A stretch of 64,000 nucleotides of DNA. It comes from Psychroserpens algicola. Its GTDB lineage: Bacteria > Bacteroidota > Bacteroidia > Flavobacteriales > Flavobacteriaceae. This document shows, in pieces, positions 1 through 64,000 of the stretch (the stretch's first letter is position 1; every line of letters begins with the position of its first letter). The stretch covers positions 124,001 to 188,000 of the forward strand of contig NZ_JACNMJ010000008.1 in NCBI RefSeq assembly GCF_014526325.1, given 5' to 3'. The notes under the pieces were generated by a model. It had not been told where the DNA came from, ran no database searches, and was given only the letters and a program-made list of their open reading frames with translations. A program made the position numbers and the translations under genes.

Positions 1-1
1 T

Positions 2-1765
2 GAATATAATACTAAATTATACGGGTCTACATTTTTAAGCTATGAGATTTTAGAAGGCTTAACTGCAAAAACATCACTTGGTGTTACTTTAGAGCAGCGT
101 AAAAGAACAAGATGGGATGGTACACAACATCATGCCGCTGGAGCTAGTAGAGCGCAATATAATTTGCAAAATAGATTCCGAACGAGATTAGTTTCTGATA
201 ATACACTATCTTATAATAAGATATTTAATGATGATCATGAAATCAATGTGTTAGCAGGTTTAACTGTTCAACAAAGAAAAAGTGAAGACAGTGATATTAC
301 TGGAAATGGTTATTCAAATGATTTACTTCCAAACCTTCAGGGAGCAACTTCAATTTCTGAGTATGGAGAAATCAATACTGAGCTAAAAAAAGTAGGTTAC
401 TTTGCTAGGGTAAATTATGCTTATAAAGATAAATATTTATTTAATGCTTCTTTTAGACGTGATGGTAGTTCTGTTTTTGGTATCAATTCAAAGTGGGGTA
501 ATTTCCCTGCAGCATCGATAGGTTGGAATGTTCATAATGAAGATTTCTTAATCGATAGTGATGTGATAAACAACTTAAAACTAAGAGTAAGTTATGGTTT
601 TACTGGTGCTGAGAATTTTAATGTAGGTAATGATATCGTAAATGTATGGCCTTACTTAGCATTATTGCAAAATTCAAATGCTATTACAGAAGGAAGTATA
701 TCTCCTGGTGTTTCTCCTCTTAACATTGCAAATGCTTTATTACAATGGGAAGCTTCTGAAGAATTTAACCCAGCAATTGATTTTGGATTTTTTAATAACA
801 GAATATCAGGATCTTTAGATTACTACCAAAGAACTAGTGACGAGTTACTATTAGAAAATCCTGTATCTTATATTACTGGATTTACAAGTGGTATTGTAAA
901 TTTAGGTGAGGTGCAAAACAGAGGATGGGAATTAGAATTAAGAACTAAAAATGTGGCTAAAGAGAATTTCTCTTGGAATACAACGTTAATTGCGTCTACT
1001 AACCAAAATGAATTATTAAGTTTTGGAGATTCTAACAATGCTCTTATCGAAGATACTTATGGTAGAAACTCACAATGGATTAACCGAATTGGAGAGCCAA
1101 TATCATCGTTTTGGGGATATGTTGTAGATACAGAAGCATATAACGAAACTGAATTTAGAACAACTTATGTTGATAACCCTTGGAATCGTATTAACGGTCA
1201 GGCAGATGATACTATCGTAAAGGATTTAAATGGTGATGGAATTATTACAGAAGAGGATAAAACAATTCTTGGTGATCCTTACCCAGATTTAGTATATAGT
1301 TTAACTAACGAATTTAAATTCGGAGCCTTTGATTTTTCTTTCATGATTCAAGGTAGCGTAGGTGCTCAAGTAAATAATATTGGTGATCAATATTTCTACA
1401 ACTGGTTTGGAAATAGAACTAGAAGTGGTGGTGAAGCTCAAGCCGTAGCTGATGGACTTGTACCACATGAATCTTTTATACAAGAAAAGGTGTTAACAAG
1501 CGAGGTTATCGCAAGTGCTGATTACTTCTCATTACGTAATGTAAGTCTTGGTTTCAATTTGCCAGAGGATTTAACATCAGAATTAGGTATCGAAGGATTG
1601 AGACTTTATGCAACTGCACAAAACCTGATTTATATCACTGCTGATGATTATCACGGTTTTAACCCAGAGCATATCGATGGAACTAACCCTAGAGCTTATG
1701 GTTCTCAAAGAGCGGGTACACCTATATTTAAAACAGTAACATTCGGTCTGAATATCGACTTTTAA
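2..1765 (+). CDS. SusC/RagA-family TonB-dependent outer-membrane receptor, C-terminal part
   Basis: This is the 3' part of a SusC-like TonB-dependent transporter, which imports glycan oligomers across the outer membrane with a SusD partner. The frame is open from the left window edge, so the real start lies outside; an internal TTG at 164 is not a start. The visible ~587 residues are beta-barrel sequence with alternating aromatic and polar strands, and the protein ends in Phe (FGLNIDF), as outer-membrane barrels do. The plug and carboxypeptidase-like N-terminal domains are outside the window. A susD gene follows 17 bp downstream and an alginate lyase lies two genes further, so alginate oligosaccharide is the likely substrate. 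The family call is secure; the substrate is inferred from context. Confidence 0.93.
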   Translation, partial: EYNTKLYGSTFLSYEILEGLTAKTSLGVTLEQRKRTRWDGTQHHAAGASRAQYNLQNRFRTRLVSDNTLSYNKIFNDDHEINVLAGLTVQQRKSEDSDITGNGYSNDLLPNLQGATSISEYGEINTELKKVGYFARVNYAYKDKYLFNASFRRDGSSVFGINSKWGNFPAASIGWNVHNEDFLIDSDVINNLKLRVSYGFTGAENFNVGNDIVNVWPYLALLQNSNAITEGSISPGVSPLNIANALLQWEASEEFNPAIDFGFFNNRISGSLDYYQRTSDELLLENPVSYITGFTSGIVNLGEVQNRGWELELRTKNVAKENFSWNTTLIASTNQNELLSFGDSNNALIEDTYGRNSQWINRIGEPISSFWGYVVDTEAYNETEFRTTYVDNPWNRINGQADDTIVKDLNGDGIITEEDKTILGDPYPDLVYSLTNEFKFGAFDFSFMIQGSVGAQVNNIGDQYFYNWFGNRTRSGGEAQAVADGLVPHESFIQEKVLTSEVIASADYFSLRNVSLGFNLPEDLTSELGIEGLRLYATAQNLIYITADDYHGFNPEHIDGTNPRAYGSQRAGTPIFKTVTFGLNIDF

Positions 1766-1782
1766 TTAAAAAAAAATAAATT

Positions 1783-3222
1783 ATGAAACATATAAAATAT
1801 TTAGTCTTAGCTATTACAGGTTTTATTTATACGTCCTGTAATGATGAGTTTTTAAATCCACTGCCAGACTCTGCAGTAGCAGTAGAAGCGTTTTTCCAGT
1901 CTGATGACGATGTACTGGCAGGTGTGATCGGAATTTATGATGCCATTCAAGGTGTTAATGAGAATACTGAAACAAATATTGGTCGTGCTAATAGAGGTGT
2001 GCAATTTGAGCACCTTTTAACAGAGCATCGTACTGATAACACAAGAAATGCAACACTTGAAGGGTCAAAGTCCGATTTTCACAGATATGTAGTCAACGCT
2101 AATAACGTAGAATCTGAAGACTACTACCAGTCAATGTATGAAGTTATTTTTAGAGCTAATAACATCTTAAATTTTATCGATGTTGCAGATGAAAACAATC
2201 GTGCAAAATATGCTGCAGAAGCTAAATTTTTAAGAGCCTATGCATATTTTAACCTAGTTAGATTATATAGTGATGTGCCTTTAGTAACATCTGTTGTAGG
2301 TCCTCAGGATAATGAGGCTTTATTTACAAGAATTCCAGAAGCACAAATTTATGATCAAATTGTTGAAGATTTACTAGAAGCTGTTAATACTTTAGATAAT
2401 ACATATAAATCAAGAGCTTCAAGAGCTGCGGCTCAAGGATTATTAGCTAAAGTTTATTTAACTCAAGCAACACCTAATTATTCAGGTGCTCAAGTATTGT
2501 GCGAAGCTATTATTTCTAGTTTAGATTATGATTTAGAAGATAATTTCAGAGATGTATTTTACAATGAATTGAATGATGAAATCATTTTTGCTATTCAATA
2601 TGAAACAGGAAACTCTCTAGAAAGTCAAAGTTTTTCATCTGAATTTACGTCAGCATTCCGTCAAGGTAGAGAAGATGGTCAAAATATAGTAAATGATAAT
2701 CTTGTAGCAGATTTTGAAATGTATGGAGGTAATAGAGGTCCTGAATCTTTTGTAACGTTTGGAACTTCAAATGAAGTTATTAAGTTTTTACCTGAAGGTT
2801 CAGATATTACAACAACACCACCAACATACGGAGCAAATGCTCGTGATGCTGGAAATGATTATATTGTTTTACGTTATGCCGATGTACTATTAATGCATGT
2901 TGAAGCTATCATTGGTGGAGGTACTATGACGTCTAGTTCTAATGCATTAAATTCTTTTCAGCAAGTAAGAAATAGAGCAGGACTAACAGATACAGTTACC
3001 TCGATTACTAAAGAAGAACTTTTAAGAGAACGAAGAGTAGAATTAGCTTTTGAAAATCAACGTTGGTTTGATCTAATTAGATTTGGTGCCGCTAATTCTG
3101 TATTAACTGCACATGCTGATGAAATGGGATATGTGTACTCTTCTAGAGACTTACTATTACCAATTCCAGCTAGAGAAATAAATATAAGTGGAGGTCTTTT
3201 AACACAAAATGCTGGATATTAA
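1783..3222 (+). CDS. SusD/RagB-family surface glycan-binding lipoprotein
   Basis: This is a 479-residue SusD-like protein, the lid and glycan-binding partner of the SusC receptor immediately upstream. A lipoprotein signal is visible, with the lipobox Cys at residue 19 (IYTSC) followed by the acidic N-D-E, consistent with export to the cell surface. The N-terminal region has the typical helical repeat-like segments (for example AKFLRAYAYFNLVRLY near residue 150) and the C-terminus carries the family signature RRVELAFENQRWFDLIRFG near 415-433. Length matches the family (450-600). It is co-transcribed with the SusC gene (17-bp gap) and the PKD lipoprotein (20-bp gap). Alginate-oligomer binding is inferred from the PL7 lyase in the same operon. 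Confidence 0.95.
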   Translation: MKHIKYLVLAITGFIYTSCNDEFLNPLPDSAVAVEAFFQSDDDVLAGVIGIYDAIQGVNENTETNIGRANRGVQFEHLLTEHRTDNTRNATLEGSKSDFHRYVVNANNVESEDYYQSMYEVIFRANNILNFIDVADENNRAKYAAEAKFLRAYAYFNLVRLYSDVPLVTSVVGPQDNEALFTRIPEAQIYDQIVEDLLEAVNTLDNTYKSRASRAAAQGLLAKVYLTQATPNYSGAQVLCEAIISSLDYDLEDNFRDVFYNELNDEIIFAIQYETGNSLESQSFSSEFTSAFRQGREDGQNIVNDNLVADFEMYGGNRGPESFVTFGTSNEVIKFLPEGSDITTTPPTYGANARDAGNDYIVLRYADVLLMHVEAIIGGGTMTSSSNALNSFQQVRNRAGLTDTVTSITKEELLRERRVELAFENQRWFDLIRFGAANSVLTAHADEMGYVYSSRDLLLPIPAREINISGGLLTQNAGY

Positions 3223-3242
3223 TATTATAAAATAATTTAACT

Positions 3243-4133
3243 ATGAAAAATAAAGTAAATATTTTACGTAAAACAACATTACTACTTGTAAGCTTATTTA
3301 CAATAAGTGCTATGGTTAGTTGTGTTGGAGATGAACTATTCCGAGATGATTTACCAGATTCTAATTCTCAGGTGGATACACAATTGCCAGAAGCAAATTT
3401 TGCTTATTCGGCAGATGAAGATGACTTTACATTGATTTATTTTCAAGACTTATCTTCTGAGTCTAACTCATACATGTGGGACTTTGGAGGAGGAGATACT
3501 TCAACAGAACAAGATCCTACCTATACGTTTGTAGCTGGTGAAGGTACATATCCTGTTACTTTAACAACTAGTGATTCAAATGGAGCAATGAGCTCTATAA
3601 CTATAGATGTTATTGTTGCAGAACCAGAAGAGCCAGAAGCAATCATACCTGAGATAGGTGGATGGGAGTTTGAAAGTTCTGGAAATAGTGATCTTTGTCC
3701 AGGTGATAGTAGAGATTGCTGGAGAATTGATGGAGAAACAATACATCAAACGTCTAGTAACGGTGATGGTGGAACACGATCTGCTAAATATCCTCCAGGT
3801 AATGATTTAAGAGCTTCTTACCAAGCAATTACTGTTTCTCCAAACACTAGTTATATCTTAAAGTTTAGATATTCAATACGAGTTGATGGTGTAGGTGACG
3901 GTCTTATAGCAAGTGTTATTGATGGTCAATTAGACAACTTTAGTGAATTTGAAAGTGCTACATTATTAGCACAAGCAGAAGCAACAGAGCCAACAGGTGG
4001 TGTTGATAGTTATGCAGATTTTTCTCTGCCGTTTGAAACAGGTGCCAATGGTCAAATAGCTTTACTGTTTAATCATACTGCTAACGTAGATAATGTGTGG
4101 TTAGATAATGTTGAAATTGAACTTGGATTTTAA
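3243..4133 (+). CDS. PKD-domain surface lipoprotein, probable SusE/F-type alginate-binding protein
   Basis: This is a 296-residue lipoprotein with lipobox Cys at residue 27 (SAMVSC). A PKD domain spans about residues 48-125: it contains YMWDFGGG and a later YTF strand, a typical PKD core. The rest (about 135-296) looks like a beta-sandwich carbohydrate-binding module, with aromatic residues, a Cys pair in the DLCPGDSRDCW segment and a closing VWLDNVEI strand. It sits between susD and the PL7 lyase, where flavobacterial utilisation loci usually carry an auxiliary surface glycan-binding protein. Binding to alginate is inferred; the fold of the second half is a judgement by eye. No catalytic motif was seen. 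Confidence 0.75.
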   Translation: MKNKVNILRKTTLLLVSLFTISAMVSCVGDELFRDDLPDSNSQVDTQLPEANFAYSADEDDFTLIYFQDLSSESNSYMWDFGGGDTSTEQDPTYTFVAGEGTYPVTLTTSDSNGAMSSITIDVIVAEPEEPEAIIPEIGGWEFESSGNSDLCPGDSRDCWRIDGETIHQTSSNGDGGTRSAKYPPGNDLRASYQAITVSPNTSYILKFRYSIRVDGVGDGLIASVIDGQLDNFSEFESATLLAQAEATEPTGGVDSYADFSLPFETGANGQIALLFNHTANVDNVWLDNVEIELGF

Positions 4134-4138
4134 TTTAA

Positions 4139-5065
4139 ATGAAAATTCAAAAACACATATTGTTAATTATTCTGATAGTATTCCTATCTGTTAACGCTAC
4201 TTCTCAAAATCAGAAAAGTAGCGTTGCAGACACGGAAACTAAAGTTGAAAAAAAGGATAAGAAAAAGAAAAAGAAAAAACGAAAGAAAAAAGTTAGGCTT
4301 CCTGAAATTGACTTAAGTCATTGGAAAGTTACTTTACCAGTCACAAATGAAGACGGTAAGCCTTTAGAAATTAGTCCTCCTGAAATTTTAGATTTTGCTA
4401 ATATTGAAGCGGCTAAACCATACATGTATATAGATTCTACAAAAGGTGCTATTGTATTTCATGCAATGCCTACAGAATCTAAAACAAAAAACACAAAATA
4501 CACTAGATCTGAGTTAAGGGAGCAAATGGTTCCTGGTGATAACAATACGAACTGGACCTTTGCACAAGGTGGTACCATGAAAGGAAAACTTGCTATTGAA
4601 GATGTTTCAAGAGATAAGGATGGAAAATACCATCGTATTATTATTATGCAAATTCATGGTCGATTAACTAATGAGCAAAGGGATTTAATAGGTGAAGATG
4701 ATAATAATGCACCTCCAATGTTGAAAATCTATTGGGATAAAGGTAAAATTAGAGTCAAAACCAAAGTATTAAAAAACTTAAATGCAACAGGTGCCGAACT
4801 ACTTCATGAAGATGCATGGGATAATGATGAAGGATTTAATTTTGAGCAGGAAGTAGGCTTTGGGAAATTTACACTAGAAGTTAAAGTTTCCGAAGGAAAA
4901 ATGGTAATCGTGTTGAATAACACAGAGTATAAAGTGTATGAAAATATTCACATGTCAAAATGGGGAATATTTGAAAACTATTTTAAAGCGGGCAATTATT
5001 TCCAAACAAGAGATGAAGGAGCCTTTGCTAAAGTAAAATATTATAGCTTAGAAGTTAAGCATTAA
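4139..5065 (+). CDS. Polysaccharide lyase family 7 alginate lyase
   Basis: This is a 308-residue secreted lyase expected to cleave alginate by beta-elimination, giving unsaturated oligouronates. A signal peptide covers about residues 1-22, with no lipobox Cys. The PL7 signatures are present in order: RSELREQ (about 120-126), QIHGR (about 170-174; catalytic His, with Gln) and YFKAGNYFQ (about 280-288; Tyr base/acid and Lys). Between signal and catalytic domain is a striking 13-residue almost pure Lys/Arg tract (about residues 39-52). The gene begins 5 bp after the PKD lipoprotein and is the last gene of the SusCD operon. Poly-M versus poly-G preference cannot be told from sequence alone. Confidence 0.93.
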   Translation: MKIQKHILLIILIVFLSVNATSQNQKSSVADTETKVEKKDKKKKKKKRKKKVRLPEIDLSHWKVTLPVTNEDGKPLEISPPEILDFANIEAAKPYMYIDSTKGAIVFHAMPTESKTKNTKYTRSELREQMVPGDNNTNWTFAQGGTMKGKLAIEDVSRDKDGKYHRIIIMQIHGRLTNEQRDLIGEDDNNAPPMLKIYWDKGKIRVKTKVLKNLNATGAELLHEDAWDNDEGFNFEQEVGFGKFTLEVKVSEGKMVIVLNNTEYKVYENIHMSKWGIFENYFKAGNYFQTRDEGAFAKVKYYSLEVKH

Positions 5066-5098
5066 AAATTAATTATTTTTGAGTTAGTCACTTATTGA

Positions 5099-5130
5099 GT
5101 TCTACTGGTCAAAATTAAGATGAGTAGAAT
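5099..5130. repeat. Inverted repeat downstream of the PL7 lyase
   Basis: Seven-bp perfect arms TTCTACT (5100-5106) and AGTAGAA (5123-5129) are separated by 16 nt in the 150-bp spacer between the lyase and the GntR gene. There is no adjacent T-run, so it is a poor intrinsic terminator. It could be an operator or an RNA-stabilising hairpin. Confidence 0.35.
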
Positions 5131-5200
5131 TCTTTAAGTACTTAAATTTTAGTAATAATCAATATGTTTTGGTTATTATTTCCATAAATTTAATCAAGAA

Positions 5201-5214
5201 TTAAAACGTTTAAA
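5201..5214. promoter_or_regulatory. LacI-type near-palindrome at the GntR start
   Basis: TTAAAACGTTTAAA is centred on a perfect AAACGTTT core (5204-5211), with one mismatched pair in the 14 bp. It ends 1 nt before the ATG of the GntR gene. An AACGTT centre is typical of LacI-family operators, and a short LacI-like protein is encoded at 9983. The site could also be chance in AT-rich DNA. Confidence 0.3.
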
Positions 5215-5215
5215 T

Positions 5216-5917
5216 ATGAAAATAGAGATTCTAACTAAAACAGATAATTTTGATGTACACAAGACTATTATTTCTAAAATAAGAGATCTTATCAATCAAA
5301 AAAACCTCGAACCAGGAGATAAATTACCTTCTGAAAGAATGTTATCTGATAAGTTTGAAGTTTCTAGAAGTAATGTTAGAGAAGCTATTCAAAAATTAGA
5401 ATTCTATGGCTTGTTAAAGTCAATTCCGCAAAGTGGAACTTTTGTTGCTAATATTGGTGTCATTGCCATGAATGGAATGATAGAAGATATTCTAAGGCTA
5501 GAAGATCCTGATTTTAAATCTTTAGTTGAAACCAGAATTTTATTAGAACTTAAAACGGTTCGTTTGGCAGCATTAAGAAGAACTGATAAAGATCTTAAAA
5601 AAATGAAGGCAGCTTTGGATGCCTACACAGAAAAAGTTTTAGAGGGAGAAGACGCTGTTGAAGAAGATCTACTATTTCACTTAGCAATTGCTAAAGCTAG
5701 TGGTAATAGTACGATGAATACTTTCATGCTTATTATAACTCCAGAAATCATTACAAATTTTGAAAAATATCATGTCTGTGATAAAGGTTTAGCGACTCAA
5801 GGTATTGACGAGCATATGGCTATTTATGATGCCATAGTGAAACAAGATCCAAAATTAGCTAAACAAAAAATGAAAGAGCACTTCAGTGTGTTATATCAAT
5901 ATTGCTACAATGTTTAA
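5216..5917 (+). CDS. GntR-family (FadR subfamily) transcriptional regulator
   Basis: This is a 233-residue regulator. The N-terminal winged helix-turn-helix spans about residues 15-85 (LPSERMLSDKFEVSRSNVREA, read as two consecutive stretches, and the wing tip around SGTFVA). The C-terminal half is an FCD ligand-binding domain of helices with metal-ligand-type residues (E-D-L-L-F-H near 150 and EHMAIYDAI near 200). FadR-type regulators with FCD domains usually sense small carboxylates such as sugar acids, so an alginate breakdown product is a likely ligand. It stands 150 bp after the lyase and 24 bp before the permease, so it probably leads the catabolic operon and controls the locus. Confidence 0.9.
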   Translation: MKIEILTKTDNFDVHKTIISKIRDLINQKNLEPGDKLPSERMLSDKFEVSRSNVREAIQKLEFYGLLKSIPQSGTFVANIGVIAMNGMIEDILRLEDPDFKSLVETRILLELKTVRLAALRRTDKDLKKMKAALDAYTEKVLEGEDAVEEDLLFHLAIAKASGNSTMNTFMLIITPEIITNFEKYHVCDKGLATQGIDEHMAIYDAIVKQDPKLAKQKMKEHFSVLYQYCYNV

Positions 5918-5941
5918 TACGAACACACTAACTAATAGTTT

Positions 5942-7213
5942 ATGAAATTAAAAGGTTTAAGATGGTGGATCATTGGCTTAGTATGTCTAGCCACAATCAT
6001 CAATTATATAGACAGGTCAGCATTAGGAATAATGTGGCCAGAAATGAGTAAAGACCTAGGACTTACCGAAGAAGATTATGCATGGGTTATCAATATTTTT
6101 ACTATCACTTATGCGGCAGGTAAATTTATTTCTGGTAAAGTATATGATAAAGTAGGAACAAGAATAGGGTTTGTGCTATCTATCTTCTTCTGGTCTTTAG
6201 CCAGCGTTCTTCACTTTTTTGCTAAAGGAGCAGCATCACTCGGTGTTTTTAGAGGATTATTAGGTGTAGCTGAAGCAGGAAACTGGCCTGGAGCAGTAAA
6301 AAATAATGCCGAATGGTTTCCTATTAAAGAACGAGCAGTAGCTCAAGGTATCTTTAACGCAGGCGCTGCCGTTGGATCAATAATCGCAGCACCAACAGTA
6401 TCTGAACTTTTTGGAATATACGGTTGGAAAGTCACATTTGTGATTATAGGTGTCTTAGGTTTTTTATGGATTATCCCTTGGTTAATTATGAATAAAACAA
6501 AACCAAAAAATCATCCTTGGATCACCGACGAAGAAAAGAATCATATCGTTTCAGGACGATTGGAGTCACGACAAGATGACGATGATGCTAAGAGCTTAAG
6601 TGTCGTAGAAATTCTATCTATGAAAGAATCTTGGGGCGTTATAGCAGCACGATTTTTTATAGAACCTATATGGTGGTTGTTTGTTTTTTGGATGCCAATT
6701 TATCTATACAAGGAGTTTGGATTTGATGTAAAAGAAATCGGACTTTATGCATGGTTCCCTTATGTAGGAGCTGCAATAGGTAGTTTAGCAGGAGGTTGGT
6801 ATGTTAAAAAACTCATGAATACTAAGAGTTTAGATAAATCAAGAAAGAAAGTTATTACTATTGGAGCGATAATTATTGTTATAGCAATTGTAGGAGCCAT
6901 TTTATTTGCAAATACACCTGAGAAATTCGTATCATTTGTGTTTGTGGTTCTATTTGGTTTTCAGTTTTCAATTAGTAATATTCAAACCATACCAAGTGAT
7001 TTGTTAAATGGTAAATCTGTAGGAACATTAGCAGGATTAGGAGGAAGTATTGGTGCTGTTTCAGTAATTATTATGAACTGGTTGATACCAATAATTACTA
7101 CCGAATCATATACACCAGCATTTATTATACTAGCTGTGTTAGCTCCTTTAGCTCTAGTGTCCATTTACACGCTTATTAAAGAAATTAAACCTATAGAAAA
7201 CGAAATAAGTTAA
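5942..7213 (+). CDS. MFS transporter, ExuT-like hexuronate/monouronate permease
   Basis: This is a 423-residue inner-membrane permease of the major facilitator superfamily with about 12 hydrophobic segments. The start region NYIDRSALGIMWP and the segment GKVYDKVGTRIGF (a motif A-like loop between TM2 and TM3) resemble hexuronate transporters of the ExuT/anion:cation symporter family. It lies between the GntR regulator and the DEH reductase (24 bp on each side), so it most likely imports the alginate monomer DEH or unsaturated mono/disaccharides into the cytoplasm. The family is clear; the exact substrate is inferred. Confidence 0.9.
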   Translation: MKLKGLRWWIIGLVCLATIINYIDRSALGIMWPEMSKDLGLTEEDYAWVINIFTITYAAGKFISGKVYDKVGTRIGFVLSIFFWSLASVLHFFAKGAASLGVFRGLLGVAEAGNWPGAVKNNAEWFPIKERAVAQGIFNAGAAVGSIIAAPTVSELFGIYGWKVTFVIIGVLGFLWIIPWLIMNKTKPKNHPWITDEEKNHIVSGRLESRQDDDDAKSLSVVEILSMKESWGVIAARFFIEPIWWLFVFWMPIYLYKEFGFDVKEIGLYAWFPYVGAAIGSLAGGWYVKKLMNTKSLDKSRKKVITIGAIIIVIAIVGAILFANTPEKFVSFVFVVLFGFQFSISNIQTIPSDLLNGKSVGTLAGLGGSIGAVSVIIMNWLIPIITTESYTPAFIILAVLAPLALVSIYTLIKEIKPIENEIS

Positions 7214-7237
7214 ATTATAAAATAACTATAAATTAAT

Positions 7238-7999
7238 ATGAGTAATAAAGGAAAAGTAGCAATAGTAACTGGAGCAACTGGTGGAATTGGCTTCGAAGTA
7301 GCAAAACGATTAGGTAAAGACGGATATACTGTGGTTTTAAATGGTATTGAAGATGAATCAGGAGCAAAAAGAGTTAAAGAACTGGAAGCTGAAGGGATTA
7401 CTGCTGAATATTGTGGATTTGACGTTACTAAAGAAGAACAAGTCACTTCAAATATCACAAAAATAGGTGAAAAGTATGGTAGAATAGATGTTCTCGTTAA
7501 TAACGCAGGTGGATTAGGCGGACGATCTAGATTTGAAGAGATGACAACAGATTTTTACAGATTTGTAATGGCATTAAATTTAGATTCAGTCTTCTTTGCA
7601 TCAAGAGCAGCTATACCGTTTCTTAAAAAAGGAGAGCATCCTTCTATAATTAACTATACATCAAATGCAGGATGGACTGCAGGTGGGCCAGGTGCTGGAA
7701 TCTACGGAACATCTAAAGCTGGAGTTCACGCTATTACCAGAGCACTAGCTAAAGATTTAGCTGAATATGGTATCAGAGTGAACGCCGTATCACCTGGTAC
7801 AATCGATACGCCTTTTCATGCGCAAATTAAAGCAACCAAACCTGAAGTTTTTGCATCTTGGGCAAATAATATTATGTTAGGTAGATTAGGTCAACCAGAA
7901 GATGTTGCTGGTGTTATTTCATTTTTAGCAAGTAAAGATGCAGCATTTATAACTGCCGAAACCATTCAGATTGGTGGTGGTCAAGCTTTAGGTATTTAA
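7238..7999 (+). CDS. Short-chain dehydrogenase/reductase, probable DEH reductase
   Basis: This is a 253-residue classical SDR. The cofactor motif TGATGGIG is at residues 11-18, NNAG at 88-91, the catalytic Ser at 142, and YxxxK at Tyr156/Lys160. In alginate loci this enzyme reduces 4-deoxy-L-erythro-5-hexoseulose uronate to 2-keto-3-deoxygluconate, the substrate of the kinase encoded next. Residues 35-37 (N-G-I) replace the Arg/Asp expected for clear NADPH or NADH choice, so cofactor preference is open. It is 24 bp after the permease and is the last gene of that operon. DEH reduction is inferred from the neighbours. Confidence 0.88.
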   Translation: MSNKGKVAIVTGATGGIGFEVAKRLGKDGYTVVLNGIEDESGAKRVKELEAEGITAEYCGFDVTKEEQVTSNITKIGEKYGRIDVLVNNAGGLGGRSRFEEMTTDFYRFVMALNLDSVFFASRAAIPFLKKGEHPSIINYTSNAGWTAGGPGAGIYGTSKAGVHAITRALAKDLAEYGIRVNAVSPGTIDTPFHAQIKATKPEVFASWANNIMLGRLGQPEDVAGVISFLASKDAAFITAETIQIGGGQALGI

Positions 8000-8020
8000 T
8001 AAACTGACAAAGGCAATGTA

Positions 8021-8131
8021 ATGGCACTTAGTGATGGTTTAATTTCAACTAGAGTTACACAAGTGCGACATCATTTTGAAATGCAAGAAGTACTGAGGAA
8101 GTTGAAAAAAAAAAGATGTAAATTGCAATAA
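8021..8131 (+). other. Possible 36-codon ORF or gene remnant between reductase and kdgK
   Basis: A short frame runs from ATG 8021 to TAA 8131 (starts MALSDGLISTRVTQVRHHF, ends in a Lys-rich tail). Amino-acid composition is protein-like, and no ribosome-binding signal is visible. I do not recognise it. It could be the trace of a deleted gene (a kdgF-type gene is often found here) or chance. Confidence 0.2.
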
Positions 8132-8173
8132 TAAAGTTTAGTATTTAGCTAGATTTTAATTTGAGTTTTAAAC

Positions 8174-8248
8174 AACCAAATAATTTTATTTTTTAAATTG
8201 CTCTGTCATTGTTAATAAGAGTACAATTAAAAATAAGATTATTTGGTT
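8174..8248. promoter_or_regulatory. 20-bp inverted repeat in the kdgK leader
   Basis: The left arm is 8174-8193 and the right arm 8229-8248. The arms are reverse complements over 20 positions except one that would form a G-U pair in RNA; the loop is 35 nt. The outer ends carry ACCAAATAAT and ATTATTTGGT. It lies 23 bp before the kdgK ATG, in the 272-bp spacer after the reductase. It may be a pair of operator half-sites for the locus regulator or a leader stem-loop; no T-run follows it. Confidence 0.5.
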
Positions 8249-8271
8249 TTAAAATATAAAGAGATAATAAA

Positions 8272-9294
8272 ATGAGCAAAATTGTCACATTTGGTGAGAT
8301 TATGTTGCGACTCTCTACAGAGCGACATTTACGTTTTTCACAAGCAAAAACATTTGCAGCTTCATATGGTGGTGGCGAATTTAATGTCGCTGTTTCATTG
8401 GCTAACTATGGACTTTCAGCCGAGTTTGTAACGCGTTTGCCTGAAAACGAAATCGGAGCCTGTGCATTAAAAGAAATGCGTAAGTATAATGTTGAATCTA
8501 AAAATGTCATCTTTGGTGGTGACAGATTAGGCATCTATTACCTAGAAACTGGAGCAGGAACACGAGGGAGTAATGTGGTTTATGATAGAGCTAATAGTGC
8601 TATGGCTACAATCCCAAAAGGTGCAATAAATTGGGAAGACGTTTTAAAAGACACATCATGGTTTCATTGGAGTGGCATTACACCTGCAATCTCTGAGTCT
8701 GCTGCATTAGAATGTTTAGAGGCCTTAAAAGTAGCTCATAAACTAGGAATTACGATATCATCAGATTTAAATTACAGATCCAAACTATGGCAGTATGGAA
8801 AAGAACCAAGCGAGGTAATGCCTGAACTTTTGAAATACAGTAATATCATCTTAGGTGATATTGATACTGCATTTTTTATGTTAGGAAAAGATAAAGTGTT
8901 TCCTAACTATCAGAATGAAAAATCCTTACCTGTATTATATGATCAATTGTTCAAATTATGTCCTAATTTAGAAACAGTTGCTACAACTTTGAGGTATTCT
9001 GTAAGTGCTTCACATCAACGTATAGGTGGTATTTTATACGATGGTAAATCTGTTTTTAATGCAGATGTGAAAGAGGTTACTCCAGTTGTTGACCGCGTTG
9101 GTAGTGGTGATGCATTTATGGGTGGATTAATCTTCGGATTAATAAACGATGCAACCGATAAACAAAGAGCATTAAACATTGCAGTAGCAGCTTGTTGCTT
9201 AAAGCATACAATTTCTGGAGATTGTAATTTAATTACGCTTGATGAAATTGAAAAACTATTGAGTGGCAATGCTTCAGGCAAAGTATCAAGATAA
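8272..9294 (+). CDS. kdgK: 2-keto-3-deoxygluconate kinase (PfkB family)
   Basis: This is a 340-residue PfkB-family sugar kinase that phosphorylates 2-keto-3-deoxygluconate to KDPG. The N-terminal GGGEFNVA segment (about 33-40) and the C-terminal PfkB signature DRVGSGDAFMGG are present, with the catalytic Asp at residue 280 preceded by the anion-hole GSG. Length is typical. It begins after a 272-bp spacer with an inverted repeat, so it probably has its own promoter, and it is followed by the aldolase after 11 bp. The kinase plus aldolase pair completes the alginate monomer pathway. Confidence 0.93.
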   Translation: MSKIVTFGEIMLRLSTERHLRFSQAKTFAASYGGGEFNVAVSLANYGLSAEFVTRLPENEIGACALKEMRKYNVESKNVIFGGDRLGIYYLETGAGTRGSNVVYDRANSAMATIPKGAINWEDVLKDTSWFHWSGITPAISESAALECLEALKVAHKLGITISSDLNYRSKLWQYGKEPSEVMPELLKYSNIILGDIDTAFFMLGKDKVFPNYQNEKSLPVLYDQLFKLCPNLETVATTLRYSVSASHQRIGGILYDGKSVFNADVKEVTPVVDRVGSGDAFMGGLIFGLINDATDKQRALNIAVAACCLKHTISGDCNLITLDEIEKLLSGNASGKVSR

Positions 9295-9305
9295 ATAAAA
9301 GTAAA

Positions 9306-9974
9306 ATGGCAAAATATTCAAGATTAGAAGTTGTAGATATAATGAACAAAACAGGGTTAGTACCACTGTTTTACGATAGTGATATTACTACATGTAAAAG
9401 TATATTAGATGCCTTGTATGAAGGTGGCGCAAGATTATTAGAGTTTACAGCTCGAGGAGATTTTGCCGAAAATGTATTTGCACAGCTTAACATATATGCC
9501 TTAGAAAAATTGCCAGGAATGATTCTAGGCGTTGGTTCTGTTACTGATGCTGCTTCAGCATCTAGATATATGGCTTTAGGAGCAAACTTTATCGTTACTC
9601 CGGTATTGAGAGAAGATATAGCAATCGTTTGTAACAGACGAAAAGTATTATGGTCTCCTGGATGTGGCTCCCTTTCTGAAATTGCAAAAGCTGAGGAATT
9701 AGGTTGTGAGATTGTAAAATTATTTCCAGGTGGAATTTATGGTCCAGATTTCGTAAAAGCTATTAAAGGACCTCAGCCGTGGACGAGCATTATGCCAACT
9801 GGTGGCGTTTCTCCAACAAAGGAAAATTTGCAACAATGGTTTAGTGCAGGTGTGTCTTGTGTAGGAATAGGTTCTAAACTGGTAAAAAAAGATGCTAAAG
9901 GAGCATATAATTTAGAAGAAATAAAAACAACTACTAAACAGGCTTTACAGTTCATTAAAGACGTTAGAAAATAA
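9306..9974 (+). CDS. kdgA: 2-dehydro-3-deoxyphosphogluconate (KDPG) aldolase
   Basis: This is a 222-residue class I aldolase that splits KDPG into pyruvate and glyceraldehyde-3-phosphate. The Schiff-base Lys is at residue 138 in IVKLFPGG and the conserved Glu at residue 46 in LLEFTARGD; PTGGVS near 162-167 is part of the phosphate site. Length is usual for Eda/KdgA. It is 11 bp after kdgK and 8 bp before the LacI-like gene, so the three are probably one transcript. It delivers alginate carbon to central metabolism. Confidence 0.94.
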   Translation: MAKYSRLEVVDIMNKTGLVPLFYDSDITTCKSILDALYEGGARLLEFTARGDFAENVFAQLNIYALEKLPGMILGVGSVTDAASASRYMALGANFIVTPVLREDIAIVCNRRKVLWSPGCGSLSEIAKAEELGCEIVKLFPGGIYGPDFVKAIKGPQPWTSIMPTGGVSPTKENLQQWFSAGVSCVGIGSKLVKKDAKGAYNLEEIKTTTKQALQFIKDVRK

Positions 9975-9982
9975 ATCAGATT

Positions 9983-10504
9983 GTGTCTACAATTACACTT
10001 AAAGAAATATCTCGGGTTTCAGGTTATTCAGTGTCTACGGTTTCTAAAGCCTTAAACAATAAAACTGATATTAGTTCTGATACCAGACAAATTATTAAAA
10101 GTATAGCGCTTAAGTATAATTATATACCGAATAACTTTGCGGTGGCTTTAAGAAAAAAAAGAGCCAAAGCTATTTCTGTTATCATTCCGCAGGTTAACAC
10201 GTCTTTTTACAGTTGTTTTTTGTTCAACATAGAAAAAGTAGCTTATGCCCAAGGCTACAGAATTATTTTGTTTCAATCTTTAGAAGATCTTTCCAAAGAA
10301 AAAGAGTTTATTCAGAAGAGTAATGATGGTAGTGTCGATGGTGTTATAATCATATCAAATAATAACAAACGCCTAAATTCACATTCAGAATGCAATAGTA
10401 ACTTGCATATTGAGTACATAACAATCAATGATAAGCTATCCCGTGATCAATTAAAAAAAGAGAGCATAAAAGGCTTTAATAAATTACTCAGACGAATAAA
10501 TTAA
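9983..10504 (+). CDS. Half-length LacI-family regulator
   Basis: This is a 173-residue protein starting at GTG 9983. Residues 3-50 form a standard LacI helix-turn-helix (ISRVSGYSVSTVSKALNN), followed by the hinge-region sequence and the first part of the periplasmic-binding-like domain (AISVIIPQVNTSFYS to DGVIIISNN). LacI regulators are normally about 330-350 residues; the second half of the effector domain is missing and the frame ends at TAA 10504, before the next gene. It may be a natural short form lacking effector binding or a truncated gene. It is in the kdgK-kdgA transcript (8-bp gap). Confidence 0.8.
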   Translation: MSTITLKEISRVSGYSVSTVSKALNNKTDISSDTRQIIKSIALKYNYIPNNFAVALRKKRAKAISVIIPQVNTSFYSCFLFNIEKVAYAQGYRIILFQSLEDLSKEKEFIQKSNDGSVDGVIIISNNNKRLNSHSECNSNLHIEYITINDKLSRDQLKKESIKGFNKLLRRIN

Positions 10505-10528
10505 TTTGAAATAAGCAGCGCTTGACAT

Positions 10529-11359
10529 ATGTTTAGAAAAGCAATAATTTTAATGATTATAAGTGCTTTAGCTTTTGCTCTTTTAAATGTGCTTGTTAAA
10601 AGTTTAAACCAGTTTAATGTCTATCAAATTGTATTTTTCAGGTCAATAGGTTCTTTATGTTTTACACTACCTTTTTTAACATACCACAAAATACCCATAC
10701 TTGGTAAGAAAAAGGTATTGTTGGTTTCAAGAGGTGTTATTGGTTTTATTGCAATGACGCTTTTTTTTACATCACTACAACACCTATCTATGGGATCGGC
10801 TGTATCTATTCGCTATATCTCACCAATTTTTGCTGCCCTTTTTGCATTACTCTTATTAAAAGAAAAAATTAAATACTTACAATGGTTCTGTTTTGCGATA
10901 GCATTTTCAGGTGTCATTATTCTTAAAGGTTTTGACGCTCATATCAGTGGAATGGGAGTCGCCTATGCTTTATTATCTGCTTTTTTTACAGGATTGGTAT
11001 TTATAATTATCCGAAAAATAGGAAACAGCGACCATCCTGTTGTTGTCGTCAATTATTTTATGATCATAGCTGCACTTTTTGGAGGGATTTTAGCTATTTC
11101 AGAATGGACAAACCCTACAGGTTTAGAATGGGTTCTTTTATTTAGTTTGGGCGTTTTTGGATATTTCGGACAATATTACATGACTAAAGCATTTCAGATT
11201 TCGGAAGTCAATCAAGTAGCACCATTAAAATATATTGAAGTTATCTTCACTATGATTATAGGTGTTGTCTGGCTAAGTGAAACCTATACGTTTATGAGTA
11301 TCATCGGAATCCTCTTAATTCTTATCGGATTGATTTTAAACTTCATTGTGAAGCGTTAG
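10529..11359 (+). CDS. DMT-superfamily transporter with two EamA domains
   Basis: This is a 276-residue inner-membrane protein with about ten hydrophobic segments in two EamA repeats (roughly 5-130 and 140-275). The Gly-rich helix FFRSIGSLCFTLPF and the repeat-end motif LLLLKEKIKYLQW are typical of the drug/metabolite transporter superfamily. The substrate cannot be read from sequence; close families export or import metabolites such as amino acids or S-adenosylmethionine. It is 24 bp after the short LacI gene and 93 bp before the methyltransferase, so its link to the alginate locus is uncertain. Confidence 0.85.
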   Translation: MFRKAIILMIISALAFALLNVLVKSLNQFNVYQIVFFRSIGSLCFTLPFLTYHKIPILGKKKVLLVSRGVIGFIAMTLFFTSLQHLSMGSAVSIRYISPIFAALFALLLLKEKIKYLQWFCFAIAFSGVIILKGFDAHISGMGVAYALLSAFFTGLVFIIIRKIGNSDHPVVVVNYFMIIAALFGGILAISEWTNPTGLEWVLLFSLGVFGYFGQYYMTKAFQISEVNQVAPLKYIEVIFTMIIGVVWLSETYTFMSIIGILLILIGLILNFIVKR

Positions 11360-11452
11360 TTTGGCTCTTTTAATGTAATCAAGAGAATTGTAGCATTCAT
11401 AAAACCGACTGGTATACTTCTATAAAAACATAAGATTACTTAATTTTGAACC

Positions 11453-11911
11453 ATGGTAGATAACTTCGAAAATGAGTTCTTCGGAATAGGTATTCAAAAT
11501 GGTAAAACTCCAGAAAATCTTGGTGTACTCTGGCGTTCAGCACAAAATCTAGGGGCGAGTTTTATTTTTACAATCGGAAATCGTTATGCAAAACAATCAA
11601 GCGACACACATAATGCCGTAAAATCTATGCCTTATTTTCATTACGACACCTTTGATGACTTTTATAAAAACTTACCTAAAGGCGCTCGTATTGTTGGTGT
11701 TGAACTTACTGATGCAGCCAAAGATTTAGAAACCTTTCACCATCCCAGACGTTGTGTATATTTGTTAGGAGCAGAAGATCATGGACTCTCACATAAAGCC
11801 ATAGAGAAAAGTCATTTTTTAGTTAAATTTAAATCACAATTGAGCTTAAATGTATCTGTAGCTGGAAGTATTGTGATGTATGATAGAGGAATAAACAAAC
11901 CAAGGTCGTAA
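11453..11911 (+). CDS. SpoU/TrmH-family (SPOUT) RNA 2'-O-methyltransferase
   Basis: This is a 152-residue SPOUT methyltransferase that 2'-O-methylates RNA using S-adenosylmethionine. The family motifs are visible: motif 1 with ENLGVLWRSAQNLG (about 20-33), motif 2 LLGAEDHGL (about 102-110) and motif 3 LSLNVSVAGSIVMYDR (about 125-140), which form the trefoil knot. No N-terminal substrate-binding domain is present, which makes it look like a minimal TrmL-type tRNA wobble methyltransferase; the exact target is not proven. It is 27 bp upstream of era. Confidence 0.88.
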   Translation: MVDNFENEFFGIGIQNGKTPENLGVLWRSAQNLGASFIFTIGNRYAKQSSDTHNAVKSMPYFHYDTFDDFYKNLPKGARIVGVELTDAAKDLETFHHPRRCVYLLGAEDHGLSHKAIEKSHFLVKFKSQLSLNVSVAGSIVMYDRGINKPRS

Positions 11912-11916
11912 CTTTG
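11909..11916 (+). promoter_or_regulatory. Candidate -7 element of the era promoter
   Basis: TAACTTTG fits the Bacteroidetes -7 consensus TAnnTTTG and overlaps the methyltransferase stop codon, 22 bp before the era ATG. No clear TTG lies 19 bp upstream, so this is a partial promoter match. Confidence 0.4.
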
Positions 11917-11938
11917 TAGCCTATTTAATAAGATTAAT

Positions 11939-12820
11939 ATGAGTCATAAAGCAGGTTTTGTAAATATTATCGGAAATCCTAATGTAGGGAAGTCAACCTT
12001 GATGAACGCTTTTATAGGTGAAAAATTATCAATCATCACGTCTAAGGCACAAACGACCAGACATCGTATTTTAGGGATTGTCAATGGTGATGATTTCCAG
12101 GTTATTTTAAGTGATACACCAGGTATTATTAAACCAGCTTATGAGTTACAACAATCTATGATGGATTTTGTGAAATCAGCTTTTGAAGATGCTGATGTGC
12201 TTATATATATGGTCGAAATTGGTGAACAAGAATTAAAAGATGAAGCCTTTTTTAAAAAAATCACAAATTCTAAAATTCCAGTATTATTGCTTTTAAATAA
12301 GATTGATAAATCCGATCAGGAACAATTAGAAAGTCAGGTAGCACTTTGGTCTACTAAAGTGCCAAATGCTGAAATATTTCCAATTTCTGCTTTAGAAGGT
12401 TTTAATGTAAAAGAGGTTTTTGGCCGAATCATTGAATTACTTCCAATGTCACCTGCATTTTACCCTAAAGATCAATTAACTGATAAACCCGAACGCTTTT
12501 TTGTTAACGAAACCATTAGAGAAAAAATCTTAATGCATTACAAAAAAGAAATACCTTATGCCGTAGAAATTGATACCGAAGAGTTTTTTGAAGAAGATGC
12601 AATTATTAGAATGCGCTCTGTAATTATGGTCGAACGAGAGACTCAAAAGGGAATTATCATAGGACACAAAGGAAGTGCGCTCAAGCGTGTTGGTATTGAG
12701 GCTAGAAAAGATTTAGAGAAGTTTTTTGGCAAACAGGTGCATTTAGAATTATATGTAAAAGTGAATAAAAACTGGAGGAGTAACGAAAGGCAACTTAAAC
12801 GTTTTGGATACAATAACTAG
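11939..12820 (+). CDS. era: GTPase Era
   Basis: This is a 293-residue ribosome-assembly GTPase that binds 16S rRNA near its 3' end. The GTPase motifs are G1 GNPNVGKS (12-19), G3 DTPG (59-62) and G4 NKID (120-123). The C-terminal KH domain has GHKGSALKRVG around 240 for RNA binding. Length is normal. The last 4 bp overlap the convergent gene at 12817. Era chaperones the anti-Shine-Dalgarno region of 16S rRNA, which is notable in a phylum where that sequence is hidden in the mature ribosome. Confidence 0.97.
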   Translation: MSHKAGFVNIIGNPNVGKSTLMNAFIGEKLSIITSKAQTTRHRILGIVNGDDFQVILSDTPGIIKPAYELQQSMMDFVKSAFEDADVLIYMVEIGEQELKDEAFFKKITNSKIPVLLLLNKIDKSDQEQLESQVALWSTKVPNAEIFPISALEGFNVKEVFGRIIELLPMSPAFYPKDQLTDKPERFFVNETIREKILMHYKKEIPYAVEIDTEEFFEEDAIIRMRSVIMVERETQKGIIIGHKGSALKRVGIEARKDLEKFFGKQVHLELYVKVNKNWRSNERQLKRFGYNN

Positions 12821-13338
12821 CACTCAGTGTGAATCCCTTTTTTTCGTAGTGTGTCTCTCATAAAGTGATGCAACTCATGCATTTCTCGCATTCCTGATCG
12901 CTTGCCTAAACGACCTCCAAAATATAAAGCAAACCATATCACAACCATCAACAAAGTTAAAAATAACTGGATGGTATAATCAGTGTCTAAGTTCCAGTTC
13001 ACATAAGTCCATATTGCAAAAGCAATCCAAAGTCCGGCAACTACAAAATGTAAAAACATAAACAGCGTCCAAACTGTTGGATTAGGACCAAATAATCCAT
13101 AAATAGTACTACTGTTTTCTGTTTCGTGACTGTCAATTTCTAAATGCAGTTGAGGTGACCAGAAATGTTGTTTTTCTTTTGGGATTTTAATAAATATATG
13201 ATTATCAACTCTAGAAATTATAAAACTAGCAGATGTCCTTTTTTCATCTTCAAATAACTTTAAAAGCTCCTCATTATTATGATTGACTTTAAATTTAAAG
13301 CGAGGTCTTAAAATGATAGTATTTGTAGTAGATGACAT
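12817..13338 (-). CDS. Conserved membrane protein of unknown function
   Basis: This is a 173-residue protein of no recognised family. Residues 1-80 are soluble and beta-rich; two transmembrane helices lie about 88-110 and 118-140, joined by a short polar loop, followed by a basic, His-rich tail (MREMHELHHFMRD). It is convergent with era and overlaps its end by 4 bp, and is divergent from der (151 bp apart). Homologues next to era/der are sometimes labelled GTP-binding protein, but no GTPase motif is visible here, so that name is not supported. Confidence 0.7.
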   Translation of the reverse strand: MSSTTNTIILRPRFKFKVNHNNEELLKLFEDEKRTSASFIISRVDNHIFIKIPKEKQHFWSPQLHLEIDSHETENSSTIYGLFGPNPTVWTLFMFLHFVVAGLWIAFAIWTYVNWNLDTDYTIQLFLTLLMVVIWFALYFGGRLGKRSGMREMHELHHFMRDTLRKKGIHTEC

Positions 13339-13489
13339 TTTTTAGCTGAAATAGTAATTCAAATTACTGTTTTTTATTGAAAGTTGAACTGATTCTTAAG
13401 GTTTAACGTTAAATTCATGCGACCTGCTTACTTATTTAGTATCTTCGCAGCCGCTTACAGGATATGTAATGCAGATAAAATTTTGAATT

Positions 13490-14797
13490 ATGAGTAATAT
13501 AGTTGCTATTGTAGGAAGACCAAATGTTGGAAAATCTACGTTTTTTAATCGCTTGATTCAACGTCGCGAAGCCATTGTTGATGCTGTTAGTGGAGTTACG
13601 CGCGACAGACATTATGGTAAGAGCGATTGGAACGGAAGAGAGTTTTCTCTAATCGATACAGGAGGTTATGTTAAAGGAAGTGATGATGTTTTCGAAGCTG
13701 AAATTGATAAACAAGTAGAGTTGGCTATCGATGAAGCCGACGCTATTATATTTATGGTAGATGTCGAAACCGGAGTTACAGGAATGGATGAAGATGTAGC
13801 ACGATTACTTCGGAAAGTAGATAAACCAGTTTTTCTTGCTGTAAATAAAGTTGATAATAACAAACGTGCCGAAGATGCCGTAGAGTTTTATTCTTTAGGT
13901 CTAGGCGAATATTACACCATTGCCAGTATTAATGGAAGTGGAACAGGTGACTTACTGGATGCACTTGTAGAAGCGCTGCCTGAAGTGGAAGAAGACCTAG
14001 AAGAAGATGAATTACCAAGGTTTGCTGTGGTAGGCCGTCCAAATGCAGGAAAATCGTCTTTTATCAATGCACTTATTGGTGAAGAGCGTTACATTGTTAC
14101 TGACATAGCTGGTACAACTAGAGACTCCATAGATACCAAGTATAACCGTTTCGGATTTGAATTTAACTTAGTCGATACCGCAGGTATCAGACGTAAATCT
14201 AAAGTAAAAGAAGATTTAGAGTTTTATTCTGTAATGCGTAGTGTTAGAGCAATTGAGCATTGTGATGTTTGTCTGTTGGTATTAGATGCCACTAGAGGGT
14301 TTGATGGTCAGGTACAAAACATATTTTGGCTCGCCGAACGCAATCGTAAAGGGATTGTAATTCTGGTTAATAAGTGGGATTTAATTGAAAAAGATACCAA
14401 GTCAACCAGAGAGTTCGAAAAGGTCATAAGAAAAGAAATCGAACCTTTTACCGATGTGCCTATTGTGTTCATTTCCGTAGTCAACAAACAACGTATTTAT
14501 AAAGCTATTGAAACGGCTGTTGAAGTCTATCAAAATAGAACCAAAAAAATAAAAACGAGTAAACTTAATGAGGTTTTACTTCCAATTATTGAAAACTATC
14601 CACCACCAGCGTATAAAGGTAAATTCGTGAAGATTAAATACATCATGCAACTACCAACGCCTCAGCCTCAGTTTGCATTTTTCTGTAACTTACCGCAATA
14701 CGTCAGAGAACCTTATAAACGCTTTTTAGAAAATAACTTGCGAGAACATTTTAATTTTAATGGTGTTCCTGTAAGTGTTTACATGAGGAAGAAATAA
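13490..14797 (+). CDS. der: Ribosome-biogenesis GTPase Der (EngA)
   Basis: This is a 435-residue double-GTPase that matures the 50S subunit. The two tandem G domains have G1 motifs GRPNVGKST (9-17) and GRPNAGKSS (182-190), with DTGG (56-59) and DTAG in the second domain, and NKVD/NKWD as G4 motifs. A C-terminal KH-like domain follows, ending with [11 protein letters not shown]. Size is typical. It is followed 7 bp later by the secreted lectin-domain gene, with which it may be co-transcribed. Confidence 0.97.
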
Positions 14798-14804
14798 CCA
14801 GTCT

Positions 14805-17219
14805 ATGAAATTGAAGTGTGTGTTTTTGTGTCTTTTTGTATTCTTTGGTATTGAATACAACTATGCTCAAACACCTCCATCAATTTCAGCAGAAGGTAAT
14901 CAGGAGTTTTGTGGAAGCTCACCAATGAGCATTGTAACTGATGTTAGCATTACAGATCCTGATCCAGGAGATACTACCTTAGCAAAAGTAGATGTTCAAA
15001 TTTCTGAAGGCTATACCTTTGGTCAAGATGTTCTAATTTTAAATGGAACTTATCCCAATATTACATCTACCTGGATTATTGCTGAAGGTAAATTAACGCT
15101 CAACGGTCCTGCTTCTTTTACCGAATTTGAAGACGCCATACGTAATGTGGTTTATAGTACAGTTGAAGCTAACTTTACTCAGGATAAGTTTTTTTCAATA
15201 AATCTGGGAGATGCTAATTATCTGCCTTCTACCAATCACTATTATATTTACGTGCCTAGTCAGGGTATTACATGGACCAATGCTAGAGCTGCAGCTGAAA
15301 CTCAAGATTATTTCGGATTACAAGGCTACCTTGCTACATTAACCTCTTTTGAAGAAGCTCAATTTGCAGGAGAACAAAGTCCGGGTGTTGGATGGATTGG
15401 CGCCAGTGACGCGCAAACCGAAGGTGTTTGGCAATGGGTTACCGGACCCGAAAATAGTACTGTGTTCTGGGATGGTGCTCCCGTTAATAACGAATTTTCA
15501 CTTTGGAATACTGGTGAGCCAAATAATATCAATAATGAAGATTATGCACATATTACTGATGCTTCAGTTGGTATTGTAGGTTCCTGGAATGATTTGGCAA
15601 ATACTGGTGATACTAATCCAGATAGCCCATATCATCCAAAAGGCTATTTGGTAGAATTTGGAGGCATGCCTGATGATCCTGTATTAAATCTTTCTGCAAG
15701 TACAACTATTACCACACCTAAGCTCTCTTTTGAGGCAGATGTGGCTTGTGGTGAAGGGATATCGACATTAAGTCTTACATCAAATACGCCGACAGTATTA
15801 TGGTTTGAATCTCAAACATCTACAGATGTGATAAACTCTGGATTTGTGTTTGATGTTGCACTAACTGAAACGACTACATTTTGGGTTTTGCCTCTATTTG
15901 ATGGTTGTTCAGATGGAAACCGAATTCCATTTACAGCAAACTTTCTGGCAAGTCCAGATGCTGAAGATATTACAATTAGTCAATGTGATGACGAAATTCT
16001 AGATGGTTTTACGGTATTTAATTTTGATAGCTCATTTGAAGATATTACTAATGGCATCACTCAGAACAGAGAACTGCAATTTTTTGAAGATGAGGCCTTA
16101 ACGATCGAAATAGAAGGGACGTCATATAGTAATAGTTCGAATCCGCAAACCATTTATGCTAAGGTTACTGATACGAGTTCAGGGTGTACTAATAGTTCAG
16201 AGATTACATTGCAAGTCAATACTGAAGCCGTTCCTGCAGTAACACTCGAATCTTGTGATACCAGAGAACCAACAGGTCGTGTGATCTGGGATTTGTCACT
16301 TGCTGATGAATTGGTTCTGGACGATTTGCCTTTAAATTCTGAAGTGTCTTATTACGAGACTTATAATGATGCCTTATTAGAGGTTAATGAATTGCCTAAT
16401 AACTTTTTCAATCCAGAGCCTTACAATTATACCATATACAGTAGAGTTGAAATTGAAGCCTCATGTTATGGTATCGGACAAGTACATTTACAGGTAAATC
16501 CTAATCCAAATATTTTAACCGAAGAAACGGTATTGTATTGCTTGAATTCATTTCCTGAAACCATAACATTAAGTGGTGGTGTGATGGGTGATACACCAAA
16601 TAACTATTACTATAATTGGTCTACAGGCGAGACTACTATTGATATTGAAATTAACGAGACAGGAACTTATACAGTTGATGTATCATTTGTTGAAGGCTGC
16701 TCAAAAACAAAAACGATTACAGTCCTTCCTTCTAATATTGCTACAATTGAAGATGTTGTTATCGAAGATGTTTCAGTAAATAATTCTATTACAGTATTGA
16801 TTTCTGGTGAAGGCGACTATGAATATGCTATTTTAGGAATAGAAGGGCCCTATCAATCATCTAATACATTCGATAATGTTGCTGCTGGAATCTATACGGT
16901 TTATATAAGAGATACTAAAAATGATTGTGGCATTACTTCAGAGGATGTGTCAGTCATTGGATATCCTAAATATTTCACTCCTAATGGAGATGGTGTAAAT
17001 GAGACATGGCAACTTAAAGGAGTATCGGCTCAGTTTCAGCCTAATAGTAAAGTCTTTATTTTTGACCGCTACGGAAAATTGCTTTACACTATAAATTCGC
17101 CTTTTGATTCTTGGGATGGAACCTTTAAAGGACAACCATTACCTACAAATGACTACTGGTTTTCGGCAACCTTAGAAGATGGAAGAACCTTTAGAAATCA
17201 CTTTACATTAAAGCGTTAA
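14805..17219 (+). CDS. Type IX-secreted C-type lectin protein with type B sorting domain
   Basis: This is an 804-residue secreted protein. The signal peptide ends near residue 21. A C-type lectin-like domain covers about 145-287 and keeps the calcium and sugar-binding motifs EPN (238-240) and WND (261-263); EPN is linked to mannose-type specificity in animal C-type lectins. The centre consists of Cys-containing repeated beta modules. The C-terminal ~85 residues, from YFTPNGDGVNETW to the end (FTLKR), are the type B (CHU_C/gliding-motility) sorting domain for type IX secretion. It is therefore probably exposed on the cell surface and binds glycan, for example in adhesion. It starts 7 bp after der. 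The ligand is not known. Confidence 0.9.
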   Translation: MKLKCVFLCLFVFFGIEYNYAQTPPSISAEGNQEFCGSSPMSIVTDVSITDPDPGDTTLAKVDVQISEGYTFGQDVLILNGTYPNITSTWIIAEGKLTLNGPASFTEFEDAIRNVVYSTVEANFTQDKFFSINLGDANYLPSTNHYYIYVPSQGITWTNARAAAETQDYFGLQGYLATLTSFEEAQFAGEQSPGVGWIGASDAQTEGVWQWVTGPENSTVFWDGAPVNNEFSLWNTGEPNNINNEDYAHITDASVGIVGSWNDLANTGDTNPDSPYHPKGYLVEFGGMPDDPVLNLSASTTITTPKLSFEADVACGEGISTLSLTSNTPTVLWFESQTSTDVINSGFVFDVALTETTTFWVLPLFDGCSDGNRIPFTANFLASPDAEDITISQCDDEILDGFTVFNFDSSFEDITNGITQNRELQFFEDEALTIEIEGTSYSNSSNPQTIYAKVTDTSSGCTNSSEITLQVNTEAVPAVTLESCDTREPTGRVIWDLSLADELVLDDLPLNSEVSYYETYNDALLEVNELPNNFFNPEPYNYTIYSRVEIEASCYGIGQVHLQVNPNPNILTEETVLYCLNSFPETITLSGGVMGDTPNNYYYNWSTGETTIDIEINETGTYTVDVSFVEGCSKTKTITVLPSNIATIEDVVIEDVSVNNSITVLISGEGDYEYAILGIEGPYQSSNTFDNVAAGIYTVYIRDTKNDCGITSEDVSVIGYPKYFTPNGDGVNETWQLKGVSAQFQPNSKVFIFDRYGKLLYTINSPFDSWDGTFKGQPLPTNDYWFSATLEDGRTFRNHFTLKR

Positions 17220-17268
17220 AAATTAAATAATAATCATTTAAATTCCTATTAATTAGCTATTATTTTTT

Positions 17269-17317
17269 ACAAAAAGTAAATTATACTTTACATTTTGTAA
17301 ATTTTTATTTACTTTTG
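17269..17317 (+). promoter_or_regulatory. Promoter with nested operator palindromes upstream of the membrane/XRE pair
   Basis: A perfect -7 element TACTTTTG lies at 17310-17317. Upstream is the hyphenated palindrome TTTACA-TTT-TGTAAA (17287-17301) where the -33 box should be. An outer inverted repeat AAAAGTAAA (17272-17280) and TTTACTTTT (17308-17316) overlaps the -7 element. Such placement fits repression by the XRE protein encoded at 17821; autoregulation is inferred. Confidence 0.55.
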
Positions 17318-17344
17318 AGTTGTTATTTTAAAATTTAATAGATC

Positions 17345-17818
17345 ATGAAGACAAATTATTTAATTTCTAATAAGTATAAAGTACCTGGATGGATTTTATT
17401 AATGATTGGGTTAGTGGTAGGTGTGTTTTTGGCTTTTTCAGATTATGAGTCAAATATTTTTCAGGTCAAAGTTATATCAATATTTGGAGGAGAATCCACA
17501 ATAAATAATAGTTTTAATGATTCGCCAAATACAATCTTTTCGATTATTGAGAATAGTATTATTGATGAGTTAGCAGCATTGTCTATTATTATTGGTGGCC
17601 TGTTGGTTGGTTTTTCTGAAGAGAAAGTTGAAGACGAGTTTATATATAAATTACGTAAAGATTCTTTAGTTTGGGCTATTATTTTCAATTATATAGTATT
17701 GATGTTAGCTATTATTTTTGTTTATAATTTTGCATTTTTTGATGTATTGGTATATAACATTTTTACACCTTTATTATTTTTTATCATAAGATTTAATTTT
17801 CTAAAGTCAAGAGCTTAA
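17345..17818 (+). CDS. Small integral membrane protein of unknown function
   Basis: This is a 157-residue protein with about four transmembrane helices (roughly 15-32, 73-90, 105-128 and 130-150) and a hydrophilic loop with a FSEEKVEDEF stretch between helices 2 and 3. It belongs to no family I can name. It is 2 bp upstream of a short XRE regulator, a pairing found in many small membrane-protein/HTH cassettes, and shares its promoter. Function is unknown. Confidence 0.75.
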   Translation: MKTNYLISNKYKVPGWILLMIGLVVGVFLAFSDYESNIFQVKVISIFGGESTINNSFNDSPNTIFSIIENSIIDELAALSIIIGGLLVGFSEEKVEDEFIYKLRKDSLVWAIIFNYIVLMLAIIFVYNFAFFDVLVYNIFTPLLFFIIRFNFLKSRA

Positions 17819-17820
17819 TT

Positions 17821-18021
17821 ATGAAGAATAATATTAAAATTGAAAGAGCGAGACATAACTTGACCCAAGGTGATCTAGCTGAAAAAATTGGAGTCAGCAG
17901 ACAATCTATTAATGCTATAGAGAAAGGTAAGTACGTGCCTTCGGCTCTATTAGCTATAAAAATCGCAAGGTTATTTAAACTTCCCGTTGAAGAACTTTTC
18001 TTTTTAGAAGATGGAGAATAG
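17821..18021 (+). CDS. Short XRE-family HTH regulator
   Basis: This is a 66-residue Cro/CI-type DNA-binding protein made only of the helix-turn-helix domain. The recognition segment is LAEKIGVSRQSINAIEKGKY (about 20-39) and the C-terminus VEELFFLEDGE is the common end of the YozG-like XRE group. It follows the membrane protein by 2 bp and probably represses the shared promoter at 17310. Its end is 15 bp from the convergent TPM gene. Confidence 0.9.
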   Translation: MKNNIKIERARHNLTQGDLAEKIGVSRQSINAIEKGKYVPSALLAIKIARLFKLPVEELFFLEDGE

Positions 18022-18036
18022 GGTTCTTTCAAACGA

Positions 18037-18867
18037 TTACCAGCTACCACCAGCACCACCTCCAGAAAAGCCACCACCTCCGAAGCCGCCACCAAAACCA
18101 CCACCAAAGCTGCCTCCAGATGAACTTCCGCCTCCAAAAAGGCCTCCACCAGAACTGCTTCCGCCATAGCTTCCTCGTCCCATATTACTTAAAATAATAG
18201 CATCTAAAATACTGGTGCCGTTGGTTCGACGCCCACCATTTTTTCCACCACCACGTCGGTTTTTGGTAATTGCAATGATAAAAATGATAAACATGATAAA
18301 CATGAATAGGAAGAACACTACAGGAAAATCACTACCCGAATTATTTGACTGGCGAGTACCTTGGTATTTTCCGGTTAACACTTCAAATATAGCATCGCTA
18401 CCTTTGTTTAAACCTTGGTAATAGTCACCGCGTTTAAATTCTGGGATAATAACATTTCTTACAATTTCACCTGTTGTTCCAGCAGTAAGTCGGTCTTCGA
18501 CACCATAACCTGGTGAAATCCATATTTTCCGATCTTCACTTGCTAGTAAAATAAAAACACCATTGTCTTCTTTTGCTTGTCCGACACCCCATTCATGAGC
18601 CCATTTAGGAGCTAAAAGACCAATATTTTCACCTTTAGTAGTTCTAATGATTGCAACCACAATTTGTGTTGAAGTGGTATCGGAATACCGAATAAGTTTT
18701 TGCTCTAAATTAGTTTTTTCAAAATCTGTTAAAAGCTTAGCGTAATCATAAACACTGGTTTGTTCATCTGGAATAGGAGGAATGTCAAACTGAGCATGCA
18801 CAACAATAACAAAGCTGCTGATAAAGCTAAACAGTGTTAATAACAATATGTGTTTGTATTTCAACAT
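18037..18867 (-). CDS. TPM-domain protein with glycine-rich tail (YgcG-like)
   Basis: This is a 276-residue protein. It has a signal peptide (about 1-25), a TPM domain (about 35-170, with YDYAKLL and the acidic segment KEDNGVFILLA), a transmembrane helix about 183-203, and a Gly/Ser-rich tail from about 215 that ends GGAGGSW. The TPM (TLP18.3/Psb32/MOLO-1) domain acts as a phosphatase or repair factor in some homologues. It is the last gene of a LemA-TPM-TPM operon and abuts the previous gene with no spacing. The exact role in bacteria is not settled. Confidence 0.88.
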   Translation of the reverse strand: MLKYKHILLLTLFSFISSFVIVVHAQFDIPPIPDEQTSVYDYAKLLTDFEKTNLEQKLIRYSDTTSTQIVVAIIRTTKGENIGLLAPKWAHEWGVGQAKEDNGVFILLASEDRKIWISPGYGVEDRLTAGTTGEIVRNVIIPEFKRGDYYQGLNKGSDAIFEVLTGKYQGTRQSNNSGSDFPVVFFLFMFIMFIIFIIAITKNRRGGGKNGGRRTNGTSILDAIILSNMGRGSYGGSSSGGGLFGGGSSSGGSFGGGFGGGFGGGGFSGGGAGGSW

Positions 18868-19305
18868 TTATCCTTTTGAAATTTCATTTGGTAATTCGTT
18901 AATATCATTATGAATCCATGGGAAATGATTTTCTAATTGCTTTCCAGCTTTTAAAACACCTTCAATAAGACCTTGTTTAAAACGCTTGGCTTTAAAATGA
19001 GATTGCATGATGTCTTTAGTACTATCCCAAAATCCGTTAGGTACAACATCATTGATACCTTTATCGCCATAAATCACAAAGGTTTTTGCGTCTACAGCCA
19101 CATAAATAAGTACACCATTCTGAAGTTTGGTATTGTCCATTTTTAGAAAATGAAACACCTCCATGGCGCGTTCAAAAGCATCAAGATGAGAGCCGTGTTC
19201 TATATGAATTCGTATTTCTCCAGACGTACTTTTCTCCGCAATGCGAATGGCTTCAATAATCTCTTGTTCCTCAGCAGCCGTTAGAAAATCTTCAACTTTT
19301 GACAT
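18868..19305 (-). CDS. TPM-domain protein, cytoplasmic form
   Basis: This is a 145-residue protein consisting of one TPM domain with no signal peptide or transmembrane helix. Residues 8-30 (LTAAEEQEIIEAIRIAEKST) and GVLIYVAVDAKTFVIYGDKG near 83-102 are typical. It lies 2 bp after lemA and directly abuts the secreted TPM gene, so lemA and both TPM genes form one transcript. It may act with LemA at the membrane; no assay-based role can be inferred. Confidence 0.87.
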   Translation of the reverse strand: MSKVEDFLTAAEEQEIIEAIRIAEKSTSGEIRIHIEHGSHLDAFERAMEVFHFLKMDNTKLQNGVLIYVAVDAKTFVIYGDKGINDVVPNGFWDSTKDIMQSHFKAKRFKQGLIEGVLKAGKQLENHFPWIHNDINELPNEISKG

Positions 19306-19307
19306 GT

Positions 19308-19919
19308 TTAATTGCTAAAGTCAAATTCTACGTCAACAGGTTTTTCAGCTCCAGCTTCAGCATCAAAATAAGGTTTAGCGTCAAAATCGAGAATGCCAGC
19401 CAGGATTGAATTAGGGAATTCTTTTACATGAATATTATAAGGTTTAATAGCTTCATTATAACGCGTTCTTGCCGTTTGAATCGTGTTTTCAGTACTCGTT
19501 AATTCGTCTTGGAGTTTTAAAAAGTTTTGATTCGCTTTTAAATCGGGATAGCGCTCAACAACTAATAGTAGTCGAGATAAGGCACTACTTAATCCGCTTT
19601 GAGCCTTATTAAATTGCTCTAGCTTTTCCGGACTTAAATCTTCAGCATTATTGATGTTAATTTCAGGTTTTGTAGCTTCAGATCTTGCTTTTACAACAGC
19701 TTCTAATGTGCTTTTTTCAAAATCGGCAGCACCTTTTACAGTGTTTACTAAATTTCCGATGAGGTCATTACGACGTTGGTATGAGGTTTGTACATTTCCC
19801 CAGGCTTCACTTACATTTTCATTAAGTTGTACCGCTTCGTTATTAAATCCTTTTCCCCAAGAATATAATGCGAAAGCCAATAAACCTATGATGATAATAG
19901 GAACGAGTAGTTTTTTCAT
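19308..19919 (-). CDS. lemA: LemA family protein
   Basis: This is a 203-residue LemA protein. A single N-terminal transmembrane helix (about 4-20) anchors a long helical domain. Family landmarks include NEAVQLNENVSEAWGNVQ, QRRNDLIGNLVNTVKG and RYNEAIKPYNIHVKEFPNS (each under 20 residues). Length matches the family. It heads the lemA-TPM-TPM operon, a common arrangement. Its cellular function is not well defined. Confidence 0.95.
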   Translation of the reverse strand: MKKLLVPIIIIGLLAFALYSWGKGFNNEAVQLNENVSEAWGNVQTSYQRRNDLIGNLVNTVKGAADFEKSTLEAVVKARSEATKPEININNAEDLSPEKLEQFNKAQSGLSSALSRLLLVVERYPDLKANQNFLKLQDELTSTENTIQTARTRYNEAIKPYNIHVKEFPNSILAGILDFDAKPYFDAEAGAEKPVDVEFDFSN

Positions 19920-19972
19920 AATGATATAGTTTTAAAGTTGTGTTTTAGTTAGTTGAAATTAATTAGATTATG

Positions 19973-20302
19973 TTACAACTGTGATTTTAGTTTAATGAGT
20001 TGTGCTTTGACACTTTCTAGTTTGTTGATGATTTCAAAAGTATCCAGTGACTTCTTTTTTCCTTCTTTTAGGTGAATTTTTGCCCCTTCTAGTGTAAAAC
20101 CACGTTCTTTGACCAAGTGATAAATAAACTTAAGGTTTTTGATGTCTTCAGGTGTAAATTTCCGATTACCCTTTGCATTCTTCTTAGGTTTTAAAACATC
20201 AAATTCTTTTTCCCAGAATCGAATTAATGAGGTGTTTACATTAAACGCTTTAGCAACTTCGCCAATACCATAGTAACGTTTTTCTGGAAGATCGATATGC
20301 AT
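19973..20302 (-). CDS. MerR-family transcriptional regulator
   Basis: This is a 109-residue protein with an N-terminal MerR winged helix (about 8-75: YYGIGEVAKAFNVNTSLIRFW and the KPKKNAKGNRKFT wing) and a short helical tail. It lacks Cys or other ligand domains, so it resembles the short MerR proteins common in Bacteroidetes. It starts 4 bp after the M23 peptidase stop and is surely co-transcribed with it. The target is unknown. Confidence 0.9.
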   Translation of the reverse strand: MHIDLPEKRYYGIGEVAKAFNVNTSLIRFWEKEFDVLKPKKNAKGNRKFTPEDIKNLKFIYHLVKERGFTLEGAKIHLKEGKKKSLDTFEIINKLESVKAQLIKLKSQL

Positions 20303-20306
20303 AGTC

Positions 20307-21278
20307 TTAGTCTAAAGATTGATTTTCTAGTGATGCTTTTTCTAAGAGTCGAGCATATTCTTCCGCAGTTAGATTTCCGTAGTAGAAATTTATCGGGTTA
20401 ATACGTTCACCATCTTTAAAAACTTCATAATGTAGGTGAGGAGCTTCAGAACGTCCAGTGCTTCCAACATAACCAATTAAATCACCGCGTTTCACCTTTT
20501 GATTGGCACGTACATTATACTTATACAAATGTGCATATAAAGAGACGTAACCGTAACCATGGTCAATTCTGATATGATTTCCATATCCAGATGAATTCGC
20601 ATCAGCGCGTTTAACAACACCATCTCCTGAAGCATAAATTGGTGTGCCGCGTGGTGCGGTGAAATCCATTCCAAAATGAAATTTTCTAACCTTCGTAAAA
20701 GGGTCGGTTCTATAACCATAGCCAGAAGCCATGTGCTTTAAATCTTTATTTCGAACAGGTTGGATTGCAGGAATAGAAGATAAAAACTTCTCTTTATCTT
20801 CAGCTAAAACAGCAATTTCATCTAAAGATCGCGATTGTACAACAATAGCTTTTTGAAGCTGGTCAATACGTTTGTTACTCTCGATGATTAACTTAGAATT
20901 GTCATAACCTTCATATTTTTTATAGCGGTTTACGCCACCAAAACCAGCTCGACGTTGCTCTTCAGGAATCGGGTTAGCTTCAAAATATAATCGGTAAATA
21001 GAGTTATCACGTTCTTCTACGCTTTCTAACGCAGCAAATGCATTGTCAACACGTTTATTAAGAAGCTGATATTGCAATTCGAGATTAGAGAGCTCTCGTT
21101 TTAGAGCACGCTCACGAGGCGATTCTACAAACTGACTCGCAATAAAAACAAAAAGAAATCCGAAGAGTGCAGCGGCCAGTAAAAATATAAATCCGTAGGT
21201 AATAGTCTTCCTTTTCTTTCGCTCTATTTTGCGATAAGAAAGTGTTTCAGGATCGTAATAATATTTTACTTTAGACAT
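20307..21278 (-). CDS. M23-family peptidoglycan endopeptidase
   Basis: This is a 323-residue membrane-anchored protein. A transmembrane helix lies about 28-48, a coiled-coil-like region about 60-165, and the M23 (LytM) domain about 180-300. Zinc ligands are visible in HFGMDFTAPRGTP (His and Asp) and in the HLHYEVF motif. The family cleaves peptide cross-links in peptidoglycan during growth or division. The N-terminus has the MSKVKYYYDPETLSYRKIE segment typical of flavobacterial M23 proteins. It is divergent from alaS (104 bp). Confidence 0.93.
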   Translation of the reverse strand: MSKVKYYYDPETLSYRKIERKKRKTITYGFIFLLAAALFGFLFVFIASQFVESPRERALKRELSNLELQYQLLNKRVDNAFAALESVEERDNSIYRLYFEANPIPEEQRRAGFGGVNRYKKYEGYDNSKLIIESNKRIDQLQKAIVVQSRSLDEIAVLAEDKEKFLSSIPAIQPVRNKDLKHMASGYGYRTDPFTKVRKFHFGMDFTAPRGTPIYASGDGVVKRADANSSGYGNHIRIDHGYGYVSLYAHLYKYNVRANQKVKRGDLIGYVGSTGRSEAPHLHYEVFKDGERINPINFYYGNLTAEEYARLLEKASLENQSLD

Positions 21279-21292
21279 ATCTTAAAAAATTC

Positions 21293-21329
21293 TATTTTTG
21301 CAAGAATAATAGAACGTAACACAAATATA
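21293..21329. promoter_or_regulatory. Overlapping divergent promoters of alaS and the M23 operon
   Basis: TATTTTTG at 21293-21300 is a -7 match reading right toward alaS. CAAATATA at 21322-21329 is the complement of TATATTTG, a -7 match reading left toward the M23 gene. The predicted start points face each other and would overlap by about 14 nt. Upstream TTG boxes are weak for both. Confidence 0.45.
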
Positions 21330-21382
21330 TAAATTGTTTCTTATTTATCGAATTTAATAGAAACAGGTTTTAAAACTAGCGC

Positions 21383-23998
21383 ATGAAGTCTCAAGACATC
21401 CGAAATACCTTTTTAAACTTCTTTGAAGAAAAAAAACACAGCATTGTGCCCTCAGCACCAATGGTTTTAAAAGATGATCCAACATTAATGTTTGTTAATT
21501 CTGGTATGGCACCTTTTAAAGAGTTTTTCCTCGGAAATGCGCAGCCAAAAAATAACCGTCTTGCAGATACTCAAAAATGCCTTCGAGTTTCTGGTAAACA
21601 CAATGATTTGGAAGAAGTAGGTTATGATACTTATCATCATACGCTTTTTGAAATGTTAGGTAACTGGAGTTTTGGTGATTACTTTAAGAAAGAAGCGATT
21701 GCTTGGGCTTGGGAGTTACTGACCGAAAAATTTGAAATCGATAAAGATATTTTATATGTGACTGTTTTTGAAGGTAGCAATGACGATGATAAGCTACCGA
21801 TGGACCAGGAAGCTTATGATTTCTGGAAGGCATTAATTCCTGAAGATCGTATCCTGATGGGAAATAAAAAGGATAATTTCTGGGAAATGGGAGATCAAGG
21901 ACCTTGCGGACCTTGTAGTGAAATTCATGTGGATATTCGTTCGGCGGAAGAAAAAGCTAAAGTTGACGGAAAAACATTAGTGAATATGGACCATCCTCAA
22001 GTGGTAGAAATATGGAACCTGGTATTTATGCAATACAACCGTAAAGCTAATGGTTCACTAGAAAATCTGCCCGACAAGCACATTGATACAGGAATGGGCT
22101 TTGAACGATTATGTATGGTATTGCAAGGTGTTCAGTCTAATTATGATACCGATGTATTTACACCTATTATTCGTGAAATAGAAACCATAACAGATAAAGA
22201 TTATGGTAAAAATGAAAAGGTTGATGTCGCTATTCGTGTGATTTCAGATCATGTTCGAGCTGTGGCGTTTTCAATAGCCGATGGACAATTGCCAAGCAAT
22301 ACTGGAGCAGGTTATGTGATACGAAGAATTTTACGTCGTGCTGTACGTTACGGATTTACATTTTTAGACAAAAAAGAACCCTTTATCTACAGGTTAGTTG
22401 ATGTACTCGTAAATAAAATGGGAAAAGCGTTTCCTGAATTAAAAGAGCAGCGTCAGCTAATTGAAAATGTGATTAAAGAAGAAGAAAATTCGTTTTTAAG
22501 AACTTTAGATCAAGGTTTATTACTACTTGACCGCATTATAACTCATTCGAATTCTAAAGAGATTTCAGGAAATAAAGTATTCGAACTTAAAGATACCTAT
22601 GGATTCCCTGAGGATTTAACCGATTTGATTCTTCGGGAAAATGGCTTTACCTATAATCATGACCAATTCAATAAAAAACTCAAAGAACAGCAAGAACGTG
22701 GTAAAAAAGCATCACAATTAAAATCAGACGACTGGACTGTTCTTATCGATGATGAAGAGCAAGAATTTATTGGTTATGATACTTTAGAAGCTCAAGTGAA
22801 AATCACTAAATACAGAAAGGTGACTTCAAAAAAAGACGGTGAACAATATCAACTGGTATTTAATATAACACCATTTTATGCTGAAGGTGGCGGACAAGTA
22901 GGTGATAAAGGGTATTTAGAAGATGCTCATGGTGATGTCGTTTATATTATTGATACCAAAAGGGAGAATAATGTCGTCATTCATTTTGCAAAAAACTTAC
23001 CGAAGCATATCAATGACACTTTAAAAGCATCAGTAGATACAAAACAACGCTATAGAACCGAATGTAATCATACGGCAACTCACTTATTACATCAAGCCCT
23101 TCGTGAAGTTCTAGGAACGCATGTAGAACAAAAAGGATCGGCTGTGCATTCAAAGTATTTGCGTTTTGATTTTTCACATTTTTCTAAATTAACTGTTGAA
23201 GAATTGCGAGATGTTGAAAGTTTTGTCAACAGACGTATCGAAGGAAAGCTTCCACTTAAAGAACAACGAAACATTCCTATGCAAAAGGCTATTGATGAAG
23301 GAGCAATGGCGTTATTTGGAGAGAAATACGGCGACACTGTAAGAACCGTTCGTTTTGGGCAATCTATTGAATTATGTGGTGGAACGCACGTTAAAAACAC
23401 AGGCGATATTTGGCATTTTAAAATTGTATCAGAAAGTGCAGTGGCAGCAGGAATCAGACGAATAGAAGCGATTACCAGTGATGCTGTTAAAGATTTTTAC
23501 TTTGAAAACAATCGCGCGTATTTTGAAATGAAAGACCTTCTCAATAATGCGAAAGAACCTGTAAAAGCTTTACAGAGTTTGCAGGATGAAAATACGAGCC
23601 TTAAAAAGCAAATAGATACCTTACTAAAAGAAAAAGCTAAGTCTATTAAAGGAGATCTTAAAAGTGAATTATCAGAAGTGAATGGTGTAAAATTCTTGGC
23701 TAAAAAACTCGATTTAGATGCTGCTGGAATTAAAGATGTATGTTTTGAATTAGGAAGTCAGTTTGATGATTTATTTTTATTATTTGGGGCTGAACATAAT
23801 GGGAAAGCAATTTTATCATGCTATATCTCTAAAGAATTAGTAGCAAGCAAAGACTTAAATGCAGGAACGATTGTTAGAGAACTCGGAAAATACATCCAAG
23901 GAGGTGGTGGCGGACAACCATTTTTTGCAACTGCAGGAGGGAAGCATCCAAATGGTATTGATGAGGCTTTGAATGCAGCTATAGACTATATAAAATAA
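21383..23998 (+). CDS. alaS: Alanyl-tRNA synthetase
   Basis: This is an 871-residue class II synthetase that charges tRNA-Ala. The N-terminal aminoacylation domain has [15 protein letters not shown] (about 33-47) and [11 protein letters not shown] (about 315). The editing domain has the zinc ligands HTATHLLHQ (about 561-569) and ELCGGTH (about 667). The C-terminal C-Ala domain ends with [19 protein letters not shown]. Length is typical. It has its own leader with a -7 element at 21293. All key motifs are intact. Confidence 0.98.
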
Positions 23999-24031
23999 TT
24001 GATCATTCTGTATAGAAAGCAGAACTAAATA

Positions 24032-24982
24032 ATGAATCTTCAAACCAAAATACCTCTACAACCACAACAGTTTAATCGTATAGATTACAACTCGAAAGTA
24101 ATGTTGATAGGGTCTTGTTTTTCAGAACATATAGGCGAACGGTTTGAGTACTTTAAGTTTCAAAAGCTTCAAAATCCTTTCGGAATTTTATTTCATCCCT
24201 TGGCTATAGAAACCGTCGTTACCAATGCTATAAACAAAAAAATCTATACGGATAGTGATGTGTTTTTTCATAATGAGCAGTGGCATTGTTATGAGGCACA
24301 CTCTAAGTTGAGCCGTACATCTAAAGATCAACTACTTGACGAGCTTAACACACGTTGCATTGAAAAGTATCAATTTCTAAACTCAGCAACTCATGTTATC
24401 TTAACTTTGGGAACAGCCTGGGCTTATCGTTTTATTGAAACAGATTCATTTGTGGCTAATTGTCATAAGGTGCCGCAAAAACGATTTTTAAAAGAATTAC
24501 TTTCCGTAAATCAAATTTCAGAATCTCTCAATGCAACTATGAGTTTGATTAAAAGTGTTAACCCTGAAGTGAGTTTCATTTTTACAATATCACCTGTACG
24601 ACATATTAAGGATGGCTTTGTAGAAAACACCCTAAGTAAGTCGCATTTAATTGCTGCGGTACATCAAATAATAGAACCGCGACAGCATCAGTATTATTTT
24701 CCTTCTTATGAAATTATGATGGACGAATTACGTGATTATCGTTTTTATAAGGATGATATGCTGCATCCTAATAATATAGCTATAAATTATATTTGGAAGT
24801 ATTTTCAAGACGTTTGGATTTCAGAAGATACTCATGCAACAATGAACGATGTTGATGCAATTCAAAAAGGAATGGCTCACCAACCGTTTAATCCAGAATC
24901 TGATGCTCATACTGCATTTCTTCAACAGCTAAAAGCTAAAGAAACCCTTGTAAAATCAAGGTTTCCGCATATCGTATTTTAA
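24032..24982 (+). CDS. GSCFA domain protein (SGNH-like)
   Basis: This is a 316-residue protein with the family-naming motif GSCFSEHIG near residues 27-35, followed by NPFGILFHP and, near the C-terminus, the D-x-x-H-type segment DDMLHPNNIAINYIW. GSCFA proteins are distant relatives of SGNH hydrolases, with Ser in GSCFS as the candidate nucleophile. Substrate is unknown. It lies 33 bp after alaS and reads in the same direction; it may be co-transcribed. No signal peptide is visible. Confidence 0.88.
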   Translation: MNLQTKIPLQPQQFNRIDYNSKVMLIGSCFSEHIGERFEYFKFQKLQNPFGILFHPLAIETVVTNAINKKIYTDSDVFFHNEQWHCYEAHSKLSRTSKDQLLDELNTRCIEKYQFLNSATHVILTLGTAWAYRFIETDSFVANCHKVPQKRFLKELLSVNQISESLNATMSLIKSVNPEVSFIFTISPVRHIKDGFVENTLSKSHLIAAVHQIIEPRQHQYYFPSYEIMMDELRDYRFYKDDMLHPNNIAINYIWKYFQDVWISEDTHATMNDVDAIQKGMAHQPFNPESDAHTAFLQQLKAKETLVKSRFPHIVF

Positions 24983-24985
24983 AAA

Positions 24986-25032
24986 TACGTCATTTGTCGT
25001 ATTGTCTTGCCTTTTGTTTTAACGCAAATTTG
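24986..25032 (+). promoter_or_regulatory. TACGnCA palindrome and promoter of the lipoprotein/propeller operon
   Basis: The palindrome TACGTCA-TT-TGTCGTA is at 24986-25001 and a -7-like CAAATTTG at 25025-25032. The same arrangement, with the palindrome start 39 nt before the -7 start, occurs upstream of the response regulator at 30001. The palindrome would be centred near -42, as for an activator that replaces the -33 box. Confidence 0.5.
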
Positions 25033-25063
25033 TCTCATTATAAACCCACAAAATTAATCAACA

Positions 25064-25600
25064 ATGAGAAATTTTAAACAATTTATGTTATTTGTAATGG
25101 TAGGATCATTACTAAGTTTAACGTCATGTTCAAGTGATGACGATGGAGGAGGAGCTGGTTCTGCTGGTTCTGGAGTATTAGTTGCTAAAGTTGATGGTAC
25201 ATCTTACCAGTCTTTAGAAATATCATCGTCTGCAACAGTTGCCAATGGAGGTCAAAACCTGATTATTATTGCAACAAATAGCGATGGAAAAGCATTTGCA
25301 TTTACAATTTTTGGTTATGAAGGTGTAGGAACTTATGATTTAGATGGTTCTGTGATTTCAAATGTTAATGTAGCATCTTATACCGAAACAGATGTAGATT
25401 TAAACAATCCGCAAAACTCAACAACAGAAATTTGGCAAGCACCTTATGATAACAGTGCCGTTGGTTTTTTAAAGGTATCTGAAGAAACTGATACTAAAGT
25501 AATTGGAACTTTCCAATTTACATGTAAAAACCTTAACGGTGACCAGTCTGTAAAAACAGTAACAGACGGTTCTTTTAACCTTAACAAGCAGGTACAATAA
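25064..25600 (+). CDS. Surface lipoprotein, DUF6252-like
   Basis: This is a 178-residue lipoprotein. The lipobox Cys is residue 22 (LTSC), followed by SSDDDGGG, the acidic type of signal that sends flavobacterial lipoproteins to the cell surface. The mature part is a single beta-rich domain with VAKVDGTSYQS at the start and GTFQFTCKNLNG near the end, resembling DUF6252 proteins. No catalytic motif is seen. It is 10 bp before the beta-propeller gene and has a palindromic promoter shared with the response regulator gene. Confidence 0.75.
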   Translation: MRNFKQFMLFVMVGSLLSLTSCSSDDDGGGAGSAGSGVLVAKVDGTSYQSLEISSSATVANGGQNLIIIATNSDGKAFAFTIFGYEGVGTYDLDGSVISNVNVASYTETDVDLNNPQNSTTEIWQAPYDNSAVGFLKVSEETDTKVIGTFQFTCKNLNGDQSVKTVTDGSFNLNKQVQ

Positions 25601-25610
25601 CTGTTTGATT

Positions 25611-27521
25611 ATGAAAATGCTATTAATTCAATTGAAGTATTTAGTGACGGTTGCACTCGTATGGAGTGTGACTTCACTAAACGCTCAAAAAGCGGAAACA
25701 CCTGATCAAAATTATGATTTAGGAGCTAAGATTAACGAAATGACACTAACTGTAGGCGGTGTTTTAGTTGTCGCAACTAACGATGGTTTAATAGGTATTA
25801 AACCTACCGAAAGCCAGCCTGTTTTTACATTCACTAATTTCGGAAAGTTAAAACCAGAAGAAACAGATTTTGTTCCAAATTCACCATACATTGTAGTGTC
25901 ACAAGGAGCAGGGTCTAAATTTGCTGGACTAACTAAGACCAAGCGAGCAGTTATAGATTACATTCAGGGTAAAGTTATTTTCAATTCCGAAAATGATAAC
26001 TGGAACCAAATATACACTTGCAATGTTATATTACCACAAAATAAACTTGTAGTCAGTGGTATTCAAAAAGAAGGTGATAAATTTGAAAAAATGACACCTA
26101 AGGTTGCTGTTTACGATTTAAACACATCAAAATTAGACTATAGCTTTTTTTTAGATAAGCCTGGTAGAGTTGGAATTGCTAAAGATTTTAGCGTCACAGG
26201 TACACCTTTGCTATTAAAAGACTTTTTAATCATACCAACAGCACAAGGTTTGATTGCAAAATCCCATTCAGGCGATGATTTATGGCAAACTAAAATCAAG
26301 GGGATTAATTGGATGGTTGCTGATAAAACTGAAAAAGAAATTTATGGTTTTGAAACCACTGCTAATGGGAAAAATACTAGAATACATAAAATTGGAAGCA
26401 ATGGAGATGAGTTATGGCAAGATGATAGAAAAGTTAAAGGGATAGTTTCAAACTTTGAAATTTTGCCACAGGGCTTAGCCGTTGTGAGTGACGTTGCAGG
26501 ATCAAGTGGTGCATTTGCTGCAAGATCAGAGTCAAAAATAACCATGTTCAGTGCGGCTACTGGTGAAGATTTATGGGATAAGGCACCTAAAACCAAAGGC
26601 TATGTACAACATTTTTATATCATGGACGATGGTATTCTCTTTGGAATTTATGAAGGTGGTATAAACAAGATTTCATTTGATGGGAAAACCCTCTTTAAAA
26701 AGCCCCTTAAAACAGGCGAAAATATTATGGTGATGGCACATTCCCCTCAAGGTTTAATATATATTACAGGCGAAGATGCTAATATTGTAAATTTAGAAAC
26801 TGGAGAAGAAGTTTGGGGAAAACCATTAAAATATAAGAGTGCAACATCAGTTGCTTCAACTTTTGATAAAGAAAACAATAGGTATTTAATTGCTGCAGAC
26901 GGTAAAATAATGGCAGTTGATGCCAATAGTGGTGAAGTAAATGATTTAGCAAAGTGCGATTTTGAAGAAAAAGAAGATCCTAACCACATGGAAATTAGAA
27001 ATGGCAGTATATTTTTATCTTCTAGTCAGAATATGACCGCATTAAGTTATGACGGAAACGAAAATTACCACACCTATTATAAATCTCCAGGCAGAAGTAC
27101 TTTCGGTAAAATAGTAGGAGGTATAACAGCTGTGGCTTCTACAGCAATGACGGTCTCTATGAGTGCCAGAGCAGGAGCTAATAGAAGTGCTTATGGAAGT
27201 GTAAATGATTTAGGTAGTTATAACGACTACGGAAAAGAAGCGAAAAGAGCTGCCGATATGTTTGCAGGAATTGCAGGTGCATCATTTGATTATTTGTCAA
27301 CGCGTTTTAAGGCTACTTCTGCAACTGAAAATTCACAATTTATATTGACAAAATTAGAGGATGGTGTAGGACTGGTCAAGGTAAGTAAAGATACAGGAGA
27401 GGTCGAAAAGGAGATTGTTTTAAAAGATAAAAAACCAGAATATCAAGTCGATGAATTTGGAGGGTATTTATACTATAAAGCAAACGACAAAACCATTTAT
27501 GCATACAATCTTAATAATTAA
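25611..27521 (+). CDS. Secreted PQQ-like beta-propeller protein
   Basis: This is a 636-residue protein from ATG 25611; the upstream in-frame TTG at 25605 is less likely because the signal peptide (MKMLLIQ to SLNAQ) begins at the ATG. Repeated four-stranded blades with a Trp/Leu-Trp motif (DLWQTKI, ELWQDDR, DLWDKAP, EEVWGKP) mark a PQQ/quinoprotein-type propeller. A Gly/Ala/Ser-rich insertion of about 75 residues interrupts the last blades (about 497-570). No PQQ-binding or catalytic residues can be confirmed, so it may be structural or protein-binding. It forms an operon with the lipoprotein upstream. Confidence 0.82.
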   Translation: MKMLLIQLKYLVTVALVWSVTSLNAQKAETPDQNYDLGAKINEMTLTVGGVLVVATNDGLIGIKPTESQPVFTFTNFGKLKPEETDFVPNSPYIVVSQGAGSKFAGLTKTKRAVIDYIQGKVIFNSENDNWNQIYTCNVILPQNKLVVSGIQKEGDKFEKMTPKVAVYDLNTSKLDYSFFLDKPGRVGIAKDFSVTGTPLLLKDFLIIPTAQGLIAKSHSGDDLWQTKIKGINWMVADKTEKEIYGFETTANGKNTRIHKIGSNGDELWQDDRKVKGIVSNFEILPQGLAVVSDVAGSSGAFAARSESKITMFSAATGEDLWDKAPKTKGYVQHFYIMDDGILFGIYEGGINKISFDGKTLFKKPLKTGENIMVMAHSPQGLIYITGEDANIVNLETGEEVWGKPLKYKSATSVASTFDKENNRYLIAADGKIMAVDANSGEVNDLAKCDFEEKEDPNHMEIRNGSIFLSSSQNMTALSYDGNENYHTYYKSPGRSTFGKIVGGITAVASTAMTVSMSARAGANRSAYGSVNDLGSYNDYGKEAKRAADMFAGIAGASFDYLSTRFKATSATENSQFILTKLEDGVGLVKVSKDTGEVEKEIVLKDKKPEYQVDEFGGYLYYKANDKTIYAYNLNN

Positions 27522-27540
27522 ATCTTGTTGTTGAGATTAT

Positions 27541-27582
27541 GATTAGGCGTGATTTTTTATTAGATTACGCTTAATCTTTTTT
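27541..27582 (+). terminator. Terminator of the lipoprotein/propeller operon
   Basis: A 10-bp stem GATTAGGCGT (27541-27550) and ACGCTTAATC (27567-27576) with one G-U pair is followed by six T. It lies 20 bp after the propeller stop codon. Confidence 0.6.
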
Positions 27583-27604
27583 AATTGCCTCTTATCGAAA
27601 AATC

Positions 27605-27635
27605 TTGAACTAACCTCATTAAGTATATATATTAG
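27605..27635 (+). promoter_or_regulatory. Candidate promoter of the histidine kinase gene
   Basis: TTG at 27605-27607, then 20 nt, then TATATTAG (27628-27635), one mismatch from TAnnTTTG. The predicted start near 27639 lies after the ATG at 27638, which supports using ATG 27728 as the start of the kinase. Confidence 0.4.
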
Positions 27636-27727
27636 CTATGCTATTAATCAATTTTTATAAAAGAGCGTCAGTTCATTTTGTTGTCCCAAAAGGCCTTACA
27701 AATCTGATGCTTTTTTTATACCCAAAA

Positions 27728-29677
27728 ATGAAAAAAAGTCAGTGCTTTTTTCTCTTCATTTTAATTTGTAGCTCTGGCTATTCACAAAATCTCGATAGTT
27801 TACTTACCGTTGCAAGACAAACCAAAAATGACTCTGTTAAAATTAGAATGTTTAATAAAATAGCATTCAGCTATATCTTTAATGATACCAATAAGGCCTT
27901 AAAGGTTATTAAAGAAGGTAAGGTACTAGCCAATGAAGCACAATTTCATTTTGGTCTAACAGAACTCACCAATACCCATGGCATTTATATGGACATTACC
28001 GGAAAGTCAGATTCTGCTGGGTATTACTTTGAAAAGGCTTTAGATATGAGCCGAACACATGATTTTCAAATCATAGAATCTATGTGTATCAATAATTTGG
28101 GAATGTACAATTGGAATAGAGCCAATTATGATAAAGCTTTGGACTATTTTTTTCAATCATTAAAAATGAATGAAGCTATTGATGATGAAAGATCTACTGC
28201 TTCATCACTAAACAATATTGGTCTCATTTACCAGGAAATGAATTTAAGTGAAAAGGCATTGAGTTATCACAAAAAGGCTTTAAGTGTTCGTGAAAAGTAT
28301 AATTTAGAGAATGAACAAATAGCATCCTTAAATAATATTGGTATAAACTTAAAAGATTTAGGTCGCGTTGATGAAGCCATCATAACTTATAAAAAAGGGA
28401 TAGCACTTGCTAAGCGCAAAAATAACTTAATCGATTATTATAAATTATTAGATAATCTCGCAAATGCATATAATGTTAATGGAGACCTTGATCTGGCTCT
28501 GCAAACGTATTTAAAAGCTTTGGATAAACCCGAAGGCTATGAGTCTGAACAAAAATCTCAGCTAACTACTCTAAACAATATTGCTGCACTTTATAATGAA
28601 TTAAATCAGCCAAAAACGGCTTTGCGTTATGCAGAAAAAGGTTTCGAATTGGTCAAAAAATATCCTGAGATTGAATTGATATCTGCCGATTTGAATTTAA
28701 CCACTGCCGAAAGTTACTATATGCTTAATGACTTTAAAAAAGCAAGGGCAAAACGTCAAGAGTTTATCACACTTAAAGATTCTATTTTTTCTGAAACAAA
28801 TGCAGTAGCCATTGCAGATTTGGAAATCAAATATGAAACCGAAAAGAAAGAACGTGAAATATTAGTGCAGCGTGCTGAATTAGCTGAAAACAAACTTACC
28901 ATTCAGCAGCGTGATTACCAAATTTATGGTTTAATAGCATTGGCATTAATATTAGGGCTTATTGGCTTCTTATTTTACAACCAGCAAAAACTTAAAAATA
29001 AACAGCTACAAAAAGAGAATGAACTCAAAGACGCATTGATTAAAATTGAAACCCAAAATCGTTTGCAAGAGCAACGTCTTAGAATTAGTCGCGATTTGCA
29101 TGATAATATTGGAGCTCAACTGACGTTCATCATTTCATCAATCGATAATTTAAAATACGGTTTTGATATTAAAGATGAAAAACTCACCAAAAAGCTTGAA
29201 ACCATCAGTCAGTTTGCTAGTACTACTATTTATGAGTTAAGAGATACCATTTGGGCAATGAATAAGAATGAGATTTCATTAGAAGATTTACAATCCCGTA
29301 TATCTAATTTTATAGAGAAAGCCGATACAGCTTCAGATGGTGTTCAATTTAAGTTTAATTCTTCAACGTCTAAGATGGAACAGGTGACCTTTACATCAGT
29401 TGAAGGTATGAACATGTATCGCATTATTCAGGAAGGTATTAATAATGCATTAAAATACGCAGATGCCAAAAACATTACAGTTGATTTTTCAGTAGAACAA
29501 GACGATTTTGTTTTTAAAGTTTCAGATGACGGAAAAGGTTTCGATGTTAAAAATGCGACTCTTGGAAATGGCATTAATAATATGAAAAAACGCGCACAGG
29601 ATATTGGAGGACTTCTAACATTACTGTCTGATGATAATGGTACCGTTTTACTACTAAAGTTAAAAAACCACATTTAA
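27728..29677 (+). CDS. TPR-containing sensor histidine kinase (NarL-type partner)
   Basis: This is a 649-residue kinase from ATG 27728, which opens a clear signal peptide (MKKSQCFFLFILICSSGYSQ); an ATG 90 bp upstream would add residues that fit no signal. The periplasmic part has about six to seven tetratricopeptide repeats (residues 45-340). A transmembrane helix lies about 400-417 and a coiled coil about 420-450. The HisKA_3 dimerisation domain has the phospho-accepting His458 in SRDLHDNIGAQ. The HATPase domain ends it, with NNALKYA and DDGKGFD. It probably phosphorylates the LuxR-type regulator at 30067. The ligand is unknown. Confidence 0.93.
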   Translation: MKKSQCFFLFILICSSGYSQNLDSLLTVARQTKNDSVKIRMFNKIAFSYIFNDTNKALKVIKEGKVLANEAQFHFGLTELTNTHGIYMDITGKSDSAGYYFEKALDMSRTHDFQIIESMCINNLGMYNWNRANYDKALDYFFQSLKMNEAIDDERSTASSLNNIGLIYQEMNLSEKALSYHKKALSVREKYNLENEQIASLNNIGINLKDLGRVDEAIITYKKGIALAKRKNNLIDYYKLLDNLANAYNVNGDLDLALQTYLKALDKPEGYESEQKSQLTTLNNIAALYNELNQPKTALRYAEKGFELVKKYPEIELISADLNLTTAESYYMLNDFKKARAKRQEFITLKDSIFSETNAVAIADLEIKYETEKKEREILVQRAELAENKLTIQQRDYQIYGLIALALILGLIGFLFYNQQKLKNKQLQKENELKDALIKIETQNRLQEQRLRISRDLHDNIGAQLTFIISSIDNLKYGFDIKDEKLTKKLETISQFASTTIYELRDTIWAMNKNEISLEDLQSRISNFIEKADTASDGVQFKFNSSTSKMEQVTFTSVEGMNMYRIIQEGINNALKYADAKNITVDFSVEQDDFVFKVSDDGKGFDVKNATLGNGINNMKKRAQDIGGLLTLLSDDNGTVLLLKLKNHI

Positions 29678-29718
29678 ATATTTTAATGTAACTTTAGAGA
29701 TAATAAAATTTTGAAACT

Positions 29719-29919
29719 ATGTTATATACACCAGAAATCATCGCTGCATTTGCCTTATTCCTTGCCACTTTAACTGGATCGCCTGAAACGTATTCGACCG
29801 ATATCAATGATTATGAAGTTACCGAAACTCGTACTTCTGAAACGACTACCGAATCGACTGAAGGTCGCAGCGGAAGAATTACTTTTAAAGCTAAAGAAGG
29901 AGCGACACTAGCACGATAA
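29719..29919 (+). CDS. Small hypothetical protein between kinase and response regulator
   Basis: This is a 66-residue protein with a hydrophobic N-terminus (MLYTPEIIAAFALFLATLTG) and a Thr/Glu-rich polar middle, ending in a basic tail. No family is recognised. It starts 41 bp after the kinase gene and is closed by a good terminator 22 bp on, which supports its being expressed. It could be a membrane-attached small protein linked to the two-component system, but that is a guess from position. Confidence 0.6.
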   Translation: MLYTPEIIAAFALFLATLTGSPETYSTDINDYEVTETRTSETTTESTEGRSGRITFKAKEGATLAR

Positions 29920-29940
29920 GACCTTGCTTAAAAGTTCAGG

Positions 29941-29979
29941 AAAACCTAAATCATTATATGTCGATTTAGGTTTTTTTCT
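29941..29979 (+). terminator. Intrinsic terminator after the 66-residue gene
   Basis: An 11-bp stem AAACCTAAATC (29942-29952) and GATTTAGGTTT (29963-29973) is followed directly by a T-run. It should end the transcript that includes the kinase and separate it from the response regulator. Confidence 0.75.
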
Positions 29980-30000
29980 TTACCATCAATAGTGGTAAAA

Positions 30001-30047
30001 TACGGCAAATGCCGTAGCAATACTATACGCATAAAATCGTAACTTTT
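30001..30047 (+). promoter_or_regulatory. TACGnCA palindrome and promoter of the response regulator
   Basis: The perfect 7-bp palindrome TACGGCA-AA-TGCCGTA is at 30001-30016, followed by a -7-like TAACTTTT at 30040-30047 with no TTG at -33. The spacing from palindrome start to -7 start is 39 nt, the same as upstream of 25064. Autoregulation by the LuxR-type regulator is inferred. Confidence 0.55.
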
Positions 30048-30066
30048 AAGCTCAAATAGAATAGAT

Positions 30067-30717
30067 ATGACTGTCAAAATTGCCATAGTAGATGATAATA
30101 CATTCCTGATAAATACTGTGAAGGAAAAACTGTCTTTTTTTGATGATTTCAGTGTGAAATTTATGGCCATAAATGGTTCTGAATGTCTTACTAAATTAGA
30201 AGATAATCATAATCTTGATTTGATTTTGATGGATATAGAAATGCCTGTTTTAAATGGGATTGAAACTACCGAAATTGTAAAGAAGAAATATCCGCATATA
30301 AAAATTATAATGCTTACTACCTTTGATAATGATGAGCATATTTTTAACGCTATTAAAGCAGGAGCTGATGGATATTTACTTAAAGAAATTAATGCTCAAA
30401 ACCTTCATGATGGTATCATTGAAACCTTAAATGGCGGAGCTGCTATGAATCCTTCCATTGCGTTAAAAACACTCAAACTGTTGCGTAACCCTTTGAGCAT
30501 TGAAAACGAAAAAGATAAAGAAGACATCAGATTATCAAACCGTGAAACTGAAGTTTTAGAGCATCTTAGTAAAGGACTTAATTACATACAAATTGCAGAT
30601 AATTTGATTTTGTCAAAAGGTACGGTCAGAAAACATATTGAAAATATATACCGAAAACTTCAGGTGCATAATAAACTAGAAGCCGTACAAAAGGCTAAGA
30701 AGAACAACCTTATTTAA
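30067..30717 (+). CDS. NarL/LuxR-type response regulator
   Basis: This is a 216-residue regulator. The receiver domain has the acidic pair DD (9-10), phospho-acceptor Asp56 in LILMDIEMP and Lys near 104 (LLKEI). The C-terminal LuxR helix-turn-helix is in the last 65 residues (NRETEVLEHLSKGLNYIQIA and GTVRKHIENIYRKL). It is the natural partner of the HisKA_3 kinase two genes upstream. Its promoter carries a palindrome suited to a LuxR-type dimer. The 3' end overlaps the convergent coaD by 8 bp. Confidence 0.94.
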   Translation: MTVKIAIVDDNTFLINTVKEKLSFFDDFSVKFMAINGSECLTKLEDNHNLDLILMDIEMPVLNGIETTEIVKKKYPHIKIIMLTTFDNDEHIFNAIKAGADGYLLKEINAQNLHDGIIETLNGGAAMNPSIALKTLKLLRNPLSIENEKDKEDIRLSNRETEVLEHLSKGLNYIQIADNLILSKGTVRKHIENIYRKLQVHNKLEAVQKAKKNNLI

Positions 30718-31165
30718 TTCTTACACTATTAGGTACTAATTTGGTATAATCGCCATTGTTTCTAATAACATCTCTTACAATTGAAGATGAAATATACGAC
30801 GTACTCGCTGCGGTTAATAAAAATACAGTTTCAATAGGAGCGAGATCCCTGTTGGTATGGGCAATAGCTTTTTCAAATTCAAAATCTGCCGGATTACGTA
30901 AACCTCTTAAAATAAATTCAACATTATTTTTCTGGCAAAAATCTACTGTTAAACCTTTGTAAGTTACAACCGAAACCTTAGGCTCGTCTTTAAAGGCATT
31001 TTCAATAAATTCTTGACGTTCTTTTAGAGAGAACATGTACTTTTTTTCGGCATTGATACCAATGGCAACAATCACTTCATCAAAAAGCTTTACACTACGC
31101 TTAATAATATCGTAATGACCTAGAGTAATTGGATCAAATGATCCGGGAAATATAGCTCGTTTCAT
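30710..31165 (-). CDS. coaD: Phosphopantetheine adenylyltransferase
   Basis: This is a 151-residue enzyme of coenzyme A synthesis that adenylates 4'-phosphopantetheine. The nucleotidyltransferase motif is FPGSFDPITLGHYDII (about 5-20), followed by RGLRNPADFEFE (about 86-97) and TSYISSSIVRD near 124-134. I place the start at the ATG whose complement is 31163-31165 (MKRAIFPGS), because an upstream ATG adds five residues not typical of the family. It reads with the zinc-ribbon and ddl genes and may share their transcript. Confidence 0.95.
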   Translation of the reverse strand: MKRAIFPGSFDPITLGHYDIIKRSVKLFDEVIVAIGINAEKKYMFSLKERQEFIENAFKDEPKVSVVTYKGLTVDFCQKNNVEFILRGLRNPADFEFEKAIAHTNRDLAPIETVFLLTAASTSYISSSIVRDVIRNNGDYTKLVPNSVRIK

Positions 31166-31206
31166 ACTATAAAGATACAATTATGTTTTATAATCGTTAG
31201 TCGATA

Positions 31207-31815
31207 TCATCGTCGATCAACTTCGAGAATAAATTTTTCTGAATATAACTCTTGAATGTCTTTTTTTGAATACTTATCTCTTAAGAACTCTGCATAGTTC
31301 TCAGGCTTATCTATAGTGTAAATTTTAGATCGTTTAGAGCTGCTTTCGAGATTGTAGATGACCTGTAAACTATCAACTGATACATCAGTAATTTTCATAG
31401 TTGTATAATTGGTTTTTGTTTTAAATTGTATGGTATAAACATCACCAACCATTGGATTGTTAATATATAATTGATCATTTTGATCATCTTTAATTACAGC
31501 GTAAGTCAAGAAAGAAATCATTAATATTGCGAGGAGCAGTCCGCTAAAAAACCAAATCGGATATGGAGCAGAGGCTTCAGTTTTAAACGTGTCTTTAACG
31601 CGTTTCGGTAGTTCTTTTAAACGAAACATCGCACCACAGGTATCACATTCTAAAAACTTTTGTCTACCTATGGGGAATGTCGGAATCCAAAAGACATCAA
31701 CAAACCTACCAAAAACTTCATAATGCATGGTTGTTTTGCTGTCACAGTCAGGACAAGGTACATGGTGCAACCTCCCTTTTTTGATGATTTTTTTTCGAGT
31801 TCCCCAAATAATCAT
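31207..31815 (-). CDS. Zinc-ribbon membrane protein
   Basis: This is a 202-residue protein with an N-terminal zinc ribbon (CPDC at about 20-23 and CDTC at about 57-60) of the type linked to the FPIGRQKF segment seen in YgzB/zinc-ribbon-15 proteins. One transmembrane helix lies about 97-118, followed by a polar, beta-rich C-terminal domain. Function is unknown. It is 4 bp after ddl and 41 bp before coaD on the same strand. Confidence 0.75.
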   Translation of the reverse strand: MIIWGTRKKIIKKGRLHHVPCPDCDSKTTMHYEVFGRFVDVFWIPTFPIGRQKFLECDTCGAMFRLKELPKRVKDTFKTEASAPYPIWFFSGLLLAILMISFLTYAVIKDDQNDQLYINNPMVGDVYTIQFKTKTNYTTMKITDVSVDSLQVIYNLESSSKRSKIYTIDKPENYAEFLRDKYSKKDIQELYSEKFILEVDRR

Positions 31816-31819
31816 AGCA

Positions 31820-32794
31820 TTACTTTAAACAAGACTCTATCGCATTTTCAAATAAGTCTAGCATGCTAATACCAGCTTCAACAGCTTGTTGAGGTAAAAT
31901 ACTTGCTGCTGTTAAACCTGGAACAGTATTGACTTCGAGAAGGTGAGGTTCACCATTTTTAAAGATATATTCGCTTCGGCTAAATCCTTGCAGACGTAAG
32001 ACTTCATAAACTGTTTTTGCTACACGTCTTACCTTTTCAGCTTGTTCATCGCTAATACGTGCAGGTGTAATTTCTTGTGATTCTCCTAAATATTTTGCTT
32101 TATAATCGAAAAAATCATTGTTAGATACGATTTCCGTAATTGGTAATACCAACACTTCGCCTTTATAATTAATGACACCAACAGAAACTTCAGTGCCATC
32201 TAAAAAAGCTTCAATAATGACTTCGTCATCTTCTTTAAAAGCAACGTCTAAAGCATTTTGAAGCTCTTCTTTGTGATACACTTTAGAGATACCAAAGCTA
32301 CTCCCAGCCTTATTAGCTTTAACAAAGCATGGTAAACCAACTTTGTCAATAATAGCATCTTCATCAATGCTGTCGCCTAAGTTTACAAAATACGATTCAG
32401 CAGTTTTAATGCCATAAGGTTTTAGAGCACTCAAGCAGTCTCTTTTATTAAAGGTTAAAGCAGCTTGATACATACCGCAACTCGTATGTGGTATGTTCAA
32501 TAATTCAAAGTATCCTTGCATAAAACCGTCTTCACCAGGAGAGCCATGAATTGCATTAAATACACAATCAAATGTGATTTTTGTTTCATTTACCAATACC
32601 GAAAAATCATTCTTGTCAATAGGGAATTCCTCATTTAAATCATTAACAAACACCCATTTGTTTTTAAAAATATGAATGCGATAAGTGTTATATTTTGAAG
32701 TGTCTAAAGTATCGTAGACCACTTGTCCGCTTTTAAGAGAGATTTCATATTCGCTCGAAAATCCTCCCATGATGATAGCGATATTTTTTTTCAT
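31820..32794 (-). CDS. ddl: D-alanine--D-alanine ligase
   Basis: This is a 324-residue ATP-grasp ligase that makes the D-Ala-D-Ala dipeptide for peptidoglycan. Visible motifs are MGGFSSEYEISLKSG (about 9-23), NAIHGSPGEDG (about 80-90), KANKAGSSFGISKV (about 146-159) and the C-terminal EVNTVPGLT (about 294-302). The Tyr/Ser pair near the SRSEY segment fits the dipeptide (not D-Ala-D-Lac) type. Size is normal. It is divergent from the PASTA protein gene across 155 bp. Confidence 0.97.
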   Translation of the reverse strand: MKKNIAIIMGGFSSEYEISLKSGQVVYDTLDTSKYNTYRIHIFKNKWVFVNDLNEEFPIDKNDFSVLVNETKITFDCVFNAIHGSPGEDGFMQGYFELLNIPHTSCGMYQAALTFNKRDCLSALKPYGIKTAESYFVNLGDSIDEDAIIDKVGLPCFVKANKAGSSFGISKVYHKEELQNALDVAFKEDDEVIIEAFLDGTEVSVGVINYKGEVLVLPITEIVSNNDFFDYKAKYLGESQEITPARISDEQAEKVRRVAKTVYEVLRLQGFSRSEYIFKNGEPHLLEVNTVPGLTAASILPQQAVEAGISMLDLFENAIESCLK

Positions 32795-32903
32795 TTAAGA
32801 CCGATTTAAGTATGCTGGGTTTATTTCAGTTTATAATTTGTATTAATTCACAATAAAAACAATGAATTATCAGTTAAGCTAAAATACCAAATAAACCCAT
32901 AAT

Positions 32904-32930
32904 AAAAACGCTTTCGTTTTTATATATTTG
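32904..32930 (+). promoter_or_regulatory. Hairpin and -7 element upstream of the PASTA gene
   Basis: TATATTTG at 32923-32930 matches the -7 consensus, 20 bp before the ATG. It is immediately preceded by a perfect 7-bp inverted repeat AAAAACG (32904-32910) and CGTTTTT (32915-32921), where a -33 box would be partly covered. A repressor site or the AT-rich part of a terminator are alternatives. Confidence 0.4.
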
Positions 32931-32949
32931 TCCTCTAGTACTAAATTTC

Positions 32950-33510
32950 ATGAGTGTCATACAATTTCTTAAGAGTAAAACGTTTTTTAAGCAATTAGGA
33001 TTAGCAATAGTCGCTTTACTTGTTATCGTATTTTTAACAATGCAATGGCTAAAAAGTACGACTAATCACGGAGAGTTTGTAGAAGTTCCTGACTTAAAAG
33101 GTAAAACACTTGAAACCGTTGCAATCGAACTTGATGACCATGATTTGGTTATGGAAATTCAGGATTCGGCTAACTACAATCCTAAATATCCTAAATTTTC
33201 TGTGATTGAGCAATATCCCAGAGCAGGAGCTCAAGTGAAAGAAAACCGAAAAATTTATCTCACTTTAAATCCGTCTGGATACCGTAAAGTAGCAGTGCCT
33301 AATATTGTCCGACGTACATTTCGTCAAGCGAAACCAACATTAGAAACCTTAGGATTTGAAGTTGGAAAAGTCACCTATGTCGATGATATAGGAAAAGACG
33401 AAGTAATTGCTATAAAATTTAAAGGCGAAACTATTTCAGCAGGCAGAATGTTGCCGCTAACTTCAAAAATTGATGTTGTTTTAGGAAACGGAAAACGAGG
33501 ATCAAACTAA
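32950..33510 (+). CDS. PASTA-domain membrane protein
   Basis: This is a 186-residue protein with one transmembrane helix (about 14-33) and two PASTA domains (about 45-110, from VPDLKGKTLETV, and about 115-183, from VPNIVRRTFRQAK). PASTA domains bind peptidoglycan fragments in kinases and penicillin-binding proteins, but no kinase or transpeptidase is attached here. It lies between ddl (divergent) and rluD (4-bp gap); a standalone PASTA protein at this place is common in the phylum. A cell-wall role is inferred. Confidence 0.9.
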   Translation: MSVIQFLKSKTFFKQLGLAIVALLVIVFLTMQWLKSTTNHGEFVEVPDLKGKTLETVAIELDDHDLVMEIQDSANYNPKYPKFSVIEQYPRAGAQVKENRKIYLTLNPSGYRKVAVPNIVRRTFRQAKPTLETLGFEVGKVTYVDDIGKDEVIAIKFKGETISAGRMLPLTSKIDVVLGNGKRGSN

Positions 33511-33514
33511 AACA

Positions 33515-34552
33515 ATGACTACAGCACATACAGCAGCCGAACAAAATGATGATGAATTATTTGAGCATCACGCCTTTACAGTAGATAAAGGTCAGGCGCC
33601 ATTACGTATCGATAAGTATTTAATGAATCGAATTGAAAATGCGACACGTAATAAAATTCAAACTGCAGCAAAAGACGGTAGTATTTATGTCAATGATGTT
33701 CAGGTCAAACAAAATTATAAGGTCAAGCCTTTTGATAAAATCCGAGTCTTATTCGAACATCCACCTTACGAATATTTATTAACACCAGAAGATATCCCTT
33801 TAGATATTGTCTATGAAGATGATGAGCTTTTAGTGATTAATAAACCAGCCGGAATGGTCGTCCATCCTGGTCACGGAAATTATTCTGGGACACTAATCAA
33901 TGCCTTGGTATTTCACTTTGAAAATTTGCCAAACAACTCCAGCGAACGTCCAGGACTGGTACATCGCATCGATAAAGACACAAGTGGTTTATTAGTGGTT
34001 GCCAAAACAGAGCAAGCGATGACGCATCTGTCTAAGCAGTTTTTTAATAAAACCAGTGAGCGCGAATATGTAGCTATTGTTTGGGGAAATATGACAGAAG
34101 ACGAAGGTACAATTGAAGGGCATATTGGTCGCCATCCCAAAAACAGATTGCAAAATACCGTATTCGAAAGTGATGATGCCGATGAGAAAGGCAAACCAGC
34201 AGTTACACATTATAAAGTAATCGAGCGATTGGGTTATGTGACTTTGGTGTCGTGCAAACTCGAAACAGGTCGTACACATCAAATACGTGTCCATATGAAA
34301 CATATTGGACATACACTGTTTAACGACGAGCGTTATGGTGGCGAACGCATTTTAAAAGGCACTACCTTTTCAAAATATAAGCAGTTTGTAGATAACTGTT
34401 TCAAAATTTTACCGCGACAGGCACTGCATGCTAAAACTCTCGGATTTCAACATCCAAAAACGGGTGAGCAACTTAGTTTCGATTCGCCAATTCCAGATGA
34501 TATGCAACAGTGTATTGAGAAATGGCGTCATTATGCCACGCACATGCAATAG
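33515..34552 (+). CDS. rluD: Ribosomal large subunit pseudouridine synthase, RluD family
   Basis: This is a 345-residue RluA/RluD-family synthase that makes pseudouridines in 23S rRNA. An S4 domain lies about 26-95. The catalytic motif HRIDKDTSGLLVVAKT (about 150-165) includes the essential Asp, and the RTHQIRVHMKHIGH motif is near 250-263. The N-terminal S4 domain and length fit RluD rather than RluA. It follows the PASTA gene by 4 bp. RluD or RluC target positions cannot be told apart with certainty. Confidence 0.92.
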   Translation: MTTAHTAAEQNDDELFEHHAFTVDKGQAPLRIDKYLMNRIENATRNKIQTAAKDGSIYVNDVQVKQNYKVKPFDKIRVLFEHPPYEYLLTPEDIPLDIVYEDDELLVINKPAGMVVHPGHGNYSGTLINALVFHFENLPNNSSERPGLVHRIDKDTSGLLVVAKTEQAMTHLSKQFFNKTSEREYVAIVWGNMTEDEGTIEGHIGRHPKNRLQNTVFESDDADEKGKPAVTHYKVIERLGYVTLVSCKLETGRTHQIRVHMKHIGHTLFNDERYGGERILKGTTFSKYKQFVDNCFKILPRQALHAKTLGFQHPKTGEQLSFDSPIPDDMQQCIEKWRHYATHMQ

Positions 34553-34555
34553 TAT

Positions 34556-34655
34556 TTGGGCGTTCCCTTTTCAGGTTTCAAACCTTAAAAGGTCAGGCTC
34601 TCGCACGTCGCTCTCGTTGAGGAGCTCCACAAGCGCTCCATCCTTAACGCAAGTT
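34556..34655. repeat. GC-rich structured non-coding element, likely dispersed repeat
   Basis: About 100 bp between rluD and yaaA is clearly richer in G+C than its surroundings. It opens with TTTGGGCGTTCCC and a hairpin (CCTTTT 34566-34571 with AAAAGG 34587-34592, inner AGGT with ACCT), and closes near CTTAACGCAAG. I recall similar GGGCGT...GGTCGGGCT elements as repeats in flavobacterial genomes, but only this copy is in the window. The spacer (204 bp) shows no gene. Confidence 0.45.
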
Positions 34656-34756
34656 TAAGCCATTAGTTTTACTTATTGCCTTATAGAAAGATTTGAAAAG
34701 GTTTAGTTGACGATTAGTGTTTAGAATTGTAAATTTGAAATAAAAATTTCCGATAT

Positions 34757-35515
34757 ATGAAACTCGTTCTATCTCCAGCAAAATCATTAGACTTCGATAG
34801 TAAGTTGCCTACAACTAAAACCTCTGAAGCTTGTTTTTTAAAACAATCAGAACGTTTAAATAAGTTGCTCAAAAAGAAATCGGCAAAAAGCTTATCTAAA
34901 CTCATGAAGATTTCTGATAATTTAGGGCAGTTAAACTACGAACGCAATCAGGAATGGTCGCTTCCGTTTACTAAAGATAATGCCAGACCAGCCGTTTATG
35001 CTTTTAGTGGTGATGTGTATCGCGGATTGGATGCTTACTCTATCGACACAAAAAAAATAGACAAACTTCAAGATACAGTAAGAATTATCTCTGGGTTATA
35101 CGGTATTTTAAAACCCTTAGATTTAATGCAACCTTACCGATTAGAAATGGGCACCAAATTTCCGGTAGGAAAAAACAAAAATCTATATGAGTTCTGGAAA
35201 AAACAAGTTACGCAGGCTTTAAACGATGAGTTAGAAGAAGGCGAATTGTTTTTAAACCTGGCAAGCAACGAATATTTTAAAGCTATAGATACAAAAGCTT
35301 TAAAAGTGCCTGTTATTACAGCAAATTTTAAAGATTTTAAAAACGGAGAATATAAAACCATAATGACTTTTGCTAAACAAGCCAGAGGATATATGACACG
35401 TTATATTATCGATACCAATGCCAATTCAATTGAAGATATAAAAGGCTTTAATTATGAAAACTATCGCTTTTCTGAAGCATTATCAAGCGATACCGAATTG
35501 ATATTCACGAGATAG
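34757..35515 (+). CDS. yaaA: YaaA-family peroxide stress protein
   Basis: This is a 252-residue YaaA (DUF328) protein; in E. coli it limits free iron and oxidative DNA damage during peroxide stress. The family landmarks are LSPAKSLDF at the start, FSGDVYRGLDAYS (about 80-92), ISGLYGILKPLDLMQPYRLEMG (in two stretches under 20 residues, about 110-131) and NLASNEY near 166. Length is usual. Its stop codon directly abuts the convergent bTHX gene. The role is transferred from the family. Confidence 0.94.
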   Translation: MKLVLSPAKSLDFDSKLPTTKTSEACFLKQSERLNKLLKKKSAKSLSKLMKISDNLGQLNYERNQEWSLPFTKDNARPAVYAFSGDVYRGLDAYSIDTKKIDKLQDTVRIISGLYGILKPLDLMQPYRLEMGTKFPVGKNKNLYEFWKKQVTQALNDELEEGELFLNLASNEYFKAIDTKALKVPVITANFKDFKNGEYKTIMTFAKQARGYMTRYIIDTNANSIEDIKGFNYENYRFSEALSSDTELIFTR

Positions 35516-35641
35516 TTAGGCTTTTTTATTTGGGTTGATTTTGTCTTCCGTTTTCGGACGCTTTTTTATACGCGGTCGCCTTACACCAAATGTGCCTCTG
35601 TGTATTTTTCCGCGTCTTGATTTTTTATCACCTTTTCCCAT
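35516..35641 (-). CDS. Small ribosomal subunit protein bTHX
   Basis: This is a 41-codon gene missed by length filters. It starts with ATG (complement 35639-35641) and stops at TAA (complement 35516-35518). The protein begins MGKGDKKSRRGKIHRGTFG and is very basic, with 16 Lys/Arg among the first 30 residues, matching the bTHX (THX) protein that sits on the 30S head in Thermus and is conserved in Bacteroidetes. It is convergent with yaaA with no spacer. Identification rests on the conserved N-terminus. Confidence 0.88.
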   Translation of the reverse strand: MGKGDKKSRRGKIHRGTFGVRRPRIKKRPKTEDKINPNKKA

Positions 35642-35706
35642 AGTTTTTGTGTAATTTGTAGTGTCTTTAATGTACAAAAAAATATCATCAAATTCAAGTT
35701 AAATCT

Positions 35707-36360
35707 GTGTTCTTTCATAAACATCCATACCAACCATTTATTAAAAAGGATACTACAAAATTAATTGTTGGTACCTTGCCACCTCCACGATTTACTACAG
35801 GAGAGCTCCTCGAAAATGATGTTGACTTTTGTTATGGTAGTTATTATAATTCTTTGTGGTTGTATATCGATGAAATTTACCAACTTAATTTGCGCTATGA
35901 TAATTCTCAAGAAGCGATAGCACAACGTAAGGCGTTTTTAATTGCACATAAAATAGGTGTTTGTGATATTGTCGATAGCGCAGAACGTGATAAAATAGAT
36001 GCTTCTGATTTGGGGATGCAACATATCAAATTAAGAGACCTTGTTGGTTATTTAAAACGTTATCCAAATATTAATACCTTACTATTTATAGGCGGAAACA
36101 GTAAAAACGGACCAGAATATTTTTTTAGGAAACATCTCAAAGATTACAATCTTAAATTAGAACTGGTGTCTAATGAAGTGCCAAGAGTACATCAGTTTCC
36201 TTTAGATCAAAGAAGCATTAAAACAATCTCTTTAACCTCGTCATCTGGTGCTGCCAATATCTCCATTAGTCGAATGCCTCTATACAAACAAATGAAAGCA
36301 CGTCATCCAGAATTTAATACGTTCGATTTTAGAGTGCTTCAGTATCGCGAGTATTTATAG
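35707..36360 (+). CDS. Uracil-DNA-glycosylase-fold protein
   Basis: This is a 217-residue protein with GTG start 35707. The N-terminal KLIVGTLPPPRFTTGE and the C-terminal LTSSSGAANISISRM have the layout of the UDG superfamily: a Gly-rich first strand loop and a final Ser/Asn-rich loop. The catalytic residue is not obvious, so activity is uncertain. It would act on DNA or a nucleotide if active. It is convergent with the tape-measure-like gene, 7 bp away. Confidence 0.7.
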   Translation: MFFHKHPYQPFIKKDTTKLIVGTLPPPRFTTGELLENDVDFCYGSYYNSLWLYIDEIYQLNLRYDNSQEAIAQRKAFLIAHKIGVCDIVDSAERDKIDASDLGMQHIKLRDLVGYLKRYPNINTLLFIGGNSKNGPEYFFRKHLKDYNLKLELVSNEVPRVHQFPLDQRSIKTISLTSSSGAANISISRMPLYKQMKARHPEFNTFDFRVLQYREYL

Positions 36361-36367
36361 CTGTTTA

Positions 36368-36901
36368 CTAGTATGGCCAATAAACATGTAGTGGTTTAGG
36401 CATCCAGGGAAATTTTATGATCGAAAATGAGTATGGACTTTTAATTAATAAAATGTCATAAGCTTTTTTTTCTACGGTTAATTCCCAAAGCGAATCATGT
36501 TCAATAAGTAATCCATCTCTAACAAGCCAATTTCCTCTAAATCCTTCATTGGAAGTTTGTCCTATACCTGACCAATGGTCTATTGCAGCTGTGATTAATC
36601 CGTCCATCAAATTTTTATCTGAATCTGAAATTGTTACAGTATTACTAATAGCTTCGCTTAAAGGAAAACCACACAGTACTTTATTTAATGCTAAATAACT
36701 GTCATCTGTTTGGGTAAAACCAGTCGCAAGATATTGCAAATAATGAATGGCGTTTTGTTGATCTTGTTTGGATGTAAAGACTTGGTTTTCAATGCAATTT
36801 AAGCGTTTAAAAAGTAATTGAAAATAATTGTTTAAAAGTACCAGGCCAGCATTTTGAGCTAGTATTTCATGCTCAGATAAGCTAGAGGGTAGGTCTGTCA
36901 T
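36368..36901 (-). CDS. Orphan homologue of the contractile-injection tape-measure C-terminus
   Basis: This is a 177-residue protein whose C-terminal half matches the conserved end of contractile injection system tape-measure proteins: FRGNWLVRDGLL, a WEL strand, YDILL, then PYSFSIIKFPWMPKPLHVYW to the end. Such proteins are normally 500 residues or more and set sheath length inside a gene cluster of sheath, tube and baseplate genes. None of those is present nearby. The upstream half is helical and unrecognised. It may be a remnant, a domesticated copy, or a chaperone-like part. It is convergent with the UDG-fold gene and divergent from DUF2851. Confidence 0.75.
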   Translation of the reverse strand: MTDLPSSLSEHEILAQNAGLVLLNNYFQLLFKRLNCIENQVFTSKQDQQNAIHYLQYLATGFTQTDDSYLALNKVLCGFPLSEAISNTVTISDSDKNLMDGLITAAIDHWSGIGQTSNEGFRGNWLVRDGLLIEHDSLWELTVEKKAYDILLIKSPYSFSIIKFPWMPKPLHVYWPY

Positions 36902-37046
36902 AATTTTACGTATTGCATCTTAATGACTCTATTGCAATGGTTTTTGTCATTAATGATAAGGTTTGCATGAATTTGATGTTTATCAAAAATCAACAATAAA
37001 TCTACAAGAGTCAATACGTACATCTACGTGATTTTATTTTTAAATT

Positions 37047-37076
37047 TTGTAAAATATAGAAAATTTACTACATTTG
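37047..37076 (+). promoter_or_regulatory. Consensus promoter at the DUF2851 start, possibly leaderless
   Basis: TTG at 37047-37049, a spacer of exactly 19 nt, and TACATTTG at 37069-37076 form a full Bacteroidetes promoter. If transcription starts four nt after the G, the first nucleotide is 37080, the A of the ATG. Confidence 0.6.
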
Positions 37077-37079
37077 ATT

Positions 37080-38351
37080 ATGATAGAAAATTTTCTCTAT
37101 TATGTGTGGCAATATAAAAAACTAAATGTTCTCCATTTAAAAACTACGCAACACGAACCATTGGAAATTATATCAGTAGGATTATTGAATCTGAATAGCG
37201 GTCCAGATTTTTTCAATGGTCAGTTGCGTATTGGAGAACAACTTTGGGCTGGAAATATTGAAATCCATGTCAAATCAAGCGATTGGTTTTTACATAATCA
37301 TGAACAAGATGCGGCTTACGATAATGTCATTTTGCATGTGGTATTTGAACATGACACTGAAATTTTCAGAAACGACAATACAATTATCCCAACACTAGAA
37401 CTTAAATCCGTTATTGATAAGGATTTGCTTGATACCTATTATAGGCTGTTTTCTGCACAAAACAAATGGATTTATTGCGAGAATGATTTTGCCAATGTCT
37501 CAGAGTTTACCATTTATAATTGGTTAGAACGCCTCTATATTGAACGATTAGAGCGTAAATCGAAAGGTATCGAGCAACTGCTTAAAACTTCAAAATATGA
37601 TTGGGAAGCAGTGTTGTTTAAATTACTGGTAAAAAACTTTGGACTTAAGGTTAATGGTGAGGCTTTTGCAAGTCTTGCACGTTCTGTTGATTTTTCAGTA
37701 GTAAGAAAACAACAGTCTAGCCTAGTTGCTTTGGAAGCTTTATTATTTGGTCAAACAGGTTTGCTAGACCATAAAGCCACAGATGGGTATCATGTAAAGC
37801 TTCAAAGTAAGTATCAGTTTTTAAAGCAGAAGTATCAATTAAATAATCATGGCGTTGTACCATGTCAGTTTTTTAGATTGAGACCACCTAATTTCCCAAC
37901 CATTAGGTTATCACAATTAGCAAACCTATACCATACAAAGCAACAGTTGTTTTCTAAAGTCATTTCAGCAGCTACACTATCAGATTTTTATTTGCTATTT
38001 GATGTGGCTACATCTGAGTATTGGACTACACATTACACCTTTGGAAAAAGCGCTAAGTCTTCGACTAAAAAAATGAGCCGATCATTTATTAATTTACTTC
38101 TTATAAATACGATAATACCTCTAAAATTTTATTATGCACAGCACAAAGGTGACTATAATCATGAGATGATTATGACCATTATAAGAGCAATTCCTTCAGA
38201 AAAAAACAATATAGTCAATGGATTTAATCAAATAAAGCAGGTATCAAAATCGGCTATGGAGTCTCAGGCGCTCATTCAATTAAAATCAGAATATTGTGAA
38301 AAACAGCAGTGTTTAAAATGTGCAATTGGAAATGCACTGTTAAGCAAATAA
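37080..38351 (+). CDS. DUF2851 family protein
   Basis: This is a 423-residue protein from ATG 37080. It is a DUF2851 member: ENFLYYVWQYKKLN at the start, LNLNSGPDFFNGQLRIG (about 42-58), and GNIEIHVKSSDWFLHNH (about 64-80). The C-terminus has CEKQQCLKCAIGNALL, a possible metal-binding pair of Cys. No enzymatic role is established for the family. The in-frame TTG at 37074 lies inside the -7 element and is rejected as start. Confidence 0.9.
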   Translation: MIENFLYYVWQYKKLNVLHLKTTQHEPLEIISVGLLNLNSGPDFFNGQLRIGEQLWAGNIEIHVKSSDWFLHNHEQDAAYDNVILHVVFEHDTEIFRNDNTIIPTLELKSVIDKDLLDTYYRLFSAQNKWIYCENDFANVSEFTIYNWLERLYIERLERKSKGIEQLLKTSKYDWEAVLFKLLVKNFGLKVNGEAFASLARSVDFSVVRKQQSSLVALEALLFGQTGLLDHKATDGYHVKLQSKYQFLKQKYQLNNHGVVPCQFFRLRPPNFPTIRLSQLANLYHTKQQLFSKVISAATLSDFYLLFDVATSEYWTTHYTFGKSAKSSTKKMSRSFINLLLINTIIPLKFYYAQHKGDYNHEMIMTIIRAIPSEKNNIVNGFNQIKQVSKSAMESQALIQLKSEYCEKQQCLKCAIGNALLSK

Positions 38352-38423
38352 AGTTTAAATTGCAGTGTTAAATCTTTAGACTTTTAATAGATCTGAATTT
38401 CCAAACGTGCTAAAAGAATACAC

Positions 38424-38651
38424 ATGAACTTATTTTATCAAATATTATATTATTTCCAAAAACGTGGTTATTACGTATGTCAGCGAATTGCAGACCGTTT
38501 GGGTATTAGAGCAAAAGTAGTTCGTACCTCCTTTATGTACTTGACGTTCGTAACACTGGGTTTTGGTTTTGCACTGTATTTATTTTTTGCATTTTGGATG
38601 AAAATTAAAGACATTGTCTATACGAAGCGGTCATCTGTATTCGATTTGTAA
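38424..38651 (+). CDS. PspC-domain protein
   Basis: This is a 75-residue protein made of a single PspC domain: RIADRLGIRAKVVRTSF (about 22-38) then one transmembrane helix (about 42-62). PspC domains are linked to membrane-stress responses (phage shock), but this short form has no partner PspA nearby. It sits 3 bp upstream of the potassium-channel gene, so the pair is one transcript. Confidence 0.88.
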   Translation: MNLFYQILYYFQKRGYYVCQRIADRLGIRAKVVRTSFMYLTFVTLGFGFALYLFFAFWMKIKDIVYTKRSSVFDL

Positions 38652-38654
38652 ACT

Positions 38655-39674
38655 ATGAATCCATTAATAAAACTATTTAGAACCAAAATTTACACAGCAG
38701 TTTTTCTGCTTGGAATTATACTTATTATTGGTGTACTCGGATTTAAAATGATGTCTAATTACACTTGGATTGATGCCTTGTACATGACAGTGATTACGAT
38801 TACTACTGTAGGGTTTGGTGAGGTTCAGCCACTAGATGATAACACAAAAGTTTTTACCATATTTTTAATTTTAGCAAGTGTCATTATTTTGGGATATGCC
38901 ATAACTGTTATCACAGAATATATTTTGAGTAAGAATAATTTTGAAGAACTAAAACAAAGAAAAATGCAAAAGAAAATCGACAGCTTCAACAATCACATTA
39001 TTATTTGTGGTTACGGAAGAAACGGAAAACAAGCTGCAAAAAAGTTGTTAGCGTATAAAAAGCCTTTTGTAGTTATTGAAAAGAGTAAGGAAACCATAGA
39101 TAAATTTCAAAGTGAAATGGTGCCTTTTGTTTTAGGAAATGCAAATGAAGATGATATTTTATATCAGGCAGGAATTGATAGAGCAGAGACCTTAATTTCA
39201 GCTTTGCCAAATGATGCAGATAACTTGTTTGTCGTATTGTCTGCCAGACAAATTAATAATCAAATGAATATTATAAGTCGTGCATCACAAGAGACATCAT
39301 ATCAAAAATTAAAGCTGGCTGGCGCTAATAATGTGATTCTTCCAGATAGAATTGGTGGCGATCATATGGCATCTTTAGTTGTGGTTCCAGATTTAATAGA
39401 ATTTATAGATAATTTATCTATAGTAGGTAAAGCAAATGTCAATATAGAAGAGGTTGCAGTCGAAAAATTATTTTCAGCATCTAAGATAGAAACCTTAAGA
39501 CATTTAGACCTCAGAAAACGAACAGGATGTACTGTTATTGGCTATAAGGATAATAAAGGTGAGTATATCGTTAACCCAGAAGCAGATATGCAATTGCAGC
39601 CCAATTCGAAAATAATAGTTTTAGGACGACCTGAACAAATTCAAAAGCTTAATTCGCTCTACGATATCGATTAA
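38655..39674 (+). CDS. Potassium channel with TrkA-N (RCK) domain
   Basis: This is a 339-residue inner-membrane channel. Two transmembrane helices (about 12-30 and 70-92) flank the pore loop, whose selectivity filter is TTVGFGE (about 55-61), Phe replacing the common Tyr. A cytoplasmic TrkA-N Rossmann domain (IIICGYGRNGKQAAKKLL, about 114-131) and a TrkA-C domain (about 250-335) follow; they gate the channel with nucleotides or ligands. It is 3 bp after the PspC gene. Confidence 0.92.
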   Translation: MNPLIKLFRTKIYTAVFLLGIILIIGVLGFKMMSNYTWIDALYMTVITITTVGFGEVQPLDDNTKVFTIFLILASVIILGYAITVITEYILSKNNFEELKQRKMQKKIDSFNNHIIICGYGRNGKQAAKKLLAYKKPFVVIEKSKETIDKFQSEMVPFVLGNANEDDILYQAGIDRAETLISALPNDADNLFVVLSARQINNQMNIISRASQETSYQKLKLAGANNVILPDRIGGDHMASLVVVPDLIEFIDNLSIVGKANVNIEEVAVEKLFSASKIETLRHLDLRKRTGCTVIGYKDNKGEYIVNPEADMQLQPNSKIIVLGRPEQIQKLNSLYDID

Positions 39675-39772
39675 ATAGTATGCCATTTTAACAAGCTCTA
39701 CTTTAAAAAGTCGTTTTTTTTTAGCATCTTGTGGGTTTAATACAAAAACTAACTAACTTAAATAATTCAAGT

Positions 39773-41374
39773 ATGAAGAAATATCTTCTTTCACTTTTTG
39801 CTCTCGCATACCCTTTATTCACTTTTGCTCAAGACAACGAACAAAGTATAGATCAAATTATTGATGAAAAATTTGGTGATGCCACAGGTTGGTTTGTACA
39901 AGCTGTTTTTTATCAAATTCCTTTTACGGATACGATAAGTGTCTACTGGGTATTATTCCCATTAATTATTGGAGCTATCTATTTTACTATCTATTTTAAC
40001 TTTATCAACTTTAGAGGTTTTTTTACATCTGTAAATATTGTTAGAGGAAAATATGATGATTTAGAAGGAAGAGAAAATCACAAGGTAGAATTAGAAAAAT
40101 CATCTTTTACAGATGAAGATGATAATCCTGATACAATTAGAGTTGAAGGGCATGAAGGTGAGGTGTCTCATTTCCAAGCCTTAACTGCTGCCTTATCAGC
40201 AACCGTTGGTTTAGGTAATATAGCAGGTGTTGCTATTGCGGTGTCAATTGGTGGAGCAGGAGCAACATTCTGGATGATTATAGCCGGATTTTTGGGTATG
40301 GCTTCAAAATTTGTTGAGTGTACCCTCGGTGTGAAATATCGTGATATAGCCGAAGACGGAACCGTTTACGGAGGACCAATGTACTATTTAACTAAAGGAC
40401 TCAAATCTAAAGGTATGGGTGGATTAGGAAAAGTTCTGGCTGTATTATTTGCCATTTTTGTTATTGGTGGTTCGTTTGGTGGAGGAAATATGTTCCAAGT
40501 TAATCAGGCGTTTCAATTGGTTGAAAACATCACTGGAGGTGAGCAATCATTCTTACATGGATATGGTTGGGCATTTGGTGTCGTAATGGCAATTCTTGTC
40601 GGTATTGTAATTATTGGTGGAATTAAAAAAATCGCAAAGGTTACTGATAAGATTGTACCTTTTATGGTGGCAATTTATGTAGCTGCAGCCTTATTTGTTA
40701 TCTTTTCTAAATTCGATATGATAGGTTCTGCATTTGCTGCTATATGGAATGGAGCATTTAGCCCTGAAGGTATTGCAGGTGGAGCTGTTGGAGTATTGAT
40801 TCAAGGGTTTAGACGTGCTGCTTTCTCAAACGAAGCAGGTATTGGTTCAGCATCTATTGCGCATTCAGCAGTAAAAACAAAGTATGCAGCTAGTGAAGGT
40901 ATGGTAGCTTTATTAGAACCGTTTATTGACACCGTTATCGTTTGTACAATGACTGCTTTAGTATTAATAATTACTGGTTTTGTTGATCCGTTAAATCCTC
41001 CAGCTAATGATGCGCAAGCCATTTTATTAACCTCGAGTGCTTTTGAGTCTTCAATATCTTGGTTCCCATACGTATTAACTGTTGCTGTAGTATTATTCGC
41101 CTTTAGTTCTATGATATCATGGTCGTATTATGGATTCCAAGGATGGACCTATTTATTCGGACGCTCAAAGAAAACAGAGTATACCTATAAAGTGATTTTC
41201 TGTATTTTTGTTATCATAGGTGCTGCGGCTAGTTTAGGGTCAGTTATTGGATTCTCAGATGCCATGGTATTTGCAATGATGGTTCCAAACATGGTTGGTT
41301 TGATACTCTTGGCTCCAAAAGTTAAAGAAGAATTAAATAAATATATGTCAGCTATAAAAGCTAGAAAATCTTAA
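39773..41374 (+). CDS. Sodium:alanine symporter family (AGCS) protein
   Basis: This is a 533-residue symporter that takes up alanine or glycine with Na+. I place the start at ATG 39773 because a signal-like N-terminus (MKKYLLSLFALAYPLFTFAQ) begins there; an upstream ATG-less extension is not needed. The family core has about 10-11 transmembrane helices with GLGNIAGVAIAVSIGGAGA (about 141-159), YGGPMYYL (about 198-205), FAAIWNGAF and SNEAGIGSAS (about 350). The signal and a ~70-residue N-terminal extension are unusual outside Bacteroidetes. The final helices extend to SAIKARKS. Confidence 0.92.
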   Translation: MKKYLLSLFALAYPLFTFAQDNEQSIDQIIDEKFGDATGWFVQAVFYQIPFTDTISVYWVLFPLIIGAIYFTIYFNFINFRGFFTSVNIVRGKYDDLEGRENHKVELEKSSFTDEDDNPDTIRVEGHEGEVSHFQALTAALSATVGLGNIAGVAIAVSIGGAGATFWMIIAGFLGMASKFVECTLGVKYRDIAEDGTVYGGPMYYLTKGLKSKGMGGLGKVLAVLFAIFVIGGSFGGGNMFQVNQAFQLVENITGGEQSFLHGYGWAFGVVMAILVGIVIIGGIKKIAKVTDKIVPFMVAIYVAAALFVIFSKFDMIGSAFAAIWNGAFSPEGIAGGAVGVLIQGFRRAAFSNEAGIGSASIAHSAVKTKYAASEGMVALLEPFIDTVIVCTMTALVLIITGFVDPLNPPANDAQAILLTSSAFESSISWFPYVLTVAVVLFAFSSMISWSYYGFQGWTYLFGRSKKTEYTYKVIFCIFVIIGAAASLGSVIGFSDAMVFAMMVPNMVGLILLAPKVKEELNKYMSAIKARKS

Positions 41375-41381
41375 ATAAAAC

Positions 41382-42263
41382 ATGTCAAAATTTAAATCCC
41401 ACTTCACGTTTTCAAAACAACAACGGAGTGGGATTTTTGTGTTAATTGTGCTGATATTGATTGTGCAATGCATTTATTTTTTTGTAGATTTTCCTGTAGA
41501 AAAAAAGGATATCAATTCTCAATTAATTGCAGAATTTAGGGCAGAGGTCGATTCTTTAAAACAATTAAAATTAGAGAACAATCAGCCTAAAATTTATCCT
41601 TTCAATCCAAATTATATTACCGATTATAAAGGCTATACACTTGGGATGACTAGTGAAGAAATTGATCGCCTCCATGCATTTAGGGAAACTAATAAATGGG
41701 TGAACTCAGCAAAAGAGTTTCAACGTGTAACTAAGGTGTCAGATACTCTTTTATCTGAAATATCTCCATATTTTAAATTTCCGGACTGGGTTACTAAATC
41801 AAAACCTAAAACGGACTATTCAAGAGCGTATTCTAAGAATTCTAAACCAAAAACATTTGATCAAAAACAAGATTTAAATACTGCTTCTGCCGAGCAATTA
41901 AAACGCATATATGGCATTGGCGAAAAACTGTCAGAACGTATCGTTAATTTTAGAACTAAATCTGGTGGTTTTATTTCCGATGTGCAACTCACTGAAGTGT
42001 ATGGTTTGTCGCCAGAAGTTATAGAGCGCTTGTTAAATGAGTTTACAGTTAAGACTGCTAAGCCAATAACAAAAATTAATATTAACTCGGCAACCATTGA
42101 GACACTTGTTACAATTAAATATATCGACTATGAGATTGCTTATGAAATCATTGAACAACGTACACTTAGACAAGGATTTAAATCGTTTGAAGAATTAACA
42201 AAAGTTAAAGGTTTCCCTATTAAAAGAAGTGAGATAATTAAGTTATATTTGACCTTTGATTAG
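41382..42263 (+). CDS. Helix-hairpin-helix protein (ComEA-like)
   Basis: This is a 293-residue protein with one N-terminal transmembrane helix (about 18-36) and three helix-hairpin-helix regions: YTLGMTSEEIDRLHAFRET (about 87-105), DLNTASAEQLKRIYGIGEKL (about 165-184), and ININSATIETLVTIKYI (about 230-246). This arrangement is like ComEA-type DNA-binding proteins, but with more hairpins and no transport genes nearby. DNA or RNA binding outside the membrane is inferred. It starts 7 bp after the symporter. Confidence 0.85.
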   Translation: MSKFKSHFTFSKQQRSGIFVLIVLILIVQCIYFFVDFPVEKKDINSQLIAEFRAEVDSLKQLKLENNQPKIYPFNPNYITDYKGYTLGMTSEEIDRLHAFRETNKWVNSAKEFQRVTKVSDTLLSEISPYFKFPDWVTKSKPKTDYSRAYSKNSKPKTFDQKQDLNTASAEQLKRIYGIGEKLSERIVNFRTKSGGFISDVQLTEVYGLSPEVIERLLNEFTVKTAKPITKININSATIETLVTIKYIDYEIAYEIIEQRTLRQGFKSFEELTKVKGFPIKRSEIIKLYLTFD

Positions 42264-42283
42264 AATTACTAAAAAGACAGGTT

Positions 42284-43450
42284 ATGAGCAGTAGGTACTT
42301 CACCGAAGAGCACGAATTATTCAGACAAAGTTTAAAAGATTTTTTACAAAAAGAAGTCGTTCCTCATATTGAAAAATGGGAAGAAACAGGACATATAGAA
42401 CGTTTTATATGGAAAAAATTTGGTGACATGGGGTTTTTCGGATTAGCATATCCTGAAGCCTATGGCGGAATGAATCTCGATTTATTTTACACCGTTATTT
42501 TGCTTGAAGAACTTCAAAAAATTAATTCCGCTGGATTTTCAGCAGCAATTTGGGCTCATGCTTATTTAGCAATGACTCACGTCAATAAAGAAGGTAATCA
42601 TGACATTAAAGAAAAATATTTGACACCAAGTATTTCTGGTGACAAAATCGGTTGTCTTTGTATTACAGAACCTTTTGGTGGAAGTGATGTGGCAGGTATG
42701 CGAACAACAGCAGTTAAACAAGGGGACTCTTACGTGATTAATGGGTCTAAAACATTTATAACTAATGGTGTTTACAGTGATTATCTCGTAGTAGCCGCTA
42801 AAACAAATCCTGAACTTGGTAATAAAGGCATCAGTATTTTTATCATGGATCGCGATACACCTGGTATTTCTGCAACCAAGTTAGATAAATTAGGCTGGCG
42901 CGCCTCAGATACAGGAGAAATTGCTTTTGATAATGTAACTATCCCAGCATCTAACCTGATGGGAGAAGAAAATAAAGGCTTTCCTTATATCATGCAGCAT
43001 TTTGCTTTAGAGCGTTTAATTATGGGAATTAATGCACATGCCCGAGCAGAGTACGCATTAGATTATGCAAAACAGTATATGAGTGAACGACAGGCTTTTG
43101 GGAAGTCTATAGATAAGTTTCAAGCTTTGCGTCATAGCTTTGCCGATTGTTATGCCGATATGATGATGTGTAAAGAATTTAATTATGCTATTGCCGACCG
43201 CCTGGATAAAGGTGATTATGTGGTAAAGGAGGCAACCATATCTAAGCTACGTTCTACTAAAATGGCAGACGAAGTCATATATCAATGTCTTCAGTTTTTA
43301 GGTGGCTATGGTTATATGGAAGAGTACCCAATGGCAAGATTATTGCGAGATAGCAGACTAGGACCTATTGGTGGCGGAACTTCCGAAATTCTCAGAGAAA
43401 TTATAGCTAAAATGGTTTTAGATAATAAAGACTATAAACCAGCGACCTAA
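42284..43450 (+). CDS. Acyl-CoA dehydrogenase
   Basis: This is a 388-residue FAD enzyme that introduces a trans-2 double bond into acyl-CoA. Signature segments are CITEPFGGSDVAGMRTTA (about 127-144), RQAFGKSIDKFQALRH (about 269-284) and the C-terminal LQFLGGYGYMEEYPMARLLRD (in two parts, about 341-361), with GPIGGGTSEILRE near the end. The catalytic Glu is probably in the GGYGYMEEYP loop. Length is usual. It follows the helix-hairpin-helix gene by 20 bp. Confidence 0.94.
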   Translation: MSSRYFTEEHELFRQSLKDFLQKEVVPHIEKWEETGHIERFIWKKFGDMGFFGLAYPEAYGGMNLDLFYTVILLEELQKINSAGFSAAIWAHAYLAMTHVNKEGNHDIKEKYLTPSISGDKIGCLCITEPFGGSDVAGMRTTAVKQGDSYVINGSKTFITNGVYSDYLVVAAKTNPELGNKGISIFIMDRDTPGISATKLDKLGWRASDTGEIAFDNVTIPASNLMGEENKGFPYIMQHFALERLIMGINAHARAEYALDYAKQYMSERQAFGKSIDKFQALRHSFADCYADMMMCKEFNYAIADRLDKGDYVVKEATISKLRSTKMADEVIYQCLQFLGGYGYMEEYPMARLLRDSRLGPIGGGTSEILREIIAKMVLDNKDYKPAT

Positions 43451-43511
43451 TATGATGTCTTCGGAAATGTAATTGTCAAGCAGTTCCATATAAATTAACA
43501 GAATACTTAGA

Positions 43512-44939
43512 ATGGTACAAAATAACTATAAAAAATATCTTGTTTTAATAATTCTACTGGTGTCATTGGTAGGATATTCTCAAGTTGAACTGAAAAATAA
43601 AATTGTTGATTTTGGTACACTTATGCCTATTGAAAGTGCAAGTATCTATGTTAAGAATACAACGATTGGTACAGTGAGCAACTCCGATGGAAAGTTTGCG
43701 CTTCAAGTGCCGCAAGAGTTTTCAAAAGATACTTTAATTATTTCATCTATTGGATATAAGAGTTTTAAAGTTCAGGTAGAAGCGTTTGATAATTCTGAAG
43801 AAATCTACTTGGAGGAAGATATCGCTTCCTTAGATGAAATTTTATTAATTGCTGAAACGCGCCCAAAAACAGGAAATGAAATTGTATTAAAAGCCATGGA
43901 AAAATTGGCTAATAATTTACCTGATTCTGCATACATTCAAAAAGGATTTCTAAGACATAAAGAACGAAATAAAGTAGAATTTAAATGGCTCATTGAGAGT
44001 GCTATTACTGTATACGATTCGGGTTTTGCATCTAATTCTGACGAGTATTTAAAAATAAATGTAGATCAGGTTAGAAAGAGTTATGACCTCAGAGATGTAG
44101 ATAGCGTGTTTTCATATGTTTCTTATAATAACCAAAATGCTAAACGTAGCAGATTAAGACCTAAAGATGTGAAACGCAGCCAGCTTAAAACGTCTCAATT
44201 GGTTAATGCCATAAAATGGAATGATAACAGAGTTAACGGATTGCAAAATATTTTTCAGGGTAAATTAAACTTACTTCGAAATTCATCAGATGCAAAAGCT
44301 TTATTTGGTGAAGATATTTTAGAGAAACACCAGTTTGCATTAGACACGATTTTAGTAGATAATGACCGTAAAATCTATAAAATTAAAATTTCCGAAGGTA
44401 ATGATTTCGTCGGGCTGGATACTAAAGGGATATTTAATGAAGGTTATCAGGCAAAAGGATGGCTTTACATTTATTACGACAATTATGCTATTAAAAAAAT
44501 AGAATATGAACTCGTAGCGGCTTCAGATGCTCAAAAAGTACGAAGTAAGCGATTGTTTGATACGCAAGTCAATCATAAGTTAATCATGACTTATATCGAG
44601 TATCAGGATAAAATGTATCCTAATTATATCTACTATGAAACTCCAAAACTTGTGAATGTTGGTTTTAAAGCCGACCAAAAAGTCAGTGATGAAGAGAAAG
44701 AGCGATACAATAAAGAAGAACGTTACTATTATACGGTTCAAGAAATATTGTTTTCTGAAATTATTTTAGACAAGGACATTATTAATACTGAACTTCTCAG
44801 CGAATGGGATATGGATATATTTTCACCAAAACCCTATGATAAGGCCTTCTGGAAAAACTATAACATTCTTTTAGAAAGTGAAGAAGATGAAAAGCTCATT
44901 GACGATTTGAGTAAAAAAGCTTCGTTATTTAAGGATTAA
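43512..44939 (+). CDS. Carboxypeptidase-regulatory-like domain protein, periplasmic or outer membrane
   Basis: This is a 475-residue secreted protein with a signal peptide (about 1-23, ending SQ) and a carboxypeptidase regulatory-like beta-sandwich (about 25-108: PIESASIYVKNTTIGTVSNS and the D-G-K-F turn). The remaining residues have repeated beta strands, many Lys/Arg and an acidic C-terminus. Bacteroidetes carry many such proteins; the function of the long C-terminal part is unknown. It is not a TonB receptor, since no plug or barrel motif is present. Confidence 0.8.
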   Translation: MVQNNYKKYLVLIILLVSLVGYSQVELKNKIVDFGTLMPIESASIYVKNTTIGTVSNSDGKFALQVPQEFSKDTLIISSIGYKSFKVQVEAFDNSEEIYLEEDIASLDEILLIAETRPKTGNEIVLKAMEKLANNLPDSAYIQKGFLRHKERNKVEFKWLIESAITVYDSGFASNSDEYLKINVDQVRKSYDLRDVDSVFSYVSYNNQNAKRSRLRPKDVKRSQLKTSQLVNAIKWNDNRVNGLQNIFQGKLNLLRNSSDAKALFGEDILEKHQFALDTILVDNDRKIYKIKISEGNDFVGLDTKGIFNEGYQAKGWLYIYYDNYAIKKIEYELVAASDAQKVRSKRLFDTQVNHKLIMTYIEYQDKMYPNYIYYETPKLVNVGFKADQKVSDEEKERYNKEERYYYTVQEILFSEIILDKDIINTELLSEWDMDIFSPKPYDKAFWKNYNILLESEEDEKLIDDLSKKASLFKD

Positions 44940-45065
44940 GTGCTTTCAAAAATACAGCGCTCCAAATTGTAATCTTAATCTTGTTAATTTTTAAATTTCA
45001 CAATAAAACACCTCATTTTTTTAATAGATGTTAATATTTTAGCTATAAAATTGATTATTTATTAA

Positions 45066-45083
45066 CACGAAAACGTTTTCGTG
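45066..45083. promoter_or_regulatory. 18-bp perfect palindrome, LacI-type operator candidate upstream of the amylase
   Basis: CACGAAAACGTTTTCGTG is a perfect 18-bp palindrome with a central CG, the hallmark of LacI-family operators. It lies 66 bp before the amylase ATG in a 209-bp spacer that holds no gene. Maltose-type LacI regulators commonly control amylases; no full-length LacI gene is in the window. Confidence 0.6.
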
Positions 45084-45148
45084 GATTTTGCTATTTTAAT
45101 TTTCGTACTTATTTAGTTAACTTTTTACTTCAACTAAATAAATCAATT

Positions 45149-46528
45149 ATGAGAACTATCAAATTTATGGGCTTGGTATTAGTATTCTTAAGCCTTTTCA
45201 ATTGTGAAAAAGAAGACCTTCAAGACACTGAAAATCTAACACATGAAAACCAGACAACTGAAACCATTCAGAAACGAGCTGGCTTGAAACCTATTGGAGA
45301 GGGAGTAATGATGCAAGCGTTTTATTGGGATGTCCCGGCAGGAGGTAACTGGTGGAATACCATCAATTCTAAAGTTGCCGACTGGAGTAATGCAGGTATT
45401 GATGCCATTTGGCTTCCTCCAGTATCAAAAGCACAAAACGGACCATTTTCAATGGGATATGATCCATTCGATTATTTCGATTTTGGTGAATATGACCAAA
45501 TGGGAAGTATTGAAACCCGATTTGGCTCAAGAACCGAATTGACAAGAATGATAAATTCAGCACACCAGAATGGATTAAGTGTTATTGCCGATATAGTCAT
45601 AAATCATAATAGTGGTGGCGCTAGCGAAGCAAATCCATATACAGGAGGAAATACCTGGACAGATTTCAACCCATTATCTGGAAATTTTTATCGTTCAGCT
45701 ACCGATTTTCATGCAAATAATATTCATTCTAACGATAGTGGTGCTTTTGGTGGCTTTCCAGATTTGTGTCATCATCAGACCTATGTGCAAGACTGGTTAT
45801 GGAAAAATTCTAACAGTGTAGCAAAATACTATAGAGATGTTATTGGTTTTGATGGCTGGCGTTTTGATTATGTAAAAGGCTTTGAGCCTTGGGTTGTTAA
45901 AGATTGGAAAAATGAAGTTGGTGGCTTTTCTGTTGGAGAATATTGGGATAGTAATGTGTCTACATTAGATTGGTGGACTGGTGCAGCCGAAGTAAGCGCA
46001 TTCGATTTTGCGTGTTACTATAAAATGAGAGATGCCTTTATGGGAAATAACTTAAGTGTATTAAATGACAATATGCTTTGGAAACAAAATGCATCTAAAG
46101 CCGTGACATTTGTCACAAATCACGATACTGATGAAATTACAAATAACAAAATATTAGCCTATGCATATATTTTAACTCATGAAGGTTATCCAACGGTATT
46201 TTATCGTGATTACGAAGAATGGTTAAATAAAGAACGTTTAAACAATCTTATTTGGATTCATAATAATTTAGCTTCAGGGAGCACCACCATACTTCATGCA
46301 GACACCGATGAGTACGTCGCTAAGCGAAATGGTTATAACGGACCAGGTTTAATCGTATACATTAATAATTCAAATTCATGGCAAGAACGTTGGGTAGAAA
46401 CCAATTGGTCTAACACAGTTATTAAAGATTATACAGGACATTCAGGTTGGGAGCCAACAACGCAATCCGGTAAGTGGGTTAAGATTCAGGCACCACCTAA
46501 AAGTTATTCGGTTTGGTCAGTAAAATAA
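45149..46528 (+). CDS. Surface lipoprotein alpha-amylase (GH13)
   Basis: This is a 459-residue starch hydrolase. The lipobox Cys is residue 19 (SLFNC), followed by E-K-E-D, which suggests export to the cell surface. The (beta/alpha)8 barrel keeps the GH13 regions: DIVINH (about 148-153), GWRFD with nucleophile Asp240, the acid/base Glu264 in SVGEYWD and NHD with Asp326. The layout resembles plant/archaeal-type alpha-amylases. It stands alone, without SusCD, but with a LacI-type palindrome upstream. Starch or glycogen cleavage is expected. Confidence 0.94.
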   Translation: MRTIKFMGLVLVFLSLFNCEKEDLQDTENLTHENQTTETIQKRAGLKPIGEGVMMQAFYWDVPAGGNWWNTINSKVADWSNAGIDAIWLPPVSKAQNGPFSMGYDPFDYFDFGEYDQMGSIETRFGSRTELTRMINSAHQNGLSVIADIVINHNSGGASEANPYTGGNTWTDFNPLSGNFYRSATDFHANNIHSNDSGAFGGFPDLCHHQTYVQDWLWKNSNSVAKYYRDVIGFDGWRFDYVKGFEPWVVKDWKNEVGGFSVGEYWDSNVSTLDWWTGAAEVSAFDFACYYKMRDAFMGNNLSVLNDNMLWKQNASKAVTFVTNHDTDEITNNKILAYAYILTHEGYPTVFYRDYEEWLNKERLNNLIWIHNNLASGSTTILHADTDEYVAKRNGYNGPGLIVYINNSNSWQERWVETNWSNTVIKDYTGHSGWEPTTQSGKWVKIQAPPKSYSVWSVK

Positions 46529-46555
46529 ACCAATATCTATTTTTATAATTTTTAA

Positions 46556-46585
46556 TTGTTAAATTAAAATTACTTTTTATATTTG
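46556..46585 (+). promoter_or_regulatory. Consensus promoter of rpsU
   Basis: TTG (46556-46558), exactly 19 nt, then TATATTTG (46578-46585). This is the best kind of Bacteroidetes promoter match, and rpsU is highly expressed. The leader is about 35 nt. Confidence 0.75.
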
Positions 46586-46608
46586 CAGCCTTAAAAATTC
46601 TAAAAGAG

Positions 46609-46615
46609 AGGAGGT
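46609..46615 (+). promoter_or_regulatory. Strong Shine-Dalgarno sequence of rpsU
   Basis: AGGAGGT ends 8 nt before the rpsU ATG (46624). It can pair with the 3' end of 16S rRNA over at least seven bases. I saw no comparable sequence before the other genes of the window, for example tuf has only A/T-rich leader. See the finding on autoregulation. Confidence 0.85.
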
Positions 46616-46623
46616 TAAGAACT

Positions 46624-46818
46624 ATGTTAATAATTCCAGTAAAAGAAGGAGAAAATATAGAGAGAGCGTTAAAACGTTACAAGCGTAAGTTTGTGAAGAC
46701 AACGATTAAAAATCAGTTGCAAGAACGTAAGCAATTTACAAAACCTTCAGTTGCACGTAGAGCACAGATTCAAAAAGCACAATACGTTCAAGGTCTTAGA
46801 GATCAAGAGGTCGTATAA
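46624..46818 (+). CDS. rpsU: Small ribosomal subunit protein bS21
   Basis: This is a 64-residue basic protein that sits on the 30S platform near the 16S rRNA 3' end. The sequence starts MLIIPVKEGENIERALKRYK and has the basic RRAQIQKAQYV tail. In Bacteroidetes the bS21-bS18-bS6 group is known to hide the anti-Shine-Dalgarno sequence. The gene is monocistronic, with its own promoter and a good terminator at 46840. Confidence 0.97.
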   Translation: MLIIPVKEGENIERALKRYKRKFVKTTIKNQLQERKQFTKPSVARRAQIQKAQYVQGLRDQEVV

Positions 46819-46839
46819 CCATTGCTTTTCAAAAATACA

Positions 46840-46868
46840 TCCCGCTATTAATTAGCGGGATTTTTTTA
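46840..46868 (+). terminator. Intrinsic terminator of rpsU
   Basis: An 8-bp stem TCCCGCTA (46840-46847) and TAGCGGGA (46853-46860) with a 5-nt loop is followed by eight T. It lies 21 bp after the rpsU stop. Confidence 0.85.
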
Positions 46869-46921
46869 TACCTAATCTAAAAGTTGTACATTTAATTTTA
46901 TGCTTCGGAAAAATTAAACCC

Positions 46922-47812
46922 ATGACTTTTAAGGCATTTTCAGATTATCTATTATTAGAAAAAAACTACTCTAAGCTAACGCTTAAAGCATATTTGAATG
47001 ACTTAGAAGCATTTGAATGTTTTATAGCATCAGAATTTGATATTCCGACAATAAGTAATGTGAACTACCAGCAAATAAGATACTGGATTGTTAGTTTGGT
47101 AGAAAGTGGTATTTCTAATCGAAGTATCAATAGAAAGGTATCATCCTTAAATACCTATTATAAATTTCTGCTAAAAACAAAAACGATAGAAGTTAACCCT
47201 CTTTTAAAACACAAAGCTTTAAAAGTTAGTAAAAAAGTTCAAGTGCCATTTTCTGAAGCTGAAATGGAGGCTGTACTTAAAGAGTTAAATGCCACAAAAG
47301 GTTTTGAAGGACTGCGAAATAAATTGATTGTCGAATTGTTTTATGCAACAGGAATACGTCGTATCGAATTGGTACAGCTTAAACTATCTGATTTGGATAT
47401 CGCTAATAAAACGTTAAAAGTTTTAGGCAAACGAAATAAGGAACGCTACATACCGTTAATTGATACCGTCGTTCAAACAATTGAGACTTACTTAGTTGAA
47501 AGAAATACATTAGAAACAATAGTAGATCATCAGCATTTATTTTTAACACAAAAAGGGGTTAAAATTTATGAAACTCTTGTTTACAGAATTATAAATGACT
47601 ACTTTAGTAAGGTATCAACGAAAGTAAAAAGGAGTCCGCATATATTAAGGCACTCATTTGCGACTCATTTACTTAATCAAGGTGCAAACCTAAATGCTGT
47701 TAAAGAACTTCTTGGACATTCAAGTTTGGCAGCAACCCAAGTCTATACACATAATAGTATAGCCGAATTAAAAAAAGTATATTTAAATACACATCCAAGA
47801 AGTAAAAAATAA
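46922..47812 (+). CDS. Tyrosine recombinase of the XerC/XerD type
   Basis: This is a 296-residue recombinase for chromosome-dimer resolution. The N-terminal SAM-like core-binding domain covers about 1-90. The catalytic domain has Arg in ATGIRRIELVQL, HILRHSFATHL (His and Arg), LLGHSSLAATQVYTH (His and the nucleophile Tyr). All four key residues are present. The site between rpsU and hpf with no mobile element nearby suggests a housekeeping XerC or XerD; which one is not clear. Confidence 0.92.
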   Translation: MTFKAFSDYLLLEKNYSKLTLKAYLNDLEAFECFIASEFDIPTISNVNYQQIRYWIVSLVESGISNRSINRKVSSLNTYYKFLLKTKTIEVNPLLKHKALKVSKKVQVPFSEAEMEAVLKELNATKGFEGLRNKLIVELFYATGIRRIELVQLKLSDLDIANKTLKVLGKRNKERYIPLIDTVVQTIETYLVERNTLETIVDHQHLFLTQKGVKIYETLVYRIINDYFSKVSTKVKRSPHILRHSFATHLLNQGANLNAVKELLGHSSLAATQVYTHNSIAELKKVYLNTHPRSKK

Positions 47813-47839
47813 TATTGTCTAACTAATAAACGAATGATT

Positions 47840-48142
47840 ATGAAGGTAAACACGCAATCTGTAAATTTTAACGCGGATAAAAAATTAATAGATTTTATCC
47901 AAAGACGAATGGACAAATTAGATATGTTTTATGATAAAGTCATACAATCTGATGTATATTTAAAAGTTGAAAACACAAGTGATAAAGCAAATAAAATATT
48001 TGAAGCGCGAGTAAAAGTTCCAGGAGATAGCTTTGTTGTGAAAAAGCAATGTAAAACATTTGAAGAAGGAACAGATATGGCTGTTTCCTCATTAGAAAGA
48101 CAGCTAAAACGCCGAAAAGAAAAATTAAGAGCACATATGTGA
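47840..48142 (+). CDS. hpf: Ribosome hibernation promoting factor
   Basis: This is a 100-residue protein from ATG 47840; an in-frame ATG at 47834 would add two residues. It is the short HPF/YfiA type, which binds the 30S decoding region in stationary phase. The beta-alpha-beta-beta-beta-alpha core is visible (FNADKKLIDFIQRRMDKL, SDVYLKV, and C-terminal SSLERQLKRRKEKLRAHM). It lies 21-27 bp after the recombinase and is probably co-transcribed with it. Confidence 0.92.
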   Translation: MKVNTQSVNFNADKKLIDFIQRRMDKLDMFYDKVIQSDVYLKVENTSDKANKIFEARVKVPGDSFVVKKQCKTFEEGTDMAVSSLERQLKRRKEKLRAHM

Positions 48143-48163
48143 TAAAATTTTTCAAAAAATGTT

Positions 48164-48222
48164 TTGAATAAATAAATAAATCTTTACATTTGCAGTCCGT
48201 TAGAAATAGCGGGCTTTTTTTA
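48164..48222 (+). promoter_or_regulatory. tRNA/tuf operon promoter followed immediately by a terminator-like hairpin
   Basis: TTG (48164-48166), 18 nt, then TACATTTG (48185-48192) is a consensus promoter. The next bases form a stem CCGTTA (48197-48202) with TAGCGG (48207-48212) and a T-run. The hairpin can end transcripts coming from hpf, while transcripts that start here begin inside it. Confidence 0.65.
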
Positions 48223-48243
48223 TAGCGAAAAAGTTATAGAAAA

Positions 48244-48317
48244 GCCGATGTAGCTCAGCTGGCTAGAGCAGCTGATTTGTAATCAGCAGGTCGTGGGTTC
48301 GAGTCCCTCCATCGGCT
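48244..48317 (+). tRNA. tRNA-Thr (TGT)
   Basis: 74-nt cloverleaf. Acceptor GCCGATG pairs with CATCGGC; the anticodon loop in the CTGAT/ATCAG stem reads TGT; GGTTCGAGTCC is the T arm. First of five tRNAs around tuf. Confidence 0.97.
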
Positions 48318-48371
48318 CTAAAAAAAGTCTAAAATTAACTGTGGTTAGTTTAGCATTTGTTCTTTAAAATT

Positions 48372-48453
<82 letters not shown>

Positions 48454-48518
48454 CTAAGAATTTTAAATAAGAAGTTATCAAAAGCTTGCTTTTGTAAAGC
48501 TACGTTTTAAAATTCTTT

Positions 48519-48536
48519 GGATTGGGTTACCAATCC
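48519..48536. repeat. Spacer hairpin between tRNA-Tyr and tRNA-Gly
   Basis: Perfect 7-bp stem GGATTGG (48519-48525) and CCAATCC (48530-48536) with loop GTTA. The 156-bp spacer otherwise holds nothing recognisable. It may be a processing signal in the tRNA precursor. Confidence 0.45.
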
Positions 48537-48609
48537 AGGATTACTGAGTAAAGCGAGGTTGTCCAAATTGAAATATTGAAACCCTTAACTAGTAAAATGG
48601 TTATAAAAT

Positions 48610-48682
48610 GCGAGAGTAGCTCAGTTGGTAGAGCGTCAGCCTTCCAAGCTGAATGTCGCCGGTTCGAACCCGGTCTCTCGCT
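48610..48682 (+). tRNA. tRNA-Gly (TCC)
   Basis: 73-nt cloverleaf. Acceptor GCGAGAG pairs with CTCTCGC; anticodon TCC inside the CAGCC/AGCTG stem; T arm CCGGTTCGAACCCGG. Confidence 0.97.
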
Positions 48683-48687
48683 CTAAA

Positions 48688-48710
48688 ATTCCTGCGAAGG
48701 CAGGAATCTC
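48688..48710. repeat. 8-4-8 hairpin element followed by CTC, copy 1
   Basis: ATTCCTGC (48688-48695), loop GAAG, GCAGGAAT (48700-48707), then CTC. A second copy with compensating base changes lies at 61536. This looks like a dispersed palindromic element placed between tRNA genes. Confidence 0.6.
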
Positions 48711-48739
48711 ATTAAGTAATGAGGGAATAAACACTTTAC

Positions 48740-48811
48740 GCCGGTGTAGCTCAGGGGTAGAGCGTTTCCTTGGTAAGGAAGAGGTCACGAGTTCAAATCT
48801 CGTCATTGGCT
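48740..48811 (+). tRNA. tRNA-Thr (GGT)
   Basis: 72-nt cloverleaf. Acceptor GCCGGTG pairs with CATTGGC through two G-U pairs; anticodon GGT in the TTCCT/AGGAA stem. It is 59 bp before tuf. Confidence 0.96.
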
Positions 48812-48870
48812 CTTTTTGAATTGAAAATTAAATTGAACACTAATATAAATTAAGATTAAATAAATTAAAC

Positions 48871-50058
48871 ATGGCAAAGGCAACTTTCGATCGTTCAAAA
48901 CCACACCTTAATATTGGTACTATTGGACACGTAGATCACGGTAAAACAACTTTAACTGCTGCTATTACTAAAGTATTAGCTGATGCAGGTTTATCTGAAG
49001 CAAGAGATTTCGATACTATCGATAATGCTCCTGAAGAAAAAGAAAGAGGTATTACAATTAATACATCACACGTAGAGTATCAAACAGCAAATCGTCACTA
49101 CGCTCACGTTGACTGTCCAGGTCACGCCGATTACGTAAAGAACATGGTTACTGGTGCTGCTCAGATGGATGGTGCTATTTTAGTTGTAGCTGCTACTGAT
49201 GGTCCAATGCCACAAACTCGTGAGCACATCCTTTTAGGACGTCAGGTAGGAATTCCTCGTATCGTTGTATTCATGAATAAAGTGGATATGGTTGATGATG
49301 ATGAGTTATTAGAATTAGTAGAGATGGAAATCAGAGATTTATTATCTTTCTATGAGTATGATGGAGATAATGGTCCTGTAATTGCTGGATCTGCTTTAGG
49401 TGCACTTAACGGTGAGCAAAAGTGGGTTGATACAGTTATGGAATTAATGGAAGCTGTTGATAACTGGATCGAAGAGCCAGTTCGTGATATGGACAAGCCT
49501 TTCTTAATGCCTATTGAAGATGTATTCTCAATTACTGGTCGTGGAACTGTTGCTACAGGTCGTATCGAAACTGGTGTTGCTAACACAGGTGATCCAGTTG
49601 AGATCATTGGTATGGGTGCTGAGAAATTAACATCTACAATTACTGGTATTGAAATGTTCCGTCAAATCCTTGATAGAGGTGAGGCTGGAGATAATGCAGG
49701 TATCTTATTAAGAGGTATTGAGAAAACTCAAATCTCAAGAGGTATGGTAATTACTAAGCCAGGATCTGTAACACCACACGCTAAATTTAAAGCTGAGGTT
49801 TATATCTTGAAAAAAGAAGAAGGTGGACGTCACACTCCATTCCACAATAACTACCGTCCACAGTTCTACGTACGTACAACTGACGTAACTGGAAACATTG
49901 CGCTTCCTGATGGAGTTGAAATGGTAATGCCTGGAGATAACCTTACAATCACTGTTGAATTAATTCAACCAATTGCAATGAACGTTGGTTTACGTTTCGC
50001 AATCCGTGAAGGTGGTAGAACAGTAGGTGCAGGTCAGGTTACTGAAATTTTAGACTAA
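48871..50058 (+). CDS. tuf: Elongation factor Tu
   Basis: This is a 395-residue GTPase that delivers aminoacyl-tRNA to the ribosome. G1 GHVDHGKT (about 18-25), the G2 effector region GITINTSH, G3 DCPGH and G4 NKVD are all present, then domains 2 and 3. Codon use is biased toward common codons, as for a highly expressed gene. It is embedded in the tRNA cluster and followed by tRNA-Trp and secE, as in E. coli tufB. Confidence 0.99.
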
Positions 50059-50082
50059 ATATTTAATAAATAAATATTAATT

Positions 50083-50110
50083 AAGGTGTTCCGATTTGTC
50101 GGAACGCCTT
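50083..50110 (+). terminator. Hairpin between tuf and tRNA-Trp
   Basis: A 12-bp stem AAGGTGTTCCGA (50083-50094) and TCGGAACGCCTT (50099-50110) with one G-U pair and a TTTG loop, followed by a weak T-rich stretch. It may be a partial terminator or an RNA processing site. Confidence 0.6.
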
Positions 50111-50121
50111 GATTTATATTT

Positions 50122-50194
50122 ACGGGTTTAGCTCAGTTGGTAGAGCACTGGTCTCCAAAACCAGGTGTCGGGAGTTCGAGTCTCTCAACCCGTG
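50122..50194 (+). tRNA. tRNA-Trp (CCA)
   Basis: 73-nt cloverleaf. Acceptor ACGGGTT pairs with AACCCGT; anticodon CCA in the CTGGT/ACCAG stem. It is 15 bp before secE. Confidence 0.97.
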
Positions 50195-50209
50195 CAAATA
50201 CAAAATCAA

Positions 50210-50401
50210 ATGGCAGGAATAGTTAATTATATAAAAGAATCTTTTGACGAGTTAAAAAACAATGTCTCATGGCCAACTTGGGCAGAGGCTCAAAGTTTAA
50301 CTGTGTTAGTAGCTGTATTTTCAATCATATTCTCATTAGCTATTTGGGGCGTTGATACTGTTTTTAGTAAAGTAATTAAAGCTTATTTTGAATTAATTTA
50401 A
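50210..50401 (+). CDS. secE: Preprotein translocase subunit SecE
   Basis: This is a 63-residue inner-membrane subunit of the SecYEG channel. It starts at ATG 50210 (MAGIVNYIKESFDELK); a longer frame begins inside the tRNA gene and is rejected. The conserved NNVSWPTWAEA segment (about 17-27) precedes one transmembrane helix (about 33-55). It lies between tRNA-Trp and nusG, the usual place. Confidence 0.96.
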   Translation: MAGIVNYIKESFDELKNNVSWPTWAEAQSLTVLVAVFSIIFSLAIWGVDTVFSKVIKAYFELI

Positions 50402-50420
50402 CTAAAAATAACTAGAGAGA

Positions 50421-50978
50421 ATGTCTGAGACTAATGTAAATAAAAAGTGGTACGTTGTTAGAGCAGTAAGTGGTCAAGAAAACAAAATCAAAGCCTATAT
50501 AGAGAATGAAATTTCTAGATTAGGTTTAGAAGATTATGTTGATCAAGTATTGGTTCCAACAGAAAAAGTTATCCAGATTCGTAATGGAAAAAAGATAAAC
50601 AAAGAACGTGTTTACTTTCCAGGTTATATTATGATTCAGGCTAATTTAAGTGGTGAAATTCCTCATATCATAAAATCGATTACTAATGTGATTGGATTTT
50701 TAGGAGAAACAAAAGGAGGAGATCCTGTACCATTAAGACAGTCTGAGGTTAATAGAATGTTAGGAAAAGTTGATGAATTAGCTGTTGATGCTGATGCTAA
50801 TGTAGCAATTCCATATACTATTGGCGAAACTGTAAAAGTTATCGACGGTCCGTTTAATGGTTTTGATGGAACGATTGAAAAAATAAATGAAGAAAAGCGT
50901 AAACTAGAAGTAATGGTTAAAATTTTCGGAAGAAAAACACCATTAGAACTAAGTTATATGCAAGTTGAAAAAGTATAA
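50421..50978 (+). CDS. nusG: Transcription termination/antitermination protein NusG
   Basis: This is a 185-residue elongation factor that binds RNA polymerase and Rho or ribosomal uS10. The NGN domain (KWYVVRAVSGQENKI at the start, FPGYIMIQ) and the C-terminal KOW domain (GPFNGFDGTIEKIN) are visible. Length fits the standard NusG rather than a specialised paralogue. It is between secE and rplK. Confidence 0.98.
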   Translation: MSETNVNKKWYVVRAVSGQENKIKAYIENEISRLGLEDYVDQVLVPTEKVIQIRNGKKINKERVYFPGYIMIQANLSGEIPHIIKSITNVIGFLGETKGGDPVPLRQSEVNRMLGKVDELAVDADANVAIPYTIGETVKVIDGPFNGFDGTIEKINEEKRKLEVMVKIFGRKTPLELSYMQVEKV

Positions 50979-50999
50979 TAATTGTTACATATATAGATA

Positions 51000-51034
51000 G
51001 TATGTCTTTTTTGCTTCCACATTAAAAGATATAC
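51000..51034. repeat. Stem-loop in the rplK leader
   Basis: Arms GTATGTCTTTT (51000-51010) and AAAAGATATAC (51024-51034) pair over 11 positions with one G-U pair. It lies 18 bp before rplK. In other bacteria L1 represses rplKA through a leader structure; this hairpin is a candidate, but the L1-binding core was not recognised. Confidence 0.35.
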
Positions 51035-51052
51035 AAAACTAAAATTTTTAAA

Positions 51053-51493
51053 ATGGCAAAAGAATTAGGTAAAGTAGTTAAATTACAAGTTCGGGGAGGT
51101 GCTGCGAATCCGTCGCCACCGGTTGGACCCGCTTTAGGAGCTGCTGGAGTTAATATCATGGAATTTTGTAAACAATTCAACGCTAGAACACAGGATAAGC
51201 CTGGTAAAGTTCTTCCAGTTGTAATTTCAGTTTACAAAGACAAGTCTTTCGACTTCGTTATTAAAACTCCTCCAGCTGCGGTACAATTATTGGAAGCGGC
51301 CAAAGTAAAAAAAGGATCTGGTGAACCGAACAGAAAAAAAGTAGCAAAAGTAACTTGGGATCAAGTGAAAGCTATCGCAGAAGACAAAATGCAAGATTTA
51401 AATGCATTTAGTGTAAACTCTGCAATGAAGATGGTTGCAGGAACTGCAAGATCAATGGGAATCACAGTTAAAGGTGGTGAAGCACCTAACTAA
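51053..51493 (+). CDS. rplK: Large ribosomal subunit protein uL11
   Basis: This is a 146-residue protein of the GTPase-associated centre, with the Pro-rich [15 protein letters not shown] segment (about 15-29) and [16 protein letters not shown] (about 74-89). It binds 23S rRNA and is the target region of thiopeptides. The gene starts the rplKAJL series after nusG. Confidence 0.98.
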
Positions 51494-51504
51494 AAATTTT
51501 TGAA

Positions 51505-52191
51505 ATGGCAATTACAAGAAAACAAAAAGAAGCAAGAGCTAAAGTAGAGAAGAATAAATTATATTCTCTTGAAGAAGCTTCAGCATTATTAAAAGAGATT
51601 ACCTATACAAAGTTTGATGCATCTGTTGATTTAGCTGTAAGACTTGGAGTTGATCCACGTAAAGCAAATCAAATGGTAAGAGGCGTTGTGTCGCTTCCGC
51701 ATGGTACAGGTAAAGATATGAAAGTTCTAGCCTTAGTTACTCCAGATAAAGAAGAGGAAGCTAAAGCAGCAGGAGCTGATTATGTAGGATTAGATGAATA
51801 CCTAGAGAAAATCAAAGGTGGTTGGACAGATGTTGACGTTATCGTTACTATGCCAGCTATCATGGGTAAATTAGGTCCATTAGGTAGAGTGTTAGGTCCT
51901 AGAGGTCTAATGCCAAATCCAAAGACAGGAACAGTTACTATGGATGTTGCTAAAGCAGTATCTGAAGTTAAAGCTGGTAAAATCGATTTTAAAGTTGATA
52001 AAACAGGAATTGTACATGCTCCAATAGGTAAAGCATCATTTAGTGCTGATAAATTAAAGGACAATGCAATGGAATTGTTAACCACTTTAAATAAGTTAAA
52101 ACCAACTGCTGCAAAAGGGGTTTACATGAAAAGTATTTTCATGTCTAGTACAATGAGCCCAAGTATTGCAATTGATGTTAAATTTGCATAA
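51505..52191 (+). CDS. rplA: Large ribosomal subunit protein uL1
   Basis: This is a 228-residue protein of the L1 stalk. The segments [15 protein letters not shown] (about 47-61), [19 protein letters not shown] (about 116-134) and the C-terminal [17 protein letters not shown] (about 208-224) are typical. It can also act as translational repressor of its own operon. It follows rplK by 11 bp. Confidence 0.98.
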
Positions 52192-52211
52192 GTAGTTAAA
52201 TCTTTATTATT

Positions 52212-52733
52212 ATGACAAGAGAAGAAAAATCACAAGTAATTGAAGAGTTAACTGCTCAGTTAGCAGACAATACAAATATCTATTTAGCAGATATTTCTGG
52301 ATTAAATGCAGGTAACACTTCAGATTTACGTCGTGCTTGTTACAAAGCAAACGTACAATTAAACGTAGTAAAAAATACATTATTAACTAAAGCTATGGAA
52401 GCTTCTGATAGAGATTTCGGAGACCTTCCAACAGTTTTAAAAGGTAATACCTCTGTAATGTATTCTGAAACTGGTAACGCTCCAGCTAAAGTCATTAAAA
52501 ATTTCCGTAAAAAATCTGATAAGCCTTTGCTTAAAGGAGCTTTTATTGAAGAGGCTGTTTACATTGGAGATGATCAATTAGACATGTTAGTAGATATCAA
52601 GTCTAAAGAAGAATTGATTGGAGAAATCGTTGGATTACTACAATCACCAGCTAAGAATGTTATTTCAGCACTTAAATCAGGTGGTGGAACTATAGCAGGT
52701 ATCATCAAAACTTTATCCGAAAAAGAAGGATAA
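52212..52733 (+). CDS. rplJ: Large ribosomal subunit protein uL10
   Basis: This is a 173-residue base protein of the stalk that carries L7/L12 dimers. It has TREEKSQVIEELTAQL at the N-terminus and the variable, Lys/Gly-rich C-terminal tail. The spacer from rplA is only 20 bp, so the long L10-binding leader known from E. coli is not found here. Confidence 0.97.
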   Translation: MTREEKSQVIEELTAQLADNTNIYLADISGLNAGNTSDLRRACYKANVQLNVVKNTLLTKAMEASDRDFGDLPTVLKGNTSVMYSETGNAPAKVIKNFRKKSDKPLLKGAFIEEAVYIGDDQLDMLVDIKSKEELIGEIVGLLQSPAKNVISALKSGGGTIAGIIKTLSEKEG

Positions 52734-52792
52734 TCAAATAAGTACGCACTTAAACAAATTATATTTTATTAAAATTATTAAAACGATAGAAA

Positions 52793-53167
52793 ATGGCAGA
52801 TTTAAAAGATTTCGCAGAACAATTAGTTAATTTAACAGTAAAAGAAGTTAATGAATTAGCTACAATATTAAAAGACGAATATGGTATCGAACCAGCAGCA
52901 GCAGCAGTAGCAGTAGCAGCAGGTGGAGCAGGTGGCGGAGAAGCTGCTGAAGAAAAATCAGAATTCGACGTAATCCTTAAAGCAGCAGGTGGTTCTAAAT
53001 TAGCTGTTGTAAAATTAGTTAAAGAATTAACTGGTTTAGGATTAAAAGAAGCAAAAGGTTTAGTTGATGAAGCACCAAGTGCTATCAAAGAAGGTGTTGC
53101 TAAAGACGAAGCAGAAGCTCTAAAATCTCAGTTAGAAGAAGCAGGAGCAGAGGTTGAGCTTAAGTAA
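52793..53167 (+). CDS. rplL: Large ribosomal subunit protein bL12
   Basis: This is a 124-residue stalk protein. An N-terminal dimerisation helix (to about 35), an Ala/Gly-rich hinge and the C-terminal domain with [20 protein letters not shown]-like sequence (about 70-90) recruit translation GTPases. It is separated from rpoB by a structured 125-bp spacer. Confidence 0.98.
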
Positions 53168-53189
53168 GCTTAACAAACCTACAAATTAT

Positions 53190-53255
53190 GGTTTAGGTCT
53201 TCCGAAATACTCGGAATGACCTAAACCCTTTTGTGTATAAAAAAGGTACACAAAA
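53190..53255 (+). promoter_or_regulatory. Two hairpins in the rplL-rpoB spacer, candidate attenuator
   Basis: Hairpin 1 pairs GGTTTAGGTC (53190-53199) with GACCTAAACC (53218-53227) and TTCCGA with TCGGAA inside, broken by one T bulge. Hairpin 2 pairs TTTTGTGTA (53229-53237) with TACACAAAA (53247-53255). Neither is followed by a full T-run. A partial terminator or RNase III site at this place would match E. coli. Confidence 0.6.
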
Positions 53256-53292
53256 AAACTAGTTATTTTTTTAATCAAAATCTCGTTCATCG

Positions 53293-56200
53293 ATGTTAGC
53301 AAATACAGCTGAAAGATTAAATTTCTCTTCCATAGTAAACAGAACTGAATATCCAGATTTCTTGGATATTCAAATTAAATCCTTCCAGGATTTTTTCCAG
53401 TTAGAGACAAAATCAGAAGAAAGAGGAAATGAAGGTCTATACAATACCTTCATGGAAAACTTTCCAATTACAGATACTCGTAACCAATTCGTATTAGAAT
53501 TTTTGGATTATTTTATTGATCCTCCTAGATATACAATTGAAGAATGTATCGAAAGAGGACTTACATACAGTGTGCCACTTAAAGCACGTTTAAAACTGTA
53601 TTGTACAGATCCAGAACATGAAGACTTTGAAACGATTGTTCAAGACGTATACTTAGGTACGATCCCTTACATGACTCCTAGCGGAACATTCTGTATCAAT
53701 GGTGCAGAACGTGTTGTTGTATCACAATTACACAGATCTCCAGGTGTATTCTTTAGCCAGTCATTCCATGCTAATGGAACTAAATTATACTCTGCAAGAG
53801 TTATTCCTTTTAAAGGCTCTTGGATAGAATTCGCAACCGACATCAATCAAGTGATGTACGCTTATATTGATAGAAAGAAAAAGTTACCAGTTACTACTTT
53901 ATTTAGAGCTATCGGTTTCGAACGTGATAAAGATATTTTAGAGATTTTTGACCTTGCGGAAGAAGTAAAAGTGTCAAAATCTGGACTTAAAAAAGTAATC
54001 GATCGTAAGTTAGCTGCTCGTGTATTAAATACATGGCATGAAGATTTTGTTGATGAAGATACTGGTGAAGTTGTTTCTATCGAGCGTAACGAAATTGTAT
54101 TAGATCGTGACACAGTTATAGACAAAGATAATATTGAAGAAATCCTTGAAGCTGGTGTGAAAACCATTTTATTGCACAAAGAAACGTCGCAACAAGGAGA
54201 TTACGCAATTATTCACAATACATTACAAAAAGATCCAACAAACTCTGAAAAAGAAGCTGTTGAACATATCTACCGTCAATTACGTAATGCTGAGCCGCCA
54301 GATGAGGAAACAGCACGTGGTATTATTGACAAATTATTCTTCTCAGACCAACGTTACTCTTTAGGTGAAGTAGGTCGTTACAGAATGAACAAAAAATTAC
54401 AGTTAGATATCGGAATGGATAAGCAAGTACTTACCAAAGAAGATATTATAACAATCATTAAATACTTAATCGAATTAATCAACTCTAAGGCAGAGATTGA
54501 TGATATTGATCACTTATCTAACCGTCGTGTGCGTACAGTGGGTGAGCAATTGTCTTCACAGTTTGGTGTTGGTTTAGCACGTATGGCTCGTACCATTCGT
54601 GAGCGTATGAATGTTCGTGATAACGAAGTATTTACGCCGATTGATTTAATTAACGCAAAGACCTTATCGTCTGTTATTAATTCGTTCTTCGGAACCAATC
54701 AGTTATCTCAGTTTATGGATCAAACCAATCCATTGGCAGAGATTACACACAAACGTCGTTTATCAGCTTTAGGACCTGGAGGTCTATCTAGAGAAAGAGC
54801 TGGTTTTGAGGTTCGTGATGTTCACTATACACACTACGGAAGATTATGCCCTATTGAAACTCCTGAAGGACCAAACATTGGACTTATTTCATCGTTATCT
54901 GTATATGCTAAAGTGAATTCAATGGGATTCATTGAAACACCTTACAGAAAATCTGATAATGGAGTTGTTGACATTAAAAATGCTCCAACTTATTTGAGTG
55001 CAGAGGAAGAAGAAGACATGCTAATTGCACAGGCAAATATTCGTGTTGATGATACTGGTAAAATTTTAGAAGATAAGATTATTGCACGTCAGGAAGGTGA
55101 TTTCCCAGTGATTGATCCAGCAAATGTAAATTATACTGATGTTGCGCCAAACCAAATTGCATCTATTTCGGCTTCATTGATTCCGTTCTTAGAGCATGAT
55201 GATGCCAACCGTGCATTAATGGGATCTAACATGATGCGTCAGGCAGTACCATTATTACGTCCGCAAGCACCAATTGTAGGAACAGGTCTTGAACGTCAAG
55301 TGGCTTCAGATTCTAGAGTATTAATTAATGCAGAAGGTGATGGAACAGTAGAGTATGTTGATGCTAACGAAATCACAATAAAATATGAACGCTCTGAAGA
55401 AGCTGCTATGGTGAGTTTTGATAGTGATACCAAAACATATCCTTTAGTAAAATTCAGAAAAACAAACCAAGGAACGTCTATTAACTTAAAGCCAATCGTA
55501 GAGAAAGGTGATAAGGTGAAAAAAGGACAAGTACTTTGTCAGGGTTATGCTACTGAAAATGGAGAATTAGCATTAGGTCGTAACATGAAAGTAGCATTTA
55601 TGCCATGGAAAGGTTACAACTTTGAGGATGCGATTGTAATTTCAGAAAAAGTAGTACGCGACGATATCTTTACATCGATTCATATCGATGAATATTCATT
55701 AGAAGTTAGAGACACCAAATTAGGTAATGAAGAATTAACTAATGATATTCCTAACGTTTCAGAAGAGGCTACAAAAGACCTTGATGAAAATGGTATGATT
55801 CGTATTGGAGCAGAGATTAAACCAGGTGATATCCTTATCGGTAAAATCACACCTAAAGGAGAATCTGATCCAACACCTGAAGAAAAATTATTACGTGCCA
55901 TCTTTGGTGATAAAGCAGGAGATGTAAAAGATGCGTCTTTAAAAGCATCACCTTCATTACATGGTGTAGTTATTGAGAAAAAATTATTCTCAAGAGCTAT
56001 TAAAGATAAACGTAAAAGAGCGAAAGATAAAGAAGACATAGAAGCATTAGAGAATATCTATTATAAGAAATTCGACGATTTGCAAGCTGTATTAGTTGAA
56101 AAATTATTTGCTCTTGTAAATGGTAAAACTGCTCAGGGAATCTATAACGACTTAGGTGAAGAAATTATCCCTAAAGGGAAAAAGTATACACTTAAGATGT

Positions 56201-57105
56201 TGAATGCTGTTGATGATTATACGCATTTAACGTCTGGAACTTGGACAACCGATGATCATTTAAATAGCTTAGTTGCTGATTTAATTCACAACTACAAGAT
56301 TAAAGAAAATGATTTACAAGGATCATTACGTCGCGAGAAGTTTACCATTTCGGTAGGTGATGAATTACCAGCAGGTATTATCAAATTAGCTAAAGTTTAT
56401 GTTGCTAAGAAACGTAAATTAAAAGTTGGTGATAAAATGGCAGGACGTCACGGAAATAAAGGTATCGTTGCTCGTATCGTTCGTCAAGAGGATATGCCAT
56501 TCTTAGAAGATGGAACGCCTGTTGATATTGTATTAAATCCACTTGGTGTACCATCTCGTATGAACATTGGGCAGATTTATGAAACGGTTCTTGGTTGGGC
56601 TGGACAAAAATTAGGGCGTACATATGCGACACCTATTTTTGATGGTGCAACTCTAGATCAAATCAACGCGTTTACAGATGAAGCAGGCGTACCAAGATTT
56701 GGTCATACATACTTATATGATGGTGGAACAGGAGATCGTTTTGATCAACCAGCAACAGTAGGTGTGATTTATATGATTAAGTTAGGTCACATGATTGACG
56801 ATAAGATGCACGCTCGTTCAATTGGTCCATACTCATTAATTACGCAACAACCATTAGGTGGTAAAGCACAATTTGGTGGTCAGCGTTTTGGAGAGATGGA
56901 AGTTTGGGCACTTGAGGCTTATGGAGCTTCAGCAACATTACGTGAAATCTTAACAGTAAAATCTGATGATGTAATAGGTAGAGCTAAAACTTACGAAGCA
57001 ATCGTAAAAGGAGAGCCAATGCCAGAACCAGGACTACCTGAATCTTTCAACGTATTAATGCACGAATTGAAAGGATTAGGATTAGATATTAGATTAGAAG
57101 AATAA
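53293..57105 (+). CDS. rpoB: RNA polymerase beta subunit
   Basis: This is a 1270-residue subunit. The rifampicin region is intact and of the sensitive type: [20 protein letters not shown] followed by LSALGPGGL, with Asp, His and Ser in the positions usually mutated. The C-terminal [19 protein letters not shown] is also canonical. Start is at ATG 53293 after the structured spacer. rpoC follows after a 74-bp spacer with a long inverted repeat. Confidence 0.99.
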
Positions 57106-57119
57106 TTAAAACAGTTTAC

Positions 57120-57157
57120 AGTATTCAGTTAGCAGTCAAAACTGTCAACTGAATACT
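57120..57157. repeat. Long inverted repeat in the rpoB-rpoC spacer
   Basis: AGTATTCAGTT (57120-57130) pairs with AACTGAATACT (57147-57157), and inside CAGT (57133-57136) pairs with ACTG (57141-57144). The right arm is repeated as ACTGAATACT at 57164-57173. It lies 22 bp before the rpoC ATG. It may be a small dispersed element or an RNA processing site; no T-run follows. Confidence 0.6.
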
Positions 57158-57179
57158 GATTACTGAATACTATAAAGAA

Positions 57180-60100
57180 ATGGCAAGAAGACAAGATAAG
57201 AATACAGTACAGAGATTTAATAAAATCTCAATTGGTTTAGCATCACCTGAATCTGTTTTAGCAGCATCTCGTGGTGAAGTATTAAAACCAGAAACTATTA
57301 ATTATCGAACACATAAACCTGAACGTGACGGTTTATTCTGTGAGCGTATTTTTGGTCCTGTAAAGGATTTTGAATGTGCTTGTGGTAAATATAAAAGAAT
57401 TCGCTACAAAGGAATCGTTTGTGACCGTTGTGGTGTAGAAGTAACTGAAAAGAAAGTACGTCGTGATCGCGTAGGACACATCAACCTTGTTGTGCCTGTT
57501 GCTCATATCTGGTATTTCCGTTCATTACCTAACAAAATTGGATACTTACTTGGTTTACCATCTAAGCGTTTAGATATGATTATCTATTACGAACGCTATG
57601 TCGTCATTCAACCAGGTGAGGCTAAAAATGCAGAAGGAGAACCATTACAAAAAATGGATTTCTTAACTGAAGAAGAGTACCTTAATATTATGGAGTCTCT
57701 TCCTCAAGAAAACAGACATTTAGATGATACAGACCCAAATAAGTTTATTGCTAAAATGGGAGCTGAATGTTTAATCGAATTGTTATCGAGAATCGATTTA
57801 AACGAATTGTCATTTGAGTTACGTCATAAAGCAAATACAGAAACCTCTAAACAACGTAAAACAGAAGCCTTAAAACGTTTACAAGTTGTTGAAGCGTTTA
57901 GAGATTCTAATGCCAATAGAGAGAATAAGCCAGAATGGATGATCATGAAGGCTATTCCAATCATTCCGCCAGAATTAAGACCTTTAGTGCCTTTAGATGG
58001 TGGACGTTTTGCAACATCAGATTTAAATGATCTTTATCGTCGTGTTATTATTCGTAATAACCGTTTAAAGCGTTTAGTTGAAATCAAAGCTCCAGAAGTT
58101 ATTTTACGTAATGAAAAACGTATGTTACAAGAATCTGTAGATTCATTATTTGATAACACACGTAAAGCTTCTGCAGTAAAGACAGATTCTAACAGGCCTT
58201 TAAAATCTTTATCAGATTCTTTAAAAGGTAAGCAAGGACGTTTCCGTCAAAACTTATTGGGTAAACGTGTTGATTATTCGGCGCGTTCGGTAATTGTTGT
58301 CGGACCAGAATTAAAATTATTTGAATGTGGATTGCCTAAAAATATGGCAGCCGAATTATACAAGCCATTTATCATCAGAAAATTGATTGAAAGAGGGATT
58401 GTAAAAACGGTTAAATCTGCAAAGAAAATTATAGATAGAAAAGAGCCTGTGGTTTGGGATATCTTAGAGAATGTTCTTAAAGGACATCCAGTATTACTAA
58501 ACCGTGCGCCTACATTACACAGATTAGGTATTCAAGCATTCCAACCTAAATTAATAGAAGGGAAAGCAATTCAGTTACACCCATTAGTGTGTACTGCATT
58601 TAATGCCGATTTTGATGGTGATCAAATGGCTGTGCATTTACCATTAGGTCCAGAAGCAATTTTGGAAGCACAGTTATTGATGTTAGCATCGCATAATATT
58701 TTAAACCCGGCAAACGGTTCTCCAGTAACAGTCCCTTCTCAGGATATGGTACTTGGTCTGTATTATATGACCAAACTTAGAAAGTCTGATAAAGACTATA
58801 CTGTTAAAGGTGAAGGTCTAACATTCTACTCACCTGAAGAAGTTACTATTGCTTATAATGAGAAGAAAGTTGATTTAAATGCTGGTATTAAAGTAAGAAC
58901 TCAGGATTTTAATGAAGAAGGTGAGTTAACTACACAAATTATTGAAACAACTGTCGGACGTGTACTTTTCAACGAAAAAGTTCCTGCTGCAGCTGGTTAC
59001 ATTAATGAGGTATTGACTAAAAAATCGTTAAGAGATATTATCCATGGTATTCTTAAAAAGACAAGTGTGCCAGAAACGGCTGCTTTCTTAGATGAGATTA
59101 AAACTCAAGGATATAAGTTTGCCTTCCAAGGTGGTTTGTCATTCAGTTTAGGTGATATTATTATTCCTGCTGAAAAACAAAGTATGATTGACAAAGCGAA
59201 TGGCTTAGTTGATGGTATTATGGGTAACTATAACATGGGATTAATTACTAATAACGAACGTTATAACCAAGTTATTGATATCTGGACGTCTACCAATGCT
59301 GAATTAACAGAGTTATCTATGAAACGTATCCGTGAGGATCAACAAGGATTTAACTCGGTATTTATGATGCTTGATTCTGGAGCTCGTGGATCTAAAGAAC
59401 AGATCCGTCAGTTAACAGGTATGCGTGGATTAATGGCGAAACCTAAAAAATCTAATGCTGGTGGTGGAGAAATTATTGAGAATCCAATTCTTTCTAACTT
59501 TAAAGAAGGACTTTCAATTTTAGAATACTTTATTTCTACTCACGGTGCGCGTAAAGGTCTTGCCGATACCGCTCTTAAAACAGCCGATGCAGGATATTTA
59601 ACACGTCGTTTAGTAGATGTATCTCAGGATGTTATCATTTACACAGAAGATTGTGGAACATTAAGAGGTATTGAAGTTAACCCGTTAAAGAAAAACGAAG
59701 AAGTTATCGAAACTCTCGAGGCAAGAATTGTTGGTCGTACCTCATTAAATGATGTTTACGATCCAATTACTGAAGAGTTATTAGTTGAAGCAGGTGGTCA
59801 TATTGACGATGCTATCGCTAAGCGTATTCAAGCATCTCCATTAGATGCTATCGAAGTACGTTCGGCTTTAACTTGTGAAGCTAAAAAAGGTATTTGTTCT
59901 AAATGTTATGGTCGTAATTTAGCGACAGGTAAGATGGTACAACGAGGAGAAGCCGTTGGTGTTGTGGCAGCACAATCTATTGGTGAACCTGGTACACAGC
60001 TTACGCTTCGTACTTTCCACGTAGGTGGTATTGCTGGTAACATTTCTGAAGAAAATAAATTAACTGTGAAATTCGATGGTATTGCTGAAATCGAAGATCT

Positions 60101-61481
60101 TAAAACAGTTAAGAGTACTGATAATGAAGGAAAAGAAGTTGACGTTGTTATTTCTCGTACTTCTGAATTAAAATTAACGGATGCTAAAACAGGTATCACA
60201 TTAAGTACAAATAATATTCCTTACGGATCATTTATCTATGTTAAACCAGGTGATAAAGTGAAAAAAGGAGATACCATTTGTCAATGGGATCCTTATAACG
60301 GTGTAATTATTTCAGAATTTGCTGGTAAAGTGAAGTATGAAAACATCGAGCAAGGTGTTACATATCAAGTAGAAATTGATGAACAAACTGGTTTCCAAGA
60401 GAAAGTTATTTCTGAATCGAGAAACAAAAAATTGATTCCTACATTACACATTGAAGATTCAAAAGGAGAAACAATTCGTTCTTATAATTTACCTGTAGGA
60501 GCTCACCTTATGATTGACGATGGTGAGAAAATTAAGGTTGGTAAAATCTTAGTTAAGATTCCTCGTAAATCTGCAAAAGCTGGTGATATTACTGGTGGTT
60601 TACCTCGTGTAACTGAATTATTCGAAGCTCGTAACCCTTCTAATCCTGCTGTAGTAAGTGAGATTGATGGTGTTGTGTCTTTTGGAAAAATCAAAAGAGG
60701 TAACCGTGAAATCATTATCGAGTCTAAACTTGGTGAGATTAAGAAATACTTAGTGAAACTATCAAATCAGATTCTTGTTCAAGAAAATGATTATGTTAAA
60801 GCAGGTATGCCATTATCTGATGGTTCAATCACACCTAATGATATTTTAAATATTAAAGGACCTGCTGCAGTTCAGCAGTACTTGGTAAATGAAGTACAGG
60901 AAGTATACCGTTTACAAGGGGTGAAAATTAATGATAAGCACTTTGAGGTAGTTGTTAGACAGATGATGCGTAAAGTTAGAATTATTGATTCTGGTGATAC
61001 TATTTTCTTAGAAGATCAACTGGTTCATAAATCTGATTTCATTGAAGAAAATGATAAAATTTTCGGATTGAAAGTGGTTACCGAAGTAGGAGATTCTCAA
61101 AACTTAAAGGCTGGTCAGGTCTTAACTTCTAGAGAGTTAAGAGATGAAAACTCAATACTACGTAGAGAAGATAAAGCATTAGTAGTTGCTCGTGATGCGC
61201 AACCTGCTACAGCTACGCCAATCTTACAAGGTATTACAAGAGCTTCATTACAAACGAAATCGTTTATATCTGCGGCATCCTTCCAAGAAACAACTAAGGT
61301 TCTTAATGAAGCTGCGGTAAACGGTAAGATTGATGACCTTGAAGGTTTAAAAGAGAATGTAATTGTCGGTCATAGAATTCCAGCCGGAACAGGTGTTAGA
61401 AAATTTGATAACATCATTGTAGGTTCTAAGGAAGAGTTCAATGAAATGATGAAGGCAAAAGAAGAGATGAATTACAACTAA
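57180..61481 (+). CDS. rpoC: RNA polymerase beta' subunit
   Basis: This is a 1433-residue subunit. The N-terminal zinc finger has four Cys (CACGK and CDRCG, about residues 67-85). The catalytic triad of Asp is in [12 protein letters not shown] (about 477-488). The bridge helix and trigger loop regions follow, including FHVGGIAGN (about 949-957). The insert pattern and length fit Bacteroidetes. It ends the rpl-rpo operon and is followed by a strong terminator at 61568. Confidence 0.99.
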
Positions 61482-61535
61482 ATGAGACTCGGACTTCTCG
61501 AGCTTAAGGCAACGTGAAATCCGATAGTCGAATTT

Positions 61536-61558
61536 ATGCCAACGCAGGTTGGGATCTC
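61536..61558. repeat. 8-4-8 hairpin element followed by CTC, copy 2
   Basis: ATGCCAAC (61536-61543), loop GCAG, GTTGGGAT (61548-61555), then CTC. Seven of eight pairs form, with base changes on both sides compared with the copy at 48688. It lies 54 bp after the rpoC stop. Confidence 0.5.
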
Positions 61559-61567
61559 TATAATAAT

Positions 61568-61598
61568 AAAAAGTCCTGCTGAAATAGTAGGACTTTTT
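61568..61598 (+). terminator. Intrinsic terminator of the rpoBC operon
   Basis: 13-bp stem AAAAAGTCCTGCT (61568-61580) and AGTAGGACTTTTT (61586-61598) with one G-U pair and a 5-nt loop. It contains its own T-run and works on both strands. Confidence 0.85.
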
Positions 61599-61625
61599 AC
61601 TTTTTAAAATAAAATATTAATAAGA

Positions 61626-61659
61626 CTTCCACTTTCGTGGAAGCGTAAACAAGTTTACG
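61626..61659 (+). promoter_or_regulatory. Twin hairpins directly before the DUF3467 start codon
   Basis: Hairpin 1 is CTTCCAC-TTTC-GTGGAAG (61626-61643) and hairpin 2 is CGTAAAC-AA-GTTTACG (61644-61659). Both stems are perfect, they are adjacent without a gap, and the second ends at the base before the ATG at 61660. The 34-nt upstream region is therefore entirely paired in the predicted RNA. Confidence 0.6.
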
Positions 61660-61974
61660 ATGGCAGAAGAAAAAAAAGCAAAAAAACCAGGAATCAATAT
61701 TGAATTGGATGAAAAAATCGCTGAAGGAACGTATTCTAACTTGGCAATAATAAATCATTCGGTTTCCGAATTCGTAATTGATTTTGTAAGTGTTATGCCT
61801 GGAACTCCAAAAAGTAAAGTAAAATCCAGAATTATATTAACACCACAACATGCCAAGCGATTATTAAAAGCTTTGGGTGATAATGTTCATCGTTTTGAAA
61901 AAGCTCATGGTGAAATTAAAGATTACGAGCAACCACCAATACCATTGAATTTTGGACCGACAGGTCAGGCTTAA
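61660..61974 (+). CDS. DUF3467 family protein
   Basis: This is a 104-residue small protein of DUF3467, found in many bacteria and of unknown function. Typical segments are IAEGTYSNLAIINHSVSEFV (about 17-36), FVSVMPGTPKSKVKSRI (about 40-56) and TPQHAKRLLKALGDN (about 60-74). The start at ATG 61660 fits the family. The last 43 nt plus the following bases are duplicated downstream at 62033. It is isolated between terminators. Confidence 0.92.
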   Translation: MAEEKKAKKPGINIELDEKIAEGTYSNLAIINHSVSEFVIDFVSVMPGTPKSKVKSRIILTPQHAKRLLKALGDNVHRFEKAHGEIKDYEQPPIPLNFGPTGQA

Positions 61975-62089
61975 TTCAATTTTAATCGTTTTATAAAGTT
62001 ATAAAGTTCAGGTTGCTCGAAATGTTTTCATTAGCAACCACCAATACCATTGAATTTTGGGCCGACAGGTCAGGCTTAATTCAATTTTA
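61928..62089 (+). repeat. 57-bp direct repeat of the DUF3467 3' end
   Basis: Copy 1 is 61928-61984, containing the last codons and stop of the DUF3467 gene. Copy 2 is 62033-62089, with one base difference (A to G). The 48 bp between them include GGTTGCTCG (62011-62019), the reverse complement of CGAGCAACC at the copy 1 border. The rest of the 320-bp spacer holds the terminator at 62099; nothing else is seen. Confidence 0.9.
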
Positions 62090-62098
62090 GATTAATAA

Positions 62099-62128
62099 AA
62101 AAGCCCTTGAATTATTCAAGGGCTTTTA
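62099..62128. terminator. Bidirectional intrinsic terminator
   Basis: 13-bp perfect stem AAAAGCCCTTGAA (62099-62111) and TTCAAGGGCTTTT (62115-62127) with loop TTA and T-rich ends on both strands. It lies between the convergent DUF3467 and ferredoxin-like genes. Confidence 0.9.
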
Positions 62129-62294
62129 TATGAAATTTTGTTATGGTCAGAATTATTTTAAATTTTACTTAGACATCAGAAAAGGGGATAGGTCTGAGCC
62201 TATAATCTGTCAACAGCTACTTTAGCTAGCTTAACTCTTTGCATATACTTTTTTCTCAGAAAATTGTATAGCAATTTCAATAAGACAAATATCA

Positions 62295-62522
62295 TTAAGC
62301 AACTTCTTGATTGACGTGGAATTGTAATGCGCCAGAAGGGCATTTTTTTACTTGTTTAATGATTTTCTTAGTTGAAGCTCCATCAAGATCTATCCAAGGA
62401 ATAACAGATTGTCTAAATACATTGGAAAGTTCTCTTGCACAACGCTCAGCGTTTATGCACTTACACGGATTGTAGGTAACAGTAATATCGCTATTACTGA
62501 AAATGTTAGGATTTGTTTTCAT
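62295..62522 (-). CDS. Small divergent ferredoxin-like [4Fe-4S] protein
   Basis: This is a 75-residue protein of the Fer4_19 type, with Cys residues in the PCKC and ERCAREL segments (about residues 19-30) and KKCPSGAL near the C-terminus (about 58-65). Four Cys can hold one iron-sulfur cluster. Such proteins are often annotated only as (4Fe-4S)-binding. It is monocistronic, between the bidirectional terminator and prfC. The electron partner is unknown. Confidence 0.85.
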   Translation of the reverse strand: MKTNPNIFSNSDITVTYNPCKCINAERCARELSNVFRQSVIPWIDLDGASTKKIIKQVKKCPSGALQFHVNQEVA

Positions 62523-62664
62523 TGTAGATCAATTTTGGGGTTTGAATCTATCTTAAATTTAGATAACTAAAACGTTATCGTAACTTAATCAACGTTTAAA
62601 AGTATAAAATCATCGATTAAAAACAAATTTATTCTGAAATATTAGATGAACTGCACTGTTAAAT

Positions 62665-64000
62665 TTAGTCGAATTCTGATGTAAAGTGAAATATAATATT
62701 TGGATATTTCTGCTGAGTCATTTGTAAAGAAAACGCCGAATCAGCCAGAAATACTAGTTGTCCGCGCTTATCTTTAGCCAAAAATCGTTGTTTTACTCTA
62801 ATAAACTCTTTGTATTCTTCGCTTTTAGGGTTATCTGTTTCTATCCAACAAGCTTTATGAACATTTAGGTTTTCATAAGTACATTTTGCACCATATTCAT
62901 GCTCTAAACGATATTGAATAACTTCATATTGTAGTGCTCCTACAGTACCAATTACTTTTCTGCCATTAAGTTCTAGAGTAAATAATTGTGCTACACCTTC
63001 ATCCATTAACTGATCGATACCTTTATACAATTGTTTAGATTTTAAAGGGTCTGCATTGTTAATATATCTAAAGTGCTCAGGAGAAAAACTAGGAATTCCC
63101 TTATAATTTAAAACTTCACCTTCAGTTAATGTATCTCCAATTTTGAAATTTCCAGTATCTTGTAAACCTACTATGTCTCCAGGATAAGAGATATCTACAA
63201 TCTCTTTCTTTTCTGCAAAGAAGGCATTCGGACTAGAAAATTTGAGTTTTTTATTGTGTCTTACATGAAGGTAAGGTGTATTTCGCTTAAATTCACCAGA
63301 GACAATTTTAATAAAAGCCAATCGGTTTCTATGATTAGGATCCATATTAGCATGTATTTTGAAAACAAACCCAGTGAATTTTTTTTCGTCAGGTTTTACC
63401 AAACGTTCTTCGCTATGCTTTGCTCTTGGTTTTGGAGCAATATCAACAAAGCAATCTAAAAGTTCTCTTACACCAAAATTATTTAAGGCCGACCCAAAAA
63501 AGACAGGTTGTAATTGACCATTTAAATAGTCTTCTTTATTAAATTGAGGATAAATACCGTCAACAAGTTCAATCTCATCTCTAAGTGTTTGCGCTGCTTT
63601 ATCTCCAACTAATTTATCCAGTTCGGAAGAGGATAGGTCATTAATTTCGATGGTTTCTTCAATATCTTTTCTGCTATCACCACTAAACAGGTTAATATTT
63701 TTTTCCCAAATATTATAAATACCTTTAAAATCGTATCCCATTCCAATAGGAAAACTAAGCGGTACGACTTTTAAGCCAAGCTTTTGTTCAATTTCGTCTA
63801 ATAAATCAAAGGCGTCTTTACCTTCACGATCCATTTTATTAATAAAAACAATCATAGGGATGTTACGCATTCGACAAACTTCAACTAGCTTTTCAGTTTG
63901 CTCTTCGACACCTTTTGCAACATCAATTACAACAATTACACTATCAACAGCTGTTAAAGTTCTGAACGTGTCTTCTGCAAAATCCTTGTGACCTGGTGTG
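62665..64000 (-). CDS. prfC: Peptide chain release factor 3, C-terminal part
   Basis: This is the 3' part (about 445 residues) of RF3, a GTPase that releases class I release factors from the ribosome. The frame continues off the right window edge, where TPGHKDFAEDTFR (G3 motif) is visible, followed by NKMDREG (G4). The C-terminal half has ALQYEVIQYRLEHEYGAK, typical of RF3 rather than EF-G. Full RF3 is about 530 residues, so roughly the first 85 are missing. It reads away from the rpoBC operon. Confidence 0.94.
   Translation of the reverse strand, partial: TPGHKDFAEDTFRTLTAVDSVIVVIDVAKGVEEQTEKLVEVCRMRNIPMIVFINKMDREGKDAFDLLDEIEQKLGLKVVPLSFPIGMGYDFKGIYNIWEKNINLFSGDSRKDIEETIEINDLSSSELDKLVGDKAAQTLRDEIELVDGIYPQFNKEDYLNGQLQPVFFGSALNNFGVRELLDCFVDIAPKPRAKHSEERLVKPDEKKFTGFVFKIHANMDPNHRNRLAFIKIVSGEFKRNTPYLHVRHNKKLKFSSPNAFFAEKKEIVDISYPGDIVGLQDTGNFKIGDTLTEGEVLNYKGIPSFSPEHFRYINNADPLKSKQLYKGIDQLMDEGVAQLFTLELNGRKVIGTVGALQYEVIQYRLEHEYGAKCTYENLNVHKACWIETDNPKSEEYKEFIRVKQRFLAKDKRGQLVFLADSAFSLQMTQQKYPNIIFHFTSEFD

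Follow-up and report, generated by a model that had tools for sequence, protein, structure and literature searches.

A 64,000-nucleotide stretch of the Psychroserpens algicola genome (the window) encodes what we regard, with considerable confidence, as a two-component system that is autoregulated and controls a small regulon, in which a regulator dimer bound to a 7-2-7 dyad activates the regulator's own gene, a lipoprotein/propeller operon, and an outer-membrane barrel gene. Judged from the DNA of the window and its relatives, the dyad, which recurs at a fixed distance from the promoter, is very probably the site through which the regulator switches on its own gene and those nearby. An earlier, sequence-only reading had proposed a local two-component regulon in which the regulator activates itself and the lipoprotein/propeller operon, and the comparisons presented here lend it support.

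Operators and promoters in the window

Palindromes start at positions 24986 and 30001 (operators O1 and O2, Table 1), as the sequence-only reading had described, and they are the sole exact TACGNCANNTGNCGTA matches in the window. No exact match arose in 100 dinucleotide shuffles of the window, and a pattern search of the 3.8-Mb genome returned three in all. With two mismatches permitted, 10 of the 100 window shuffles reached the real match count, so that the window count is then not unusual; for this reason, the case for the dyads was built on exact matches and conservation. The two-mismatch count also speaks for the view that the dyads pair up by chance, or are simply the AT-rich sequence of promoters in general, with no dedicated regulator, to which we assign a negligible probability. 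A chance pair is excluded by the lack of exact matches in the shuffles together with the rarity of the pattern in the genome, and conservation and geometry across genera (see below) refute it as well. An RNA element was also considered and rejected: both predicted starts are 3' of their dyads, and an Rfam search of positions 20000–36000 of the window gave no match.

Each palindrome begins 39 nt before a −7-like box (CAAATTTG at 25025 and TAACTTTT at 30040), an offset that had been given correctly. The accompanying claim that there is no TTG at −33 holds for the regulator promoter, which has GCA at that place, but not for the lipoprotein promoter, where a TTG lies 20 nt 5' of the −7 box. The lipoprotein promoter follows the Bacteroidota sigma-A pattern (TTG at −33 and a TAnnTTTG-type −7 element), with a −7 box that starts with C rather than T; the −7 element of the regulator promoter is weak. 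Because the −7 box occupies −12 to −5 in Flavobacterium (PMC9723704), the predicted starts place the dyad at −51 to −36, centred at about −43.5 and, in the lipoprotein promoter, directly 5' of the TTG.

Table 1. Features of the regulator locus (window positions)
Feature	Position	Strand	Remarks
Operator O1, 7-2-7 dyad TACGTCA-TT-TGTCGTA = TACGTCATTTGTCGTA	24986..25001	+	4 nt 3' of the GSCFA gene stop; conserved in 62 homologous promoters
−33 element TTG, abuts O1	25002..25004	+	TTG at the same offset in 51/62 homologues
−7 element CAAATTTG, Bacteroidota TAnnTTTG type	25025..25032	+	Predicted start ~25037; TTTG at +43 in 62/62 homologues
DUF6252 lipoprotein, 178 aa, lipobox Cys22	25064..25600	+	Pfam PF19765; Cys22 invariant; beta-strand model
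Secreted PQQ-like beta-propeller, 636 aa, helical insertion	25611..27521	+	Pfam PF13360
Intrinsic terminator 3' of the propeller gene	27541..27576	+	Closes the lipoprotein-propeller unit
Sensor kinase	27728..29677	+	Signal peptide, periplasmic TPRs, one TM, HisKA_3 + HATPase_c; listed ORF from 27638
Small orphan ORF, hydrophobic start, between kinase and regulator	29719..29919	+	No relative in 80 loci
Hairpin + oligo-T terminator 5' of O2	29942..29977	+	Parts the regulator from the kinase unit
Operator O2, 7-2-7 dyad TACGGCA-AA-TGCCGTA = TACGGCAAATGCCGTA	30001..30016	+	No TTG after it; kept 5' of the regulator in ~47 loci
−7 element TAACTTTT	30040..30047	+	Predicted start ~30052; TTT at offset 43 in 36/47 homologues
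NarL/FixJ-type response regulator, REC + GerE	30067..30717	+	Proposed binder of O1 and O2

Genes and transcription units of the locus

Pfam assignments bear out the gene neighbourhood as first described and give the order GSCFA protein, DUF6252 lipoprotein, PQQ-type (PQQ_2) propeller, TPR/HisKA_3 kinase, and REC-GerE regulator. Since terminators follow the propeller gene and precede O2, the lipoprotein-propeller pair and the regulator gene form two distinct units, and a dyad heads each of them. A search 5' of the window kinase gene turned up no matching dyad.

The lipoprotein model (beta-strand, mean pLDDT 87) had no PDB match below an E value of 0.001; with no confident match for the fold, no function follows from the model. 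The propeller model (mean pLDDT 81) matched generic propellers in the PDB, including BamB, with weak TM-scores, and a propeller profile run against PDB sequences found none. The propeller was not filed as BamB, an outer-membrane lipoprotein of the BAM complex, because its signal sequence lacks the lipobox Cys, although PQQ_2 is present.

The kinase, whose single TM is close to residue 429 when counted on the long ORF, is of the HisKA_3 type with its catalytic motifs intact (PF07730 and PF02518; RDLHDN at 485, N box at 603, and G boxes at 630 and 643). The regulator has both domains of the NarL/FixJ receiver-GerE family above cut-off (PF00072 and PF00196) and the conserved phospho-acceptor Asp, Thr/Ser, and Lys (D56, T84, and K106), and its nearest solved regulators, all full-length matches, are VraR, NarL, and DesR. 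The small ORF between the two genes was rejected as a conserved member of the system, to which, given its lack of relatives in 80 loci, it probably does not belong. Many relatives have a second kinase gene at this place.

Conservation of the dyad and its promoter geometry

The comparative set comprised 80 Flavobacteriaceae loci with regulator relatives 72–91% identical, across which the neighbourhood AlaS-GSCFA-lipoprotein-propeller-kinase-regulator recurs. Conservation in homologous loci was the check that the earlier reading had called for, and dozens of species do keep the palindromes and their rigid promoter geometry 5' of both genes, lipoprotein and regulator. Across these loci, 62 lipoprotein promoters carry a dyad, 69–79 or 94–99 nt from the start codon. 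Counted from the palindrome start, TTG stands at +16 in 51 of these promoters and TTTG at exactly +43 in all 62, never shifted; promoter geometry played no part in choosing the sites. When 19 lipoprotein promoters are aligned, the invariant positions fall in the dyad, the TTG, and the CA..TTTG box, with few between them. A dyad also precedes the regulator gene in about 47 loci, with TTT at offset 43 in 36 and TTG in only six. Because this arrangement recurs across many related genera, the dyad is very probably the regulator's switch.

The outer TACG/CGTA is the most constant part of the dyad, TACGNCA-NN-TGNCGTA. Relatives in Winogradskyella, Bizionia, and Algibacter have drifted to the asymmetric TACGTAATTCATCGTA or similar with the spacing unchanged, and the regulator promoter often has no dyad in clades such as these. 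Within a species, the lipoprotein and regulator operators show a mean of 2.4 differences versus 3.9 expected (39 species), a likeness that none of 5000 permutations reached and to which shared ancestry contributes.

Further dyad copies precede the propeller gene in 13 loci (several genera) and, in several genera, the gene for a small membrane/coiled-coil protein 5' of the kinase (clusters c13 and c39). Proteins of clusters c13, c32, and c39 (L045, L030, L027, L066, L074, L070, and others), which have 80–110 aa, an N-terminal TM helix, and a coiled coil, are encoded directly 5' of the kinase in many relatives, often with their own dyad promoter; they are possibly kinase partners. MORN-repeat secreted proteins occur at the regulator locus in L047, L048, and L049, with promoter dyads in L047 and L048. 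At the locus of the Flavobacterium relatives L070, L074, L083, and L084, there is a dyad-headed three-gene operon with two other propeller-like proteins.

Activation or repression

A class II activator site is centred at about −40 to −44 and fixed relative to the promoter, and the dyads, centred at about −43.5 with the TTTG offset constant in 62 of 62 promoters, have this layout. On the strength of this centre, the NarL precedent near −43, and the nearest solved relatives (VraR, NarL, and DesR), we conclude that the regulator would activate as a class II factor. It could instead bind the dyads and repress, or switch, by occluding the −33 region, with negative autoregulation of its own gene. 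The position by itself is compatible with repression, and the lipoprotein promoter has a complete −33/−7 pair whose TTG abuts the operator, so that a bound dimer could block polymerase. However, a spacing to the −7 box that is invariant in 62 of 62 promoters is what one expects of an activator touching polymerase, the regulator promoter, with no −33 TTG and a weak −7 element, suggests a need for an activator, and NarL activates from 7-2-7 sites at the same place (PMC4549865). We therefore consider repression unlikely and retain activation as the preferred reading.

Co-occurrence of the dyad and the regulator across genomes

We searched 151 Flavobacteriaceae genomes, approximately one per genus, of which 44 have the regulator (called at E ≤ 1e-60) and 107 do not. 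The strict dyad occurs in 20 of the 44 regulator genomes versus 8 of the 107 others, and the dyad followed by TTG in 27 versus 8. The composite signature, a dyad with a −7 box at offset 39, is present in 26/44 versus 0/107 (Fisher p 9e-18, a value that overstates the certainty because related genomes are not independent), and its reversed-pattern control matched once in the 151 genomes. Of 61 composite sites, 52 are no more than 12.5 kb away from the regulator gene, against an expected ~0.5. The strict signature is absent from 18 of the 44 regulator genomes.

The dyads might instead serve another transcription factor, encoded elsewhere, that co-regulates the locus, since the genome encodes at least nine LuxR-type regulators and eight regulator-less genomes carry the strict palindrome. 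However, in regulator-less genomes the strict palindrome does not exceed its reversed-pattern background, and the composite signature is missing from all 107 and clusters at the regulator gene. We judge this alternative very improbable and continue to assign the dyads to the linked regulator.

Distant sites (e.g., L150, L153, L160, and L161) keep the geometry and precede genes for secreted proteins or lipoproteins. In three genera (L150, L156, and L161), the dyad promoter points away from a tex-like gene into a gene for a secreted protein of 250–335 aa, a recurrent distant target. A variant, TATGNCA-NN-TGNCATA followed by TTG, was seen in G017, G025, G031, G088, G113, G114, and G139, mostly regulator-less genomes; a further member of this regulator family may use it as its operator.

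A third site in the genome

The third genomic dyad, TACGTCATTTGTCGTA, which the sequence-only reading did not include, lies on contig 11 between xerD and the outer-membrane barrel gene. Six of the closest relatives have a dyad in this position, and more distant relatives are without it. GTTAATAA follows at exactly 31 nt from the dyad start in the six relatives and, as read from the sequence, at 30 nt in the P. algicola genome. This site breaks the +43 spacing, and because its distance to the gene differs as well (~175 nt), it may act from a class I position or together with a second factor. As to whether the regulon is local, the signature does cluster at the regulator locus, but a wholly local regulon was rejected in view of this conserved third site and of some distant ones.

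Proposed mechanism

The sites, their rigid geometry, their conservation, and their association with the regulator gene in occurrence and location are observed; direct binding, phosphorylation, the pairing of kinase and regulator, activation rather than repression, and an envelope-borne signal are what we infer. The membrane kinase, with its periplasmic TPR sensor, would phosphorylate the NarL/FixJ-type regulator, whose phosphorylated dimer would bind TACGNCA-NN-TGNCGTA centred ~43–44 bp 5' of the start and activate sigma-A transcription from the class II position. Its predicted targets are its own gene, which would give positive feedback, the lipoprotein/propeller operon, and, via the third dyad, the barrel gene on another contig. 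The most economical guess at the role of the system is a loop for envelope homeostasis, because the sensor domain, the lipoprotein, the propeller, and the barrel are all extracytoplasmic.

Variability of the kinase

Median identities to the window proteins are 77% for the regulator, 61% for the propeller, 46% for the lipoprotein, and 42% for the kinase, which makes the kinase the most variable component. In many loci with regulators 79–91% identical, the window kinase shares only 38–47% identity with the best-matching kinase in the corresponding position, and approximately 30 loci hold two kinases in tandem. In a quick tree built from 100 kinases of these loci, several deep lineages share this slot, on long branches; as an account of kinase replacement, it is suggestive only. 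Tentatively, the regulator, operator, and promoter geometry could form a conserved hub around which sensor kinases and much of the target set are exchanged between lineages. If so, this would be a two-component system with inputs swapped around a fixed output.

Comparison with known systems

NarL of Escherichia coli activates from 7-2-7 sites near −43, for example at yeaR, with the format TAC-N10-GTA, and the dyads described here share the frame of its reference site, TACCCCTAAAGGGGTA (PMC4549865). The system thus resembles NarL/NarP in its REC-GerE regulator, its 16-bp TAC-N10-GTA dyad, and activation sites that lie near −43 at some NarL/NarP promoters. It differs in the inner bases (G-N-CA), in its Bacteroidota −33/−7 promoter, in a kinase with periplasmic TPRs rather than a NarX-type nitrate sensor, and in an operator almost confined to one locus. 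Envelope systems of the VraSR/LiaSR type likewise combine a HisKA_3 kinase with a LuxR-type regulator, autoregulation, and envelope targets, and VraR is the closest solved relative of the window regulator; the likeness is a resemblance only, as the window system has a TPR sensor, no LiaF-like partner that we could find, and unrelated targets (DUF6252 lipoprotein and propeller). Within the Bacteroidota, FimS/FimR of Porphyromonas gingivalis also pairs a LuxR-type regulator with a membrane kinase, and its known targets are fimbriae; its likeness to the window pair is by description (LuxR-type regulator and membrane kinase) only. Standard Bacteroidota sigma-A promoters (TTG, ~20 nt, TAnnTTTG) have the same type of −7 box at −12 to −5 (PMC9723704), to which the window promoters add a fixed upstream dyad and, in the regulator promoter, the absence of TTG.

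A literature search returned no pertinent description of such a regulon, or of an operator for Flavobacteriaceae pairs of TPR kinase and LuxR-type regulator. The regulon is new and its kind is already known. For dozens of genera, its operator can now be given at base-pair resolution, along with a predicted start and a brief list of targets, and the function of a conserved, unstudied lipoprotein/propeller operon becomes testable through one regulator.

A second LuxR-type regulator and adjacent tandem units

A paralogous LuxR-type regulator is encoded elsewhere (L237:1456-2091, minus strand), beside four tandem units of ~70 nt (L237:640-1470; G000:C8 ~1248100-1248930). Three of the units have an operator TACGTAG-AA-CTACGTA with a TTG and a −7 box; the dyads of this regulator (TACGTAG-NN-CTACGTA) differ at the centre and share the frame and promoter geometry. 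Most units begin, at the predicted +1, near CTATTAAT; at least two of them form a strong hairpin with oligo-T. That these conserved RNA-like units begin at the predicted start (offset ~51) independently supports its placement. The units had no Rfam match at the gathering score, and CsrA was not found in the genome. In appearance they are an sRNA family of several copies under the control of the paralogous regulator, much in the manner of multicopy sRNAs like FopS (PMC11697453). Similar tandem units lie next to a related regulator in G043, G083, G115, G012, and G124, and the operator with TTG occurs in 15 of the 151 genomes, with no control match. That the TACGTAG centre sits in an unchanged frame suggests that specificity in this regulator family follows a readable code, in which the outer TACG is shared and the inner three bases distinguish the regulators.

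Follow-up and report, generated by a model that had tools for sequence, protein, structure and literature searches.

REP elements are short dispersed palindromes with fixed flanks, and the ompA leader is a 5'-terminal stabilising stem-loop. The paired-hairpin element described here resembles REP elements in being short, dispersed and palindromic with fixed flanks but directly abuts start codons, in many cases together with another hairpin. With ompA-type leaders it would share a stem-loop near the mRNA 5' end, just upstream of the initiation region, but those leaders belong to single genes of hosts that use Shine-Dalgarno (SD) pairing, whereas this one stands before dozens of genes unrelated to one another, in hosts where such pairing is rare. 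A third comparison is offered by Flavo-1 RNA (RF01705), likewise a computationally inferred motif that is dispersed and common in Flavobacteriaceae. According to the available part of one source, Flavo-1 in F. psychrophilum occurs sense or antisense of transcripts (PMC9723704). The same part of that source reports 64 structured 5' regions in this species; such regions resemble the present element in occurring in the same family, lacking an Rfam match and standing before metabolic genes, but are described singly and in one species, and the part available mentions no shared double-hairpin family ending at AUG (PMC9723704). Some of them could be related to the leaders described below. The main texts of open-licence papers, including those on palindromic repeats of Flavobacteriaceae and on start-codon hairpins of Bacteroidetes, yielded no description of the paired-hairpin family. 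The means by which Bacteroidota, in the absence of SD pairing, select and adjust their start codons are an open question. An element that recurs at one distance from the AUGs of many genes, and that comes with natural variants and compensations, makes this question directly testable; the element is also a candidate RNA family for annotation.

The window, a stretch of 64,000 nucleotides from Psychroserpens algicola, carries the element directly before a gene of the DUF3467 family, in the following setting.

57180..61481, + strand, upstream open reading frame of 1433 amino acids, which we take from its sequence to be rpoC
61567..61599, + strand, terminator-like hairpin and T run between rpoC and the leader, from a pattern scan only
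61623..61662, + strand, whole element, matched by covariance models R1 (4.1e-6) and R2 (3.3e-7)
61623..61625, + strand, unpaired AGA flank, common to most family members (consensus AGATTTCC)
61626..61643, + strand, hairpin 1 (HP1), CTTCCAC-TTTC-GTGGAAG, with its 3' end at -17 relative to the ATG
61644..61659, + strand, hairpin 2 (HP2), CGTAAA-CAAG-TTTACG, abutting the ATG without a gap
61660..61974, + strand, DUF3467 gene downstream of the leader, 104 amino acids (Pfam PF11950, E 2.5e-33)

The earlier note had reported two perfect adjoining hairpins directly before the DUF3467 ATG, and its sequence and coordinates proved correct: the inverted repeats I12 (61626-61632/61637-61643, HP1) and I9 (61644-61650/61653-61659, HP2) are both 100% identical, and the hairpins fill 61626-61659, up to the ATG at 61660-61662. 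As RNA, HP1 has the 7-bp stem proposed there, closed by a UUUC loop, whereas the 7-bp stem with a 2-nt loop assigned to HP2 cannot close in RNA and becomes a 6-bp stem with a CAAG loop. The predicted folding energy of 61620-61662 is -13.4 kcal/mol, compared with -5.07 in shuffles (sd 2.4, z -3.47, 1/200 equally good), and predicted folding gives -8.8 kcal/mol for HP1 alone and only -2.2 for HP2 alone. At the curated score, no Rfam 15 family matched the element in window positions 57000-64000 or in 20 element loci, the matches touching the window element being far below gathering scores (E 0.13 to 4.8). Flavo-1 is abundant in the same genomes as the leader family, but its 76-position model had no match in 57000-64000 up to E 5 nor in the 20 loci up to E 1, and by eye no overlap was seen among the Flavo-1 and leader matches listed for a genome of a second genus (G212); kinship with Flavo-1 was rejected, as its sequences differ.

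Covariance models were used to look for further copies. Alignment A2 held 24 DUF3467 leaders hand-picked for hairpin presence from 95-96 distinct leaders, so that models R1 and R2, both ending in ATG, favour paired leaders; two rows, L003 and L004, are shifted by one base in alignments A2 and A4, which creates false U-G pairs there. Model R3, which keeps HP2 but lacks the ATG, was built from 28 rows of equal length. R1 had a match at E <= 1 in 33 of 57 genomes and detected copies away from DUF3467 in relatives; 40 of these off-site matches were fetched, and every one closes with the ATG of some other open reading frame (42 to 481 codons as read). Among 51 further matches read in other genera, 48 reach an ATG that opens a frame of 86 codons or more. 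With R3, 23 of the 28 best matches in G212 have their end at most 3 nt upstream or 2 nt downstream of an ATG that opens a frame longer than 100 codons; the other five do not. The window's own genome has a single strong R3 match, the DUF3467 copy (E 4.5e-7); a weaker one, at C16:140730 with E 0.31, represents a GC-rich form, CACGCAAGCGTG-ATG (L312), before a frame that is presumably enoyl-CoA-hydratase-like. The 28 equal-length members have the consensus AGATTTCCGTTTTCACGGAAACGAAAATAAATTTTCG, followed by ATG. HP1, with the consensus AGAUUUCC-n-GGAAA, usually ends about 17-19 nt upstream of the start codon and is often followed by HP2, an AU-rich second stem that ends at the AUG.

R2 found between 1 and 36 matches at E <= 1 in each of the 23 genomes searched in the genus (23/23). 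Searches of wider samples, of more than 40 genomes, used strict filters, with only 22-33 candidates scored per genome, and therefore give lower bounds: at least 81 of 299 sampled Flavobacteriaceae genomes at E <= 0.01, at least 6 of 196 in an order-wide draw (outside the family only G437 and G455) and at least 6 of 296 in a phylum-wide draw (outside the family only G562 and G742), the last two draws including the window's own genome and family. Of the loci seen from G562 and G742 (L380-L382), two from G562, which belongs to another family (L381 and L382), look like plain paired REP-type palindromes with ..TTTTGTCATGCCC, matched by the model but not start-codon leaders. The element recurs as a structured leader at the starts of dozens of unrelated genes in Flavobacteriaceae, a family of marine bacteria, apparently as an undescribed family of leaders, and on these matches it appears to have almost no members outside Flavobacteriaceae among the genomes sampled. 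Over all genes of the stretches taken from G016 and from the window's genome (G000), no peak of hairpins at -17 was detected, so the element concerns a minority of genes. A second HP1-like element, in either orientation, was seen near the leader in two loci (L277:1163-1204 and L256:1458-1500). An upstream mini-ORF overlapping the ATG, suggested by ATGAAAATAAATTTTCAATGA in some leaders, was discarded: by eye, its spacing takes every reading frame, and in many leaders ACG stands in its place.

At DUF3467 itself, the same leader type was found in other Psychroserpens and in Bizionia, Winogradskyella, Algibacter and Oceanihabitans. In Bizionia saleffrena (L082) HP2 and its neighbouring bases are identical letter for letter; in other orthologous leaders the arms, above all those of HP1, are altered yet still paired. 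The element is present in 25 of 92 DUF3467 leaders, and on a tree its presence requires 14 changes, compared with 22.1 when shuffled (0/500 as low); 11 loci were left out of this tree and 8 DUF3467 loci had been dropped earlier, their start not being found. This distribution indicates repeated gain or loss at the DUF3467 site, with quick turnover. The earlier note had seen a regulated leader of DUF3467. That the element belongs to DUF3467 in particular is not supported, and regulation specific to this gene was rejected in view of the off-site copies before other genes; that no more than 25 of the 92 DUF3467 leaders carry the element also speaks partly against the note.

In alignment A2, 80.8% of cells are paired and double-side changes number 41 (shuffles, 17.7); the covariation score is 0.326, and sliding the partners gives no more than 0.156. 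In the model-based alignment of 59 leaders, 124 cells changed on both sides, compared with 41.4 in shuffles, and both helices contribute. That alignment was fitted to the structure, and leaders chosen by protein alone provide the cleaner test; in these, the pairing of each leader's own arms was compared with that of arms swapped between species in 5000 swaps. At -15 to -21, no swap was equal for DUF3467 within the genus (22 leaders, z 4.8, 0/5000) or for 3-hydroxybutyryl-CoA dehydrogenase (hbd; 23 leaders, z 6.1, 0/5000). Windows upstream of -21 in the same leaders, a better control than another gene, showed no such consistent excess (z -1.5, 2.8 and -0.5 for DUF3467; 1.3, -0.5 and 0.2 for hbd), and Fer4_19, a weak control gene recovered from just 7 of 22 loci, gave z 1.6 at -15 to -21. 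For HP2, 43 of 5000 swaps were equal at DUF3467, and the test was not significant at hbd (z 1.4, 480/5000). A perfect 6-bp HP2 occurs in 58 of 111 model-selected elements compared with 2.8 when the spacer is shuffled, in a set whose models themselves select for HP2. Because own-arm pairing is strong at -15 to -21 and weaker for HP2, HP1 is the conserved core, with HP2 common and less constrained. Covarying stems at a fixed place before starts were thus found, clearly for HP1 and weakly for HP2. The covariation in relatives to which the earlier note had looked is there for both stems, most firmly for HP1, while HP2 is weakly conserved at orthologous sites.

The sigma-A -7 box of flavobacteria is TAnnTTTG, according to the available part of PMC9723704. 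It occurs within 100 nt upstream of 26 of 108 elements (6.9 when shuffled), mostly 15-35 nt before the element, and inside 2 of 111 (2.5 expected); none was seen in the window leader. The placement of the boxes before the element and not in it fits transcription beginning shortly upstream of HP1. A start inside the hairpins, which the earlier note had named as evidence against a leader, is not where the promoter scan puts these boxes. Compared with 701 genes, the leaders are enriched in A at -13/-12 (90/89% vs 53/51%) and in U at -6 to -3 (79/93/93/66% vs 34/29/31/26%), the two stretches being the two arms of HP2. In the available part of a study of F. johnsoniae, A at -12, -13, -3 and -6 favours translation, U at -3 is rarer in well-translated genes, and these genes tend to have less structure within -20 to +20 (PMC6847099). 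Compared with 600 ordinary genes, the leaders are predicted to have a less paired AUG (0.32 vs 0.54 at 37 °C), positions -6 to -3 are predicted to be more paired (0.71 vs 0.39), and positions -14 to -11 are on average no more paired (0.41 vs 0.39), the ordinary-gene controls being naive longest-ORF starts of which some are wrong. Since the A-rich stretch is not generally buried and the AUG is less paired, a leader that keeps the start zone clear is, on these predictions, as possible as one that tunes initiation down. Of the two modes offered in the earlier note, a start codon presented unpaired and a block on initiation, they favour neither.

Our tentative preference, held at somewhat less than an even chance, is for a short structured 5' leader of Flavobacteriaceae mRNAs that would act on translation start or on mRNA stability. 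HP1 would be a stem-loop close to the 5' end of the mRNA, where the footprint of the initiating 30S subunit has its upstream edge; there it might shield the mRNA 5' end and keep the initiation region from pairing elsewhere. HP2 would bring the A-rich stretch from -14 to -11, which enhances initiation in Flavobacterium, into pairing with the U at -6 to -3; it would have to melt upon 30S binding and might thereby set initiation strength. One caution that follows is that enhancers of the A-12/A-13 type can be tied up in local structure. That the leader is a lineage-specific element marking or tuning start codons in non-SD bacteria, as a post-transcriptional regulon or a general initiation or stability module with a dedicated recognition factor, is a bolder proposal, and a rather doubtful one.

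Several other explanations make different use of the same palindromes. A dispersed DNA repeat of the REP type, spread by copying, kept palindromic by mutation and having no role in the mRNA, would account for the turnover at the DUF3467 site and for the resemblance of HP1, flanks included, to other dispersed palindromes of these genomes (e.g. GAGATTCCTGCTTTCGCAGGAAT), HP1-like hairpins being dispersed in G016 and G212. It is an unlikely account, though worth keeping in sight: the preference for start codons is strong even in the model lacking the ATG (the 23 of 28 above), orthologues keep drifted yet paired hairpins at the same -17 position, and nothing nearly identical to the 71-nt window element occurs elsewhere in its genome. 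Similarly unlikely, and perhaps a little more so, is an outward terminator or insulator, in which the 3' side of HP1 faces the gene and RNA polymerase on its way out, past the stop codon or antisense from the start, would transcribe the complementary hairpin (GAAA loop, U-containing tail) and stop there. HP1-like hairpins (AGATTCC..GGAAT in G016, G212 and G000; L199-L215, L219-L238, L353-L372 and the window) tend to have their 3' side against starts and stops: a gene edge lies within 25 nt of that side in 19 of 32 (12 starts, 7 stops), as opposed to 4 of 32 for the 5' side, a bias that, stop codons included, fits terminator and REP-type repeat alike; moreover, the minus-strand version in the window (61644-61625) scored terminator-like in a pattern scan. 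The tail, however, would read UCU UAUUA, the AGA flank has a common G, the upstream A content forms no run, and HP2 and the flush ATG are left unexplained. Mismatch counts bear on the strand: in HP1, G-U against A-C stands at 20:5 in the model-selected leaders, a biased set, pointing to the sense strand, but at 17:12 in protein-selected leaders, which does not favour it; in HP2 of model-selected leaders it is 6:22.

The remaining alternatives we regard as far less probable. Both hairpins are perfect DNA palindromes beside a start, as two operator sites for a dimeric regulator would be, but compensating changes alter the sequence that a protein would read (pair 9-20 is GC in 25, AU in 21 and UA in 5), the position is tied to the ATG and the -7 boxes lie upstream of the element, all of which makes an operator very improbable. 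An RNA thermometer of cold-adapted bacteria, in line with the suggestion in the earlier note that temperature might open the hairpins, could draw on the AU-rich HP2 flush with the AUG and on groEL and htpG among the targets; it is at least as improbable as the operator, since predicted pairing of the window HP2 is 0.95 at 5 °C and still 0.86 at 45 °C, and the named targets are mostly metabolic enzymes. Temperature sensing is thus unsupported by predicted melting, which shows no stem opening in the growth range. As for chance inverted repeats, double hairpins as such are common (202 over both strands in 464 kb of the window's genome), but the window element is the sole tandem double hairpin with such stems at a called gene start in those 464 kb (395 naively called genes), and its recurrence at starts across genera and genes, with covariation, refutes chance in the main and leaves it hardly credible. 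The earlier note had judged the pairing unlikely by chance, and both stems indeed exceed chance and covary across related genomes. A variant was observed in L205, L218, L359, L362 and L367, where HP1 stands alone, 6-8 nt before the ATG and without HP2; judging from these loci, it seems to be a second leader type.

Of 73 distinct target genes, 26 were scanned against family models or Pfam. Family models identified methylmalonyl-CoA epimerase, hbd, GroEL, RimM, CoaD, YchF, LeuD, HisF, TrpA, TrpD, ThrB, YebC, DapD, inorganic pyrophosphatase, biotin carboxylase, FabH and HtpG; Pfam added the ETF alpha subunit, enoyl-CoA hydratase, a thioesterase, glycerol-3-phosphate dehydrogenase, a class V aminotransferase and an isopropylmalate-dehydrogenase-type enzyme. 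A riboswitch for a single metabolite is unlikely because the scanned targets share no pathway.

The DUF3467 protein of the window has one Pfam hit; no convincing solved structural relative was found, and the one open-licence paper listed for DUF3467 does not concern its function. The terminator-like hairpin and T run after rpoC suggest that DUF3467 may have its own promoter. In the window (61935-62085), the 3' end of DUF3467, its stop and the following bases recur about 99 bp downstream, past the stop, and similar C-terminal fragments lie behind DUF3467 in G002 (two extra), G003, G004, G009, G012 and G014, a pattern that points to recurrent partial duplication. Upstream, positions 61483-61560, after the rpoC stop, resemble a degraded repeat that is also present in G009 (L011), and in many relatives the region after this stop contains the palindrome ATTCCTGC..GCAGGAAT.
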